Shown here one piece after another: positions 1 to 64,000 of a DNA stretch of 64,000 nucleotides (the first letter of the stretch is position 1; the number at the start of each line of letters is the position of its first letter). The stretch lies in contig SAXG01000076.1 in the NCBI GenBank assembly GCA_012932865.1, positions 1-64,000 of the forward strand, in the 5' to 3' direction. The notes under the pieces were generated by a model that had not been told where the DNA came from, did no database searches, and saw only the letters and a list, made by a program, of their open reading frames with translations. Origin of the DNA: Amylostereum areolatum (Eukaryota; Basidiomycota; Agaricomycetes; Russulales; Stereaceae). The position numbers and the translations under genes were made by a program.

Positions 1-770
1 TGGTGTACGACGAGTGCTTTAGGCTTCCTTCCTCTCCATGCAGCCGGCATCTACGACGACGACGCCGGGCCGAAGATTTTCGACTTTGTTGTGTCTTCCT
101 ACACGCCGACGCTCTCCGCACTGCTCAACGCTAGAAGGCGCAACGATAGCACGATAGTCACTCGCAGACCCCTAGCATGCTCGCTGTATCTCAGCCTAGA
201 ATACCTGGTCAAAACGCGTTGCAAGGGACCATCGCGGAAATCGCAGCCATCAAGAAGGTTGTAGGAAACTCGGGTATATATCTGAACGGAGAGGAAGCGA
301 CGAGGAATTCCGTACTGACAGCTATGGAGGACCATAGCTGGATTCACCTCGCTTGTCAAGCGCATCAGCATACTCAAGACCCCGAGCAAAGCGCGTTCAT
401 CCTCCACGACAGTCAATTAGACCTCCTCTCCATCGTGCGCCGCTCATTGAAGCACACGGAGCTCGCGTTCCTGTCAGGCGGCTCGGGATTTAACGGAGAA
501 TGAGGTTCCAGATTGCAACAGGAATGTTCATGTGGGATATCCAAGCGTTGTGGCGACGATGTGGCCGATCGAGGACAAGGATGCGCCCATGGTCGTGGAG
601 GAATTTACTCGCTGCTAATGGAGGAAGGCGGGAATAATCGAAGGAAGGTGGCATACGCGCTTCACACCGCGGTGAAACGTCTGCGCGAACGAAGTTGGGG
701 AGAAGGAGGTCATGCGGTGGGCGTCCTTCTTTCACATTGGAATCTGAACTTGTCCGCCCACGAACGATGA
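1..770 (+). pseudogene. CHAT-domain fragment (decayed)
   Basis: Translated pieces in at least two frames match the C-terminal CHAT domain of the gene at 4342-7106. Bases 1-140 read LGFLPLHAAGIYDDDAGPK and continue towards SSYTPTLSALLNAR. Bases 177-500 read on through the EIAAIKK and WIHLACQ segments to SAFILHD, and bases about 548-730 give VATMWPIEDKDAP and a stretch ending at the TAVKRLRE-like helix. The pieces are out of frame with one another, so the copy is broken. CHAT domains are separase/caspase-like; the His expected after LAC is Gln here. The N-terminal TPR part, if it existed, lies left of the window. Probably an old tandem duplicate of the 4.3-7.1 kb gene. Confidence 0.7.
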
Positions 771-1860
771 ACATTTTTCTGGTCGATGAGACATCTTTTC
801 GCCTCCTTAACTTGATGTATCCGGTCTCGATTTGTCTCTTTGCAGCCGCTTCACCTACTTACTTATCGACGGAACATACGGACCACTTGACAGGGCTCTC
901 TGCCATTTCTACCCCATCGTTTATGCATATCATTTTCGCAGGGCATCGTACACAGGAGGATCGAAGAATAACTACGCGTGCTGATCTCGGACTAGAACCT
1001 CGGAATCTCTGGGAACCTGTAAACGGCGCGTCAGATCCACTCGTCAAGCTACCACGTATTCCGCTCACCTCGCGCGATGCCATCGTACACATTCGGTAGC
1101 AGTCTCACATGTTTCTCCACCACCGTCACCTTCGGCATTGCCAGCCCTCACCCAGATGGACTTCGGGACGCCTGACATGTAACGCCGTACGGGAGGTTGA
1201 CGACGTTGCAGGGTGGTGGGGAGTCTGCGCTGGCAAATAGTATCAATGGAAGGGGGAAATGGGCTGGGCCGGGAGAACAAACGGGGACGCTCAAACCCAG
1301 GCGATCTCGCTAATTCTCGTCTTCAAAGAACAGAGCCAGAGGTCGGTGGGCCCGGCGAGCAAGACCATGCGAGGAAGAGGCCTGTCGTAACAAGAGAGAG
1401 TTATCTTGGAAGCGGCGTACATAGACTACCGATAAAGTTGAAAAGTTGTTTCGTGTCAATCCTGTCGCGAGCAGCGCTCCTTGTTCGACGGTCCAAAGTC
1501 TTCGCCTGCCGCCTTCGCTGCATCTGGAAGGGCTGCGACCCAAAGCTTGCGGAGAAGGTCTTGCAAGGCGGCGAGAGGGTCAGAGAACGTCCATGATCGT
1601 CGAGGGGGAGAATACCCGAGGCTGTAAGTAGTATTGACGATATGCACGGATACGATGACCTGCAGGCTGCGGGCGTATCGGATTGCCTTGAAGACATCGC
1701 CGGGTGGCTTATAGGATTATGGACCACACTTATGAGAGTCGTTTGTGACGGCCGTCGTAGTTCGTGTTCCGTGCGAGGTGAGTTGCGCGAGGACAGAGGA
1801 AGGAATCAAGGATTATGCGACTCACACTCGCAGACTTGAGACTGTGAGACACGGAGTCGG
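771..1860. other. Stretch with no recognised gene
   Basis: Open frames here are short, overlap on both strands and show no recognisable motif. Nothing could be assigned. Confidence 0.5.
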
Positions 1861-3500
1861 TTCGACTTGATCCTGATTCCTCTTTGCTTTACCTTTCACC
1901 CTACACAACTTTTTCTGCCACCGTCGTCGGCTCGCTCGCATCCTGTCCTCGCTTCGACACAAAGTCCATATAACTATCCTCAAGATGAAATTCCCCCCCG
2001 ATTCCCGCACAGCAGAAAACTCACAGTGCCAACACCCATCCCACCAAGCTTCCCCGGGCCAACTCCAGCCAGCTCCAGCCTCTCTTCTTCCGCCTTCCAC
2101 ACAACACAGGCACCTAACCCATGCTGGGACTCCCTCTTGAAGGAACCATCTCGTTCCATCCACTGAGCACGAGTTCGTGACCGGTCTTTCATCCCTCGCA
2201 GCTTTCACCGGCCTTGGAAACTCCATCTCCTTCATGGATCAGTCTCTCAAAGCCATACTTAAAACTCCCAGACCCCGGGTTTGGATGTCAGAATGCGTTT
2301 TGGGGAGAAGATCGTCCGCGCGATCTACGCTCAACCGGCTCGCGCACGACTTCAAGCCCGTCTCTTTTCAAGACGCGATGTCCGCCGCAGAGGTGCGCGT
2401 TTTTTCCTGGTCCGTTTCTCTTTCTAACCTTTCGCCATAGCATACTCGTCACCGCGCTATCTCGAAGCTTTCTTCGCCGTCCGACATCCGCGGCGCGCCG
2501 AAGACATGAAGGATTTTGTTCACAATTCGGAAACCTCCACTGTCACTTGAAGCCCCGCCATGCCGATACTTCCGTGCCCTATCCATCAGCCTCCAGCGTC
2601 CAACGTTTCTTGCAGACGCGCCCACCTCCCCAACACCGGAGACACCCGACACTTTCTCCGACTTTCTCAACAACACTGGCTGCTTCAACGTATAACATCG
2701 GGCGTCACCGGCCGCACGCCAGCTTCCCACATCAATGAGAATATCGAGCGTTTCGGACCGCGGCATACGCAATTCGGTCACACATGCACGTTGACCATTG
2801 CTCTCCCTTTGGCGGGGTCAACTTCTTCAAGGGTCTAGGTTCGCTCCAATCGCATAACTTCGTCTCATAGCCACGGTTCAATAATCCAGCTGGCGGAGCC
2901 GTATCGAGAAGCGCACAACAATACCCTTCATCCGGCCCTCGATTCACCTTCCTTTCGTCTTCTCGCCGTGTACTTTGCATCCGCATTAGAACTGGGAATG
3001 GAGTCAGGTGAGCCACGATTGTAAACCACTCGAAGCTATACTGACCTTTGTGTATATAGCTCGCGGTCACTGTCAGTCCCATCATCGGCGCCCGAGGAAA
3101 GGGAAGGTGCAAATCTCAGGAGTATAATTGAACTGGAGCGCAAGAGACGCCGTTCAATCTCTCTACCACGCACACCGATCGATGGCGCGACCGGCTCGAG
3201 AGCCAAACCAGGATGATACCTCTGGTGGACGTCACACAGACGACTTTTGGAACGACGCAGTCCAAGGTTAAGACGGCCAAAAATCTCGTCCGCCTCGCGC
3301 TCTCATCCGACACCAACCGCCTTAGGGGTACGAGGACGCGGCCGCCCATACCGTCTAAAAGCATCACCCCATCTCCCCTCAATCCTCTTCCAGTTCACAA
3401 GCCGTCGTCCTTTTCGCACATGCCCGCCGTCAAAATGAGGCATACCCATGACACGGACGACCCGCACTGGACCGGCCCCTCGCCGTCTTCTTGATACCTG
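1861..3500 (+). pseudogene. Unidentified coding-like stretch, probably a broken multi-exon gene
   Basis: I do not recognise this gene. Several plus-strand segments read like protein but in different frames: about 2170-2395 (Ser/Leu-rich, ending HDFKPVSFQDAMSAAE), about 2443-2560 (RYLEAFFAVRHPRRAEDMKD), about 2577-2695 (RPTFLADAPTSPTPETPDTF) and about 3061-3290 (basic, Ser-rich, SIIELERKRRRSISLPRTP). A plausible intron sits at about 3016-3060 (GTGAGC donor, TATATAG acceptor). Frame changes between segments could be introns, real frameshifts or one-base sequence errors of the kind seen in the GH7 gene. A start codon and stop could not be fixed. Confidence 0.35.
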
Positions 3501-4341
3501 CAAAACCTTTGAGAACTATAACAACGTTGGTGCTTACAGTTTGGAGATGGGTCGGGCTGAGAATAGATTTAGCGTGAAGGAGACAATCATATGGGCGTGT
3601 GAGAAGAGAGAAAGGTATAGCCGTTGAAGAGTAGGTTTTTTCTTTCTTTACGATGGAGAAAGCTGACCACGCCGTCTCTCCCCGCTACTCTAGATCAATG
3701 CCCCACTTCCTCATCATGGGTATAACTCGTCATTTTCAAACATGAACGTTCGTCCAACATGATGTAACACTCATGGTGCACCACTCGGACTCCAATCGTC
3801 CCCGTCAGTTGTTGGTTGGGGCAAGACGGTGTCAACACTAATAGAGAGGCGCCTGGATATCCTGTGCAAGGTGCTTACTATACGCGGGTCGCAGGGTCCG
3901 TGAATACCGTGACGTTCCAAGGACAGGCGTCCTTGCCTTTTCCCTCTTACCACGACGTTCTTGTATCGTCCACTTTGCGCAAACTATCACATTGCACTTC
4001 AACGTGTTGGCTGTTCGTGCAACATTCGCTTTTCTCCATCATGCCCGTCGAGCGCGACTCAAATTTTCACAGCTCCTTGCGGTTCTACCTCGTCGTTTGG
4101 CATCTTAATCCACATCCCCTTCTCCCTATCAAATTTCCCTTCAATCGCTTCAAGTATAACTACTCTCGTTCGGGGGGTATGTTCCTTCATAAGTCAAACG
4201 TACAGGATGTGCGGCCTGATCGATGATCGCTCGTATAGGTCACAAAGGTCTCGAGACCTCAGTTACGTCTTAAGCCTCATTAAACGTCCCTCTTCACTGG
4301 GATCAACCCTACCGAATCCCTCGGCGTGCCTAATAAAACAA
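3501..4341. other. Stretch with no recognised gene
   Basis: Short overlapping ORFs only, with no motif. It may hold the upstream region of the TPR-CHAT gene that starts near 4342. Confidence 0.4.
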
Positions 4342-7106
4342 ATGGTCAGTTTCCGTTAATATATCATTGTTTGCCCCGTCACTAACACCTACGACCAGGC
4401 AGAGGATGACGTGCTGTCCGATCCCGTATCTCATGACGACGGGCCCTCAACAGTCATCGTCGGCATCTTCTTCTTATGAGCATGCTGAGCAGTTGAGCGC
4501 CGCGGGTCCTGTCAGGTCCTCCATCTCCCGTACGTTGATAAGCCATGTCGAGGCTAATGACCTACGATCCCTCCTTGAGGTATGGTTAGTGTCAACTTTG
4601 ACGATTGTGCGAAACCTGATCTTTTCGCAGAGCAGTACCAACATCGATCTGCACGACACCGTCGAGTCAAGACTGGCGTATATCGCGACGCTGACGTCTG
4701 ACGATTGTAACCTGGAAACGCTCAATGTCATCGGCGCCTTTCTATCGAAACGCTTTCAGGAGCGGGGTGAACTCGTAGACATCCAGGCTGCCATCAATAC
4801 CTACCAGCATGCCGCAACACTGACCCCAGACGATCACTCGTATCAAGCCGCATGTCATAATGGCCTCGGGAACGCATTATTGGCATGCTTCCAACGCTCA
4901 GGAGACCTCGTGGATGTAGAAGGCTCGGTCAACGCTCACCGACAGGCTATCCAACTCACACCGGAAGGTGATGCGGACAAAGCCGGGCATCTCAACAACC
5001 TCCCTTCTGGCTCGATTTCAATACTTAGGAGACCAGGCCACCCTTGACAGTGCAATCAGTGCTCAACAACAGGCTGTCAACCTTACTCGTGATGACCACC
5101 CGGACAAGACCGTGTTCCTCAACAACCTTGGAAACTCTTATCAGACCCGATTTCTGTGTTTACATGACCTCATTGACCTTCACAGCGCCATCACCGCTCA
5201 GCAGCAAGCTGTCGAATACACACCCGAAGACCATCCAAACAAGTCAGCATTCCTCAACATCTTTGGAAACACCCTCGTGCATCGATTTGAGCTCCTAGGA
5301 GAAGTCGTTGACCTCGACAACGCCATTATTGCTCATCAACGGGCCTTGGAATTTATTCCCGAGGGGCACGCTGACAAGGCTGGTCGTCTCAACAACCTCG
5401 CGAACTCCTTCCAGACCCGATTTCGGCGTTTAGGAGAGGTCGATGACCTCGACAATGCCATCCGTACCCAGCAGCGCGCTATCGACCTTACTCCCAAAGA
5501 CGATATGGGCACGATTAGCTTCCGAAGACCCTGCGCTTTCACCGTTGGATGCCTACAAACTGATCATGGAACTCGTACCACGGCTGGTCTGGCCTCATTT
5601 CAAGCTTCACCGCGACCATGAACATTTCACGTCCATTACGGTTGCCGTGAGCGAGGCCACCGCTGCCGCAATCATATATGGCGATCTTGCATCTGCGCTC
5701 GAATGGGTGGAGCAAGGTCAATGCATGGTCTGGGGGCAGACATTGCAACATCGTGCGTCTCTCGAAGCCTTACATGCTGTGGACGCAAAGCTTGCGGATG
5801 ATCTGGAAGGCGTTTTACGAGAGCTCGAAAAGGCAGGGGTTCAGGGCGGCGATTCTAGCAATGTTTCCCCAGAGATTGAGGCGCAGAGACACCGCCGGTT
5901 TGCGGAGGAATACGATCGGGTGGTCGCGAAAGCCCGCAAGCTCCCTGGCTGTGAAGGCTTCCTGCGGCCGAAGACGTTGGCCGAGCTTCGCGGTGCCGCT
6001 GATTCTGGCCCTGTGGTCGTCGTCAATGTCGGCCAGCAGCGCTCCGATGCGCTGGTCCTTCGCCGTTCTTCGGATGAAGTGATCCACGTCCCCCTTCCCG
6101 CTCTTAATCACGAAACCGCAGACCGTTGGCGGGACGTGCTCGACCGGTCACTCAAAAGCTCAACGTCAGGTGTCGGGGCTGGCGATACCACGATCGTTGC
6201 GGTCGCCAACGGAGAGATATCGCAGGTTTTGGCAGAGCTTTGGTCAAGTGTCTTGCAGCTGGTTCTTCGCGAGCTCAAGGTAACGCATCCATGCCATTAT
6301 TTAACAATATTCCTCTACTAACAACCCGATCGGCATTCATAGCTGTTAGTGTCAAGAACGACGGGTGATCTACCCCATATCACTTGGTGCGCAACGGGGC
6401 CACTGGCCTTCCTTCCTCTCCATGCTGCAGGCCTTTACGACCAGCAAGGAGGACCACATACACTCTCACTGCCCTACTCGAAGGTGGAAAGAAGCGTCCT
6501 CAAACTTCCATCCCCAGCGTCCTCGTCGTCTCCCAGCCTGGAATGTCAGGTCAACATTTATCACCGGGAACCATGGACGAAATTGCCGCCATTGAAGAAT
6601 GTGTTGGAAAACCGGCATTCTGCTGGATGGACGGAGAGCAGGCAACCAAGGACGCCGTGCTCAAAGCCATGACGGAACACGACTGGATCCACCTCGCCTG
6701 TCGCATCGCGTATCACCCCATGAAGAGCGCCTTCATCCTTCACGACGGCCGAATGGAACTCGTGGACATAATGAAGGGGTCGCCCAACCACACGGACCTT
6801 GCAGTGCTCTCCTCTTGCCAGGCAACCGCAGGAGCGGAGGAGCTTCCAGAGGAGACGATCCCTCTCCTATCGGCGGAAATGTTCATGGCCGGATATCGCA
6901 GCGTCATCGCGACACTATGGCCAATTCCTGACGGCGACACCCTCGTCTTCGCGAGGGAGTTGTATTCGCGACTGGTGGACGATGCTCACAGTGGTGACGA
7001 GTGGAAGACAGCATATGCGCTGCACGACACGGTGAAGCATTTGCGCGACGAGGTCGGGGAGGGCGAGTTTATGAGATGGGTGCCCTTTATTCATATTGGT
7101 CTGTAA
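4342..7106 (+). pseudogene. TPR-CHAT protein gene, frameshifted
   Basis: Member of the large basidiomycete family with N-terminal tetratricopeptide-like repeats and a C-terminal CHAT (caspase/separase-like) domain; substrate unknown. About four to five ~43-residue repeats occur at 4670-5500, each ending in a variant of LNNLGNSYQTRF followed by DLDNAI. The CHAT domain spans about 5980-7100 (FLPLHAAGLYD, EIAAIEECV, WIHLACR, VLSSCQAT, AGYRSVIATLWPI). A clean intron lies at 6280-6342 (branch CTAAC); others are likely at 4345-4398 (just after an ATG at 4342) and 4580-4630. The frame shifts near 5010 (an apparent 8-nt loss), near 5500 and near 6455, so the gene is broken as sequenced. The usual CHAT His after LAC is Arg; the Cys of SSCQ is kept. 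Family call sure, functional state doubtful. Confidence 0.75.
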
Positions 7107-8347
7107 ACGATGTTATACGTAGGTGGTCCAGGTACTTTGGCTGTAGTTTGTTCCTTACCTGACTCTATCACTATGCAGGTGATACACCGGTGCGCGCCTA
7201 GTTTTTACACGACAAGTTTACCTTACTCCCTAGTCTTCTTTCTCATTAATACCTTCAATTCGAAGTTCGTATGTATAGCCTGAAAACTGAGGCTGACGCG
7301 TAATCAACGCGGGTGGCACAGTGTCGAATCTCCGTCAGAACCAAGCCCGAGAGTAGATGACGAACGGTTCATTTGCGATTTTGCCCCAGGCAGCCCTCGG
7401 CGGCCTCGGAATCTGCAAAGAGGAGTTGCTTGCCGGCGGCAAACTCGAAAAACCAACCCGGTGGACCGGCGGCATGACGAGGGTACCATCACGTACCGAT
7501 TTGGGTCCAAATGCTGTCCATATTTGGGAGAATGCCGCTGTGCCGATCGTACGAATACGGTGTTCCTGACCTCCGAGTCCGAATCGGCCAATGGCAAGCG
7601 CCAACACTCCTTCACGCTGACATCCAGCACTCTGAGTCTCGGACCTCTATGGGCCACCATGTTCGATATCTCCACCATCTTGCGACTCGGAAGGGTCATT
7701 AATGTCGCCCATTGAACTACTGATGTTCGTTCGAGGCTTCGAACCGGGATTCGATATTGCCGACATGGACCTCAAGGAAGGAGCCTTCGGTCTGCCATCG
7801 CCCAGTGTTGTTCAGCAGGGACGTCCGGGCAGCCTCGGTGGTCCTGGGAGCACCAAGGATCGTGTGTACAGTGCGTATGCACTCCGTACGTACGGTTGTT
7901 GTGTTAAAGTGGTACAGATTGGTTGATATTTAGTCTCCGCAGATCTGCAACCCACCGCACCGCAGACCTTACTTCGACAAACACACATCCACTCTCTCTT
8001 TTCATCTTCGTCCACGCAATTTTGGCTGGCCTCAAAAATGAAACGATCTCTTTCCGACTCGGACCGGCCCCGCGCGCCTTCAAGCTTCATGATGTTCTCT
8101 GATTGACCTCGTATTGGCGCTGGTTGGCGTTGCAAGGCTTACGTCTTAGTCGCCCGCACATACAGCTGGTTCTCGTACCTTCATGTTTTCTTGGAAACGC
8201 TTTACGGTACGTTACTGTCTTAGGAGTTCGGGCTCTTGACCACTCCGCGGTGGCGTGCTGTTCCTTATAACTTCGGGACTCTCTGCACGTTCAAAGCGTC
8301 GTCTCCTTTCCCATCCTTCATCCTGACCATTTCTCTCAACAGGAGGC
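7107..8347. other. Intergenic stretch, nothing identified
   Basis: ORFs on both strands at 7304-7715 overlap each other and show no known motif; one minus-strand frame (7335-7607) ends in the protein-like NEPFVIYSRAW but I cannot identify it. The last ~200 nt are the upstream region of the transcription factor starting at 8348. Confidence 0.4.
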
Positions 8348-10928
8348 ATGTCTTCACAAGATACAAAGCCCGTCAAACGGTCTCGAAAGATACGCAACTG
8401 CGAACCATGTAGAACCAGCAAGCTTAAATGCGACAGGCGAGGATCTTTCCCTCTTGCGTATATGCTGCGTCCTTATGTTCCATTAGAGGTCACCCTTGCT
8501 CGTCGTGCATAATAAGGGGCAAGTCTACAACCTTGGCTCGTTTTGTTCTGTTGCTGACAGTGCCGTCCCATTTATTAGGACACGCGTCGCTCTGTCGTTC
8601 TGTCGACGATCCAGAGACATCCACATCGAGAGAGACTATAACGTGCGTATCATACTACGCTGTATTGACCATCCTGACACATCCGGATCCGCAGACCTAT
8701 CAGCGCTAGCTCTGAATTCAAGAAGATTCGGCAATCGCTTGCTCTACTAGAATCCCGACTTGAGCAAGAACTTTCGTCGCCAGACCCTCAACCTATGGCT
8801 CCGGCATTGCAGCCAGGGGTGTCTTCCGATTCCAAGCATTCAACTTACCCCAGACCAGGTTGGCCGTCCCGCCACACTCTCCGAAGAGGATCTACCCACT
8901 GGATGTCGTACTTCGACATGATTGTACGTTCCTTATTAGCCTACACCGGTGGACTGTTCGTTGACATGCGTCGTTCAGGAATCTTCACAGAAAGGCGATG
9001 GTTCGGACTATTGGGACGCGCCGGACAAGGACATACCCCCAGATGTGATGGGCGCACGGTACGCAACGGATAGTGATCTCGTCAACCAGCTTCCGTCGAT
9101 GAAGGTCATCGATAGTCTTGTGGATTACTACTTTGAACATTCGAATTGGATCTACAGGTGAGCTTCTTCTCCTGGGCTACTTTTTCTTCCGCGATGGTCA
9201 CACTGAACAGCCTTTTGTGCAGATACGTACATGAAGCGGCATTCACAGTTCAATGGGCACGTTACAAGACCGGCGACTATCCCTCTCGCCTCATCCTTGC
9301 GATGGTATGCGTTCTCATGGCCATCGCACTTTGCCACCTCCCCGACGGACATGAAATCCTGGGCGAGCTCTCCGACCCCCGTAGCGAGCTGAACTCCCGC
9401 TACTACCGCTCGATGTTGGATTTCCTAGCACGCGAGCCGATGGACTCGACTCAATACGGCCTTGAGATGGTCGAACTGCTTTTGGCCCAATATCATTATC
9501 TGACGCTTACCCAAGTGGAATCAGAGGAACTGTGGTACCTCAAAGGCAGGCTCGTCACCATTGCGCTGGCGCTAGGCCTGCACCACGAACCAGAAGATGA
9601 CAGCATCCCGGAGCTGAACGAGAGGAGGCGGTGGGCGTGGTGGAATGTCCTCTGCGTCGATAGGCAAGTCCATCTGTCCACACAATGACGCAAGTCTCTC
9701 AACCCATTTCGTGGATAGATGTCAAGCATTTATCATGGGCCGTCCGCTCAGCATCGCATCACATCATTTTAACACACGACTGCCCTACTCTACCGGTCAC
9801 TCAAGCGACAAAGGACGCATGCATGTTGGATCGATTGCCCTCCTCCGCCTATATCACCTTGTCGGGGAGTTCATGTTCGACGTTACGTCTTTCCAATCTG
9901 TACCCTATGGTACAATCTTAGACAAGGACAACCTCCTCCAAGAATGGTTCGACACCCTCAGTTCCGAGCTCAGCCTCGATGATCAGTCCCTCGCCCGTAG
10001 TCTCTCCTCCTCTATTCTCAGTATTCGCCGCTTTGCCATCCAAGGCCTTGTCCTCCGCACACACTTCTTCCATGCACGTTTCACCCTTCATCACGCTGCC
10101 AGCGTCCCCCTGCAGCAAGACTCGCCGGAGAAGACGACAAGTATGAACATGGCGGTCGAGGCCGCCGGAAAGCTTATAGCATTGGTCCTGCATATACAGC
10201 CGCAAGACCTAGGGGAATCCTCTGCCTCCGTCATGACCTATCTTTCGATGATTCCATATCATGTCCTATCCTCCGCCCTTTTCCTGGCACTTCTCATCTT
10301 GGATGATCCATTCAAACCTTCGCACCAGACCTTCCGGCACAATATCGGCGACGCTGTGCTCGAACGTTTCGCAGGCAAACCTTACGCAGACAAGGCGCTC
10401 TCCATCATGCGCGTCATGGCGCCTTTGTGTTCCGAATTAGCCGTGCTGGAGGGTAGGGAGGAGTTCCAGAAGAAAAAAGCAGACGCGCTGGCCCAGGTCA
10501 ATGCATTCGCATTCCCTGACAATCCTGCCGCCGCCACGCGGTCGATGTCCTTTACGGCAACACCGATGTCAATGACGTCCCACGCGTCCTCGCCGCTCAC
10601 GTCCGTCGTCACGTCTAGCCATACAACCCCGTCGACCTCATGGACAGCATTTCGTATGGCAGGGAGTGGAAGCACCACCGCGAATGACACGGGAGGAGCG
10701 GGCTTTGCGGGAGCGACACAGAGACGTATACGGAGCGGCTCCGATCCCCTCAGTCTCTCATCCTTCACTGGACTCGGATACTCCATGAGCGGAGGTAGCA
10801 CGCTGGATCCATCGTCGGGATTCACATTCGAGCAGGAGGAGGCGCAAGCGCAGGGGGCGGGGGCGGTAGACCTTGGGGACGATTTCGTGTGGCCCGGAGA
10901 CTTAATGGGCGATTTCGGGGAGTTTTGA
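8348..10928 (+). CDS. Zn2Cys6 fungal-specific transcription factor
   Basis: Nuclear DNA-binding regulator. The start ATG opens a basic stretch followed by CEPCRTSKLKC, and exon 2 supplies PCSSC, the zinc-cluster pattern C-x2-C-x6-C-x5-C-x2-C; the expected sixth Cys is Leu as read. A short coiled-coil helix (SEFKKIRQSLALLESRL) follows, then the fungal_trans middle homology region from DIPPDVMGARYATDSDLVNQ through FEHSNWIYR to about 10500, and a Ser/Thr/Gly-rich tail ending in an acidic, Trp/Phe-containing segment (DLGDDFVWPGDLMGDFGEF) that could activate transcription. Proposed introns: 8437-8486 (GC-AG), 8643-8694, 8924-8978, 9158-9222 and 9664-9718 (GC-AG with GCAAGT donor). All join in frame, so the gene looks functional. 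Target genes are unknown; the GH7 gene lies 1 kb downstream, which alone proves no link. Confidence 0.88.
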
Positions 10929-11864
10929 TCGTTCTGGAAAACGAGTATTCTCGGTGGTGTGGTTTCGTATGTACGTGTTTGCTCTCGGTCGTTGTATGCT
11001 GCTGAAATGTGTAACCTTGTTTTTATTGGACGTCAAAGGGCTGCTGAGGGGCGACACGGTTAGCTAGCTTTGACTTCGTCGGAGAAAGATGCCGACGGCA
11101 TCCTCTTCCAGGAGCTTTGCTTTCTCCCAACATCATATTCCTCAACCCGCGTGACGCACCCTGCCCGATCTTCGGTGTTTGGGCTCTGCGCTGAGAATCA
11201 TCTGAGCGCCGTTTCTTCGAGAACGGTGCGTATATTCGGACCTTTCGCCACTCGCGCCGCCTTGACATCGGTGAAGGTATTTTTTCTGCCGTATGGCATT
11301 ATAAATAGCAGCGCGGTCACAAGGACCCAGGGCTCTGTTTGTTCACACTCCCTTGCTTATTTTAGTGCGTGTGTTCAGGGAACGCACGGACCAACCCGCG
11401 TTTCCGCCAGCCCGCGAGCGTACGTCTTGCGTTACATGTCGCGATTTCGATAACCAACGCACGCGCCGACGGTCCCGGTATCTGTCCTCTGGTTCACGCC
11501 TATCTTTCGGGGGCGTTCCTTCCCTCTGCGGAGAGCACAACCTGACGTGCTCGTCCCTCCGAGCTCGAGCACCAGCCGTCCGCCGCGCGCAGAATACTCG
11601 GCTCGCCCCTCGTAAGTGCGCGCAAACGATCTGATCCTCCGACTGGCCACGTCGAACCAAAAACGTGTATTCTCGGGAGGTCGTCGGATGCTTTCCCCCC
11701 ATGGCCGAGCCTGCGTTCGGATGTTCTTGTTATTTCTCCGAGCACGCAGCTGTTCAAGCGTTCGGTCCTCTCTCCGCACGCACAAGGCCGAAGCAAGTGT
11801 ACCGCGACGACCGTGCCATCGCGAAGTTCTTTGTCAAAAATATCCGCCCCGTATGTCCCATGGG
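10929..11864. other. Intergenic / GH7 upstream region
   Basis: No convincing gene. A TATAAATAG sits at 11300-11308, but no good ORF follows it closely. The right part is the promoter region of the GH7 gene. Confidence 0.5.
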
Positions 11865-11872
11865 TATATAAG
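11865..11872 (+). promoter_or_regulatory. TATA box of the GH7 gene
   Basis: TATATAAG lies 66 nt upstream of the GH7 start codon, leaving a short leader of about 35-40 nt, as usual for strongly induced fungal secreted enzymes. Position and sequence are seen directly; function is inferred. Confidence 0.65.
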
Positions 11873-11937
11873 ATGACCGGGGGCACCCCCCACCATCCTC
11901 ATCGGTCAGCCGAACTCGCCAGACACCCTCGAGCAGC

Positions 11938-13461
11938 ATGTTCCCCACTGCAGCGCTCATCGCCTTCTCCCTCGCCGCCGCCGTCCGTGGCCAGCAGGCC
12001 GGGACGCTCACCGCGGAGACCCACCCGTCGCTGCCCATCGAGTCCTGCTCTGCGGGTGGCAGCTGCACGACGCTCCAGACGAAGGTCGTCCTCGACAGCA
12101 ACTGGCGCTGGACCCACGACGTCAGCAGCAGCACCAACTGTTACACCGGCAACACCTGGGACGCCACGCTCTGCCCCGACGACGCGACCTGCGCCCAAAA
12201 ACTGCGCGCTCGACGGCGCCGACTACAGCGGTACGTTTCGGCTTCTGCCTCGTCCTCATGCACATGTGTTTCTTCTTGTGCTGACCACAAGCTCCGGCTG
12301 GGTAGGCACCTACGGCATCACCGCGTCCGGCAACGGGCTCACACTCAAGTTCGTGACCCAGAGCGCGCAAAAGAACGTCGGCTCGCGCACGTACCTGCTC
12401 AAGGACGACGAGACCTACCAGACGTTCAACCTCAAGAACCAGGAGTTCGCGTTCGACATCGACATGTCCCAGCTTCCCTGCGGCCTCAACGGCGCGCTCT
12501 ACTTCGTGCAGATGGACGCCGACGGCGGCATGTCCAAGTACTCCGGCAACAAGGCCGGGCGCCAAGTTCGGAACTGGCTTACTGCGACTCGCAGTGCCCG
12601 CAGGATATCAAGTTTATCAACGGCGAGGTGCGTCTTTTCTCTGCCCCTCGCCTCTGCCTGCGATGTTACCAGGCTGGTATTCATTACCGTGACCGGACAG
12701 GCCCAATGTCCAGGGTTGGGCACCTTCCCCCAACGACACCAACGCGGGCACGGGTCAGTACGGCACCTGCTGCACGGAGATGGACGTCCTGGGAGGCCAA
12801 CTCGATGGCCGAGGCGTTCACTCCGCACGTCTGCACCGTCGACGGCCAGACGCGCTGCTCGGGCACTGACTGCGGCGAGGCGACGACCGCTACAACGGCG
12901 TCTGCGACAAGGACGGGTGCGACTTCAACTCGTGGCGCATGGGCGACCAGACCTTCCTCGGGCCCGGGCTGACCGTCGACACCTCCTCCAAGTTCACCGT
13001 CGTCACGCAGTTCCTCACCTCGGACAACACGACCACCGGCACGCTGAGCGAGATCCGGCGTCTGTACGTGCAGAACGGGCAGGTGATCCAGAACTCGAAC
13101 ACGAACATCCCCGGCATGGACACCTTCAACTCCGTCAGCGACGACTTCTGCAACGCGCAGAAGACCGCGTTCGGCGACACCAACTCGTTCGAGACCCGCG
13201 GGGGAGTGGCGGCCATGGGCGACGCGTTCGAGGCCGGGATGGTGCTCGTCATGTCCATCTGGGACGACCACGCCGTCAACATGCTCTGGCTCGACTCGGA
13301 CTACCCCACCGACGCCGACCCCTCCCAGCCCGGCATCTCCCGCGGCCCCTGCGCCACCACGTCGGGTGTCCCCACCGACGTCGAGTCGCAGAGCCCGAAC
13401 GTCCAGGTCACGTACTCCAACATCAAGTTTTGGCCCGCTCGGCTCGACTTACACTGCGTGA
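11938..13461 (+). CDS. GH7 cellobiohydrolase (reducing-end exocellulase), no CBM
   Basis: Secreted family GH7 enzyme that releases cellobiose from reducing ends of cellulose. An 18-residue signal peptide ([18 protein letters not shown]) precedes the classical mature start [13 protein letters not shown]. Family landmarks follow: [20 protein letters not shown], the TCCTEMDV catalytic region (nucleophile Glu, helper Asp, acid/base Glu in E-x-D-x-x-E), [16 protein letters not shown] and VMSIWDDH. Introns at 12231-12305 and 12628-12700. It ends soon after SNIKF, so there is no linker or CBM1. The frame is interrupted at six places, each a one-base gain or loss in a homopolymer: 12197-12201, 12557-12559, 12579-12580, 12788-12789, 12879-12880 and 13428-13431. 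No in-frame nonsense substitution was seen, so assembly error fits at least as well as pseudogenisation. The stop at 13459-13461 assumes correction of the last indel. Confidence 0.85.
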
Positions 13462-13967
13462 ACGTACGAATATTTCGTCTTGGATCTCTGGCACTGCCGT
13501 CGCACCGCGCTGACACCCTGTCTCGCAGCCTTTCTTTCTCCGGTCTCGTCGCGTTTCTTTCGGTTCGTCGAAGTGTCGGTCCTTGGTAAGGGTCGTTTTC
13601 TGAGTCGTTTGCGATGTGCGGCACGCGTTGACCGCTTTCTCGCTAGCATGCATGGGCGTCCGGTCATGAACGCGTACGATAAAATCGTGAGTGATACCTT
13701 TCCCTCACTCAGAGGCCTTTACTGACCACTGTGCGACAGAATATTTTGTGTACCGTGCCTCGCATCTTCCCCTTTTGTAATTGCGCACAATAAAATTGTG
13801 TTCGGAACATCCCCTGGGCGTGACTTTGAGCTTCAGTTCGATGATGAGATTTCGCAAGGTTTCGACATTGCAACTGCAAAGCGAAAACTGTCACTTCGTC
13901 GTAAGTACTTACTGTACAGTGGGCCACCGAGAAGGCCGTGAAGTTCCCTACGCGCTCACACTTCGAC
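13462..13967. other. Intergenic between GH7 gene and NAD(P)-binding gene
   Basis: Convergent 3' ends face each other here. No coding signal beyond shadows; it should hold both terminators, but I could not place them. Confidence 0.5.
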
Positions 13968-14645
13968 CTACGAAACATGGTGTCCGTGAGACTTGGACGC
14001 GATGAGCGGTCTCTTCATGCTCCACTTCGCCTCGTGCATCTCTCTCACCACAAACGCGGCAAACCCCTTCCTAGCAAGCAGGAACCCGACCTTTCCGTCG
14101 CCGACATAGCCCGCCTCGACCTCCGCCTCGTCCTTGTCCCTCAAGATCGGCACGCGCACCATCGTCCATACCACGCCTTCGCTCCTGTCCACCACCTCGC
14201 CCACCGCGACGATGTCCTTGTACGCGTTCCCCGCGTAAAGCGAGATCCCGGCGACCATGGCCGCGTACACCGCGCTCCAGCGGTCGTGGGGTCCTTGACG
14301 CTGGGCGTGCCGAGGAGGATGATGCGCGGGATGCCGTGGCGCTTCATGAGGGTGAAGACGAGCGCGTAGCCGGTGGCGATGGGGTTGCCGCTGGGTGGCC
14401 TTTGACGAGGGGTCCGAGCGCGCTCAGGACGATGTCCACGCCGTTCATCGCGCCGGAGAGCGCGTCCTCGTCGGTGAGCTCGCCTTGGCGACGGTGACGT
14501 CAGCGTGCTGGGCGATGTGGTCTGGGAGCTTTTGCGGGCTGCGGGCGAAGAGGACGAGCGAGTGCTGTTCTCGCCGGTCGGCGAGAAGGGCTTCGATGAG
14601 GAGCATCCCGGTGGGACCTGTGCCGCCGAGGACGAGGATGCGCAT
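13968..14645 (-). CDS. NAD(P)-binding Rossmann protein (NmrA/atypical SDR type)
   Basis: Starts MRILVLGGTGPTG, the glycine-rich dinucleotide-binding loop of NmrA-like and other atypical short-chain dehydrogenase-type proteins. Then come SLVLFARSPQKLP, GVDIVLSALGP, RIILLGTP and VRVPILRD, and it ends near MKRPLIASKSHG; about 225 residues, usual for the family. It lacks a clear Tyr-x3-Lys pair, so it may bind cofactor without being a classical reductase. As sequenced the frame is broken three times, each an apparent single-base loss in a G/C run (near 14483, 14393 and 14288). A truncated paralogue lies immediately to the right in the same orientation, indicating tandem duplication. Cytosolic; substrate unknown. 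Confidence 0.75.
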
Positions 14646-15206
14646 GATGTATATGTGAGAATGTGAATCGAGGTCGTGGGGAGGGGAGAGGGAGAGGGAG
14701 GAGGTCGTTGTTGTGGGCGTGGGCGCAGAATGGTATATACGGCGTACGCGTATCGAAAGTAAACGAACATGACGTATTCCCGGCCGTTGCCGGCCAACAT
14801 AGACAGGGGCACTGAAAGGCGTGTTGAAGGCACGCTTGAAGGGAATGCTACGTCGCCGATAAACGAGAGAAATATGGCGTACATATACAGTCGGCGGTGT
14901 TGCTGTGATTTTGGTGTGGGCGCGTGCGTGGACGTGGGGGGACGCGTCAGTAACCCAGTACACGTGATCGGTTCCTCTCCTAACTGTCGGACTCACTGGC
15001 AGGTCTAGCGACTCAAGAACGACTCGACATACTTTCCATGGCAGTCCAGTTGCATCCAGTTCCAAGCCGGCTAAATTATACGTTCATGGTAACTGCCTGC
15101 GCGTGCCATCCAAGTGCCATCACCACATCTTCGGAAGTACCACCGCCTTCAATAGAAAGACGCGCGGGAGGAGGTCGCAACAATATAGGAAGAGAGCAAG
15201 CGTACA
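14646..15206. other. Spacer between the two NAD(P)-binding paralogues
   Basis: Promoter side of the 13968-14645 gene. A minus-strand TATATA at about 14733-14738, some 90 nt upstream of its ATG, could be the TATA element. No other feature seen. Confidence 0.4.
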
Positions 15207-15848
15207 TTAAAGTGCAAAGCCAAAAAATACCAGCGTACTACGCCGAAGAGATAGCTGGCCTCTCCCAATCCACTTCTTCTCGTTCATCTCCTTCACCACA
15301 AATGCCGCAAAACCCTTCCTCGACAGCACGTACCCCAGCTTCCCGTCCCCAACATACCCCGCAACCACCTCCGTCTTATCCGCGTCGTTCAGGATCGGCA
15401 CGCGCACACACCGTCCACTCTGTCCCCCTCGCCCTCGGTATCCACCACCTTCCCCACCGCGACGATGTCCCTGTACGCGTTCCCGGCGAAGAGCGACACG
15501 CCAAGGATCAGGGCCTTGTACACCAGGCTGAAGCGGTCGTTCTCGTCTAACCACACTCGGCGTGGCGAGCAGGATGATACGGGGCACAGAATGGCGCTTC
15601 ATGAGTGCGAAGATGAGCTCGAAAGCTTTGGCGAGGATGTTGCCGCCCGGATGGCCCGGGGCGGACCGAGCGCGCTGAGCACGATGTTCACGTCGCGCAT
15701 GGCGCCTGAGAGGGCCTCCTCGTCGGTGAGCTCGCCCTGGATGACGGTGACGTCTGCGTGCTGGGCGACATCTGTGGGAAGCTTTTGGGGTTGCGAGCGT
15801 AGACGACGATGGTGTGGTGCACTGGCTGGGCGAGGAGAGCCTCGATGA
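15207..15848 (-). pseudogene. Second NAD(P)-binding paralogue, 5' end cut off by an LTR
   Basis: Clear paralogue of the 13968-14645 gene: the minus strand from 15848 reads IEALLAQPVHHTIVVYARN, later RIILLATPSV, VRVPILND and AGYVGDGKLGYVLSRKG. The A-family LTR begins at 15849, within the codons matching LIEALL, so the start codon and the GGTGPTG cofactor loop are missing and are not found elsewhere in the window. Further one-base indels in homopolymers interrupt the frame (for example an AACCCC run near the break). Retrotransposon insertion inactivated it. Confidence 0.75.
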
Positions 15849-16757
15849 TGTTACAACTTGTCAAGGTACTTCATTTCCATTACCTTACTAGGAAGGACGT
15901 CGCTAAATGACGGATTACGACTGGTGCCCCAGTTCGTAACCGTCTCAAACGACGCGACGACGACAGTGCCACAGAATCGTCACCGTCCCGACGACAGTGC
16001 CACAGATCGTCACCGTCTCAACGGCACAGCCGCGACGGTGCCAACAGTCTCATCCCTGTAGATACTTGATGCGACCGTCGCTCAATGTACATATATTTAC
16101 TCGACCCTCCTTTCTTATAAAAGGAGGCTCATCGAACGAGCCATTCCTCAGCTCGTTCTCTTTGTAAATACAGGACTGTTCTAAATAGAACCTCCTCTTA
16201 AAAACTACTAAAGAGAGCATAAAGTAACTAAGTCGAAAGCTCGCCTAAGTCTTCTGTGAAGACTTACTGCTTCGCTTATCGACCTCTAACTTCGTATAGC
16301 CGAGATGTCCTGGATCACCTGATCCCACCTCTCATCCACACGAGTACTGTAGCCGAGCCGCTTGTCACGTGATAAGGACCGTCCTTAACACTAGAACGAG
16401 CTCTCCTCTACACTAGCTCACCCTACAGTTTGGCGCAGAGCGTCAAACGAAACACCCACCACGGAGTCAGCGGAACAACCCGCTGAAAAACAGACCATCA
16501 GATTTTGAGATCCCTCAACTCCAATCAAACTGCAGTCGAGACTTCCCTAACGGAAACGAAGATCATCGCTGGACATTTGACCCCTATCATCTCCTTTTCT
16601 ACTACGATGGAACCCTCGTCGCGAAAGAAAGCAAAGGAACATACGCATACCAGTGGAACCCGCCCATATACAGATACAACCTTCCCCCAGCAGCGGAATA
16701 CTTCAAAGATAGATCCAAAAGAGAAAAGGAAGACGGAAGCTACGACAATTCACATTG
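15849..16757 (+). mobile_element. A-family Ty3/gypsy element, copy 1: 5' LTR and gag leader only
   Basis: A full A-type LTR at 15849-16390 (TGTTACAAC to CTTAACA) is followed by the leader (CTAGAACGAGCT self-priming site, GTTTGGCGC hairpin, CCACCACGG) and the start of the gag frame. At 16758 the sequence jumps into the B-family LTR, and the rest of this A copy is absent. It carries an extra C near 16484 and an ATG at about 16607 not present in the other copies, so it is decaying. It sits in the second NAD(P)-binding gene; the 5 nt before it are GATGA, but the matching right-hand duplicate is not in the window. Confidence 0.85.
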
Positions 16758-17200
16758 TGTCAGCAACGACTAGTGCGACAGCACCAAGTTACGACAAAGC
16801 TGACAGAGGAAGAGGACGACAGAGGGGAGCCGATCAGACACGGCGACAGACAAGGGAAAGCAAGCAAAGTCGGTAGAATTGACTAGCTCGAGATAAGGGA
16901 ATATGTACAGCGAGAGCGAGCCTTATATACACAAGAGGAGAGAGACTTAGGTAAGCAACCAATACACGGCGATCAGTAAGCAGACCAAGTATAAGTAAGC
17001 AGTCGTATGTAAAAGAGCACAGCATGAGTCAGTATCGTACAGCATGGTCAAGAGAAAGGAGTCAGACCCGGACCGAGATGAGTCACGTGTGTCCGGGCGG
17101 GATTAGATGGCGGTACGGGCCAAGGTGGAGCGGAACGGTGATAAGTCGATAAGTCCTAAAGCGTGTAACCGAGTAAAGTAAAAGAAAATTAAGACCGTCA
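16758..17200 (-). repeat. B-family 3' LTR
   Basis: Same sequence as 25544-25985 apart from many small indels. On the minus strand it ends CGTTGCTGACA like families C and D, and has TATATAAG upstream of the ATCTCGAGCT RNA-start motif. The edge towards 17200 is slightly eroded (the ATGA before the terminal CA is missing). Confidence 0.8.
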
Positions 17201-17299
17201 GCAACTCACCCCTTCCTTAGATCGACGTTCCTCGTGTTAATCAGGATTCAGTTTTTCCTCCTGACAGGAGTTTCCAACGTATTAAGGCGTGAGGTTTCG

Positions 17300-18700
17300 G
17301 GGCACCGGTGTTCACGGTGGAAGTCGTCAATGTTTCTTGGCATTCGGAGCTGGCAAGAGGTTCCAAAGTATTGTCAGTGTGGGGTAGCCTTCCCATTTGT
17401 ACACAACGGTGACTGAAAGCACGACAAAACTTTCTGGGTCTATAATTTTTCAACCTAATAGACTTCCTCTCCTTGGACTAACTCTGGGGGTGGAGGTGCA
17501 GGTGTTTTCTGGTTGTCAAAGGCGGGGACCGTTGTGTGGAGATAGAGGGACTCGTTGAAGACCGGATGTTTTCGTGACCAGGATGTCAGGGAGGCGAAGC
17601 TTGTAAGCCGATGCTCCAACTTTCTCCAGGATTTCGAAAGGACCAAAGCGCTTGTCATCTAGCTTTTGCATAGGACGTGCCTGTTTTGATTACGATTTGG
17701 CCATCTCTAGTCTTGGCTTCCAGCCAGACGAAGTCGCCAATTTTTGTAATCTATTGGTTCGTCCCTTCTTGCTGATCGTAAAAGCGCTTTTGATCGTCCT
17801 GTGCTGCCTTTAGCGCAGAGCGGGCTTCCTCATAGATGTCTCGCATGCGTTGTGCAAACTCGTTCGCCGATGGTTGTCTGTCTCACGTCGAGGGTTTGTC
17901 CCCAGGTAGAGTTCCCGACCATAGTTGGCAAAGTTGGGAGACATCCCAATCGAACTATGGACCATGTGTTGAGCGCAGTCATGGCAAGTGGGATGGTAAC
18001 GTGTCCAATTGTCATTGTCGTGATTGACGAAGATGCGAAGGTAGTTTTCCATGGTCATGTTGGAGTCGTTCGGTCTGTCCGTCCGTCTGAGGGTGATACG
18101 CCATGGACCGGGTTCCTTCAATGCCTAGCAATTGGAACAATGCCGTGGTGAACTTTGGAGACAAAGACGCTGCCACGGTCGCTGACGATCTTCTAGGAAT
18201 TCCATGATGGGGGACCACCTCGCGTAGGTACTCGAAGGCGAAGCTTCGTCCTTCCTGTTAGGTCTTTGGTCGTGGCCCAGAATACAACCTGCTTGGTACC
18301 CATGCAGTTCACATTGCAGATGGCGTCTTTTCCATCCGAGACGGGAGCGGCATGACAAAGTCGATGGATACATGCTCCCAAGGCGCTTGTGGCGGGTCAT
18401 GTGGGTGGAGTGGAGCGGCAACGATCATGTCTAATCTTGGTACGTTGGCAGGTCTCACATCCTTCAACATATTTCCGGACATCGTCTCTAATGGCAGGCC
18501 ACCAGTAGTTGCGCGTGATGAGCTCATGGGTCTTGTATCGTCCTGGATGACCGACAAGCGGGCCGTCATGATGAGCTGATGATGTCTGCACGGAGTCCTT
18601 TGTCTCTTGGGACATAGAGTCTGTGTTGCCAGGTGACCGTTCCATCTGCGTGTTCCAGCCATCCCTTCACTTTGAGTGCTAAGGCGCGTTCTACTGCATG
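17300..18700 (-). pseudogene. pol: B-family integrase and chromodomain remnants
   Basis: The HHCC zinc-binding region is at about 18480-18600 (VGHPGRYKTHELI, NYWWPAIRDDV, GCETCQR). Catalytic-core remnants include SPKFTTALFQLLG and YHPQTDGQTERLQ near 18050-18180, containing the final catalytic Glu. The C-terminal HPVFNESL segment is at about 17560 and a very decayed chromodomain (EVEKIIDP-like, then YKWEGYP) at 17300-17480. Several frames are used, so it cannot make an active integrase. Confidence 0.75.
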
Positions 18701-20428
18701 GTCTCGGAGTAAGGTAGCCTCCTGAATCCGCTCAATGAAGACATTGTCAGGTCCATTGGTTATAATTCCTGCATGGTTGAGGGCGCGAAAGAGTTCTGGT
18801 TTCAGGAGGACAATGTTTTCATTGTCTTTCTCCCCCTTCTCAAGGCCCGCTAGTCGGGAAATAGCATCGGGTTTACCCATTGTTTTTGCCAGGTTTGTGG
18901 AGTAGCGTACAATGATACATCTTGTAGCTCCGTTAACCATCGTGCTTGTCTCCTGATTTAGCTTCTGCGCCTTGCGGAAGTACGTGAGATTGCGATGATC
19001 CGACCAGATTTCAAACTCTGTCGTGCCCCCATGAGGGATTGTCTCCATTCTTCTAGCGCCGTCATGATAGCCAGTAATTCCTTGTCATAAATCTCATAGT
19101 TCCTCTCAGCTTTGCTGAGGGACTTTGAGAGGAAGGCGACCGGGTGCCATTTGCCATTGTCCTGTTGTTGCGAAAGTACCGCGCCGTGGCATAGTCAGAG
19201 GAGTCCGCCTCGACACGGAAATGCCCCTCGTCTTGTAGGGATGCTAGAACTGGCTGTGATGTATACGTCGCTTGAGTCCTCAAAAGCCTCCTGCTGCGGG
19301 GTGTCCCAGACCCATTCCGTCTTCCCAGTGAGTTTAGTCATTGGGTGAGCAATGCCGCTGAAGTCCTTGATAAGCGACGGTAGAAGTTGCAAAGCCCAAA
19401 AACGATTGAAGTTGTTTCTTCATTTTGGGGGCTGGCCAATTGGTGATTGCCGCGACCTTTGCTGGATCCATGCAAACCCCTCCTCCGCCGACAATTATGC
19501 CCAGGTATTCGATTTCTGCCTTCTCAAACTCGCACTTTTCTGGCTTCAGATAGAGTTTGTTTTCTCGCAGGATCCGAAGGACCTCCTTGACTATTTGACG
19601 ATGTTCTTCTAGTGTATGCTGTGAAGATGAGGATGTCGTCCAAATAGACAACCACGACTCCTTGGTGGATCAAGTCTTTGAACAGGTCGTTCATCATGGC
19701 TTGGAACGTAGACGGGGAGTTGGTGAGTCCAAATACATGACCGTAGGCTCGTAGAGACCTTTGTTCATGCGGAATGCAGCTTTCCACTGTCCCCTTCTTT
19801 AATCCGAACATTGTTGTACCCCCATCGGACATCGAGCTTGGTAAAGTGCCGGTGCTCCCTTAAGCTTTGTCAACCAACTCTTGGATGAGCGGGAGCGGGG
19901 TAACGGTTCTTTATTGTCATCTCATTGAGCTTTCGATAGTCCTGCACAGGACGTAGCGAGCCAGTCTTTTTTCTTGATGAAGAAGAATGGGGAGGCCATG
20001 GGTGATTTGGACGGTTGGATCCGGCCAGATCTCAGGTTCTCTTCCAAAAAGGCGTCCAGTTGCTTCTGTTCGTCCAATGTGAGGGGGGTAAACTTTGCAA
20101 TCGACCGGTTTGAAGTTAGGAGTGAGCTCAATGGCGTGGTCCCATGGGCGTCGCTCAGGGAGCTTGTCGAAGTCGTCTTTGTCAAAGATGTCCTTGAATT
20201 CATGGTACGCTGCTGGGACTCGCTCAGAGAAGGTCTGTTCCTTTTCTTAGCATGCTCTTCAATTGCAATGTCCGATGCATGGGTCCGGATGTGGTATGTC
20301 GCTTTGTAACCATCCCAGTCGAAGGCAAACAGCTGCTCGTCCTTTTCCATGTGGACTGGCTCTTCCTCCTCTTCTTCATCATCATCGATATTGAGGAGGG
20401 GAGGGGACGAGAGCAGCTGATAGGGCAT
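18700..20428 (-). pseudogene. pol: B-family reverse transcriptase and RNase H remnants
   Basis: The RT N-terminal motif [11 protein letters not shown] is at about 19970, [17 protein letters not shown] and the YLDD catalytic box at about 19640-19730, and GFCNFYR-like and RNase H segments follow to about 19000 ([19 protein letters not shown]). The reading frame changes several times. An acidic linker (DDEEEEEEP) precedes the RT domain. Confidence 0.8.
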
Positions 20429-20437
20429 CGGTCGAAT

Positions 20438-20830
20438 TCAATTGACCCGGATTTCCAGTCGATGTGAGGGTTGTGCTTCTTTTAGCCATTCATGTCCAAT
20501 AAAAAGGTCCGTATCTCCTAGATTGGAGACCGCCAGGTCAATGTTTTCTTCATGGTCTTGAATATTTAGGCGAAGTGTGACATATTCCGTGATGGGACCT
20601 CCTGCGTTGAGAGTGCCGTCTGCATTTTGTACTGGGATTGGGCGAGCAGTCTGTCGCGTGGGGATGTGATTTTCCTGCACAAACTTCGTGTTGATACACG
20701 AGCCAGTGCAGCCACTGTCCAGGAGTGCGAGAGCTTTGACAATGCGCTTGGAATCTACCACAAGTTGTGTGGGGATGACCGTTTGTTCCTTGGCGCTGGA
20801 GGAGCGTATAAACTGCATAGGAGTGGCGAG
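20438..20830 (-). pseudogene. pol: B-family retroviral-type aspartic protease segment
   Basis: Contains LALLDSGCTGSCI, the D-S/T-G active site of retropepsins, then FVQENHIPT and GDTDLFIGHEWL. The frame runs cleanly to the A solo LTR boundary at 20830; across the LTR and one copy of its 5-bp target duplication it joins in frame with the coding sequence that resumes at 22609 (ALLELA to TPMQFIRS). Confidence 0.8.
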
Positions 20831-20971
20831 TGTTACAACTCGATCAAGGTATTCCATTTCCTGTTACCTTATTAGGAAGAACGTCGCTAAACAACGGATT
20901 ACGACTGTGCCCCAGCTCGTAACCGTCCCGACGACGCAGCCACGATTGTGACACAGCTCGTAGCCGTCTCA

Positions 20972-22236
20972 TCATCAGCAATTTAACACATTTTGTTTGG
21001 GCTTGTTTGAGCCTGTTTTGGAGTTGTCCAACACTCAAAACTCGCGAAAACACACAAAACACCCCAACACCCCAACAGTCTCCCAGGCCATGTCTTGGTT
21101 GGACTAACTGTCATGGAGTTGAGCCAACTAGTGTCCAATTCACCATACATTTGGGTACAACTTAGGCTCAAGTACATGACAACAACACATTTCAATACTT
21201 ATATTTAATTTATATTGCTCATATCCAAACATTTTAATGGGTAAATCAATATCATTGTTATTGATCAGTGGTACATACTACATGAGCTACACGAAGTAGA
21301 GAAGGAAAAGTATAATATAGATAATGAAAAGACCATGTAACTAGGGTAACAAGGCGGCAACGGCGGGGGTGACGACAAATGGGGGGTAACAAGGGAGCAA
21401 CAGCATGGGGTGACTAGGCACCGACGGCACTGGTGACGAGGCTGCGAGGGCGGGAGTGACAAGGTGGCGATGGCGAGGTGGCCATGATAGCGGCGGCGGC
21501 GAGGCAGCGACGGCAGGAGTGACGAGGGGGAGGACGAGGTTGGCGACGGCGGGAGTGACGAGATGGCGACGGCGGCGGTGACGGGGTGATGACGAACGGG
21601 CGGCAGTTGACGCGATGGCGAGGGTGGCGGTTGACGAGGTGGCGAGGGCAGCTGTGATGCGGCGGCGAGGGCAGCTGTGACGAGTGGCAAGGGCGTGCAG
21701 TGACGAGGCGGCGAAGGAACGATGGTGGTGTGGCGGCGGTGACAAGGGTGGCGATGGCGGCGGTGAGACTAGACGGCGATGGCTGCAGTGACGAGATGGC
21801 GTTCTGGCGGCGGTGGACGTGATGTGTGACAGTGGTGGTGATGAGTGGCGACGGCGGCGGTGACGAGGCGGTGAGGGGGACGATGGGGACTACGGTGAGG
21901 GGGACAACAGTGGCCAACGGTGAGGGGGACGACGGTGGCAAACGGCGGTGGTGAAGGGATGGTGGTGGTTGAGAAGGAAGGAAAGACGCGTCGTGGCAGG
22001 GAAATATGAGAAAGGAGAAGTCTCACGGTCAAACACAGTTTAGGGCCGGCTCAATTTCCCTTCTGATCAAAATTTGATGCCGGGAAGTGTGATCAATGAA
22101 TTGCCCCGGAATTGCGGGGAGTTGCCGGGTTTGCCAAACTCGGCCGGGCCTGACAACTGCCATCAACACCCCAACACCGGCAACAGAGCCGAAACCTTCG
22201 GCAACACCCCAACAAAAAGTGTGATATTGCTGATGA
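20972..22236. mobile_element. Non-autonomous terminal-inverted-repeat element (1265 bp)
   Basis: Ends TCATCAGCAAT (20972-20982) and ATTGCTGATGA (22226-22236) are inverse repeats; similarity extends ~25 nt inwards (ACAC then TTTTG). Compared with other A-family LTRs, the flanks CCGTCTCA and ACGATGCAGCC join to an uninterrupted LTR, so no clear target duplication is visible. There is no transposase; the middle is a G-rich, repeat-dominated tract (21350-21960). The superfamily is undecided. Confidence 0.7.
21350..21960. repeat. Degenerate GGCGGTGACGA-type minisatellite
   Basis: About 600 nt of imperfect units of roughly 12-30 nt built from GGCGACGGCGG and GTGACGAGG, giving strong purine/G bias on the plus strand. 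Long ORFs on the minus strand here are low-complexity Pro/Ser/His translations and are not genes. Confidence 0.8.
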
Positions 22237-22767
22237 ACGATGCAGCCACGACTATGCCCCAGTCGCGTCCCCCGTAGATACTTGATACGACCGTTACCAA
22301 ATGTACATATATTTACCTCGACCTCCTTTCTTATAAAAGGAGGCTCAAAGAACGAGCCATTCCCCAGCTCGTTCTCTTTGTAAATACAGGACTGTTCTGA
22401 ATAGAACCTCCTCTTAAAACACTAAAGAGAATCCTAAGCAAACTAAGTCGATAAGCTCGCCTAAGTCTTCCGTGAAGACTTACTGCTTCGCCTATCGACC
22501 TTCACCTTCGTGACAAACCAAGACGTCTGGATCACCTGATCCCACATCTCACGCGTAAGAGTACTGTAGCCTGAGCCGCTTGTCACGTGATAAGGACCGT
22601 CCTTAACAGCGAGCTCTAGTAGGGCTTGACATGCTAACTCGTCTCCCATGCCAGTTATCTCCTTGATGGCTTCATAAGTAGCCTCGTCACGGCGTCGGTG
22701 GTGTGTCCAGATGCGAAGGATTGCAATCCCGCTTTCAGGTTTGTCTTCTCTTAAGCGACGAAGTGTC

Positions 22768-23160
22768 CTATTGATCCGTTCCAGGTGCCATATAACATGA
22801 TTTTGGGCACGGTGCCCCTTCCATTGCATGGCGTTGTCCCCTGACTTCACAGGGTCCATGACCAAAACCGAGTCCGTATCCAAAGCCCGTATCAAAAACC
22901 GAAGCCGAAACCAATGCCGTATCCAAAGCCGAAGGCTCACAAATTGAAGCCTGAGTATCTAAAATAACAACGGGACGCGTGCCCGTACCGATAGAGTCCG
23001 TAAGAGAAGTCATAATGGGGATTCCCCCGTAGTAGTATGTCCGAATCAACAATGCGCATATGTAAACGAGAACCAGGCCACCGAGGCGCAACAAAACCAG
23101 ATGAGCGAGAAACAGAAAACTTGGGCTTTCAGATGCCGTGTACATCGTCAGCCCCCTCAA
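22768..23160 (-). CDS. B-family ORF with one membrane segment, between gag and protease
   Basis: A 130-codon frame with a strongly hydrophobic stretch (FLFLAHLVLLRLGGLVLVYI) near its N-terminus, flanked by Arg and Tyr, followed by a Gly/Phe-rich repeat (FDTGFGYGLGFGHG). It lies between the gag remnant and the sequence that leads in frame into protease; the next stretch (22614-22850, another frame) is charged and helical (LERINRTLRRLREDKPES) and also unassigned. I know no standard Ty3/gypsy domain here. It may be part of a longer frameshifted polyprotein rather than a separate gene. Confidence 0.4.
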   Translation of the reverse strand: MRGLTMYTASESPSFLFLAHLVLLRLGGLVLVYICALLIRTYYYGGIPIMTSLTDSIGTGTRPVVILDTQASICEPSALDTALVSASVFDTGFGYGLGFGHGPCEVRGQRHAMEGAPCPKSCYMAPGTDQ

Positions 23161-24620
23161 AAACCCTCCTTCTTCTCCTCCACCTTCGGCTGAGCTTGAA
23201 GCGCGTCCATCACGCTTTTCCGATCTTCGGCCGACAGGCTCCCTAGCCTAGGCGGTGGGCGTCTCGAACGTCTGTGCTCGAGCCTCCCGCTTCGGTGGTT
23301 CCGTGTACCGGTCCCTCCCCCACATGTCTCGGATGTTTTTCACATCCACCCTGCAGTCCCGCACTTGTGACCATTTTGTCCGCAGCGGAAGCATCGCCCC
23401 TTGATGTCGACACGGTTGATGTCCATTGGCTGACCCTTGCCGCCGTGCACCGTGCCGGTTCCATCGCGGCGCCATGGGACCTGCCCCCCTTGTTGCCCAT
23501 TGGACGATCCCTGTCCTTTGGGTTTTTGGTTCTGCGGGCCGCTGCGCTGGTTTCAGGTCCTCCCGCTCCTGTCGCAGTCCATCAATCAGAATGATGCGCT
23601 CCTTGAGGTCCTCATATTTCTGAGGGACGTGACCGCTGTCATAGATGGAGTCGATGGTCCGGTAGTAGTAGATGTTGTGCTTAAGCAGCTGCATGAGGTG
23701 GATGGGGTCCTGCGCCGTGGAGTACCCAGCCTTCCTTGCCAGTTGTTCAAACCTGGCAAAGTATTCATGGGCGGTGGTACCCTTCGTCTGTTTGAACCCG
23801 TCCAGTTCGACTGCGGCACGGTGCTGCTCATTGACGTCGGTGAAGGCCCTTTGAGCGCCTTGTGGAAGTCCACCCAGGCGACCATGGCTCCATTGGCTAG
23901 GTGCGATCCTCGTACTCGGCCTTCCAGGTGCGTGCTGCTTCCCCGTCATGTAGGTGAGGATGAAGAGTACTTTGTCCTTGTCCGGACAGAGGTAATCCTC
24001 AGCCAGGCTCGCATGTATTCCTCGCAGACCGCATCCAGTCTTGAAGTCCTCTCGTTTCCAGAGAAGCCTTCAGGAGTTTTCGGTGGACTTTCTTTAGGGG
24101 GGGTTGGCGGCGGCTGCGCTGGGGACTAACAAGTGACCGCAGGGGGGTGACGGTGATGGGGGGGCGTGACGTTGACGGTGGGGGGTGGCAGGTTGAGGGC
24201 GCAATCAAGCACGGCAGGGATGGCGACCATTGGCCTTTACATGAGCCAGGCATCGTCGGTGCCGTTATTCATGTGTTGGTGGGAGAGCCAGTTTGGCCGA
24301 TGAAATGTTCCATGTTCCACCATTTCGTGTGCAGTTGGCAAGTTCGGGGGAGAGGGGTTGGGGGTCGGTGCGGATCCTGGGCAGCCATGATTGGTTCGTC
24401 GAGGTCGGAGAAGTCTTCGTTGGTGACAGGCGGTAGGGCGGAGCGGCGATGAGGTTGAAGTCGGCTTCAGTGAGGTCGTCTTGGCTTTCGTTGGCGAAGT
24501 ACCACTGATGCCACTTGTTTGGGTTGCTACGAAGGCGACTTCGACAGTGGTGTCTCCGAGTGGACAAAGAAGTCGTTTCCTCGTTCAGTGAAGCTAGAGG
24601 GAGGGGATATAGTTAGCAGT
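23161..24620 (-). pseudogene. gag: B-family gag remnant
   Basis: Pieces in several minus-strand frames: WHQWYFANESQDDLTEADFN near 24500, EYFARFEQLARKAGYS near 23740, HNIYYYRTIDSIYDSG near 23650 and a zinc-knuckle remnant CFRCGQNGHKCG at about 23362-23396. The second half of the knuckle is shifted out of frame. Nucleocapsid/capsid function is lost. Confidence 0.7.
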
Positions 24621-25543
24621 TTCGTCTCACGTCGGTGTCGGAGTCAGAACTGGAGTCGGAGCCGTTGAGTCCGAACGAGGGAATTGTTTATAAGTGGGTG
24701 AGGTCGATGACCTCTGGCTGGGTGAGGTCGATGACCTCTGGCTCTGGTGTGTGGGCTGGGGGTTATTGCTGGTGTAAGGAGGCGGTGGGTGTGTCGAGTG
24801 TCTACCGGATTTCTCGTTGGGCGCGTAGAAGGATTTTGGGGGTGCTCGAGTTTGTAGCGGTAGGTGACGTATGGCAGGAGTAGACGTAGAGGTTTCCGTT
24901 TCCTGTTCGCTTATTTTGAGGCGATAGAAGTGGATGTCTATGATGGAGTCTCAAGTTCTTTACACCGAGGGGACCTTCCCATTGTGCCAGGCCCAAGGGT
25001 CTTTAGATTCGTTGATGAGGGAGATGATAGCGTCGTGGTGATGGGATGAATTCTTGTACTTGCGAGCGCCAATCTTCCATGCACGAGCCCCAGTCGAAAT
25101 GGTTACTCTGTGCGGCAAGGGAAGATTTTGTCGAGGGAAGGTGGTTCTGTTATGAGATCGCAAGACGGTCTGCCTCAGTCTTCTCGACCTGTTGGCTGTC
25201 TCTCGTCTAGGGGACACGAGCCCAAAGACTTCCTAAACCGTTTCCTTTCGCCGCTTTTACTCGTTTCCTACACCAAAGGTGCACCTTCTACTGTACACTC
25301 TGACTTTCAACTCCTGGTATGGGAGTCTCGAGTGGTGTAACGTTTCGAGGAAATGTCAAGCACGGCACCGGTATACGTGCGCACGACCACAATGTCAGGG
25401 TAACGAGTCGCGTACTCTGTGGGGCAACGGTCTAGGGCGGCAGGGGGAAGAACAAGGTCAGTACCAGACGGGTACTACTACTATACGCTACAGTACGTGG
25501 GAAGGTCGTAGGGTGGTGCAAGAGTAAACAGATCTCGAGCTTA
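24621..25543 (-). other. B-family 5' leader with a short direct repeat
   Basis: Region between gag and the 5' LTR; no good ORF. It contains a 24-nt direct repeat in tandem (about 24698-24745, unit GGTGAGGTCGATGACCTCTG plus neighbours), each unit holding the palindrome GAGGTCGATGACCTC. The putative self-primer binding site AGCTCGAGAT (minus) is at 25532-25541, two bases from the LTR. Confidence 0.6.
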
Positions 25544-25985
25544 TGTCAGCAACGTAGTGCGACAGCACCAAGTTACGACCAAGCTGACAGAGGAGAGGAC
25601 GACAAGGGGAGCCGATCAGACACGGCGACAGACAAGGGAAAGCAGCAAAGTCGGTAGAATTGACTAGCTCGAGATAAGGGTATGTACAGCGAGAGCGAGC
25701 CTTATATACACAAGAGGAGAGAGACTTAGGTAAGCAACCAATACACGGCGATCAGTAAGCAGACCAAGTATAGTAGCAGTCGTATGTAAAAGGGACAGCA
25801 TGAGTCAGTTCGTACAGCATGAGTCAAGAGAAGGAGTCAGACCCGGACCGAGATGAGTCACGTGGGTCTGGGCGGGATATAGATGAGCCGGGTCCGGGCC
25901 AAGGTGGAGCCGGACCGGTGATAAGTCAATAAGTCTAAAGCGTGTAACCGATGTAAAGTAAAAGAAAATTATAGACCGTATGACA
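25544..25985 (-). repeat. B-family 5' LTR
   Basis: 442 nt; minus strand TGTCATACGGTC to CGTTGCTGACA. Minus-strand TATATAAG starts at 25708; the predicted RNA start ATCTCGAGCT begins at 25675, 33 nt further on, and is complementary to the site just beyond the LTR (25532-25541). Confidence 0.85.
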
Positions 25986-26413
25986 TAAACACCCAGTGTT
26001 CAACGAATCCCTCTTATCACCGCACAACGGTCCTGCCTTCGCCAACAGAAAAAAGCACCACCTCCGCCCCTGACCTTATCAAAGGAGAAGAATTCTACGA
26101 GGTAGAAACCATCGTCGACGTCCGTAGAAAGTCGAAACGCCTCGAATTCCTGGTCCATTGGAAAGGGTACGATCAAAGTGAAGATACCTGGGAACCAAAG
26201 ACAAATCTGGGGAAAGCAAGAAACCCCTAGACGACTTCTACCGCCGCCACCCCACTGCCTTGAGACTGCTCAAATGGCTCCTCATACGCCGATTACGATC
26301 GAAGCCAACCATGCGATCATGAAGGCTGCCCATGAGCGTCTGGACAAACATCTTGTATGCCGAAGGGTTATCATCGGGATTCAACGAGGACGTTGAATCT
26401 AACGGGAAGGTGA
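25986..26413 (+). pseudogene. pol: C-family pol 3' end with chromodomain
   Basis: Reads HPVFNESLLSPHNGPAFANR, the usual last part of the integrase of fungal chromoviruses, then EEFYEVETIVDVRRKSKRLE and FLVHWKGYDQSEDTWEPKTN, a good chromodomain, which targets integration to heterochromatin marks. A one-base shift occurs near 26222. A polypurine tract (AACGGGAAGG) lies just before the LTR. Everything upstream is replaced by the B element. Confidence 0.8.
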
Positions 26414-26908
26414 TGTCATGAAACGTTACCATTCCGGACATTCTCGGACACCTCGGAGACCTCGGGGATAATATCCCAATTCATTTTTATTTTCATTTCT
26501 ATCTGACTACTCATCACTTAGTAATACTCCGTCACTCCGGTGGAGACTCGGCTTATCCCTGTTCCTTCCGGACATCATGACTCCAGGCTCGTCTTATCAT
26601 CGCTTCCTTTGACTCCACATGACATCATAACGCTGCGTATGACATCATGCCGCTCCGGACCCGGCTCATCCTTATTGTCTCGCTTACTGATCCTGCTGCG
26701 CATGTATCTATACTTAGCTCTGCTTACTGACCGCCGTGTGTCGTAGCTTACTAAGTGACTCTGCCTCGTAGTATATAAGGGCTCCATTCCTCCTGTACAT
26801 ATTCCTCATCTCGACCTAGTCAATACTACCAACCTTATCCCCCATCGTCCCTCTTCGCTTGTGTCACACGTCGTCGCCTAGTGCTCGTCACTAAGGCCGT
26901 TGCTGACA
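26414..26908 (+). repeat. C-family 3' LTR
   Basis: 495 nt from TGTCATGAAACG to GGCCGTTGCTGACA, related in its ends to families B and D. TATATAAGG at about 26773 is followed 36 nt later by ATCTCGACCT, the expected RNA start. It is inserted at or next to an eEF2 fragment whose reading stops exactly at its right edge. Confidence 0.8.
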
Positions 26909-27610
26909 CATCCCCGAGAGCCTCGTCGAGATAGGTGGAGATGATAACGTTGACAGACTCGATCGTCCTTTGGAAGGATCGGTAGAGGTCCTCTTTTGAT
27001 ACATAAAGTTCGATAAGGACACGGTCGACCTTGTTGATGATGACGATGGGCTTGATGCGTTCACCAAGCTCCTGCCGGAGGACGGTCTCGGGCTGCACGC
27101 AGACGCCCTTGATACGATCGACGACCACGAGAGCTTCATTCGTGACACGAAGAGCGGCTGTGAATTTGGAGGAGAAATCGCAAGAACTCCTTGTCTGTAC
27201 AGTGAATGCGTGAATAAGACATTGGTAAAGAAGGAAAGAGAGCGTACCATCGGTCTTTTGCTTGATTGAGGGGAGGTCCTCCTTGTCGATCTCAAAGGAC
27301 ACGGAAATGATGGTAGACTTGATGGTGAGACCACGCTCATTTTCGTTGTCTCTTGTGTCGGTGAAACGCATGTCGTCAGCCTTGGCGGAGGCAATGATAC
27401 TGGCCTTGGACACCAAAGAGTCGGCGAGGGTGGACTTTCCGTGGTCGACTGGAGACAGTAGTCGTTAGTCATCAGTAAGAGGAAAGGGGAGGAGGAGACG
27501 CACCGTGGCTACAGCACTCGTGTTACGAATGTTGGTGTGCTTGTCCAGGAGACCACGGAGCTGGTCTAATCATCGGAAACGTTGAGCATGATTGCCTCGA
27601 AACAGCCAGA
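26909..27610 (-). pseudogene. eEF2 N-terminal fragment
   Basis: Translation elongation factor 2 pieces on the minus strand: a first exon (LLDKHTNIRNTSAVATV) near 27530-27570, then [58 protein letters not shown] and [16 protein letters not shown]. This corresponds to the GTPase domain; the P-loop HVDHGKST segment is damaged. Introns seem retained, so it is a DNA-level duplicate and not a retrocopy. It stops at the C-family LTR. Substitutions at conserved positions mark it as non-functional. Confidence 0.8.
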
Positions 27611-27668
27611 GAAAAAACTATGAACTTGTGGTGAAGTTACTGTCGATGGAACTGATCAGTATCCGAAT

Positions 27669-28660
27669 TCAAAGCGACGATGGCGAGGAACGTACACCAT
27701 AGTGTTTAGATTTCACAAAAAAGGGTACAGAGAACAATGAGATCTTGAACAAGTTTGGGAAAATCCGCAGCGTTCTTAAACTCAACAGCGACCTGGATGA
27801 CGGGAAGACGGAGAACTTCATGACGTTTGTGTTGTACGTCATCTCAGACGTGGTGAGGGTACCGGTCTTGAGCAATAACGGGTCGACATCGACGAGTCCA
27901 GGGATGTCGCTGGCACCATGAGCACGGTGCGCTGGAAAGACTTCACGAAGAGTTTTGTCCTTCTTGCTGGGAACATAGCTGGGATCCTGGATGTGAAACT
28001 TGGAGCCGAAGACGGCCGAAAGTGTAGACACGGCCCTTGTCGGAAGTGGGCACCATCTTGGATAGCACCATCTTGGATACGTAGAGGACGAGGGGGGCCT
28101 TAGGGTCACAATCACGGATACCAACGACGGACTCATCGTCCGTATGACCCTCGTAAAGGGCCTCAATATTGTAACACTGAGCATTAGCAGGAGAGGAAAG
28201 GTTGATGACAATCACTCCAGGAGGGAGTCGCCGGTCGGGGAGGAACTTGCGCATGATGACCTCGAGTAGTGTACTGCCCTCGAGTGCATACTCGTCCTGG
28301 GTAAGCTTGACTTCGAGCTTCTCGAGCATGGGGAAGACCGTGTCCTTATGAAAGTGCTTGACGGCCTCAGAAAATTCGGAGGTCGGGTCGAGGATGAACT
28401 AGCTAGAGGCACGCTCGAGCGTCTTGCCGTCAACGTCTCTGCCCCTCGAACTCCATTTGCGGCTAAAAGGGTTGAAGAAGTCGTCTCCCCAAAGCTTGGC
28501 CATCATATTTGAAGACTGGGACCAAAGGCGACGGTATCCTTTTCGGGGTACACCTGGACATCCCCGAGGGCCTCGTCGAGGTAGGTGGAGATAATAACGT
28601 CAACGAACTCGATCGCCCTTTGGAAGGATTGGTAGAGATACTCTTTTGATACCTGAGGCC
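27669..28660 (-). pseudogene. eEF2 internal fragment
   Basis: From 28660 down it reads [88 protein letters not shown] and LLLKTGTLTTSEM, i.e. the end of the GTPase domain through domain II/III. It overlaps in content with the 26909-27610 fragment, so the two are separate partial duplicates placed head to tail. Several frameshifts. Confidence 0.8.
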
Positions 28661-29640
28661 TGCTTCTCAATGATGACGAGGATCGAACCAGAGTTGAGGC
28701 CCGAGTTAGGACCGTACGCGAAGAAGATTTGGGAAGCCATCTACGGCCATTGACATGTACGCCTCGGCGTACGGTGTCCACCTGTCGTTCAGCTTCTGAC
28801 CACCCTTCCCGACCACGTCGAACGGGTAGTGGTACGTCACGTCGAAGCCGGTGGCGCACACGAGAACGTCCAGATCGTTATGGCGTCCGTCGACGAGCTC
28901 AACGCCCGTGCGTGTGATGCGCTTGATGGGCGTTGTCTCGAATGTCGACTGGTAAAACACAAATCATTCAGCACTGCAATAACATATGTGGGGCCTAAAA
29001 GACATACGTTCGGCTCACAGAGCGCTTCGAGATACCCAGGACCAGGGGTGAGGCGGCGACAGAAGACGGACCATTTTGGCATCACTAAGGTGCGTGGATC
29101 AGGCGTTATTGAAAATTGAGTAATACATTAGGGGACAGCGACGAACTTTTCTCGGCCAAGCCAGGCTTTCCTGCCATCTTCTTCTTCATGTCCTCCTCAA
29201 ATGCCGCCTTGGTGGCCTTCTGCACTTCAGACCCTCGAATGGAGAGCGAATGGATGCTCTGGTAATGTGATCGGGGGTAAAGTAAGTAAGACAAACAACC
29301 ATCGCATCACGCGCTTACGTTGAGCTCGCCTTCCAGCGCGTGTCTGAAACGTCTGAACTTCTCCGGGTCGCTGAATGCTTTCTGCTCCTCTTCTGTGAAA
29401 CTCACTGCAGACGAGCTTAACGAGGTTTAGGCACTTTAGGAGTAAAACGTACTGTTCGTATCGCCCGGCTCTCGTCCAAGAAGCTTGGTCAAATTCTCCC
29501 CAAAAATTGTTGTTGCGATCCATGTTTCCCTCCTTGCGTAATTGACGAGCGTCTTCACCTTCGGGTGGATAGCGTCCACCGTCTGTATTCCTGAGATCCC
29601 TGCGAATTCTTCAGCTCTTTTTCCAGCTTGCACGAAAGGG
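28661..29640 (-). pseudogene. Flavin-dependent monooxygenase, C-terminal half
   Basis: Minus strand shows [95 protein letters not shown] and [17 protein letters not shown], a typical order for the C-terminal part of fungal FMO/Baeyer-Villiger-type enzymes that oxidise organic substrates with FAD and NADPH. The FAD-binding N-terminus is missing and introns remain. At about 28660 it runs directly into eEF2 sequence. Confidence 0.75.
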
Positions 29641-29689
29641 GAGCACAGACGTTACCAATGACTCCAACGTTCCTATCCTTAACCCCATC

Positions 29690-29990
29690 CTCCCACGCGC
29701 CTGAAGTTCGAGAAGGGCGTGGTCGTCCTTGTTGACGATGACGACAGGCTTGATGCGTTCACCAAGCGCCTGCTGAAGTGTCCGACGGTCTCGGTCTGCA
29801 CACAGACACCCTCGATACGATCGACGACCACGAGAGCATCATTCGTGACACAAAGCCGGCTGTGACTTCAGAGGAGAAGTCGACATGACCAGGAGAATTG
29901 ATGAGGTCGATCAAGAACTCGTTGCCTATACAGTGGATAAATAGATCCGGCCAAGGGTGTACGGAAAGGGGGCTTACTGTCGGTCTTTTG
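29690..29990 (-). pseudogene. Third eEF2 fragment
   Basis: Minus strand contains NEFLIDLINSPGHVDFSSEV near 29880-29930 (the G3 DxPGH box) and IKPVVIVNKDDHALLELQ near 29705-29755 (the NKxD-like G4 box, degenerate). Short and frameshifted. Confidence 0.75.
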
Positions 29991-30249
29991 CCTGTTCGCG
30001 GCGAGCTCCTCGCACAAATCAGTGTACGATATAGATGTTCTTCTCGTATGCCGAAAAGCTCGTCTTTTGCTCCTCCGACGAACGCGTCAGTAGATCCCAG
30101 CGTCCTTGGAGCATTTGCGGTGATAACCGTACCGAATGTTGAATTGTCCCTGCTCGGCCTCTCGATGAAGAACATGGTCTTCCGGGGGGTACGCCTCGCG
30201 CCCGCGGAAAACCCCGCGCGGTTCAAGTTTATCGTCCCAGCACTCCTCC

Positions 30250-30770
30250 TATTGCTTCATAAATATCGCGTGACTATCGTTGTAGAACTGGAGAAGATGC
30301 TGCATTGTTGAAGACACACAGCCCACCGGCAATGGGGACCACGTACCTGGGTAGAACACTTGGATGTGAATGCGGGGGCTTGTCAAAGGGAAGCGCCCGA
30401 GCCTATGAGCCAAGGGTTTCTCGACGTCGGGAGTCTAAATAGGCTGAGTTATCTATATATATGGATACCTGTGAGAGTTACAATAGATACACTGAACGCA
30501 GACGGGGGTAAGAGAGGAGTAGACGCATATGAAGATCAAAATTTTCGCGCTTGAACGCATTGCAAAGGAAATCTTCGTAGTTATTGATTATGTACTACAA
30601 GATCTCTGATTCTACCTGAGACCAGCGCGTGAGAGAAGAGCAGCGCAGAATACGGAGAGGCGTACGTGTGACCCCTCTTTGGTCGGACATGGACACGTCC
30701 CTTCTGTGCTCGTCGACATCCACACGTTTGTGATTGGAGGTGGTTTCGTAAAGCGGACCCTGCACATCAT
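30250..30770. repeat. Duplicated block, copy I (partner 50000-50560)
   Basis: Two sub-blocks are clearly similar to the second locus: 30260-30400 (GGGGACCACGTACCTGGGTA and neighbours) with 50010-50145, and 30595-30765 (AATACGGAGAGGCGTAC, GACCCCTCTTTGGTCGGAC) with 50392-50555. Divergence is moderate with small indels; orientation is the same. No recognised gene. Confidence 0.75.
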
Positions 30771-30889
30771 ATCTAGAAGTATGGTTCCATTTCCGTCAGG
30801 CCAGTAAGAGTCCTTTATGAATTTACGATAGTCTGTCAGAAAAAAAGTCGTCAGAAACCTCGAAGTCGTCGTATATGCAAACAGCAAAT

Positions 30890-31260
30890 CCGACGCGTCG
30901 TCCACTGCGTTGAACCGCACCAGAGCTCCAACTTTTCCGGTCGACCGACGCGATCGAACGCAATGACAAAATGCGAGAACGCACCGGATGCAAGTTGATC
31001 GACCAGCCCCCCTTCTTCACCCCTTCCTGCACGCCAGCAAACCAACTTCTCATCTATATCCTCGTTCAACTGGATCTGTTCGAATCTCTCCGCGAGCTGA
31101 GTGCCCTCGTCGTCCTTGGAAAGCATAGCTTCTATGTTATTCGAGCCTCCTAGACCTCGTCCACGCCCGCGTCCTCCTCGAAATGAGCCGGTATCCACGA
31201 AATGATCCCCTTGAGAAGCCTCTTCAGCGAGTGTTGTATCTGCGTGCCATGGGTATCCTA
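30890..31260 (-). pseudogene. DNA polymerase epsilon N-terminus-like fragment
   Basis: The minus strand reads a Gly/Arg-rich FRGGRGRGRGLGGSNNIEA then LAERFEQIQLNEDIDEKLV and, one frame over, QEGVKKGGWSINLHP. This order resembles the N-terminus of the catalytic subunit of fungal DNA polymerase epsilon. The match rests on my memory of that N-terminus and is short, so it is tentative. The next part is not recognisable. Confidence 0.45.
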
Positions 31261-31744
31261 ACGGTTGGGTGACGCGGGACCTGTCGCGTCTATGGTGGGG
31301 GAGAACTTGTTGGAAGACAGAACGGTTGAAAATCAAGGCGCGTTGACCAACTCGGCGACGCGTCACGCGCGAGCCGTGGGGAGACGTCTGCATCCGTTGC
31401 AATGTTTCTGGAAGGTACAGATCGGCATGAAATAGGACAGAGTGCGGCAAGGGAGAGAACTTGGGAGGAAGGACGAGGTAGAGAGTCCAGCAGCGGATGT
31501 ACACCTAGATTAAGATGGGGATCCAAAAACTCTCACGCCTTCCTCATGTTTTGGATCTGCCCTCAAAACCGCGTTTGCTTCCCTTGTAAGTACCCATTAA
31601 TCATTCGCCGGTCCAGCTACCTATTTGTTTGCAGGTCACTCGCATCATCGCTAGTAACTCGATTCTCAAACATTTCATTCTACCACAATTTCTTCCGCGC
31701 TATGTAGGGACTTTCCATTTCAAGCTTCTCTTCAAGCTTGTTCA

Positions 31745-32155
31745 TTGCCCTACGACGCCCTTCAGATCCTCACGGCCATAAAGCAGAACGACGGCATCGA
31801 TTTCGTATTTTTCACTCCCGTTCCGCTCATTCACGACAGCTTCTCTGACGTAGGATTTTCGACGCCCATGCAGAACCTCGAGCTCGAGCAGCACCCCAGT
31901 CAGATTGCTAAGAAATTAAAAGCACCGCGCTCCGTGGATCTATATTCTATGTTCAAAGTATACACCAGAAGTGTCTTCATGGTCAACTTCTTTTTCTTCG
32001 CACTCATTGGCTCACCTTCGCTTATCGCAGACTTCGAGGCATGTTCGACATTGCTTTTTGGACGGACCAAATGGACATCGCGGTCAACACGTGAGGCCAA
32101 AGTCAGGCCCGGGACGCCCTTCTCCTTTCCACCCTCTCGACACGGTCTCGATTGA
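31745..32155 (+). other. Unidentified 136-codon ORF upstream of the BTB gene
   Basis: Reads DALQILTAIKQNDGIDFVFF and later a hydrophobic patch (FMVNFFFFALIG). I cannot identify it; it might be an earlier exon of the BTB gene or chance. No signal peptide at its start. Confidence 0.25.
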
Positions 32156-32478
32156 TCGCTCGACCGCGTGTCGAGAAGTATAAGAGCCCATCGATGGTCC
32201 TAATCCGCCTTCTCGCCTTTCTCGCCCGAGAGTTCTCTCATCTGTCGATGGCGCCAGTGCCAGCCTAGCTCCGACTCCCAATGCCATCCTCAAGTCGACC
32301 GATGATGTATACTTCTACGTCCACACCGACACTCTACGTCATACAAGCCCCGCGCTCGGTGAAGTTGGGGTCGCACTGTCCGGTTGCGAGCAGTTTCGTG
32401 GACTACCGGTAACCCCCGTCCCCGTCCTCTCCCTCTCCCTGAACCTAGCCCTGCACTTCATTTACCCCGGCTGTAATC

Positions 32479-32961
32479 TGTCAGCAACGGTCTACCTGCG
32501 ATGCAGGTTCAGGACGTCGCGACGAGGTACAAGGTGAGGAGAGACGAGGATAGGATCGAGGGGGGCGAGTGATAAACGAAGGTGTGGACCTTCCCCTGCA
32601 GTACTTAGGGAGGATCCCCCAGGTAGCCGGAGAATAGAAAAGGTCGAGATGACCCCTCCTCATAGATTGGTGAGCCCTTATATACATGAGGATAAGGACC
32701 CAAACGAAGACAAACAAAGCCGGAGTAGGAGTGGGTCAGGACGGACTACGAAGTGGGTACCACGGAGTACGAAGTGGGTCACAACCCGAGGCGAGGTAAG
32801 TATGACTCCATGGTCTAGATCATGACCGAGGAAGCCGAGAAGTCCGGTATGCCCGAGGGGCCGGACGCGAGGCAAAGCCGATGCGAAGTCCGATGCGAGG
32901 TCCGATGGTAAACTATGGTAAAGTAAGGTCCAATGTATATATTTAGGAGGCGTTCATGACA
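32479..32961 (-). repeat. D-family 3' LTR
   Basis: 483 nt; minus strand TGTCATGAACGCC to CCGTTGCTGACA. Identical to the other D LTR except for three CpG-type transitions. Confidence 0.9.
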
Positions 32962-34765
32962 TTACCCCCAATTCACATTCATTGTCCTCAATGATCAGCC
33001 AAAAAACATGAACGAATTAAGGCCGGTTCCAAAAACTGAAAAAAAATGGGACATTTTTACCTAAAGGGTCTGGCGCTGGTATCGCGTCGCCTCGACGCTC
33101 GGCTGCGCTCTCGCTTTGGGCGAGGCTCTCTTCAGCACTTCGTCGGGGCTCGCTAGCCTACGATCGCCCTGCGACCCTTTACCCTATCGAGGGTATCCCG
33201 ATACCGTGCGAGCTCTCTCCAAGAGCTCGCGCCATTTACTGCCTCTAGTACCTTCGACCAAAAACGACTTTGCGAAACTGGATAGTTTCGGTAGCAAAGT
33301 CGTGCGACAGAAGCGAACGAAGTGAGCGTACAGAGCGTGTAAGCGGCCGTCCGAGAAAAAAAAAATTGCCCGAAGGCGAAACCGATGTGAAGAGTAGCCA
33401 ATCCCTCGGCTAGCGCTCCTCGTCTCAAGGATTCGAAGTGGCCAATTCGTCGGCCAGCGCTTGAACGATGATCAATATGCTTTTCAAGGCGAAGCGAACG
33501 CGGAGCGGCCTGAGTTTAATGTCTTCGGCGCGGACAGGAACGATGTGGCCTTTCGGCCCGAACGATGAGCGAGGGCTTCTAGCGAGGGAGGCGAAGCGGA
33601 ACCAATAAAACGACTACGAAGGCGGTGCGATGGTGTAGAATATCTTGGCCAATACTTTTTGATCCGTGGGTTGCTTCCACTTTAGGCCTAAGATGCGAGG
33701 ATACCGAGGCGGTGCTTGTGGTGTAATCTTTAGTTTATTTCTAGAGCCAGCCTGCTCAGGGTCATTACGGACCCGATGGACGATCGATGCGAGGCGGTGC
33801 GAAGAATCCGGGGCGCGCGTGCTTATATGGATTGTTCAGAGATGTTTCGCTTTCTAGAGGATGTTCGCGTTACCCGAGTAACTCTCGAGAATACGTACTA
33901 CCTCATGGTGCGCGCATGCTCATGTGGAACCGTCAAAGACGTTTCGCTTTCTTCTTCCGGCACGGTGCGATGCGACGATTCCATGCCTTCTAGCATGGGG
34001 AGGCGAAGGGGAACCAGGGGGACGAGGACCAGAGCTTTTGTTAAGTCGTTTCCGAGGAACGGAACTGGCCCGTATCGCGACAAAACTAGACAATGGTGGA
34101 TAAGTTTAAAACATTCCAGACCCGCTATGCGTGGTCTGGCCCGGTGGCGGTCGTTCCAGGACCTGAACGTCGTAGTTTTCGGTCATTGCGGACCCGTGCT
34201 TTTCTATGCGAAGCGAACGCAGGTGCCCTTTGATAACGGAGGTAGTTCTCCGACCCGATGATTGCGATTCGGGTGACCATTTCGTCGGTCAGCGCTCCTA
34301 TGAAAGGATCCGGTGATGGCCTAACCCCGAAGGGCAGTGATCTCCATTCCAGCGGTGCGTCGGTGATACGGCGACTACCATAAGTTTATCGTCCTTGGCG
34401 TGGACGCGGGGTAGTTTTACGTCATCTCGGACGTGACGATGCGAAGCGAAGTACAGTAGTCCGAGGCGAAGCGTTCGGCAGTTGACCAATCCCCGAAGGG
34501 AAAGGCATCAAGGCCCAGGCGCTGGGAATTACCAGCTAACCTGTTATAGACCCCTACAGCGCAGGCATAAGGCCACAGTGCTGCAACAGTTCCGATTAAG
34601 GCATTAGGGCATAGGGCCCGTGCCAACTCGATGTACAGTGCGAGAGTTCGACTTAGATCCGAGGGTGACCAGTACGTCGGTCGGCGCTCCCCAAGGGGAT
34701 ATGGCAATGCAAACGTAAAGTACGACGAAGCGACGCGGTGAACGATGAGGAGGATCTCGACCTTA
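32962..34765 (-). other. D-family interior without coding function
   Basis: 1804 nt. Recurrent diverged units around TTCGTCGG(C/T)CAGCGCTC appear near 33440, 34280 and 34670 and GCGAAGCGAACG near 33490 and 34210, suggesting internal repeats. Plus-strand frames such as 33776-34261 carry no known motif. Confidence 0.6.
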
Positions 34766-35248
34766 TGTCAGCAACGGTCTACCTGCGATGCAGGTTCAGG
34801 ACGTCGCGATGAGGTACAAGGCGAGGAGAGACGAGGATAGGATCGAGGGGGGCGAGTGATAAACGAAGGTGTGGACCTTCCCCTGCAGTACTTAGGGAGG
34901 ATCCCCCAGGTAGCCGGAGAATAGAAAAGGTCGAGATGACCCCTCCTCATAGATTGGTGAGCCCTTATATACATGAGGATAAGGACCCAAACGAAGACAA
35001 ACAAAGCCGGAGTAGGAGTGGGTCAGGACGGACTACGAAGTGGGTACCACGGAGTACGAAGTGGGTCACAACCCGAGGCGAGGTAAGTATGACTCCATGG
35101 TCTAGATCATGACCGAGGAAGCCGAGAAGTCCGGTATGCCCGAGGGGCCGGACGCGAGGCAAAGCCGATGCGAAGTCCGATGCGAGGTCCGATGGTAAAC
35201 TATGGTAAAGTAAGGTCCGATGTATATATTTAGGAGGCGTTCATGACA
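34766..35248 (-). repeat. D-family 5' LTR with promoter
   Basis: Minus-strand TATATAAG starts at 34971; ATCTCGACCT begins 34 nt further at 34937 and is complementary to the site 2 nt beyond the LTR (34754-34763). This fixes the likely RNA start and R boundary. Confidence 0.85.
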
Positions 35249-35981
35249 TAATCCTGTGATCCGGACGAAGGGCGACATACTGTCTGCTTTGATGATGAAT
35301 GGCCTGTATGGCATCCCAGCGCTGAAGGAGGCTGCGGAAGCTGGGCTACGGGTGCTCGTTCATCGCGATCTTCTCCCCGCGTTCCATATCGCGACAGACT
35401 ACCACATTCTCCCCGTCGTACATCTTGCGATGCGACAGTCCCTTTTTTTCCCTCTTTGCAATCTTCTCCTCCACCCCTACCTCCCTACCCGACAATACCA
35501 CCAGTGTTTGGTCCAATACCATATCCGTTGCGGAGACACCGCCGCTCGTGCTGTGAAATCTCCGAACTGGTTACATCCCGTGGCCGGCTCTCTCTTCCGC
35601 GGAGATCCTCCGCACGGCCACTGCCAGGCATGCATCATAGCCCACCCCAACTGGCTCCGTGCATCTTCGAATGTTCAGTGGTGGGGGAAAAGACAGATAT
35701 GGGACCTCGTGGAAACGACGGCCGATATCCTGCGGATGCACCCATCTCCGGAGGGTCTCAAAAGGTGGCGGAAGAAGATGGTCGTATGTTGCGATGTCTG
35801 CCGAATGGGAGCCCCCGTGGATCTTTCGGTGCTTTATCCAAAGTTACATGCAGGTGTCTTGTCGGCGATAAAGTCTGTGAGTATATTGCGTGGTTGTAAA
35901 GAGGCTGTAACATCGGTGCTGACTGCGTGCTCTTACAGGTGCCTTTCGGTGACCCAACGACTGTTGTTTCTCACCAGACCT

Positions 35982-37279
35982 GACATCAATATTCTGTTGT
36001 GGGCTGTAGGTTATCCATCCTTACCTCTTGCTTCCGCATCTTCGAGTTGTATGCATTTTACACCGAATCTCCTCAGTGGAATTCTGCTCGATCCCCTCCG
36101 TTCAATCATGGCTCGATCCCGTTCAATCATCGTTCAATCATCTTTACGTTCACTTATCTTCCAACCGGTGACCGACACGAGGACGACTCTGATCATGCCA
36201 AGCGACCTCGACGTGCCCGTCCGATTCGACTCGTGCTTCATGTCACGCCATGCGCAATTAATCGTTCCACATCTCGACACGCTGTCCCCGCGTGTATCTC
36301 ATTAGTCGAGATCCCGCTCTCTTTGCCACCGGTGCTGCGACAAGCTTCTAAGGCAAGGACTTACATAGTTTCACATATAGATAGGTATATTGACAATAAA
36401 CTGTTTCAGACGCGGAAGCAAGAACTCCTCCAAGCCTACTGGCAGCGATCACCACCCCGCAATTTTCTCATTTTCTGTTTCTCTATTGAGGATGCATCTT
36501 CCCCCTCTCCCCCTGTCCCTCGCCTCGCATGCGGTACCGTTCCCTGACGGTCATAGATGGGAGGAGAGATAAAACCGAAGACATGGCGCACGGCGCCGTA
36601 TCCCCAGCGACTTGGTTGGGTCTCCAGAGATAACCAGGCTCTACTGACCTGACTTGTCGCTAGAGTTAGGTGAGTCATCGGCACGCCGCCATTGGTCATT
36701 TTGAATCCATGCACGTCCCATATTCAGAAAGTGCAACTCCCCCGACGAACCAAAATAAAATGACGAGGTGCATAGCAGAACAGATAGGTGCGCTGCGGGT
36801 CTCTAACGTCGTTGTCACGCGTCGCGCGGGCGGAGAAGAAGGAGTGCGGAGAGAACGATTGAACAGGGTGGAGAGCAGCCGGGACCCTCATAGATGTACG
36901 GAAAGAACTTGCCGCTAATCCGCCGCCCCGCGTACAGGTCGAAGTGGACGATCAAGGCTGTAGGGATAGATCGGTAGAGAGAAGCTCCGTGTGTCCGTCA
37001 CAGTCGGAGGATTTTGTTTCAAGGTGAACTCTACGCGTCTGTGACAAATTATTATACGACTTGACCACCATGACAGGAAATCTTTCTACGGAGTTAATAA
37101 GTACGGGTTCGGCAGAGGCGGAAGCACCTACAAGGACCCACAGCTGAATCAGCATCCCCATGACCCACACGTTAGACTAGTCACGTTTAAGCCAACATCC
37201 CTGTCCTTTGTTTCTTTCTGTCCGCTTTCGTGTACACAATGCCTCTCCACCTCAATACCATCGAAGTCGAATCATCTGC
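35982..37279. other. Stretch with no recognised gene
   Basis: The ORF continuing past the BTB stop and others on both strands have no motif. A TCAATCATGG/TCAATCATCG short repeat occurs near 36100-36140. Nothing else could be supported. Confidence 0.5.
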
Positions 37280-37560
37280 CATCAACGTGCTGGCGATCTC
37301 GCCCGTCCTCTAGCAGAGCCCGGCTCCCATGAGTCCGCGCCTTGGAACCAGGAGGTATATTTTCATCGTGTACAATTGACGCTGTCTATTGTCGTGTACC
37401 CCATTGCCTATGAATAAATGTTACATCTTGTCGGAATGCCCAATAAGTACATCTCTAAGAGCCACATTCTATGTGCCCGCGTCGTCATGATCAACACCTC
37501 TGCGTGCATCCGTCACTGGATAGCCAAACCCTCCTGCGGACCTCCCGACATCGTCCTTGG
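37280..37560. repeat. Duplicated block, copy I (partner 51170-51420)
   Basis: Strong similarity to the second locus, including GTACCCCATTGCCTATGAAT and GAGGTATATTTT, with many substitutions and small indels. Same orientation and same order as the 30250/50000 blocks. Confidence 0.8.
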
Positions 37561-37578
37561 GCATGATGTGGTTAGGGA

Positions 37579-39340
37579 CAGAGAATGGCCGATCGAGTCT
37601 TGCGAGAGAGTCCGTGACCTCGAGGAAGACCTTCGAGTCGCGTAAAGCGCGTGCGTTGCTCGCGCGGACATACGTTGGCACATCTACGACTCGGGAGTGT
37701 GGGTGGGAGAGGAACCGCTGGACTTCTTGACGCATGATGGAGCGCACCGTGGAGGGATCCTCTATAACATGGCGAAGGATGTGGAACAGAAGCTGGATGC
37801 CGCCACGCTTCACAAACTTGAGGGCCATGGAGTGATCTCGGGTGATGATTACGAGAAGGCGGAGTGATGAAAGTAAGTCGTCTCTGGGCAAGCCTGGGAG
37901 AGCGAGAAGACGCATGCAGAAATCAAAAAGGACGGTGCGAGCTTCGGGGTAGTGGGGACCGACGAAGATTTCTTGAGAGTCGACGGCATCACCCTCCTTC
38001 GACAACGTGATCGGACGGATGTCGTCTCCCATCGTTAACAATGCTTCGGACACGAGCAACGATGCAGCCAGCCATTTGGGAACGACGGGGCGGTCAGCCT
38101 CTGCACTCAACGGGTGAGATAGGAGAAGGGCCAAAAGCACGTCCATTAATTCCCCGGCAATGACAGGCGCGAATGATGTAGGCGCCTCGTTCAACACAAG
38201 GGCTAGAAGTCTGCATCGAACCATGTGTCAAGGGGGGTTGCATAAGACATACGTGTGTGCTCACCATCCACCATGAAGGTCGTGACAAGCCCGAGCAAGC
38301 CCGTGTATTGGATCATGGCCATGCTGTCATCTAAAACACAAATCAATGGCTGAAACTACGATTTTCATCAGCAGACTTACCGCACCGGTTGAAGATGATT
38401 TAACAAGACACCGGCAAGTCCTTGATATTCTGTTTCTGAGCGCCATCAGTATGACGGCGTATCGAGGAAAGCGTCACGATAGCTTAAGAGCAAAAGACGC
38501 TCAGTGGAGGGAGAGACATCAGAAACTGCAAAGTTACCTTGGAAAAAGGGCGTCGAAGCACTTGGGATCTGGGTCACAAGGTGGCTCAATGTCCTGGGAC
38601 CAGTCTTGGTTATTCTCTTGTCCACCTATCGCCTTCAGCAGGTGTCCCGCTTGGCGTCACAGCTCCATGTTGTACGCCATTCGTCGTGGACGGCTCTTCA
38701 GGAAGGGACACAGAAGACCGATCCAAGGAGACTACAGTTGGCATCTCCGACAGATTGGCGGGAACGTCGCTTGCGGGGGAGGTAGAGTTGATTTGAGCTG
38801 GATGTTTTCCCCGATGCATGTGCGATGCAGGGCGCGCCTAAGTTCGGGAGGACGTCGGGCCCACTTTTGCCGACTATCGCCTGGAGAAGGCTCGCCGACA
38901 GCCGGCCATGCGCAAACCCCACAGTACTGTAAACGTCCGAGAGGAGCATGATGCGTATGTTCGGCGCGATGAGCTTCCCAAACAACTCGTCGCCCGTGCA
39001 CTCGGAATGCGCGGAATTGAGGTAAGGGAAGGTGTCGAAGTAGAGGAAGGCATGGTCGGTGGAGAAGTCCTAGAGAAAGAGCCAGCGTTAGCGAAGAGCC
39101 ATCAAGAATTAAGCAGAAGAATACGTTGCCTTAGACTGTACGAGGAGCTTGGGGAAGGTCTCCGACATCTCATACATGGTGTCCTCCATGAGCTCCGTCA
39201 AGAGGATTGTCCAGGATTCTTGCGTGTTCGTTCCCAGGTCGGGGCAGATGGGAATGGTGGACGACGTGCGGATGCTGCGTGCGCACTCTCCGACGTCAGA
39301 AAAGTTGTGTAGGAACGAGCGAACAACAGGACATACCCCC
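37579..39340 (-). pseudogene. TOM1/HUWE1-type HECT E3 ligase fragment (N-terminal armadillo region)
   Basis: Minus strand shows TNTQESWTILLTELMEDTMY with EMSETFPKLLVQSK (39110-39240), an intron-rich middle, YTGLLGLVTTFMVDG near 38280, then LLALVLNEAPTSFAPVIAGE, VPKWLAASLLVSEALLTMGD, RLLVIITRDHSMALKFVKRG and ILRHVIEDPSTVRSIMRQEV (38210-37700). These are the DUF908/DUF913-type regions of the giant ubiquitin ligases Tom1/HUWE1. The HECT domain and both gene ends are absent. The A element at 39386 lies just beyond its upstream edge. Confidence 0.75.
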
Positions 39341-39385
39341 ACCCAGCAACATGCAACCAGAGTTTGCCTATAGAACTCGGCATGC

Positions 39386-39936
39386 TGTTAAGGACGGTCC
39401 TTATCACGTGACAAGCGGCTCAGGCTACAGTACTCTTACGCGTGAGAGGTGGGATCAGGTGATCCAGACGTCTCGGTTTATACGAAGGTGAGGGTCAATA
39501 AGCGAAGCAGTAAGTCTTCACGGAAGACTTAGGCGAGCTTATCAACTTAGTTGGCTTGGGATTCTCTTTAGCGTTTAGAAGAGGAGGTTCTTATTAGAAC
39601 AGTCCTGTATTTACAAAGAGAACGAGCTGAGGAATAGCTCGTTCGTTGAGCCTCCTTTTATATGAAAGGAGGTCGAGTAAATAAATGTACATAAGGCAAC
39701 GATCGTATCAAGTATCTACGGGGACGCGACTGTGGCACAGTCGTAGCTGTGTTGTCGACATGTCGACGAACTGTGGCACTGTCGGAGCTGTGTTGTCGAG
39801 ATGCCGACGAGCTGTGGCGCGGTCGTGGCTATGTCGTCGGGACGGTTACGAGCTGGGGCACAGTCGTAACTCGTCGTTTAGCGACGTCCTTCCTAATAAG
39901 GCAACATAAATGAAGTACCTTGAACGAGTTGTAACA
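39386..39936 (-). repeat. A-family 3' LTR of the minus copy
   Basis: 551 nt, TGTTACAAC to CCTTAACA on the minus strand. The U3 holds the last ~25 codons of ORF E. An AGAGAGGGGGATAG polypurine tract abuts it (about 39937-39950 on the plus strand). Confidence 0.92.
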
Positions 39937-40169
39937 CTATCCCCCTCTCTAGAATCTACGTCTCGTAGATTCCTGAACCGAAGTGGTTCTAGCGGGATGT
40001 CTTGAACGTGTTGTCGGTCGCTCGCTCTTCGCCATTGGAGAAGGAATATGGTTGATGCGAGGAAGGTGAGGATCGTAAGTCCTACGATGATGCTGATGAC
40101 GGCGATGAGCCAGCGAGGAGTGGGCGTATCGAAGATCGATAGATCGGGTGATTGTGTTGATTGCATCAT
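39846..40169 (-). CDS. A-family ORF E: small one-pass membrane protein
   Basis: 107 codons. After a polar ~18-residue N-terminus (MMQSTQSPDLSIFDTPTP) comes a clear membrane helix (LIAVISIIVGLTILTFLAST then IFLL), then WRRAS, so positive charges follow the helix and the C-terminus is predicted cytosolic. The final ~25 residues are encoded inside the 3' LTR. The partner copy (from 63743) is nearly identical over the non-LTR part. No signal peptide, glycosylation cluster or fusion-peptide-like feature, so it is not a conventional envelope. Role unknown. Confidence 0.7.
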   Translation of the reverse strand: MMQSTQSPDLSIFDTPTPRWLIAVISIIVGLTILTFLASTIFLLQWRRASDRQHVQDIPLEPLRFRNLRDVDSREGDSVTTRSRYFIYVALLGRTSLNDELRLCPSS

Positions 40170-40241
40170 GCTTCTGGGTTTGTCGTTTTCTGATGTTCAC
40201 TCTTTATATCCTTGCCCGGACCCTAACGATAGAATTCTATG

Positions 40242-40622
40242 CTATCGTTTCAACAACGCTTCTACTACCTTTAGGTCCTCCCCGTTTATCGTAGTAGCCC
40301 CTAACCGATGCCCTATCCTCGCCATCGTCGCGTGATCTGGGCTCTTGAAGCGAGGCCCGCGCTTTCGGAAGAGTCCCTTGATGCCGGATCTTCCCTTCGA
40401 CTCCTGCATAGCTTCTTCGTCTAAGCTTCTCGGCCTCTTCATGGCGCGAGCGACGTCCGGACGGTTTAGGAGTTCCGTGACTCGTTTGAGATGACGAAGG
40501 AGTTCTTCGTCCTGTGGGTCGGGCGTGGGAGTGCGCGAGAGGACGGGCGAAGGAGGAGTGGTAGGAGGAGTGTGGTCGGCGGTGGAGAGGTTGCGCGACG
40601 AGGAGGTAAGAGTAGAAGACAT
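40242..40622 (-). CDS. A-family ORF D: small basic protein
   Basis: 126 codons. A Ser/Thr/Pro-rich N-terminus (SRTPTPDPQDEE) is followed by a helical segment LLRHLKRVTELLNRPDVARA, then KRPRSLDEEAMQ, which could be a nuclear localisation signal, and a basic tail. About three quarters identical to 63284-63670. I recognise no family. A TATA-like ATAAAAGG sits upstream (see 40695-40702). Confidence 0.65.
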   Translation of the reverse strand: MSSTLTSSSRNLSTADHTPPTTPPSPVLSRTPTPDPQDEELLRHLKRVTELLNRPDVARAMKRPRSLDEEAMQESKGRSGIKGLFRKRGPRFKSPDHATMARIGHRLGATTINGEDLKVVEALLKR

Positions 40623-40694
40623 TTTTGTTGGTTTGGGCGGTGCGAGTGAGTTTGTTTAGACGATGTCTGAGGATGTTATCGTCTTTGTGACTTT

Positions 40695-40702
40695 CCTTTT
40701 AT
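40695..40702 (-). promoter_or_regulatory. Possible internal promoter before ORF D
   Basis: Minus-strand ATAAAAGG followed by AAAG, about 75-80 nt before the ORF D start; the same motif occurs at the same place in the plus copy (63203-63210). It could drive a subgenomic RNA for ORFs D and E. Confidence 0.35.
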
Positions 40703-41037
40703 GCTTGCGATGTGGAGGAGCAATGATGTAATCATTGCCGTCAATCGTAAGCGGGAATCTCGTACATAATCAGACATGAGTCGTAAGTAAGCGATGCATC
40801 CAGTGCGTCGCTGGGAAAGATGCTAAGCGTTTCGCCTTCCTCATAGCGATAGGAACCGGTATAGTAGAGAAGTCCGAGGAAAATATGCGTACGAGTGAGG
40901 GCGCAGTCCGTGATCAGTCCGAGGAGTATCGTAAGGAGAAGTCGTAAATGCGGGATGATGGGAACGAGATGGAGACGTAACTGATGATGAGAAAAATGGT
41001 CCGAGTGCGTGTGATGGATGAAAGATCGTCCGTGCGC

Positions 41038-42714
41038 TTACCAGGTCTCCGGCCAGTGAACCTTCGACTCTTCCACTTCTTGCAAGTCCCAGTCCTCTTC
41101 TTTCCAGAAGAGATCGTCGACGCGCCAAGAGTGGTTGAATCGCGAGGGAGGTTCCCGCTGAGTGCGGAGTGCCGCGTCCTCCCAGTACAGCCACTGTTCG
41201 GTGGCGTGTTGGGCGGCTTCGTGAGTCAGGCTTTCACGTCGCGTGAGGAAGCCCAGAAGCTGCCTGTGGGCGCGGGCGGTAGCGTCGGTACGTCGAAGGT
41301 GGGGGTGGGACATCAGTGTTCCTGGACCGTAGCTGGTATCCGGATGGCTCGGGCGAGGAAGAGGAGTCCGTGGTCGGAGAGGGTAGTATGACCGTGATCG
41401 GGGGAAGTGAGGGGGAGCGTTCTTGCGACGGGGACAGTCTCGGCGGAGATGGCCTCGCTCGCCGCATTTCCAGCAGCGTTTCCGCGGCTTCACAGGAATC
41501 GCGTCCCACTGTTCCTGCGTCCACGTAGTCGGCTCGCCGCTCCATGGGTCCGAGGGATTCTCGGCTACTTCCTTCGTTTGGTCGTTCGCCGGATCGTCCT
41601 CTTCCTCCGCCGAACTGTCCAATTCCGTTGACTTGCACCCCTGTCTCCCGCGATCTTGGATTTCCATCATCCGTTGGATTGTCTCCTGGATCTTGTCGCA
41701 GTTCCTCATCGCCCGACTTATCGGGGAAGTCGACGTCTCTGATCCGCTTGAGTGATCTTCCGTCGGAGTCGACAGATTCATGTTTACGTCGCTGTGGGGT
41801 GACTCGGGGATCTTGGGCGATGGGATCACTAGTGTGGTCGGGGTGTGGGCGTAGGAAGGAGGGATAATCAGGGGGGTTTCCGTTCCAAGGCATGGGAGCG
41901 TCGTCAATAGAAGTTGGGAAAGGTGTTGGCGGTCTAGACACCGCTGGCAGTGAGGAAGGTGCCCAAGGTACTCGTCGAGGATTTTCCGTTGGGAATCTTC
42001 TGGTCGGCTGTCTGGGGTCCGGGGGAGTACGGGGCTGTCCGATGTAGTTTCCGGGTATGTCGTTTCCAACGATGGGAGGCTGGACGAGGTTAACATTGTT
42101 GAAGCCGGGGATGGGTATGGATCTTGGTGGAGTATGAGCGGTGACGGGCCGTGGAGGGGCGTTAGGAGGGTACGGGGATCTGGTGAGGGTGGTCGTGATG
42201 GGATCGGGTCGAATAGTGTAGCCCGGGGAGATGTGATGTCCATGGAAGATAAGGTCGATGTCGGGGCCTTCTTTCGAAGACATATGGGGAACTCCAGTAG
42301 TTTCCATTCGTCTTCGGAGGATTTCTCCCTCGTAGGCGGCACGGAAGGTGTGTCTTTCCCAGTTAAGCCAGTTAACTCTGAGTCCGACTTCAGTAAGGAA
42401 TCTCCGGAGCTCTGCGACATTGAGTATAGCTGCTGCGCTAGCTTCCGGAGTCGTCGAAGGAGTTTGACCTCCCTCTCTTCCATCTCGGTCGAGAGCGTTA
42501 GGTACCTCGAGTCTAGCTGCAGAAACTCCTCGTCGAGCATCTTGATGTGATTCCCTAAGATGCTCTGGACGTCGGCCGACTCCTGCCTGAGATCGCTGAT
42601 CCGTTCCCTGGCCTGCTCGAGAGCTACTCCGGCTATCATGTGGGCTATCTGACTTTCTAGCATCGGGGAATCGGGTGTTGGGACTTCCGTTGCTCCGGGC
42701 AACGGGGATTGCAT
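41038..42714 (-). CDS. A-family ORF C: coiled-coil, CCHC zinc-knuckle protein
   Basis: About 558 codons from ATG. Residues ~25-110 form a heptad-rich helix (IAHMIAGVALEQARERISDL, ESADVQSILGNHIKMLDEEF); the middle is Ser/Pro-rich with a C-x2-C...C cluster (HCQRCLDRQ and TLPC). A perfect retroviral zinc knuckle CWKCGERGHLRRDC is near residue 455, followed by a conserved helical C-terminus (RRESLTHEAAQHATEQWLYW). It resembles a second Gag-like nucleic-acid-binding protein. It overlaps ORF B in another frame over about 1.48 kb. Its ATG follows the ORF A stop by 26 nt. Confidence 0.75.
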   Translation of the reverse strand: MQSPLPGATEVPTPDSPMLESQIAHMIAGVALEQARERISDLRQESADVQSILGNHIKMLDEEFLQLDSRYLTLSTEMEEREVKLLRRLRKLAQQLYSMSQSSGDSLLKSDSELTGLTGKDTPSVPPTREKSSEDEWKLLEFPICLRKKAPTSTLSSMDITSPRATLFDPIPSRPPSPDPRTLLTPLHGPSPLILHQDPYPSPASTMLTSSSLPSLETTYPETTSDSPVLPRTPDSRPEDSQRKILDEYLGHLPHCQRCLDRQHLSQLLLTTLPCLGTETPLIIPPSYAHTPTTLVIPSPKIPESPHSDVNMNLSTPTEDHSSGSETSTSPISRAMRNCDKIQETIQRMMEIQDRGRQGCKSTELDSSAEEEDDPANDQTKEVAENPSDPWSGEPTTWTQEQWDAIPVKPRKRCWKCGERGHLRRDCPRRKNAPPHFPRSRSYYPLRPRTPLPRPSHPDTSYGPGTLMSHPHLRRTDATARAHRQLLGFLTRRESLTHEAAQHATEQWLYWEDAALRTQREPPSRFNHSWRVDDLFWKEEDWDLQEVEESKVHWPETW

Positions 42715-42934
42715 TAGCACCTGTGAGGAATCCAGGCGCTTTAGTTGGGGTTCTTCTGTGTGCTTCTAAGCGGCTTACCCCTTGTTCTTCCGTCTGGTCC
42801 TGACCTAGACGGAGGAGATGCCGTCTTAATTGCGAGGATAGTTGCGGATCGAGCGATGAAGCAGTCTCCGCAGAGGGCGCGTTCCTGTTGAGTGTGGTGT
42901 ACTTTGTGACAAACAAGGCGGAGGCGGTCGACAT
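41234..42934 (-). CDS. A-family ORF B: Pro/Arg-rich protein overlapping ORF C
   Basis: 566 codons in a frame different from ORFs A and C. The N-terminus is Ser/Thr/Gln-rich, then a conserved structured block (AAAILNVAELRRFLTEVGLR, VNWLNWERHTFRAAYEGEI, PHMSSKEGPDIDLIFHGHHI), then a long Pro/Arg-rich region and a basic tail (YQLRSRNTDVPPP). Its own ATG lies inside ORF A, so leaky scanning would allow translation. The structured block is strongly conserved in the other copy, which argues it is real. Function unknown. Confidence 0.65.
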   Translation of the reverse strand: MSTASALFVTKYTTLNRNAPSAETASSLDPQLSSQLRRHLLRLGQDQTEEQGVSRLEAHRRTPTKAPGFLTGANAIPVARSNGSPNTRFPDARKSDSPHDSRSSSRAGQGTDQRSQAGVGRRPEHLRESHQDARRGVSAARLEVPNALDRDGREGGQTPSTTPEASAAAILNVAELRRFLTEVGLRVNWLNWERHTFRAAYEGEILRRRMETTGVPHMSSKEGPDIDLIFHGHHISPGYTIRPDPITTTLTRSPYPPNAPPRPVTAHTPPRSIPIPGFNNVNLVQPPIVGNDIPGNYIGQPRTPPDPRQPTRRFPTENPRRVPWAPSSLPAVSRPPTPFPTSIDDAPMPWNGNPPDYPSFLRPHPDHTSDPIAQDPRVTPQRRKHESVDSDGRSLKRIRDVDFPDKSGDEELRQDPGDNPTDDGNPRSRETGVQVNGIGQFGGGRGRSGERPNEGSSRESLGPMERRADYVDAGTVGRDSCEAAETLLEMRRARPSPPRLSPSQERSPSLPPITVILPSPTTDSSSSPEPSGYQLRSRNTDVPPPPSTYRRYRPRPQAASGLPHAT

Positions 42935-42995
42935 TGCTGGGAGTGACGATTGGATTGGTGGAAGAGGTGTTGGCTGCGTTTGGGGTGGTGGACAT
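42741..42995 (-). CDS. A-family ORF A: 84-residue Cys/His protein
   Basis: Starts MSTTPNAANTSSTNP. The core LVCHKVHHTQQERALCGDCF has a C...HH...C-x2-C arrangement suggesting one zinc site. Same length (84) and the same Cys/His positions as 60860-61114. It overlaps ORF B and ends 26 nt before the ORF C ATG. No family recognised. Confidence 0.6.
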   Translation of the reverse strand: MSTTPNAANTSSTNPIVTPSNVDRLRLVCHKVHHTQQERALCGDCFIARSATILAIKTASPPSRSGPDGRTRGKPLRSTQKNPN

Positions 42996-43115
42996 TGGTG
43001 CTCTGTCTCGTCGAACCCAAGGGGTTTTTATCCCCTCTCTTTGGCAGTGCATTCGCCTGAATGAGTTTCATCAGTGTTTTACTTTCGTCTTGCGTTTCTT
43101 TCGTCGTGTTGGCCT

Positions 43116-46100
43116 TCACTCTTGTTGCGTTACAGTGATCTCGTCGAGATCAGTAGATTCTTCGTTGGTCTCTTTGATTGGCTTTGGTGGCAACCTCGGT
43201 GCCTTCGGGTTATTCCGGTGGAACTCTGTGATCGCATCTTTTGATCCTTCGAGATTAGATGCTGGTTCCCATGTGTTACCGGAGTCTGGGTAGCCTTTCC
43301 ATTTTACGAAATAATGTAATGGTTCGGAATATCGTTTGTCTAGTTTCGAGGCTATTATTGTTTCTAGTTCATAGAGTTCTTCATCGTTTACTAGTTCCGG
43401 AGGCGGTTTTTCGTAAGCTTCACCGTATTGTTCTGTTTCTTTGAACGGAATTAACAGTCCTGCGTGAAATACCGGATGTATTTTCCACTTCGCCGGTAGT
43501 TCTAAGCGATAGGTTACTGGTCCTATTACTTTTTCAATTTTGAATGGGCCAAATCGCTTTGGTGCTAGTTTAGTTTTCGGGTATACCGTGTTAAGATTCT
43601 TTCCATCCAACCATACTTGGTCACCCTGTTTGAGTTGATCTCGCAGTGTGAACGTTTGATCATGCTGCATCTTCATTAATTTGGCAGCTATTTCTAGACT
43701 TGCTTCTGTGTTGTCCCATGCGTCCTTAAAGTTCTTTATTCTTTCTTCGGCTGTCGGTATTCGCGGATCGGTTGGTATTGCCGGGTTGAAAACCGGTTGA
43801 TACCCGTGTAGGAGTTCAAATGGGGAAGCTTTCGTAGCTGAATGTTGTCTTATATTGTGTGCGAATTCCGCTTTTGGTAGAAGTTTTGCCCAATTCGTTT
43901 GATCTCCGTTGCAGAATGCTCGAAGATATTGTTCTAACTCTTGATTCACTCTTTCTGTTTCGCCGTCCGTTTGGGGATGATACACTGTGCTGAGCGACGA
44001 GATAACTCCGAGACTTTCGCAGATGGATTGGAATACTTTGGATGCGAATTGAGGGCCTCTGTCCGATATCATTCTTTTCCATAGTCCAAATCGTCTGTAA
44101 ACATTGTCGATCAGAAGATCAGCCGTTCTCTTCTGCGTTGATCGTCTTTAGGCACGGCTGTGAATACTGCGGTTTTGGTGAACCTATCGACGACTACGTT
44201 GATCGAATCGAATCCATTGGAGATCGGAAGATCTGTAATGAAATCTGATGTGATTGTTTCCCATGGTCGTTCTGGTATTTCCGTAGGTTGTAGTGGATGT
44301 TTTGCCGGATGTGTGACATTCTTTGTTGACTGGCATACGGGACATCCTTGGACATAGCTTTTTACGAAGGAAATCATCTTCGGCCACCAAAAGTTTCTCT
44401 GTACCAGTTCTAAGGTTTTCATCTCTCCTGGATGTCCAATCGTTTGGAGATCATGATGCGATTTCAGGATCATACGTCGCAGTTCGAGATTCTGTGGTAC
44501 GTAGATCTTTCCTTTCCTGATGATCAGATCGTTCTCGAAGTTCCAATCTTCGATTCCTTTTGCAAGGGTACGTGGTCCTGATTTTTTGATCGTATCCAAC
44601 GCTGTCCAAATTTCATCATCCAGGTGTGAGAAGTTCCTTAGTTCTCTGAGAAGCTCTTTATCTCCGATTGCTTCAACAGTTCCCCTTCCGGTGGCTCTTG
44701 CCTTGAATATCGAAGGATGGAGCAGGATTCGTTCATCGTTATCTGGAATGTCTTCTTTATGATCTGATCTTCTAGAAAGTCCGTCCGCTTTGTTTGTACT
44801 TCCTGGTTTGTGCACCAGGGTGTTGTTGAAGCGGGATAGGTACAGGCTCCATCGCGCTTGTCGTCGATTAAGTTTCTGTGCTGTTGTAAAATATTCTAGA
44901 TTCTTATGGTCTGTCCAGATTTCAATCTTGTGGTTTGCTCCTTCTAGATAGTGTCGCCAGTGCTCTAGGGCTTTTACCACTCCCAAGAGTTCTTTGTCGT
45001 ATATTTCGTAATTCTGTTCCGCCGGTGACAATGATTTGGACAGGTACGCGACCGGATGCCATCTTTCGGTTTCGTCCGGTTGTGATAGGATAGCTCCGTA
45101 CGCGAAGTCAGAGGCATCGCTTTCTATGCGGAACAGTTTGTTCTCGTCAGGCATGATTAAGACTGGGGATGATGTGAATTCGTGTTTCAGCCTGTTGAAG
45201 GTGTTTTCACACTCGGTTGTCCAGTTCCAGTCATGGTCCTTCTTCGTGAGTTGGAATAGTGGTCTCGCGATCTTAGAATAATCCTTGATGAAACGTCGAT
45301 AGAAGTTTCCAAATCCGAGGAATGATTGGACTTCTTTTACCTTCTTCGGTGTAGGCCATTCCGATAGTCCTTGAACCTTGATTGGGTCCATCTGTACCTT
45401 GTTATGTGTGATTATCACGCCTAGGTACTCGATTGATGATTGTTCGAAGAAGCACTTTTCTGGTTTCAGGAACAGATCATTCCGTTCCAGAATTTGAAGG
45501 GTTTCTCTCATCAGTTTTCTATGTTCGTCGAGTGTTTCTGTGAATATTAATATGTCGTCCATGTATACCACTACCTTTCCCGTGTCTATTAATCCTTTGA
45601 ATAGTGCGTTCATCATTGCTTGGAACGTTGCGAGCGAGTTGGTTAGTCCGAAGAACATCACCATTGGTTCGAACAGGCCTCTGTTTGTCTTGAACGCGGC
45701 TTTCCATTGATCTCCTTCTTTGATTCGAACATTGTTGTATCCCCATCGGAGATCGAGCTTTGAGAAGATCTTAGCATCTTTGAGTTTGTCGATGAGATCC
45801 GAGATGAGCGGGATCGGGTATTCGTTTTTTACCGTGATGGAGTTGAGATAGCGATAGTCCTGTACTGGTCGAAGAGATCCATCTTTCTTCTTGATGAAAA
45901 AGAAGGGCGACGATATCTCTGATTTTGACTCTCGGATGTATCCTTTTCGTAGATGTTCGTCTATGAACGTATCTAATTCTTTTCGTTCTGGTACCGTCAT
46001 CGGATACACTTTGCAATTCCGAGGTTTCCATCCTTCGGTCAGGTCTATCGCATGATCCCAAGGTCTACTGATTGGGAAGCGTTCCGACGCTTTCTTTTCG

Positions 46101-46960
46101 AATACCTTTTGATACTGTTTGTAGCTAGATGGAATCATCTCATCGAGTGTCTTCTCCTTTTCTCCCATGGCTGCTCTTTCTGCGAGTTCTTGTGCTTTAG
46201 TTGCTCTCACGGTTATCCAGGCACTAGTTTCGTTCGTTTCTTCTGCGACTGGTATCGCTTCTATGTTAGTTTTCCCGTAGAACGTTCTGATCGTCTTGAT
46301 CTCGATGAGATCAGAATCGATTTCGGAATCTTCTTGTTCCTCTATCATTGCGTGATGGTTTGCCTTCTGTTCTTCGAACGATCGTAGGAAGGGTTCGTCC
46401 TTTCCTTGGACGGTCATTGTTTTACTCGTAGTGGAGCACGTACCTGGACATGTCTGTAGTGTAATCTGTCTCTTTCTCCAATTGATGCTAGGATTGTGTT
46501 TTTTGAGCCAAGGGGTTCCTAAGATTACTTCATCTCCTCCTAGGGCTGTGACAAATAGTCCTAGGTTTTCGCGGTGAATTTCTCCGTTGATTCCTTCCAT
46601 TGTCATCGGAAGGTACACCTTTTGTTTGATCTCTCCCAAAGTGTTTCGCGATCCATCAACGTTGTATATCGGTATCGGTTTCTTAAGTTGGATCAGATTC
46701 ATCTTGTGTTTTCGCACGAAGTCTGGATGGATCAGGGTGCTACTGGCTCCGCTATCTAGCAGTGCTTTTGCTGCGGCTTTACGGAACTTTCCATGGAACA
46801 TAACAGGTATATGAATTGATGGGGCGTGCGCCGCTCCATCTTGGTATGACCTTATATACACTGTTCTATTTATGTCATCCCCTGTTTCCTGCACAGGAGA
46901 TTGATTTGAAAAGTTCATTGTCTGTGTCCTTTCAACAGCCGTGGTTGAAGGACGGTTCAA
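43116..46960 (-). pseudogene. pol: A-family pol of the minus copy, integrase frameshifted
   Basis: Upper part 46960-44111 (949 codons): protease ALLDSGASSTLI, RT with VVYMDDILIF, RNase H and the integrase HHCC and first catalytic Asp. Lower part 44072-43116: second Asp (ISDRGPQFA), Glu in YHPQTDGETERVN, and chromodomain (YFVKWKGYPDSGNTWEPASN). Compared with the plus copy, two single bases are inserted near 44110-44150, so integrase is split between its first and second catalytic Asp. The stop comes about 20 residues early because a CGA of the plus copy is TGA here, removing the basic tail. Pol would be made by -1 frameshifting from gag. Confidence 0.9.
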
Positions 46961-49017
46961 AAACCCTGATTGTCTTTGAACATGTTGGCAGTGCGCGCAA
47001 ACGTTTCACTGTCCATCTTGTTCACGAGCTTGGTGATTTGATCAATCGGGGATTCTTCTTCCGTTAGATTCGCCGTTCGTGCATTGATCGTCGTTTGGGT
47101 ACGTTTCTCTGGGCAGTTCCTGGAGATGTGTCCTGGCTTCCGGCAATAGAAGCATGATCCTGATTTCTGAAGTTCGGTACGTTCTTGCGGGGTAAGGCGT
47201 CTGAAGTTTCGGTTATTGTTTCCGGTCTGAGCGGCTCTGGCGGTGGTAGCATTCCCTTTATTTCCGTTTCCTCTTCGGAATGGAACGTACGTCTGTGGTT
47301 TCTTGTATAGGAGGGTGAGATCGCTCGTCGGGTTCATTGGTCTCGTATAATGTCGTTGGAATGCTTGGGCTTCTCGCCAGTTATTATCGATGCGTAATGC
47401 GAGTTCATACCATTCTTCAATGTCGTTCGAGATGTGATCTCTCTTGAGGATCTCGACTACGACATCGTTGCGCAGTCCTCTCTTGAATTGGTCGATCAAT
47501 GCTTTATGATCGTAACCAGCTTCCATGGCATAGTCTCTGAAGATCGTGATGTAATCTTTGGTGTCCATAGTGCCTTGTTCCAGGCGCTGTATGTTGAATC
47601 TAGCGTCCCTTCCGGGGTCTATTTCTCCAAAGGTCTCTAAGAAGTGGTCGCGGAACACCGTCCATGGAAGGTATGCTTCTGGATCTAGGCCGCGATCTCG
47701 TATCTTATCTATTTTGCTTATTAAAAGGGACGCCCAGTGAAGGGCAGGTCCATCGGTAAGATGCGAGAGTACAAAGGTTATCTTTCGCATGTTGGCCTTA
47801 TACGCGTTGGGAAATGCTATGAAGCGAAGTACGCATTGTTCGATGAACTTTGCTGCTTTCGCTCGATCTCTTCCGTCGTATATTCCTAGTGCGTTTAGTT
47901 TGAACCCTTTGTCCTTATCTTCGGGTTTAGATCCGATTGTTCCTGTTCCTCCTGGTGGGGAATTCCCTGGTGGATACTTCGATCCTTTCGGAAGATCTGC
48001 GGTTGCTCCTCTTCCGAAAACATAGTCCTGAACTTCTTTTCCTTTCTTGTCTTCAATTGATCGGTCGGAAGGCGGTGGTGATGGTGATTGTGGCGGTCTC
48101 CATCTCATCGGTTCGGTCGCGCCGAATCCTAGGGCGAATCGGGTCTCAGGTCTCGGTTTTGCGGGATCGGCTGGTGTCAGAGATGGAGGCGTCTTGTACG
48201 GTACATTAATTTCTCCAAGGGGGACATGGCTAGGTGCAGTGGCGGGGTTGGGTATCGAGGTGGCAGCGTCTCCCATTGTTGTGATGTTTTCGGGTCTTCC
48301 GAATAGATTTCCTTGTCTTCCTCTTCTGGTTCCGAAAATATCTTCGTCTGATTTGATTGATGGAGATCTTGTTGATTTCTCTGTATGTCCTTCCGCTTCT
48401 GCTGCGCTTGATGGGCTGCTTTCTCGACTTCCTCTGGAATCAGACTTTGTTCGGGTGTCTGATACTGCTTTCTCAGGTTCTGGCGCGGTTTCTTCTGGAT
48501 GCGGTGCAGTTGTTGCGACTTCTTGAGGATGCTGGGTTTCGGTCTGAGGGTTCTGTGGTGCGGTTGTCGTATCGGCTGTGTCGGTATCGGGATCAAATTC
48601 CCAGTAGTCCTTAATATTCCCGGTGTAAGGTTTCTCTTCGACTTTCTGTGCGTCCGGGTGTTTCCAGAGTTCTTCTGATGAGAGGGGCCCGATATGAGGT
48701 CTTGAATAATCTGGGCGCTTCCAATGTGAGTTGTCGTAGGTTCCGTCTTCCTTTTCTCTTTTAGATCTATCTTTGTAGTACTCTGCTGCTGGGGGAAGGT
48801 TGTATCTGTATATGGGTGGGTTCCACTGGTACGCGTATGTCCCTTTGCTTTCTTTTGCGGTGAAGGCTCCGTCGTGATAAAAGATAAGATTATAGGGATC
48901 AAATGTCCAGTGATGATTTTCTTTTCCGTTGGGAAATTCTCGACTACAATCTGATTGGAGATAAGGGACTTCGAAGTCTGATGGTCTTTTCTCAGCGGAT
49001 TGTTCCGCTGGCTCCGT
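46957..49017 (-). CDS. gag: A-family gag (686 codons from a predicted ACG start)
   Basis: Capsid/nucleocapsid precursor. From the ATG at 48276 there are 439 codons with the Ty3-type capsid block (FIEQCVLRFIAFPNAYKANM, LTDGPALHWASLLISKID, RFNIQRLEQGTMDTKDYIT) and the zinc knuckle CFYCRKPGHISRNC. The same frame is open for another ~268 codons upstream to the LTR edge and is conserved (WTFDPYNLIFYHDG, KGTYAYQWNPPIYRY). There is no ATG in this extension in any frame, but CCACCACGG places an ACG in ideal context at 49017. In both copies ACG-to-ATG is exactly 247 codons. It ends GGG TTT TTG A, the -1 slip site. Confidence 0.8.
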   Translation of the reverse strand, partial: TEPAEQSAEKRPSDFEVPYLQSDCSREFPNGKENHHWTFDPYNLIFYHDGAFTAKESKGTYAYQWNPPIYRYNLPPAAEYYKDRSKREKEDGTYDNSHWKRPDYSRPHIGPLSSEELWKHPDAQKVEEKPYTGNIKDYWEFDPDTDTADTTTAPQNPQTETQHPQEVATTAPHPEETAPEPEKAVSDTRTKSDSRGSRESSPSSAAEAEGHTEKSTRSPSIKSDEDIFGTRRGRQGNLFGRPENITTMGDAATSIPNPATAPSHVPLGEINVPYKTPPSLTPADPAKPRPETRFALGFGATEPMRWRPPQSPSPPPSDRSIEDKKGKEVQDYVFGRGATADLPKGSKYPPGNSPPGGTGTIGSKPEDKDKGFKLNALGIYDGRDRAKAAKFIEQCVLRFIAFPNAYKANMRKITFVLSHLTDGPALHWASLLISKIDKIRDRGLDPEAYLPWTVFRDHFLETFGEIDPGRDARFNIQRLEQGTMDTKDYITIFRDYAMEAGYDHKALIDQFKRGLRNDVVVEILKRDHISNDIEEWYELALRIDNNWREAQAFQRHYTRPMNPTSDLTLLYKKPQTYVPFRRGNGNKGNATTARAAQTGNNNRNFRRLTPQERTELQKSGSCFYCRKPGHISRNCPEKRTQTTINARTANLTEEESPIDQITKLVNKMDSETFARTANMFKDNQGF

Positions 49018-49087
49018 GGTGGGTGTTTCGTTTGACGCTCTGCGCCAAACTGTAGGGTGAGCTAGTGTAGAGGAGAGCTCGTTCTAG

Positions 49088-49638
49088 TGTTAAGGACGGT
49101 CCTTATCATGTGACAAGCGGCTCAGGCTACAGTACTCTTACGCGTGAGAGGTGGGATCAGGTGATCCAGACGTCTCGGTTTATACGAAGGTGAGGGTCAA
49201 TAAGCGAAGCAGTAAGTCTTCACGGAAGACTTAGGCGAGCTTATCAACTTAGTTGGCTTGGGATTCTCTTTAGCGTTTAGAAGAGGAGGTTCTTATTAGA
49301 ACAGTCCTGTATTTACAAAGAGAACGAGCTGAGGAATAGCTCGTTCGTTGAGCCTCCTTTTATATGAAAGGAGGTCGAGTAAATAAATGTACATAAGGCA
49401 ACGATCGTATCAAGTATCTATGGGGACGCGACTGTGGCACAGTCGTAGCTGTGTTGTCGACATGTCGACGAACTGTGGCACTGTCGGAGCTGTGTTGTCG
49501 AGATGCCGACGAGCTGTGGCGCGGTCGTGGCTATGTCGTCGGGACGGTTACGAGCTGGGGCACAGTCGTAACTCGTCGTTTAGCGACGTCCTTCCTAATA
49601 AGGCAACAGAAATGAAGTACCTTGAACGAGTTGTAACA
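49088..49638 (-). repeat. A-family 5' LTR of the minus copy
   Basis: 551 nt. Minus-strand TATAAAA begins at 49364; AGCTCGTTCT starts at 49330, 34 nt downstream, and is complementary to 49076-49085 just outside the LTR. A C-to-T change near 49108 relative to the 3' LTR creates an ATG in the otherwise ATG-free leader. Confidence 0.92.
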
Positions 49639-49643
49639 CATGC

Positions 49644-51290
49644 CGGTAACGCCAACATCCCCCAATGTGCCAGTGGACGACCAGGACGAGCTCCTAAACA
49701 GACGGTAGGTCGGTCCGCGCGGACGATGAGTCAGAAAGCGGAGAACGCACATACAGGTTCTCCAGGCAGAGGCGATGGAATATGTTCTTGTCGGCGTGAA
49801 TTAATTGAGCTGCGAGATGTAGATTTACCTCTCGATGTTCTCGTCTTTGAATCGAAGCTAATCGAAGCTGAGAGAGGTATCGTGCGGCATGAATAGGACT
49901 GTTGAAGGCGGCGGGAAGGGAACCTCGAGGAAGGGGAGGAGGGGAGGTAATGTGCTATCATTGGACCAGTAGGGAGTGAGGACGATCGTCATTGCAGGCT
50001 AATCAATAACGCGCGGTTGTCGTTGTAGAGCTGGAGAAGATGCGTTGTTGAGGGCACATAGACCTCCAGCAATGGGGACCACGTACCTGGGTAGAACGCT
50101 TGGCTGTGAGTGCGGGGGATTGTCAAACGGAAGCGTGCCTGGGGGTGGTTAGATGGTCAAAAGTTGCGATAGATCCATCTGAACGCAGACGGGGGTGAAA
50201 GAGTAGACACGTTGAACATCATACGTTTCGCGCCTACGATTGCTAGGAACAGAGCCACGGCGCCAGAGATGACGCTTGCGACCGCTGCCCACGAAGGGTC
50301 AATCCAGGCAATCCAGGCTCTACATCCGTCCCAATACCGTTCCAAGAACGCATCGCAAAGGGAATCTTCGCATGTATTGATCATCATACTACAAAATCTC
50401 TGATCCTACCTGAAAACAACACTAGTGAGAGAAGAGCAGCACAGAATACGGAGAGGCGTACATGTGACCCCTCTTTGGTCGGACCTCGACGCGTCCCTGC
50501 CGTGCTCGTCAACGTCCACACGTTTGTGACTTGAAGAGGTTTCGTGAATCGGACCCTTCTGAGGATCCGAGTTCGACCCGACCTTGGGAGTGATGATTGC
50601 GTAGAAGGAAGGCTTGGGAGTTGGAGGATAGCCTAGGTCACGGTTGCAAAACGGATGGAAAGCTGAGTCGGTATCGCCGTGAGTCCGGTCGATCAAGAAT
50701 TCGTTGGAGCTAATGAAGACGCAGGTAAAGACGAAGATGTAATGAAGCTTGAAGCTGAACGCCGCCGGTGAAGCTGAAGACTGCTTGGATGACGGTAGAC
50801 CGAGCACACTTGTATGACTCTTTCTATCTTTCTCACGTGCGACTCCCATGAGCCGCCTCGACATTCGGGTCCATGCAGAACGTCTTTCCCTTGAACATCC
50901 ATCGCCTCCTTCAATCCCTTCGATGACGATACTGAGCCCAACCGACCACGCCGACTTTTGCATGCGGCCCTTGTAGTGGATAGTAACTACACGCCTCGCC
51001 CTTCGCAATATTCGCCACAAGCCACACGCCCCGTCACGGTCTACCTACATCTCATGTAATGATGACTACAGTACGTCCTATTCTTGCTCCTTTGAGACCA
51101 ATTTCGTACGTCGTCAGTCGACGGATTCCCCATCCAAACTTCACACCACCGTTCCCTCGAGCTTTAGCAGAACCTGGCTCTCATTATGAATCTGCGCCTT
51201 TAAACCGGGAGGTATATTTTAATCGTGTATAATCGACACCGTCTGTTGTCATGTACCCCATTGCCTATGAATAAAATCTTACATCTTTGG
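49644..51290. other. Duplicate locus II: decayed host-derived sequence
   Basis: Contains the partner blocks of 30250-30770 (at 50000-50560) and part of 37280-37560 (from 51170), plus a short minus-strand piece NEFLID (about 50690) like the eEF2 fragments. A 76-codon minus ORF at 50157-50387 has a possible membrane helix (VASVISGAVALFLAIVG) but no counterpart in locus I, so I do not call it a gene. Confidence 0.55.
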
Positions 51291-51563
51291 CCACCACAAT
51301 ACATCTCTTAGAGCCACGGCCTGTGTGGTCCGCGTCGCATGTCACCTCGACGTGCATCCATCACTGGATAACCAAACCCTTCTGTGGATCTCCACGGCGT
51401 CCCACGACAGCCGGCACATCCCCTTCATCATGTTCACGAACTGGATCCTGCCTAACGTTCGGGTCTGGCGTATCCTGCTGTACATGCGCGCGCGCGTCGT
51501 GATCTCCGCCGAAGCCTTGCAGACTTGCGATAGACTGATTCCTGGGTCAGGTAGAGAAAGACA
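51291..51563. other. End of duplicated block, 3' flank of the WD40 gene
   Basis: Continues similarity to 37450-37560 up to about 51420, then unique sequence. No gene. Confidence 0.5.
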
Positions 51564-53342
51564 TCAAAACGAGCGACTTACCTTAAGAACCTCTCTCGGA
51601 GTCTGAATGGGGGGGGCGAAGTACGTCTCCGTCTCCGTGATGGTCATTGCCGAGTAGACCGCGGGTTGACGCGTCATCACTGTTACTGTACGAATAGGCA
51701 TGTCGAACTGCGACGCTGACACAGCGTCGGTGTAGTGTACTTTCGGCTCCCGGGAAAAATCGAAGTCGAGAACGGGTGGGACGACTTGGCGCACCGGTAA
51801 GTGCGCCGGCCTCTCAGACCATGGCGAACGAAGGGGCGAATGGTTAGGAAACGCCCATGCCAAAGCCATAGCCAAAAAGGCGACAGCGGCGGAGAAAATC
51901 ACCTGTTGGAACCTTTGGTCATTGGCGGAGACCGAAAGGGTTCACGACTTACAATATACCCTAGGTAGCCCGCCAGCGCATTGCAGGTAAACCGGTCTTG
52001 GACCATAGTTACCATCCTGCGAAACACGCCAGGCGAATCGTCTTCAGCGACCCAAAGTCGGATGGCGCTCTTAGATCCTCCTTCGGAGGCGCCGGTTACG
52101 ATTCTCTCACATTTGCCCTTGATTTTGACATAGGCCTGAACCGACGGTCAAAAAACGTCTAAAAGGACAATGGGCGCGCTCACTAAGGCTTGGATCTTTT
52201 GAGACCCTACAATCCTGGTCAGGGAAGTCTATAACAAGAGCAGGCGCAGGGCTTACCGCCATGATCAAGGGTTTGCAGGGTCCTCCCGCTATCGGCATCG
52301 AACAAGCGGACGGCACCTATTGCAGAACCAACGAGAACCGCAGATCCGTCCTGGATGTGCTTGACCGGAATCCTTACGTTATCCTTGCCCATGGAGAGCG
52401 CAGAATTGCGGGCGTGTTGCGATTGCCCGTACTTTGAACGTGGTACGGAGAACCAGTCGAGGCCGTCGTACAGGTTCGTGACTACGACCATCGTGGCATC
52501 TGGAGAAATGGAAAATCCCCCCCTAAGATAGGTTTAGATATATCATAGGACAAATCAACCCAAGCGAATGGCGTACGTGCAACGGGACCTTGGGTTGATC
52601 CTCCAAACAATGTCGTGCTCTTGATTCTGCGAGCGTATACTCCATCCTCTAGCTCTGAAGTCAGTCCAAGCACCAATGCAAGACGTCTAGATCTCTTACA
52701 CGATACCACACCCCACGTAGGCAACCACCAACTCATCCTCGACGAACGCCAAGTCGCATGGCCAAGTATCATAATCACGTGCATCGTCGACCAGCTCAGG
52801 GAAAGGAAGCGGCGGTGCGGATAGTTCTAGTCGGTGTGTCCAAGTCACTACATCATCAATCAGTATGAAATGCTTTTCGAAAGGATCGTACCTACAGATA
52901 CTCCCGTGCTGAAACACGAACACAGACCTTCGGCAGGCAATCGCGAGGTTGGTACCGCGCTGTGCGATCCCATATACCTCACCGTCTGCGACATGCTCCA
53001 TGACAACGTAGTCCAGACTATAGGATTGATGTTTATGAATCAGTTTGGAGAACCGCACTCGAAGACAAGACCTGCCTCCATAAGTCCTAAGCGAATGGTA
53101 TGCACGTCGCCGGATAGATCGCCGGCGAGGAAAGTGTTTTTGAACCTATCACTCCAAGAAAGAGCAGTAATAGGGGACACGCCCTCCCACCGTCGGATTT
53201 CCTTCGATAAATCGCCCGAGAATACTCGTATAAGACCGTCTTCACCCCCGCTTACACAGTACGCGCCATCCGGAGAGATGGCCACTACGTTGACAGAATC
53301 CAGGTGGCCCCAGACCACTTGCTTCAGATGATATTTTCCCAT
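51564..53342 (-). CDS. WD40-repeat protein with C-terminal membrane anchor
   Basis: Starts MGKYHLKQVVWGHLDSVNVV with AISPDGAYCVSGGEDGLIRV and RWEGVSPITALSWSDRFKNT, typical WD40 blades. Later exons give LDYVVMEHVADGEVYGIAQR, LAIACRRSVFVFQHG, ATMVVVTNLYDGLDWFSVPR and VLVGSAIGAVRLFDADSGRT, so the propeller spans most of the gene. After IVTGASEGG comes YLGYI, an intron at 51903-51952 (GTAAGT...CAACAG), then VIFSAAVAFLAMALAWAF, a single membrane helix, and a ~90-residue Thr/Pro-rich tail. Other exon joins are only approximate. This layout (propeller plus anchor) is known in Agaricomycetes as a family of unknown function. It appears to be the only intact host gene right of 11 kb. Confidence 0.7.
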
Positions 53343-53371
53343 GGGTTTTGGGGAGTGTGGGCGGAAGTGCA

Positions 53372-53445
53372 AGGGGAAGGAAGGGAGAAGGGATGGGGAA
53401 GGAAGGGAGAAGGGATTGGGAGGAGGGAAAGAAAAAGGAACAGGC
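53372..53445 (-). promoter_or_regulatory. CT-rich tract upstream of the WD40 gene
   Basis: Plus-strand GGAAGGGAGAAGGGATGGGG is repeated almost exactly, then GGAGGGAAAG; on the coding (minus) strand this is a pyrimidine-rich tract ending ~30 nt before the ATG, common in fungal promoters and leaders. It is also a short tandem repeat. Confidence 0.5.
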
Positions 53446-54222
53446 GATGCCGTCTTTATCATCGCAGTCGCGAGGCCTCTTGACATGCGGAAACCACGTT
53501 CTGAGCTACGAGGGTTGGACACGCCCAAGGCGTCTGCCAGTGAAGACCTCGAGGACGAATGAGGAAGAGCCTCGAGCGATGACGAGGCTCGGGTTGTAGT
53601 GATGATCGTGTACTGTACAAACTGACGCGTTCTCTCTGCTGAACAAGCTGTCCTACCGCGCGTCCCTCTGCTGTCTCCCTCCCAAATGTCCCACTCCAGC
53701 GTCTGAGGGGCAGCGCCGTCTTGAATCGACGCATATAAAGTGCCTGCCAGACCAATACAAAAGTCAGCGCGTTCAACACCCAGGCCCTGGGAAAGATGCT
53801 CTGGACAATCCGTACCAAGCGGCGGAGGTTGGGTTAGTCTTGTAAGAAGTAAAAAACAGTCTAGCACAGATTGGCAAATACAACGCACCGTCAGAACCAG
53901 CAATCATACTGGCGCAGGTCAATTGGATACGTGGTCAATTACGGAGAGGGCTTTGTCCAGTCGTACACGGTCTTGGTTTTCGTTCAAATGATACGACACC
54001 CTCCCATCGGGGCGATCGAGGTTGAATGCTTGCGGCACGTCCTACAGAGCTGCGATCGTGGTGAGTGATAGGAGGAGTTTGAAAACATGGAGGGACCACC
54101 GCTGAGCGCATAGACCCACCGTCGCTCGCCCGCTGAATATCACTAGGAAGCTGGCTTATCCATCGTTCATGTCGCCGGCCTCATTCGCGTCAAAGCTTAG
54201 TGTGTCATAGGAAGGCAGCACC
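53446..54222. other. Intergenic between WD40 gene and A plus copy
   Basis: Minus-strand ORFs 53459-53903 read into the WD40 start but look like leader, not protein. No recognised gene. The 5 nt before the LTR are GCACC, the presumed target duplication of the plus copy. Confidence 0.45.
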
Positions 54223-54761
54223 TGTTACAACTTGTCCAAGGTACTTCATTTCCCATTGCCTTACTAGGAAGGACGTCGCTAAACGACGGATTACGACTGT
54301 GCCCCAGCTCGTAACCGTCTCAACGACGCTGCCACAGATCGTCACCGTCCCAACGGCATAGCCTCGACGGTGCCACAGTTCGTCACCGTCCCAACGGCAT
54401 AGCCTCGACGGTGCCACAGTTCGTCTCCGTAGATACTTGATACAACCATCGCCGAATGTACATATATTTACTCGACCTCCTTTCTTATAAAAGGAGGCTC
54501 AACGAGCGAGCTATTCCCCAGCTCGTTCTCTTTGTAAATACAGGACTGTTCTGAATAAGAACCTCCTCTTAAGCACTAAAGAGAATCCTAAGCATACTAA
54601 GTCGATAGGCTCGCCTAAGTCTTCCGCGAAGACTTACTGCTTTATCTATCGACCTTCACCTTCGTATAAACCGAGACGTCTGGATCACCTGATCCCACCT
54701 CTCACGCGTAAGAGTACTGTAGCCTGAGCCGCTTGTCACGTGATAAGGACCGTCCATAACA
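54223..54761 (+). repeat. A-family 5' LTR of the plus copy
   Basis: 539 nt, TGTTACAACTTG to CGTCCATAACA. TATAAAA at 54486-54492 lies inside an inverted repeat CCTCCTTT...AAAGGAGG. The predicted RNA start AGCTCGTTCT is at 54520-54529. The U3 holds a ~41-nt tandem repeat (GTCACCGTCCCAACGGCATA and neighbours, twice). The R/U5 part has an AAGTCTTC-CGC-GAAGACTT hairpin. Confidence 0.92.
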
Positions 54762-54763
54762 CT

Positions 54764-54773
54764 AGAACGAGCT
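54764..54773 (+). promoter_or_regulatory. Putative self-primer binding site
   Basis: AGAACGAGCT, 2 nt beyond the 5' LTR, is the exact reverse complement of AGCTCGTTCT at 54520-54529, the predicted RNA 5' end. No tRNA-type TGG primer site is present at this position. Confidence 0.7.
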
Positions 54774-54831
54774 CTCCTCTACACTAGCTCACCCTACAGT
54801 TTGGCGCAGAGCGTCAAACGAAACACCCACC

Positions 54832-56892
54832 ACGGAGTCAGCGGAACAACCCGCTGAAAAAAGACCATCAGATTTTGAGATCCCTCAACTCCAATCAAAC
54901 TGCAGTCGAGACTTCCCTAACGGAAACGAAGATCATCGCTGGACATTTGACCCCTATCATCTCCTTTTTTACTACGACGGAACCCTCGTTGCGAAAGAAA
55001 GCAAAGGGACATACGCATACCAGTGGAACCCACCCATATACAGATACAACCTTCCCCCAGCAGCAGAATACTTCAAAGATAGATCCAAAAGAGAAAAGGA
55101 AGACGGAAGCTACGACAATTCACATTGGAAGCGCCCAGATTATTCAAGACCTCATATCGGGCCCCTCTCATCAGAAGAACTCTGGAAACACCCGGACGCA
55201 CAGAAAGTCGAAGAGAAACCTTACACCGGGAATATTAAGGCCTACTGGGAATTTGATCCCGATACCGACACAGCCGACACGACAACCGAACCACGGAACC
55301 CTCAAACCGAACTCCAGCATCCTCAAGAACCCGCAGCAGGCACACAACCTCCAGAAGAAACCGCGCCAGAACCTAAGAGAACTGTATCAAACCCCCAAAT
55401 TAAGTCCGATTCCGGAAGAAGTCGAGAAGGCAGCCCATCGAGCGCAGCAGAAACGGAAAGACATACAGAAGAATCAACAAGATCTCCATCAATTAAATCA
55501 GACAAAGACATCTTCGAAACCAGAAAAGGAAGACAAGGAAACCTATTCGGAAGACCAGAGAACGTCACGACAATGGGAGACGCTACCACCTCGATACCCA
55601 ACCCCGCCGCCACACTTAGCAATGTCCCCCCTGGAGAAACTAATATACCGCTCCAGACGCCTGCAACTCCAACACCAGCCGATCCCGCGAAACCAAGACA
55701 TAAGACTCGATTCCCCATAGGATTCGGTTTAGGCGAACCAATAGGATGGAAAGCACCATCACCGCGACCATCATCGCCTTCCGACCGATCAGCTGATAAT
55801 GAGAAAGGAAAAAAGGTTCAGGACTATGTATTCGGAAGAGGAGCAACCGCAGATCTTCCGGAAGGACCGAGACACCCACCATGGCATTCACCACCGGGAG
55901 GAACAGGAACAATTGGATCTAAACCCGAAGACAAAGACAAAGGATTCAAACTGAACGCACTAGGAGTATACGACGGAAGAGACAGAGCGAAGGCAGCAAA
56001 ATTCGTTGAACAATGCGTACTTCGCTTCATAGCATTCCCCAACGCATACAAAACCAACATGCGTAAGATAACCTTTGTACTCTCGCATCTCACAGATGGA
56101 CCCGCCCTTCACTGGGCGTCCCTCTTAATAAGCAAGATCGATAAGATACGAGAGCGCGGCATAGATCCAGAAATGCATCTTCCATGGACGGGATTCCGTG
56201 ACTACTTCTTAGAAACCTTTGGAGAAATAGACCCCGGAAGAGACGCGAGATTCAACATACAGCGCCTGGAACAAGGCACTATGGAAACCAAAGATTACAT
56301 CACGGTCTTTAGAGACTATGCTATGGAAGCTGGTTACGATCATAAAGCATTGATCGACCAATTCAAGAGAGGACTGCGCAACGATATAGTAGTCGAGATT
56401 CTCAAGAGAGATCACATCTCGAACGATATCGACGAATGGTATGAACTCGCACTGCGCATCGATAATAACTGGCGAGAAGCTCAAGCATTCCAACGACATT
56501 ATACGAGACCAATGAACCCGACGAGTGATCTCACCCTCCTATACAAGAAACCACAGCCGTACGTCCCATTCCGAAGAGGAAACGGAAATAAAGGGAATGT
56601 TACTACCGCCAGAGCCGCTCAGACCGGAAACAACAACCGAAGCTTCAGATGCCTTACCCCGCAAGAACGTACAGAACTTCAGAAATCGGGATCGTGCTTC
56701 TATTGTCGGAAACCAGGACATATCTCCAGGAACTGCCCAGAGAAACGTACCCAAACAACGATCAATGCACGAACGACGAACTTAACAGAGGAAGAATCCC
56801 CGATTGATCAGATCACCAAGCTTGTGAACAAGATGGACAGTGAAACGTTCGCACGCACTGCCAACATGTTCAAAGACAATCAGGGTTTTTGA
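54832..56892 (+). CDS. gag: A-family gag with predicted ACG start
   Basis: 686 codons from ACG (context CCCACCACGGAG), or 439 from the first ATG at 55573. The N-terminal extension is Trp/Tyr-rich and protein-like (WTFDPYHLLFYYDG, TYAYQWNPPIYRYNLPPAAE, GNIKAYWEFDPDTDT) and stop-free from 54766. The ATG-started part has the Ty3-type capsid region (about 55990-56510) and the zinc knuckle CFYCRKPGHISRNC (56695-56736). Gag forms the particle and packages RNA. The frame is -1 relative to pol with overlap from 56844 to 56892. If the ACG is not used, the extension would be an unusually long AUG-free leader. Confidence 0.82.
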   Translation, partial: TESAEQPAEKRPSDFEIPQLQSNCSRDFPNGNEDHRWTFDPYHLLFYYDGTLVAKESKGTYAYQWNPPIYRYNLPPAAEYFKDRSKREKEDGSYDNSHWKRPDYSRPHIGPLSSEELWKHPDAQKVEEKPYTGNIKAYWEFDPDTDTADTTTEPRNPQTELQHPQEPAAGTQPPEETAPEPKRTVSNPQIKSDSGRSREGSPSSAAETERHTEESTRSPSIKSDKDIFETRKGRQGNLFGRPENVTTMGDATTSIPNPAATLSNVPPGETNIPLQTPATPTPADPAKPRHKTRFPIGFGLGEPIGWKAPSPRPSSPSDRSADNEKGKKVQDYVFGRGATADLPEGPRHPPWHSPPGGTGTIGSKPEDKDKGFKLNALGVYDGRDRAKAAKFVEQCVLRFIAFPNAYKTNMRKITFVLSHLTDGPALHWASLLISKIDKIRERGIDPEMHLPWTGFRDYFLETFGEIDPGRDARFNIQRLEQGTMETKDYITVFRDYAMEAGYDHKALIDQFKRGLRNDIVVEILKRDHISNDIDEWYELALRIDNNWREAQAFQRHYTRPMNPTSDLTLLYKKPQPYVPFRRGNGNKGNVTTARAAQTGNNNRSFRCLTPQERTELQKSGSCFYCRKPGHISRNCPEKRTQTTINARTTNLTEEESPIDQITKLVNKMDSETFARTANMFKDNQGF
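56884..56892 (+). promoter_or_regulatory. -1 ribosomal frameshift site at gag end
   Basis: In the gag frame the codons are CAG GGT TTT TGA, giving the heptamer G GGT TTT (X XXY YYZ) directly followed by the stop. A -1 slip joins pol, which is open from 56844. The identical site occurs in the minus copy. Confidence 0.75.
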
Positions 56893-59800
56893 ATCGTCCT
56901 TCAACCACGGCTGTTGAAAGGACACAGACAATGAACTTTTCAAATCGGTCTCCTGTGCAGGAAACAGGAGATGACGTAAATAGAACAGTGTATATAAGGT
57001 CATACCAAGATGGGGCAACGCACGCTCCATCAATTCATATACCTGTTACGTTTCATGGAAAGTTCCGTAAAGCCGCCGCAAAGGCACTGCTAGATAGCGG
57101 AGCAAGCAGCACCCTGATCCATCCAGATTTCGTACGAAAACACAAGATGAATCTGATCCAACTGAAGAAGCCAATACCGATATATAACGTTGATGGATCT
57201 AGGAACACTCTAGGAGAGATCAAACAGAAAGTGTACCTTCCAATGACGATGGAAGGGATCAACGGAGAAATTCACCACGAAAACTTAGGATTGTTCGTCA
57301 CAGCCCTGGGAGGAGACGAAGTAATCTTAGGAACCCCTTGGCTCAAGAAACACAATCCTCATATCGATTGGAGAAAGAGACAGATTACACTACAAACATG
57401 TCCAGGTACGTGCTTCACTACCAGTAAAACAATGATCATCCAAGGAAAAGACGAACACTCTCTACAATCATTCGAAGAACAGAAGATCAACCATCACGCA
57501 ACGATAGAAGAACAAGAAGACCCCGAATCCAACTCCGATCTCGCCGATATCAGGATAGTCAGAACATTCCATGGAAAAACTGACGTAGAAACGATGCCGA
57601 TTGCAAAAGAAGCAAACGAACCCGGTATTTGGATAACAGCAAGAGCAACCAAGGCACAAGAACTCGCAGAAAGAGCGGCCATAGGAGAGAAGAAGAAGAC
57701 ACTCGATGAGATGATTCCGTCTAGTTACAAACAGTGTCAGAAGGTATTCGAAAAGAAAGCGTCGGAACGCTTCCCAATCAGCAGACCTTGGGATCACGCG
57801 ATAGACCTGACTGAAGGATGGAAACCTCGAAATTGCAAAGTGTACCCAATGACGGTACCAGAACGGAAGGAACTGGACACATTCATAGACGAGCATCTAC
57901 GAAAAGGGTACATCCGAGAATCAAAATCAGAGATATCATCGCCCTTCTTCTTTATCAAGAAGAAAGATGGATCTCTTCGACTAGTACAGGACTATCGCTA
58001 TCTTAACTCGATCACGGTCAAAAATGAATACCCGATACCGCTCATCTCAGATCTCATCGACAAATTAAAGGGCGCTAAGATCTTCTCAAAGCTCGATCTC
58101 CGATGGGGATACAACAATGTTCGGATCAAAGAAGGAGATCAATGGAAAGCTGCGTTCAAAACAAACAGAGGCCTTTTCGAACCAATGGTAATGTTCTTCG
58201 GACTAACCAACTCACCCGCAACATTCCAAGCAATGATGAACGCACTATTCAAAGAATTAATAGACACCGGAAAAGTAGTGGTCTATATGGATGACATACT
58301 GATATTTACAGAAACACTCGACGAACATAGAAAACTGATGAAAGAAGCCCTCCAACTTCTAGAACGGAACGATCTATTCCTCAAACCGGAGAAGTGCTTC
58401 TTCGAACAACCATCGATCGAGTACCTAGGCGTGATAATCACGCACAACAAGGTACAGATGGATCCGGTCAAAGTCCAAGGGCTAGCCGAATGGCCCACAC
58501 CGAGGAAAGTAAAAGAAGTCCAATCATTCCTCGGATTTGGAAATTTCTATCGACGCTTCATCAAAGACTATTCCAAGATCGCCAGACCCCTATTCCAGCT
58601 CACAAAGAAAGACCACGAATGGAACTGGACGGCCGAATGTGAACGCACCTTCGAAAGACTGAAACGAGAATTCACATCGTCCCCAATCTTAATCATGCCC
58701 GATGAAAACAAACCATTCCGCATAGAGAGTGACGCCTCCGATTTTGCGTACGGAGCCATCCTATCGCAGCCAGATGAGATCGAAAGATGGCATCCGGTCG
58801 CGTACCTATCCAAATCACTATCTCCCGCGGAACAAAATTACGAGATATACGACAAAGAACTCTTAGGAGTAGTGAAAGCCTTAGAACACTGGCGACACTA
58901 TCTAGAAGGAGCGAACCACAAAGTCGAAATCTGGACAGATCACAAAAATCTAGAATATTTCACAACAGCTCAGAAACTCAATCGACGACAAGCACAATGG
59001 AGCTTGTATCTGTCCCGTTTCGACTACACCTTGGTACACAAACCAGGAAGTACAAACAAGGCAGATGGACTTTCTAGAAGACCAGATCATAAGGAAGATA
59101 TTCCAGACAACGACGACCGCATCCTGCTTCACCCTTCGGTTTTCAGGGCTAGAGCCACCGGAAGAGGAACAGTCGAAGCAGTCGGAGACAAAGAACTTCT
59201 CAAAGAACTAAGAAACTTCTCACACCTAGATGATGAAGTTTGGACGGCGTTAGATACGATCAAAAGATCGGGACCACGCACCCTCGCAAAAGGAATCGAA
59301 GATTGGAACTTCGAGAATGATCTGATCATCAGAAAAGGAAAGATCTATGTGCCACAGAATCTCAAACTCAGACGCATGATCCTAAAATCGCATCATGATC
59401 TAGAAACGATTGGACATCCAGGCGAAATGAAAACTCTGGAGCTAGTACAAAGAAACTTTTGGTGGCCAAAGATGATTTCCTTTGTAAAAGGTTATGTTCA
59501 AGGATGTCCCGTATGCCAGTCAACAAAGAATGTCACGCATCCGGCGAAACATCCATTACAACCTACGGAAATACCAGAACGACCATGGGAAACAATCACA
59601 TCAGATTTCATTACAGATCTTCCGATCTCCAACGGATTCGATTCGATCAACGTAGTCGTCGATAGGTTCACCAAAACCGCAGTATTCACGCCGTGCCTAA
59701 AGACGATCAACGCAGAAGAAACGGCTGACCTTCTGATCGACAATGTTTACAGACGATTTGGACTATGGAAAAGAATGATATCGGACAGAGGCCCTCAATT

Positions 59801-60776
59801 CGCATCCAAAGTATTCCAATCCATCTGCGAAAGCCTCGGAGTTATCTCGTCGCTCAGTACAGCGTATCATCCCCAGACGGATGGCGAAACAGAAAGAGTG
59901 AATCAAGAGTTAGAACAATATCTTCGAGCATTCTGCAACGGAGATCAAACGAATTGGGCAAAACTTCTACCAAAAGCAGAATTTGCACACAATATAAAAC
60001 AACATTCAGCTACGGAAGCCTCCCCATTTGAACTCCTACACGGGTATCAACCGGTTTTTAACCCGGCAATACCAACCGATCCGCGAATACCGACAGCCGA
60101 AGAAAGAATAAAGAACTTTAAGGACGCATGGGACAACGCGGAAGCAAGTCTGGAAATAGCTGCCAAATTAATGAAAATGCAGCATGATCAAACGTTCACA
60201 CTGCGAGATCAACTCAAACAGGGTGACCAAGTATGGTTAGACGGAAAAAACCTTAACACGGTATACCCGAAAACTAAACTAGCACCAAAGCGATTTGGCC
60301 CATTCAAAATCAAAAAAGTAATAGGACCAGTAACCTATCGCTTAGAACTACCGGCGAAGTGGAAAATACATCCGGTATTTCACGCGACACTATTAATTCC
60401 GTTCAAAGAAACAGAACAATATGGAGAAGCTTACGAAAAGCCGCCTCCGGAACTAATAAACGATGAAGAACTCTATGAACTAGAAACAATAGTAGCCTCG
60501 AAATTAGACAAACGATATTCCGAACCATTACACTACTTCGTAAAATGGAAAGGATACCCAGACTCCGGTAACACATGGGAACCAGCATCTAATCTCGAAG
60601 GATCAAAAGATGCAATCGCAGAGTTCCACCGGAATAACCCCAAGGCACCGAAGTTGCCACCACAGCCAATCAAAGATACCAACACAGAAGCCACTGATCG
60701 TGACGAAACTGAAGCAACGCAGCAAGAACGAAGACCAGCGAGACGAAAGAAACGCAAGACGAAAGTAAGACACTAA
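56889..60776 (+). CDS. pol: A-family pol: protease, RT, RNase H, integrase, chromodomain
   Basis: 1295 codons, intact; no ATG start, expected as a Gag-Pol fusion by frameshifting. Numbered from 56889: retropepsin ALLDSGASSTLI (Asp 69); RT from about 345 with [12 protein letters not shown] and VVYMDDILIF (Tyr-Met-Asp-Asp at 466-469); RNase H with ESDASDFAYGAI (Asp 615); integrase HHCC from His 835 (HHDLETIGHPGEMK, CPVCQS), catalytic triad Asp 906, Asp 966, Glu 1002 with the usual D-x35-E spacing; chromodomain about 1193-1250 (HYFVKWKGYPDSGNTWEPAS); basic tail. The chromodomain places it in the chromoviruses and should direct integration to methyl-histone-marked chromatin. Confidence 0.95.
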   Translation: MNRPSTTAVERTQTMNFSNRSPVQETGDDVNRTVYIRSYQDGATHAPSIHIPVTFHGKFRKAAAKALLDSGASSTLIHPDFVRKHKMNLIQLKKPIPIYNVDGSRNTLGEIKQKVYLPMTMEGINGEIHHENLGLFVTALGGDEVILGTPWLKKHNPHIDWRKRQITLQTCPGTCFTTSKTMIIQGKDEHSLQSFEEQKINHHATIEEQEDPESNSDLADIRIVRTFHGKTDVETMPIAKEANEPGIWITARATKAQELAERAAIGEKKKTLDEMIPSSYKQCQKVFEKKASERFPISRPWDHAIDLTEGWKPRNCKVYPMTVPERKELDTFIDEHLRKGYIRESKSEISSPFFFIKKKDGSLRLVQDYRYLNSITVKNEYPIPLISDLIDKLKGAKIFSKLDLRWGYNNVRIKEGDQWKAAFKTNRGLFEPMVMFFGLTNSPATFQAMMNALFKELIDTGKVVVYMDDILIFTETLDEHRKLMKEALQLLERNDLFLKPEKCFFEQPSIEYLGVIITHNKVQMDPVKVQGLAEWPTPRKVKEVQSFLGFGNFYRRFIKDYSKIARPLFQLTKKDHEWNWTAECERTFERLKREFTSSPILIMPDENKPFRIESDASDFAYGAILSQPDEIERWHPVAYLSKSLSPAEQNYEIYDKELLGVVKALEHWRHYLEGANHKVEIWTDHKNLEYFTTAQKLNRRQAQWSLYLSRFDYTLVHKPGSTNKADGLSRRPDHKEDIPDNDDRILLHPSVFRARATGRGTVEAVGDKELLKELRNFSHLDDEVWTALDTIKRSGPRTLAKGIEDWNFENDLIIRKGKIYVPQNLKLRRMILKSHHDLETIGHPGEMKTLELVQRNFWWPKMISFVKGYVQGCPVCQSTKNVTHPAKHPLQPTEIPERPWETITSDFITDLPISNGFDSINVVVDRFTKTAVFTPCLKTINAEETADLLIDNVYRRFGLWKRMISDRGPQFASKVFQSICESLGVISSLSTAYHPQTDGETERVNQELEQYLRAFCNGDQTNWAKLLPKAEFAHNIKQHSATEASPFELLHGYQPVFNPAIPTDPRIPTAEERIKNFKDAWDNAEASLEIAAKLMKMQHDQTFTLRDQLKQGDQVWLDGKNLNTVYPKTKLAPKRFGPFKIKKVIGPVTYRLELPAKWKIHPVFHATLLIPFKETEQYGEAYEKPPPELINDEELYELETIVASKLDKRYSEPLHYFVKWKGYPDSGNTWEPASNLEGSKDAIAEFHRNNPKAPKLPPQPIKDTNTEATDRDETEATQQERRPARRKKRKTKVRH

Positions 60777-60859
60777 GTGAGACTCAACGGCATTCAGGCG
60801 AATACACTGCCAACAAGGGGGGGATAAAAACCCTACGGGTTCAACAAGACAGATCACCA

Positions 60860-61114
60860 ATGTCCACCACCCCGAACGCAACCAACATCTCCTCTACCAA
60901 TCAGACCGTCTCACCCAACAATGTCGAACGCATCCGCCTCGTCTGCAACAGAGCACACCACACTCAACAGGAACGCACCCTCTGTGGAGACTGCTTCATC
61001 GCTCAATCGGCAGCAATCTTCGCAAATAAGTCAGTACCTCCTCCGTCTAGGTCAGGACCAGACGGAAGAACAGGGGGTAAGCCGATTAGAAGCATACAGA
61101 AGAACCCTAACTGA
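60860..61114 (+). CDS. A-family ORF A (plus copy)
   Basis: 84 codons from ATG, first gene of the 3' module, 83 nt after the pol stop. The core LVCNRAHHTQQERTLCGDCF keeps the C...HH...C-x2-C pattern of the minus copy while neighbouring residues differ. Overlaps ORF B (frame +1) from 60921. The stop TGA at 61112-61114 is 26 nt before the ORF C ATG, a spacing suitable for reinitiation. Confidence 0.6.
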   Translation: MSTTPNATNISSTNQTVSPNNVERIRLVCNRAHHTQQERTLCGDCFIAQSAAIFANKSVPPPSRSGPDGRTGGKPIRSIQKNPN

Positions 61115-62705
61115 AGCACCCGGATTCCTCACAGGTGCCAATGCAATCCCCGTGGCCCGGAGCGACGAAGGTCCCAACACCCGATTCCCCGATACTCGAG
61201 AATCAAATAGCCCACATGATAGCCGGAGTAGCGATCGAGCAGGCCAGGCAGCGGATCGACAACCTCAGGAGGGAGTCGGCCGACGTCCAGGGCATCCTGG
61301 AAGACCACAACAAGATGCTCGACGAAGAACTCCACCAGCTGGACTTGAGGTACCTGACGCTCTCGACCGAAATGGAGGAACGAGAGGTCAAGCTCCTTCG
61401 ACGATTCAGGAAGCTAGCGCAGCGGCTATACTCAACGTTGCAGAACTCCGAAAGTTCCTCACTGAAGTCGGACTCCGAGTCAACTGGCTCAACTGGGAAA
61501 GACATACCTTCCGTGCCACCTACGAAGGAGAAATCCTCCGAAGACGAATGGAAACTACCGGAGTTCCCCATATGTCGTCACGCGAAGGCCCCGACATCGA
61601 CCTCATCTTCCATGGACATCACATCTCCCCGGGCTATACTGTTCGACCCGATCCCATCGCATCCGCCCTCACCAGACCCCCGTTCCTTCCTAACGCCCCT
61701 CCACGACCCGTCACCGCCCCCACGCCACCAGGATCCTTACCCATCCCCGGCATCACCCAGATTAACCCCGTCCAGCCTCCCGTCGCTAGAAACGGATTAC
61801 CCGGAGAGCAGTTCAGACAGCCCCTGCCAAGAGAGCTATCGGGACAGTCCCTGGTCCTTCCAGAGCCCGGACAACCGACCGGACGACCGGTCAGCAGTCC
61901 GCGACCGATACCTAGGACACCTCCTCGGCTGCCCGCCGTGCCTAGACCGCCAACTCCATTCCCACTATCTGCTAGCGACGCTCCCATGCCGTGGCACGGA
62001 AACCCCGCCCCCTATCCCTCATTCCTACGTCCGCACCCCGACCACGCTCGAGATCCCGTCACCCAGGATCCCCGAGTCACCGCACAGCGACGTAAACATG
62101 ATTCTGTCGACCCCGACGGAAGACCGTTCAAGCGAATCAGAGAGTTCAGACTCCCCGATGCATCGGGTGAGGAAGAACTTCAAGGAACTCAAGAAGATAG
62201 TCGATCGGATGATGGAAGACCGCGCTCGCCGGAGACAGGAACTCAACCTAACGGACGAGTCGGACAGTTCAGCGGACAAATCGGACAGCTCGGCGGACAA
62301 ATCGGAGAAGGACGACAGGACGAAGGAAGTAGCCGAGAATCCCTCGGACCCATGGAGCGACGAACCAACCACGTGGACGCAAGAAAAGTGGGACGCGATT
62401 CCCTCGAAGCCGCGGAAACACTGCTGGAAATGCGGCAAGCGAGGCCATCTCCGCCGAGATTGTCCCCGTCGCAAGGGCGCTCCCCCTCACTTCCCCCGAT
62501 CTCGGTCCTACTATCCCCTCCGACCACAGACTCCTCTTCCTCACCCTCGCCCGGACCGTCCGGATATCAGTTACGGTCCAGGAACACTGATGTCCCACCC
62601 CCACCTCCGACGTACCGACGCTACCGCCCGCGCCCACAGGCAGCTTCTGGGATTCCTCACGCGACGCGAAAGCCTGACGCACGAAGCCGCCCAGCACGCC
62701 ACTGA
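60921..62705 (+). CDS. A-family ORF B (plus copy), overlapping ORF C
   Basis: 594 codons. The conserved middle block (ASAAAILNVAELRKFLTEVG, LRVNWLNWERHTFRATYEGE, GPDIDLIFHGHHISPGYTV) matches the minus copy closely, while the flanking Pro/Arg-rich parts vary and differ in length (594 against 566). The basic C-terminus ends RSRPARH. No recognised family. Shares 61141-62705 with ORF C in another frame. Confidence 0.65.
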   Translation: MSNASASSATEHTTLNRNAPSVETASSLNRQQSSQISQYLLRLGQDQTEEQGVSRLEAYRRTLTEAPGFLTGANAIPVARSDEGPNTRFPDTRESNSPHDSRSSDRAGQAADRQPQEGVGRRPGHPGRPQQDARRRTPPAGLEVPDALDRNGGTRGQAPSTIQEASAAAILNVAELRKFLTEVGLRVNWLNWERHTFRATYEGEILRRRMETTGVPHMSSREGPDIDLIFHGHHISPGYTVRPDPIASALTRPPFLPNAPPRPVTAPTPPGSLPIPGITQINPVQPPVARNGLPGEQFRQPLPRELSGQSLVLPEPGQPTGRPVSSPRPIPRTPPRLPAVPRPPTPFPLSASDAPMPWHGNPAPYPSFLRPHPDHARDPVTQDPRVTAQRRKHDSVDPDGRPFKRIREFRLPDASGEEELQGTQEDSRSDDGRPRSPETGTQPNGRVGQFSGQIGQLGGQIGEGRQDEGSSRESLGPMERRTNHVDARKVGRDSLEAAETLLEMRQARPSPPRLSPSQGRSPSLPPISVLLSPPTTDSSSSPSPGPSGYQLRSRNTDVPPPPPTYRRYRPRPQAASGIPHATRKPDARSRPARH

Positions 62706-62865
62706 GCAGTGGCTGTACTGGGAGGACGCAATGCTCCGCACTCAACAAGAACCACCCTCGCGCTTCAATCACTCCTGGCGCGTCGACGATCTCTTCTGGA
62801 AAGAGACAGATTGGGACTTGCAGGAAGCGGAGGAGTCGAAGGATCACTGGCCGGAGCCTTGGTAA
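61141..62865 (+). CDS. A-family ORF C (plus copy), coiled coil and CCHC knuckle
   Basis: 574 codons from the ATG at 61141. Coiled coil from about residue 20 to 110 (AIEQARQRIDNLRRESADVQ, YLTLSTEMEEREVKLLRRFR), then an acidic/Ser-rich stretch with a short tandem repeat (SSADKSDSSADKSEK), the zinc knuckle CWKCGKRGHLRRDC and the conserved C-terminal helix plus HSWRVDDLFWKETDWDLQEA. The repeat is absent from the minus copy. Probably nucleic-acid-binding and oligomeric; a second nucleocapsid-like protein is one reading. Confidence 0.75.
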   Translation: MQSPWPGATKVPTPDSPILENQIAHMIAGVAIEQARQRIDNLRRESADVQGILEDHNKMLDEELHQLDLRYLTLSTEMEEREVKLLRRFRKLAQRLYSTLQNSESSSLKSDSESTGSTGKDIPSVPPTKEKSSEDEWKLPEFPICRHAKAPTSTSSSMDITSPRAILFDPIPSHPPSPDPRSFLTPLHDPSPPPRHQDPYPSPASPRLTPSSLPSLETDYPESSSDSPCQESYRDSPWSFQSPDNRPDDRSAVRDRYLGHLLGCPPCLDRQLHSHYLLATLPCRGTETPPPIPHSYVRTPTTLEIPSPRIPESPHSDVNMILSTPTEDRSSESESSDSPMHRVRKNFKELKKIVDRMMEDRARRRQELNLTDESDSSADKSDSSADKSEKDDRTKEVAENPSDPWSDEPTTWTQEKWDAIPSKPRKHCWKCGKRGHLRRDCPRRKGAPPHFPRSRSYYPLRPQTPLPHPRPDRPDISYGPGTLMSHPHLRRTDATARAHRQLLGFLTRRESLTHEAAQHATEQWLYWEDAMLRTQQEPPSRFNHSWRVDDLFWKETDWDLQEAEESKDHWPEPW

Positions 62866-62907
62866 GCGCACGGACGAACTTTTACCCATCATGTGCACTC
62901 GGACTTT

Positions 62908-62910
<3 letters not shown>

Positions 62911-62946
<36 letters not shown>
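62911..62946 (+). repeat. (CAT)12 microsatellite
   Basis: Perfect 12-unit CAT repeat 45 nt after the ORF C stop. The minus copy has no expansion here, so it arose in this copy. In one frame it lies in a small ORF (62891-63136) whose later part, ITDCALTRTHIFLGLLY, is also open in the minus copy; whether that is a gene is unclear. Confidence 0.9.
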
Positions 62947-63202
62947 TGCCGTCACGCTTTCACGACTCATCGTTACGATACTCTTCGGACTGATCACGGA
63001 CTGCGCCCTCACTCGTACGCATATTTTCCTCGGACTTCTCTACTGTACCGGTTCCTATCGCTATGAGGAAGGCGAAACACTTGGTATTCTCTACGCGACG
63101 CGCTGGCCGCGCCGTTTACTTACGACTCAGTTTTGATTATGTACAAATCATCGCTTACGATTGCTGGCAATGATTACATCATTGCCCCTCCGCATCGTAA
63201 GG

Positions 63203-63223
63203 ATAAAAGGGAAAGCTATAAAG
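63203..63223 (+). promoter_or_regulatory. Possible internal promoter before ORF D (plus copy)
   Basis: ATAAAAGGGAAAG (63203-63215) followed by TATAAAG (63217-63223), 61-81 nt upstream of the ORF D ATG. The ATAAAAGG part is conserved in the minus copy; the second is not. Confidence 0.35.
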
Positions 63224-63283
63224 ACCACAACACCCTCAGACATCGTCTAAACAAACCCACTCGCACCACCCACACCAACCGAT

Positions 63284-63670
63284 ATGTCTTCCACCCTCGC
63301 CCCCTCATCGCGCAACCTCTCCACCACCGACTCCACTCCTCACACCACTCCTCCTCCCTCGCCCGTCCCTTCGCGCACTCCCACGCCCGATCCACGCGAC
63401 GACGAACTCCTTCGTCATCTCAAGCGAGTCACGGAGCTCCTAAGCCGTCCGGACGTCGCTCGCGCCCTGAAGAGGCCGAGAAGCCTCGACGAAGAAGCAC
63501 TGCAGGAATCGAAGCGGAGGTGCGGCATCAAAGGAGTCTTCAAGAGGCATGGACCCCGGTTCAGAGACCCCGACGACCCCGTCATGACGGCGAGGATAGG
63601 GCATAGGCTGGGATCTCCCACGATAGACAAAGAAGATATGAAAGTAGTAGAGTCGTGGGTAAAGCGGTAG
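63284..63670 (+). CDS. A-family ORF D (plus copy)
   Basis: 128 codons from ATG. Shares with the minus copy RTPTPDPRDDELLRHLKRVT, the KRPRSLDEEALQES segment and the ARIGHRLG motif; basic overall, Ser/Thr/Pro-rich at the N-terminus. Possibly nuclear. No family recognised. Confidence 0.65.
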   Translation: MSSTLAPSSRNLSTTDSTPHTTPPPSPVPSRTPTPDPRDDELLRHLKRVTELLSRPDVARALKRPRSLDEEALQESKRRCGIKGVFKRHGPRFRDPDDPVMTARIGHRLGSPTIDKEDMKVVESWVKR

Positions 63671-63742
63671 AATAGAATTCTATCGTTGAGGTCCGGACAA
63701 GGATATAAAGAGTGAACATCAGAAAGCGACAAACCCAGAAGC

Positions 63743-64000
63743 ATGATGCAATCAGCACAATCACCCGATCTCGCGATTTTCAATACACCCACTCCACGCT
63801 GGCTCATCGCCGTCATCAGCATCATCGTAGGACTTACGATCCTCACATTCATCGCATCAACAATATTCCTTCTCCAATGGCGGAGAGCGAGCGATCGACA
63901 GCATGTTCAAGACATCCCACTAGAACCGCTTCGATTCAGGAATCTACGAGACGTAGATTCTAGAGAGGGGGATAGTGTTACAACTTGTCCAAGGTACTTC
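63743..64000 (+). CDS. A-family ORF E (plus copy), membrane protein, incomplete
   Basis: Opens MMQSAQSPDLAIFNTPTPRW, then the membrane helix LIAVISIIVGLTILTFIAS and the basic stop-transfer QWRRASDRQ. Open to the window edge because it continues into the 3' LTR from 63976. If the 3' LTR equals the 5' LTR it would extend further than the minus-copy protein. Nearly identical to the minus copy outside the LTR. Confidence 0.65.
   Translation, partial: MMQSAQSPDLAIFNTPTPRWLIAVISIIVGLTILTFIASTIFLLQWRRASDRQHVQDIPLEPLRFRNLRDVDSREGDSVTTCPRYF
63976..64000 (+). repeat. A-family 3' LTR, first 25 nt
   Basis: TGTTACAACTTGTCCAAGG matches the 5' LTR start at 54223 exactly; truncated by the window edge. Confidence 0.85.

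Follow-up and report, generated by a model that had tools for sequence, protein, structure and literature searches.

In the pX region of deltaretroviruses, 3′ accessory genes such as Tax and Rex overlap in different frames and are expressed from one RNA through alternative initiation. In self-priming elements of the Tf1/sushi type, the primer-binding site (PBS) pairs with the 5′ end of the element's own RNA; we know of no 3′ module in Tf1, and overprinted gene pairs as long as the one described here are, to our knowledge, rare. The retrotransposon that we describe, found in a 64,000-nt stretch of fungal DNA (the window) that holds a plus-strand and a minus-strand copy, resembles the first system and may resemble the second: ORFs B and C of its 3′ module, like Tax and Rex, are located at the 3′ end and overlap in different frames, and its putative PBS would pair with the sequence at which the element RNA is predicted to begin. 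It differs from pX in that the module has no Pfam match to such families, the overlap takes in approximately 520 codons of both proteins, and the element resides in a fungus.

Published work has noted additional ORFs or genes in fungal elements (PMC2864245, PMC2774666), in view of which the statement of an initial annotation that chromoviruses of fungi usually stop after the chromodomain has to be qualified. Comparison with published elements revealed that (i) the fungal chromoviruses with an "additional ORF" likewise combine a chromodomain Ty3/gypsy element with extra coding capacity, but the relevant portions of both papers describe no overprinted pair or four-ORF module (PMC2864245, PMC2774666); (ii) CERV of the Caenorhabditis elegans element Cer1 is produced from a spliced mRNA and, unlike B and C, is not described as part of a full-length overlap in the relevant portion of its report (PMC10309623); and (iii) the spumavirus-like DrFV-1 has 3 additional ORFs without known relatives beside gag and pol, as here, but it belongs to a vertebrate retroviral lineage, and the portion of the report that treats it describes no overlap (PMC2774666). 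No description of an overprinted gene pair in any retrotransposon was found in the literature searched. The element described here probably represents a high-copy Ty3/gypsy chromovirus family with a 3′ module of 4 selected ORFs, in which B and C are an overprinted pair.

The 2 LTRs of the plus copy are 539 bp each and differ by 1 mismatch, and the target-site duplication (TSD) is GCACC (Table 1). A TATA-like box (TATAAAA, 54486–54492) is located in the 5′ LTR, and the 10-nt complement of the putative PBS lies a short way 3′ of this box, a self-priming layout in which the complement would coincide with the predicted RNA start. The Pfam matches of pol (RVT_1, RT_RNaseH, H2C2, rve, and Chromo, the last with E = 3.1e-14) follow the Ty3/gypsy order with the chromodomain at the C-terminus. 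By this domain order and by its LTRs with a short TSD, the element is a chromovirus (Metaviridae). The plus and minus copies differ at 74/34/110 sites by codon position in gag and at 55/32/224 in pol (56898–59689).

Table 1. Positions of the element, its frames, and the minus-copy ORFs in the window.
Feature	Position	Strand	Description
Plus-copy retrotransposon	54223–64514	+	10,292 bp; last part beyond the 64,000-nt window
5′ LTR	54223–54761	+	LTR–LTR alignment, TSD
Putative PBS	54764–54773	+	complementary to 54520–54529; motif pair in plus and minus copies
gag frame	54766–56892	+	Retrotrans_gag, one CCHC knuckle
pol	56844–60776	+	protease, RT, RNase H, integrase, chromodomain (Pfam)
ORF A	60860–61114	+	84 codons; mostly within 5′ end of B
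ORF B	60921–62705	+	594 codons; rich in Pro and Arg; aa 171–247 nearly invariant
ORF C	61141–62865	+	574 codons; predicted coiled coil (aa 17–107), zinc knuckle of the CCHC type, conserved tail at the C-terminus
C–D spacer	62866–63283	+	without codon signal
ORF D	63284–63670	+	128 codons; basic; coding
ORF E	63743–64000	+	one hydrophobic (transmembrane-like) segment; frame ends at 64114
3′ LTR, first part	63976–64000	+	runs on to 64514, past the window end
Minus-copy ORF B	41234–42934	-	566 codons
Minus-copy ORF C	41038–42714	-	558 codons
Minus-copy ORF D	40242–40622	-	126 codons

The initial annotation had reported at least 5 ORFs (A–E) after pol and had read them as the accessory gene module of a distinct chromovirus lineage. 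All 5 frames were found in the plus copy, the lengths given for minus-copy B, C, and D agree with ours, and minus-copy ORF A is open across at least 90% of the plus-copy protein. The 3′ module is real, and the openness of its B and C frames is far beyond chance. The assembly contains 177 matches to the zinc-knuckle pattern of ORF C, a count that may be somewhat high because some contigs seem duplicated (C145 and C161 share match positions). In a scoring that drew on 100 listed matches of the 177, the module was present after 115 of 128 pol 3′ ends; 3 of the 13 ends without a scored module were inspected, and all 3 carry the module start and then break off. No module-like sequence was found after pol at one locus each of 2 other Ty3/gypsy families in the same genome. 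Neither neutral decay nor lineage copies lacking the module, either of which the initial annotation had regarded as evidence against its reading, was seen.

Selection was assessed in an alignment of 50 copies, namely the 2 window copies and 48 outside loci; these were drawn from 49 ORF C loci (L010–L058) besides the window copy's own, with L043 left out as an incomplete match to C. The loci were picked by ORF C similarity, so the 50-copy set alone cannot give the rate of module absence, and change counts only approximate events because the copies are kin and recombine. From 61141 on, B and C overlap by approximately 1,560 nt in different frames, which comprise approximately 520 codons of each protein; the initial annotation makes no mention of this overlap. 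Shared changes that make a stop number 1 versus 17.0 expected in the B frame and 1 versus 12.8 expected in the C frame. Private changes, which include post-insertion mutations, contain 11 B stops versus 12.1 expected, and they are an imperfectly neutral class because the B term appears there too (p = 0.0018). A joint regression of the shared changes in the overlap gave lnL values of -1193.9 for B only, -1186.0 for C only, and -1162.9 for both; the B term improved the C-only model with p = 9e-11, and the C term improved the B-only model with p = 3e-14; 4 spurious-frame controls gave p values from 0.054 to 0.53, the last being that of the third frame. The relative rates of stop-making changes in the joint model were 0.035 (B) and 0.047 (C).

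The openness of each frame was also compared with synonymous shuffles of the other. An open B frame survived in none of 2,000 shuffles of C (mean 12.7 stops) and an open C frame in none of 2,000 shuffles of B (mean 8.0 stops); in the minus copy, B was likewise open given C in 0 of 2,000 shuffles. Only 1 of 175 shared C-silent changes creates a B stop, where 11% would (p = 3e-8), and C-silent transitions are depleted within the overlap (0.427 versus 0.787 in the C tail, 0.675 in D, and 0.681 in E). At the level of sequence evolution, these patterns establish B and C as an overprinted gene pair with both frames kept by selection. Across the overlapping region, neither the antisense frames (26, 13, and 13 stops versus shuffle means of 26.0, 11.3, and 13.8) nor the third forward frame (23 stops versus a mean of 16.2) is kept open.

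Judged from these substitution patterns, C is the more constrained protein across most of the overlap, with B open throughout, and the constraint passes from C to B at B aa 171–247, where C looks like a linker. Changes that are C-silent and B-changing amount to 6/71 in this segment versus 21/72 that are B-silent and C-changing (p = 0.0023); directly upstream, the corresponding figures are 37/79 and 15/95. The lowest C-silent rate is local (0.188 at 61531–61725), as an RNA element could produce, and an RNA structure or packaging signal within C, rather than protein B, might suppress C-silent change. We regard this explanation as very improbable, since such an element would predict neither stop avoidance in one particular other frame nor the tolerance of B-silent changes (21/72) where B-changing ones are not tolerated (6/71).

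The mean amino-acid constraint on B over the overlap is weak: its nonsynonymous rate is 0.86 of the silent rate in shared changes (p = 0.19 for this term alone), and NN/SN for B is 0.90 in shared changes (p = 0.44), 0.72 between the plus and minus copies (p = 0.049), and 1.06 between the plus copy and L058 (p = 0.83). The frame is not open over 90% in 16 of 50 copies for B and in 8 of 50 for C. The case for B, as read from the alignment, rests on stop avoidance, suppressed C-silent changes, and one segment. That C is the sole gene, and that B is open through composition because a Pro/Ser/Arg-rich C gives few stop-making partners, would fit this weak constraint and the lack of a homologue found or a fold for B, but it is extremely unlikely given that 0 of 2,000 C shuffles open B, that shared B stops number 1 versus 17.0, that adding B gives p = 9e-11 versus 0.53 for the third-frame control, and that aa 171–247 are under B-specific constraint.

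ORF A as a protein gene was rejected: its shared variable sites (22/15/21 by codon position, p = 0.48) carry no coding signal, and its shared changes stand at 23 observed versus 19.1 expected (synonymous), 40 versus 42.4 (nonsynonymous), and 0 versus 1.5 (stops), although 48 of the 50 copies retain its ATG. Because ORF A lacks support, the module comprises 4 ORFs rather than 5; the reading as an accessory module that belongs to one distinct family of chromoviruses is supported, with B, C, D, and E as its supported genes. The spacer between C and D has 53/48/53 shared variable sites by position modulo 3 (62866–63284). ORF D, which has at least 150 genomic matches, shows 30/27/84 shared variable sites by codon position and an omega of approximately 0.32, and ORF E shows 27/23/45 and approximately 0.46; both behave like ordinary coding ORFs, with codon-position patterns that strongly indicate coding for D and give moderate support for E. 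ORF E continues past the polypurine tract and enters the 3′ LTR, with approximately 78 codons before the LTR, and its 3′ end is not fixed, as its stops vary by copy and are mostly inside the LTR. Gap lengths, counted per copy and not per event, are multiples of three in 36 of 54 cases in the overlap versus 56 of 283 in the spacer. The corresponding figure for D is only 5 of 105, yet D is open in 43 of 50 copies; we suspect that the aligner splits gaps, and the gap test was therefore given no weight.

No homologues were found at E ≤ 0.001 for B (7995 candidates scored) or C (7993 candidates scored), and no Pfam, PDB, or database relative of B was found. By contrast, pol had 2114 matches at E ≤ 1e-50, with identity up to 65% among the 120 matches listed. 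Scans of IMG/VR, from which records close to the source genome may be absent, found none with C or with pol. Structure prediction used alignments of 16 B and 16 C copies, taken from 33 and 42 frames, respectively, with at least 95% coverage, a tally in which the plus copy was counted twice (window and L009). B was not folded with confidence (mean pLDDT 35), and the model of C was also unreliable over most of its length (pLDDT 45), apart from a predicted coiled-coil helix at aa 17–107 with pLDDT of approximately 70–91 over aa 21–100 (AF2). The C tail has an omega of approximately 0.14, and the start codon of C is ACG, not ATG, in 8 of 50 copies.

The zinc knuckle of C (zf-CCHC, E = 5.5e-5 in Pfam) has a counterpart in Gag, with 8/18 identity over the knuckle, and the PDB sequences nearest to C are nucleocapsids. 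C could on these grounds be a duplicated Gag, that is, a second nucleocapsid-type structural protein of the particle; we consider this unlikely, as the similarity of C to Gag outside the knuckle is not significant and a capsid domain was not found in C by Pfam or in the predicted structure. The position of the module after pol, where env would lie, and the transmembrane-like segment of E could also indicate a degenerate or captured envelope region of an infectious, retrovirus-like element. This origin is highly unlikely: no env family appeared among the Pfam matches at E ≤ 1 of the module frames scanned, visual inspection of B, C, and D showed no transmembrane segment, C carries a zinc knuckle, and E has only approximately 78 codons ahead of the LTR.

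The module would be translated from an RNA that is subgenomic, spliced, or initiated internally. The first 3 ATGs downstream of pol, all between 60777 and 61141 of the plus copy, open A, B, and C, and since they lie in 3 different frames, the simplest route to C would be leaky scanning past the A and B start codons. The motif GATAAAA precedes A in 47 of 50 copies (approximately 1% in shuffles), so an internal promoter for the module is possible. TATAAA was found upstream of E in 25 of 50 copies (6% in shuffles) and upstream of D in 6 of 50 (3%), and internal TATA boxes before D and E were rejected as a general feature. Also rejected by eye were a -1 frameshift from A into C, for which no slippery site was seen, and a spliced C–D fusion, as the splice considered yields a stop.

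ORF E is predicted to encode a small membrane protein. By analogy with CERV and Rex/Rev, C may multimerise, bind the RNA of the element, and together with B regulate the export, packaging, or translation of genomic RNA, a role that we put forward tentatively. More doubtful is the wider proposal of an independently arisen complex retroelement, in which a four-gene regulatory set would control RNA export, packaging, or cell-to-cell passage; this proposal takes jointly an RNA-binding C, a full-length B made via leaky scanning, and the small membrane protein.

Because the assembly has 177 knuckle-pattern matches, the constraint on B and C can be read site by site in natural copies. The finding suggests that retrovirus-like accessory genes evolved independently in a fungal retrotransposon family, and the question of why simple retroelements turn complex becomes directly testable outside animals.

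The plus element, a Ty3/gypsy chromovirus copy on the forward strand, has LTRs that differ at 1 position and a flanking 5-bp duplication, which together make its insertion look recent. A module of five ORFs, A–E, lies between its pol and its 3′ LTR.

Features of the plus element and its 3′ module
Feature	Coordinates	Strand	Remarks
Plus element, whole	54223–64514	+	10,292 bp, past window end; 539-bp LTRs, GCACC duplication
gag frame	54766–56892	+	
pol frame	56844–60776	+	protease, RT, RNase H, integrase, chromodomain
ORF A	60860–61114	+	
ORF B	60921–62705	+	
ORF C	61141–62865	+	
Spacer		+	between ORFs C and D
ORF D	63284–63670	+	
ORF E	63743 into 3′ LTR	+	

The initial annotation had described a 3′ module of extra ORFs, which is confirmed and was understated: its core is a long overprinted pair, B and C, overlapping in different frames across 61141–62702. 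The lengths it reported for the second, minus-strand copy also hold (B, 566; C, 558; D, 126 codons). Synonymous-codon shuffling of C in the plus copy left the B frame open in 0 of 2000 shuffles (mean 12.7 stops), and shuffling of B left C open in 0 of 2000 (mean 8.0 stops); for C shuffles of the minus copy, B was likewise open in 0 of 2000 (mean 13.1 stops). Neither the third forward frame of the overlap (23 stops versus a shuffle mean of 16.2) nor its antisense frames (26, 13, and 13 stops versus 26.0, 11.3, and 13.8) are kept open.

Selection was analyzed on an alignment of 50 genomic copies, both window copies among them, in which frames of at least 90% of the plus protein are open in 42 (A), 34 (B), 42 (C), and 43 (D) copies. 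We read changes shared by at least two copies as those of element lineages that continued to copy, and private changes as largely post-insertion mutations. Among shared changes, stops were introduced once into B (17.0 expected) and once into C (12.8 expected); among private changes, 11 fell in B (12.1 expected) and 5 in C (9.3 expected). Taking all changes, transitions silent in C occurred at 0.427 of sites in the overlap; the corresponding values were 0.787 for the C tail, 0.675 for D, and 0.681 for E (shared changes: 0.282 versus 0.617, 0.603, and 0.507). When shared changes were fitted by joint regression, the two-frame model (lnL −1162.9) beat B only (−1193.9) and C only (−1186.0) by a wide margin; spurious frames added as controls gave p = 0.32 (D +1), 0.054 (D +2), 0.16 (B frame extended across the C tail), and 0.53 (third overlap frame). 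The B effect acts mainly via stops (rate 0.035); for shared changes, the average B nonsynonymous rate, 0.86 of silent, does not reach significance by itself (p = 0.19), in agreement with a simpler count (NN/SN = 0.90, p = 0.44), but for all changes it does (0.756 of silent, p = 0.00056). This pattern argues that B is mostly a loosely constrained protein that is required to stay open.

Constraint is partitioned along the overlap in stretches that were delimited after alignment inspection; the p-values are uncorrected for that choice. Within B residues 171–247, which are near-invariant among 16 aligned copies, shared transitions occupy 6 of 71 C-silent/B-altering sites versus 21 of 72 C-altering/B-silent sites (p = 0.0023). 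The pattern is reversed directly upstream (37/79 versus 15/95, p = 1.2e-5) and in the first (31/103 versus 18/110, p = 0.022) and second (45/95 versus 28/116, p = 0.0005) downstream stretches, and the last overlap stretch shows no difference between the classes (22/100 versus 17/113, p = 0.22). From these opposite patterns, B and C each seem to keep their own important segments where the partner frame is tolerant.

Of the five module ORFs initially annotated, B, C, D, and E find support as selected frames and A does not. Shared variable sites by codon position number 30/27/84 in D, 27/23/45 in E, 9/4/28 in the C tail, and 22/15/21 in A, with ω for shared changes of ~0.32, ~0.46, ~0.14, and ~0.78, respectively, these being count ratios weighted by mutation type and not maximum-likelihood dN/dS. 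Stop avoidance by itself is non-significant in D (1 versus 2.9 expected) and E (1 versus 4.6 expected, p = 0.054). With sequence taken into the LTR, the E frame spans 50–147 codons across the 50 copies.

Between the pol end and the C start, the plus copy has three ATGs, which open frames A, B, and C in turn and are kept in 48, 48, and 42 of the 50 copies; the C start is ACG in the other 8, in some of which C is still open. Position −3 is A for ORF B and C for ORFs A and C. The simplest reading is that the three starts would be reached by leaky scanning on one RNA. GATAAAA precedes ORF A in 47 of 50 copies (~1% in shuffles), and TATAAA precedes ORF E in 25 (6%) and ORF D in 6 (3%), which makes a promoter within the element a live alternative for the start of the module RNA. 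Conservation is also high in short blocks that show no coding signal, one ahead of ORF A (60794–60832, GATAAAA included) and another in the spacer preceding D (62980–63283); they are possibly promoter, processing, or splice sites.

At the other end of the element, the first 269 codons of the gag frame (54766–55572) contain no ATG in either copy, and plus–minus differences there favor third positions (29/17/37 by codon position). An in-frame ACG lies at 54832 (context ACCACGG), and gag may initiate at a non-AUG codon. In both copies, the primer-binding site (54764–54773 in plus) is complementary to the 10 nt directly 3′ of the LTR TATA-like box (54520–54529), a putative self-priming layout resembling that of Tf1/sushi elements. 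Elsewhere in the window, frames at 11546–13513 resemble by eye pieces of a GH7 cellobiohydrolase gene; this suggests a fungal host that degrades plant matter.

The C protein has a zf-CCHC knuckle (Pfam, E = 5.5e-5), to which its resemblance to Gag is limited. Its predicted structure comprises a helix at residues 17–107 (pLDDT ~70–91 over 21–100) and a second at 339–373, the remainder being mostly unreliable (mean pLDDT 44.8). Neither Pfam nor the PDB gave a match for B, which also lacks a confident predicted fold. D is a basic protein; its weak PDB match, to a designed protein (E = 0.0068), was not counted as evidence. By eye, E shows a single hydrophobic segment. Among scored candidates from a set of 5.8 billion proteins, B and C have no relatives; pol has many, and the matches listed, the named ones being from Lyophyllum shimeji, Sparassis crispa, and Dentipellis fragilis (Agaricomycetes), reach at most 65% identity, so the set may just lack the sister lineage.

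In the 57-Mb assembly, a degenerate zinc-knuckle pattern (≤2 mismatches) occurs at 177 places and its reverse at 0; ORF D is listed at no fewer than 150 places of 221 candidates, with a stop in 9 of 150. The proposed tie of the module to one lineage is supported: among the 128 pol 3′ ends scored, from 1158 candidates, 103 are followed by a listed C or knuckle and 98 by a listed D, 115 by at least one of these, and 13 by neither. The three of these 13 that were inspected all begin the module and then lose it (362, 362, and 151 of the first 364 module bases matched), in one case where a further LTR copy from this family lies. Two additional Ty3/gypsy families (pol frames of 1418 and 1562 codons, chromodomain by eye) were each read at a single locus: the ~2–2.7 kb past pol contained no ORF longer than 214 codons, and blastn gave no match there to the module. 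The genomic copies look mosaic, with identity to the plus copy jumping between adjacent module segments (in copy L012, 98.6% in ORF C and 85.7% in D), which suggests frequent template switching among family members.

Extra ORFs in chromoviruses are already known: in the portions of the sources available, an "add. ORF" of unknown function is labelled in a figure of PMC2864245, and additional genes are carried by one clade of fungal chromoviruses (PMC2774666); the corresponding portions of PMC3248453 and PMC3411680 do not mention such a module. The overprinted arrangement is a new form of this known kind, and we found no description of such a pair in an LTR retrotransposon in the open-licence literature searched. 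The nearest functional parallel, from the part of PMC10309623 available, is CERV, a protein of Cer1 of C. elegans, and any molecular role of the module is one that we infer. Judged by its sequences, the module is an accessory gene set under selection, centred on two long genes that overprint each other.
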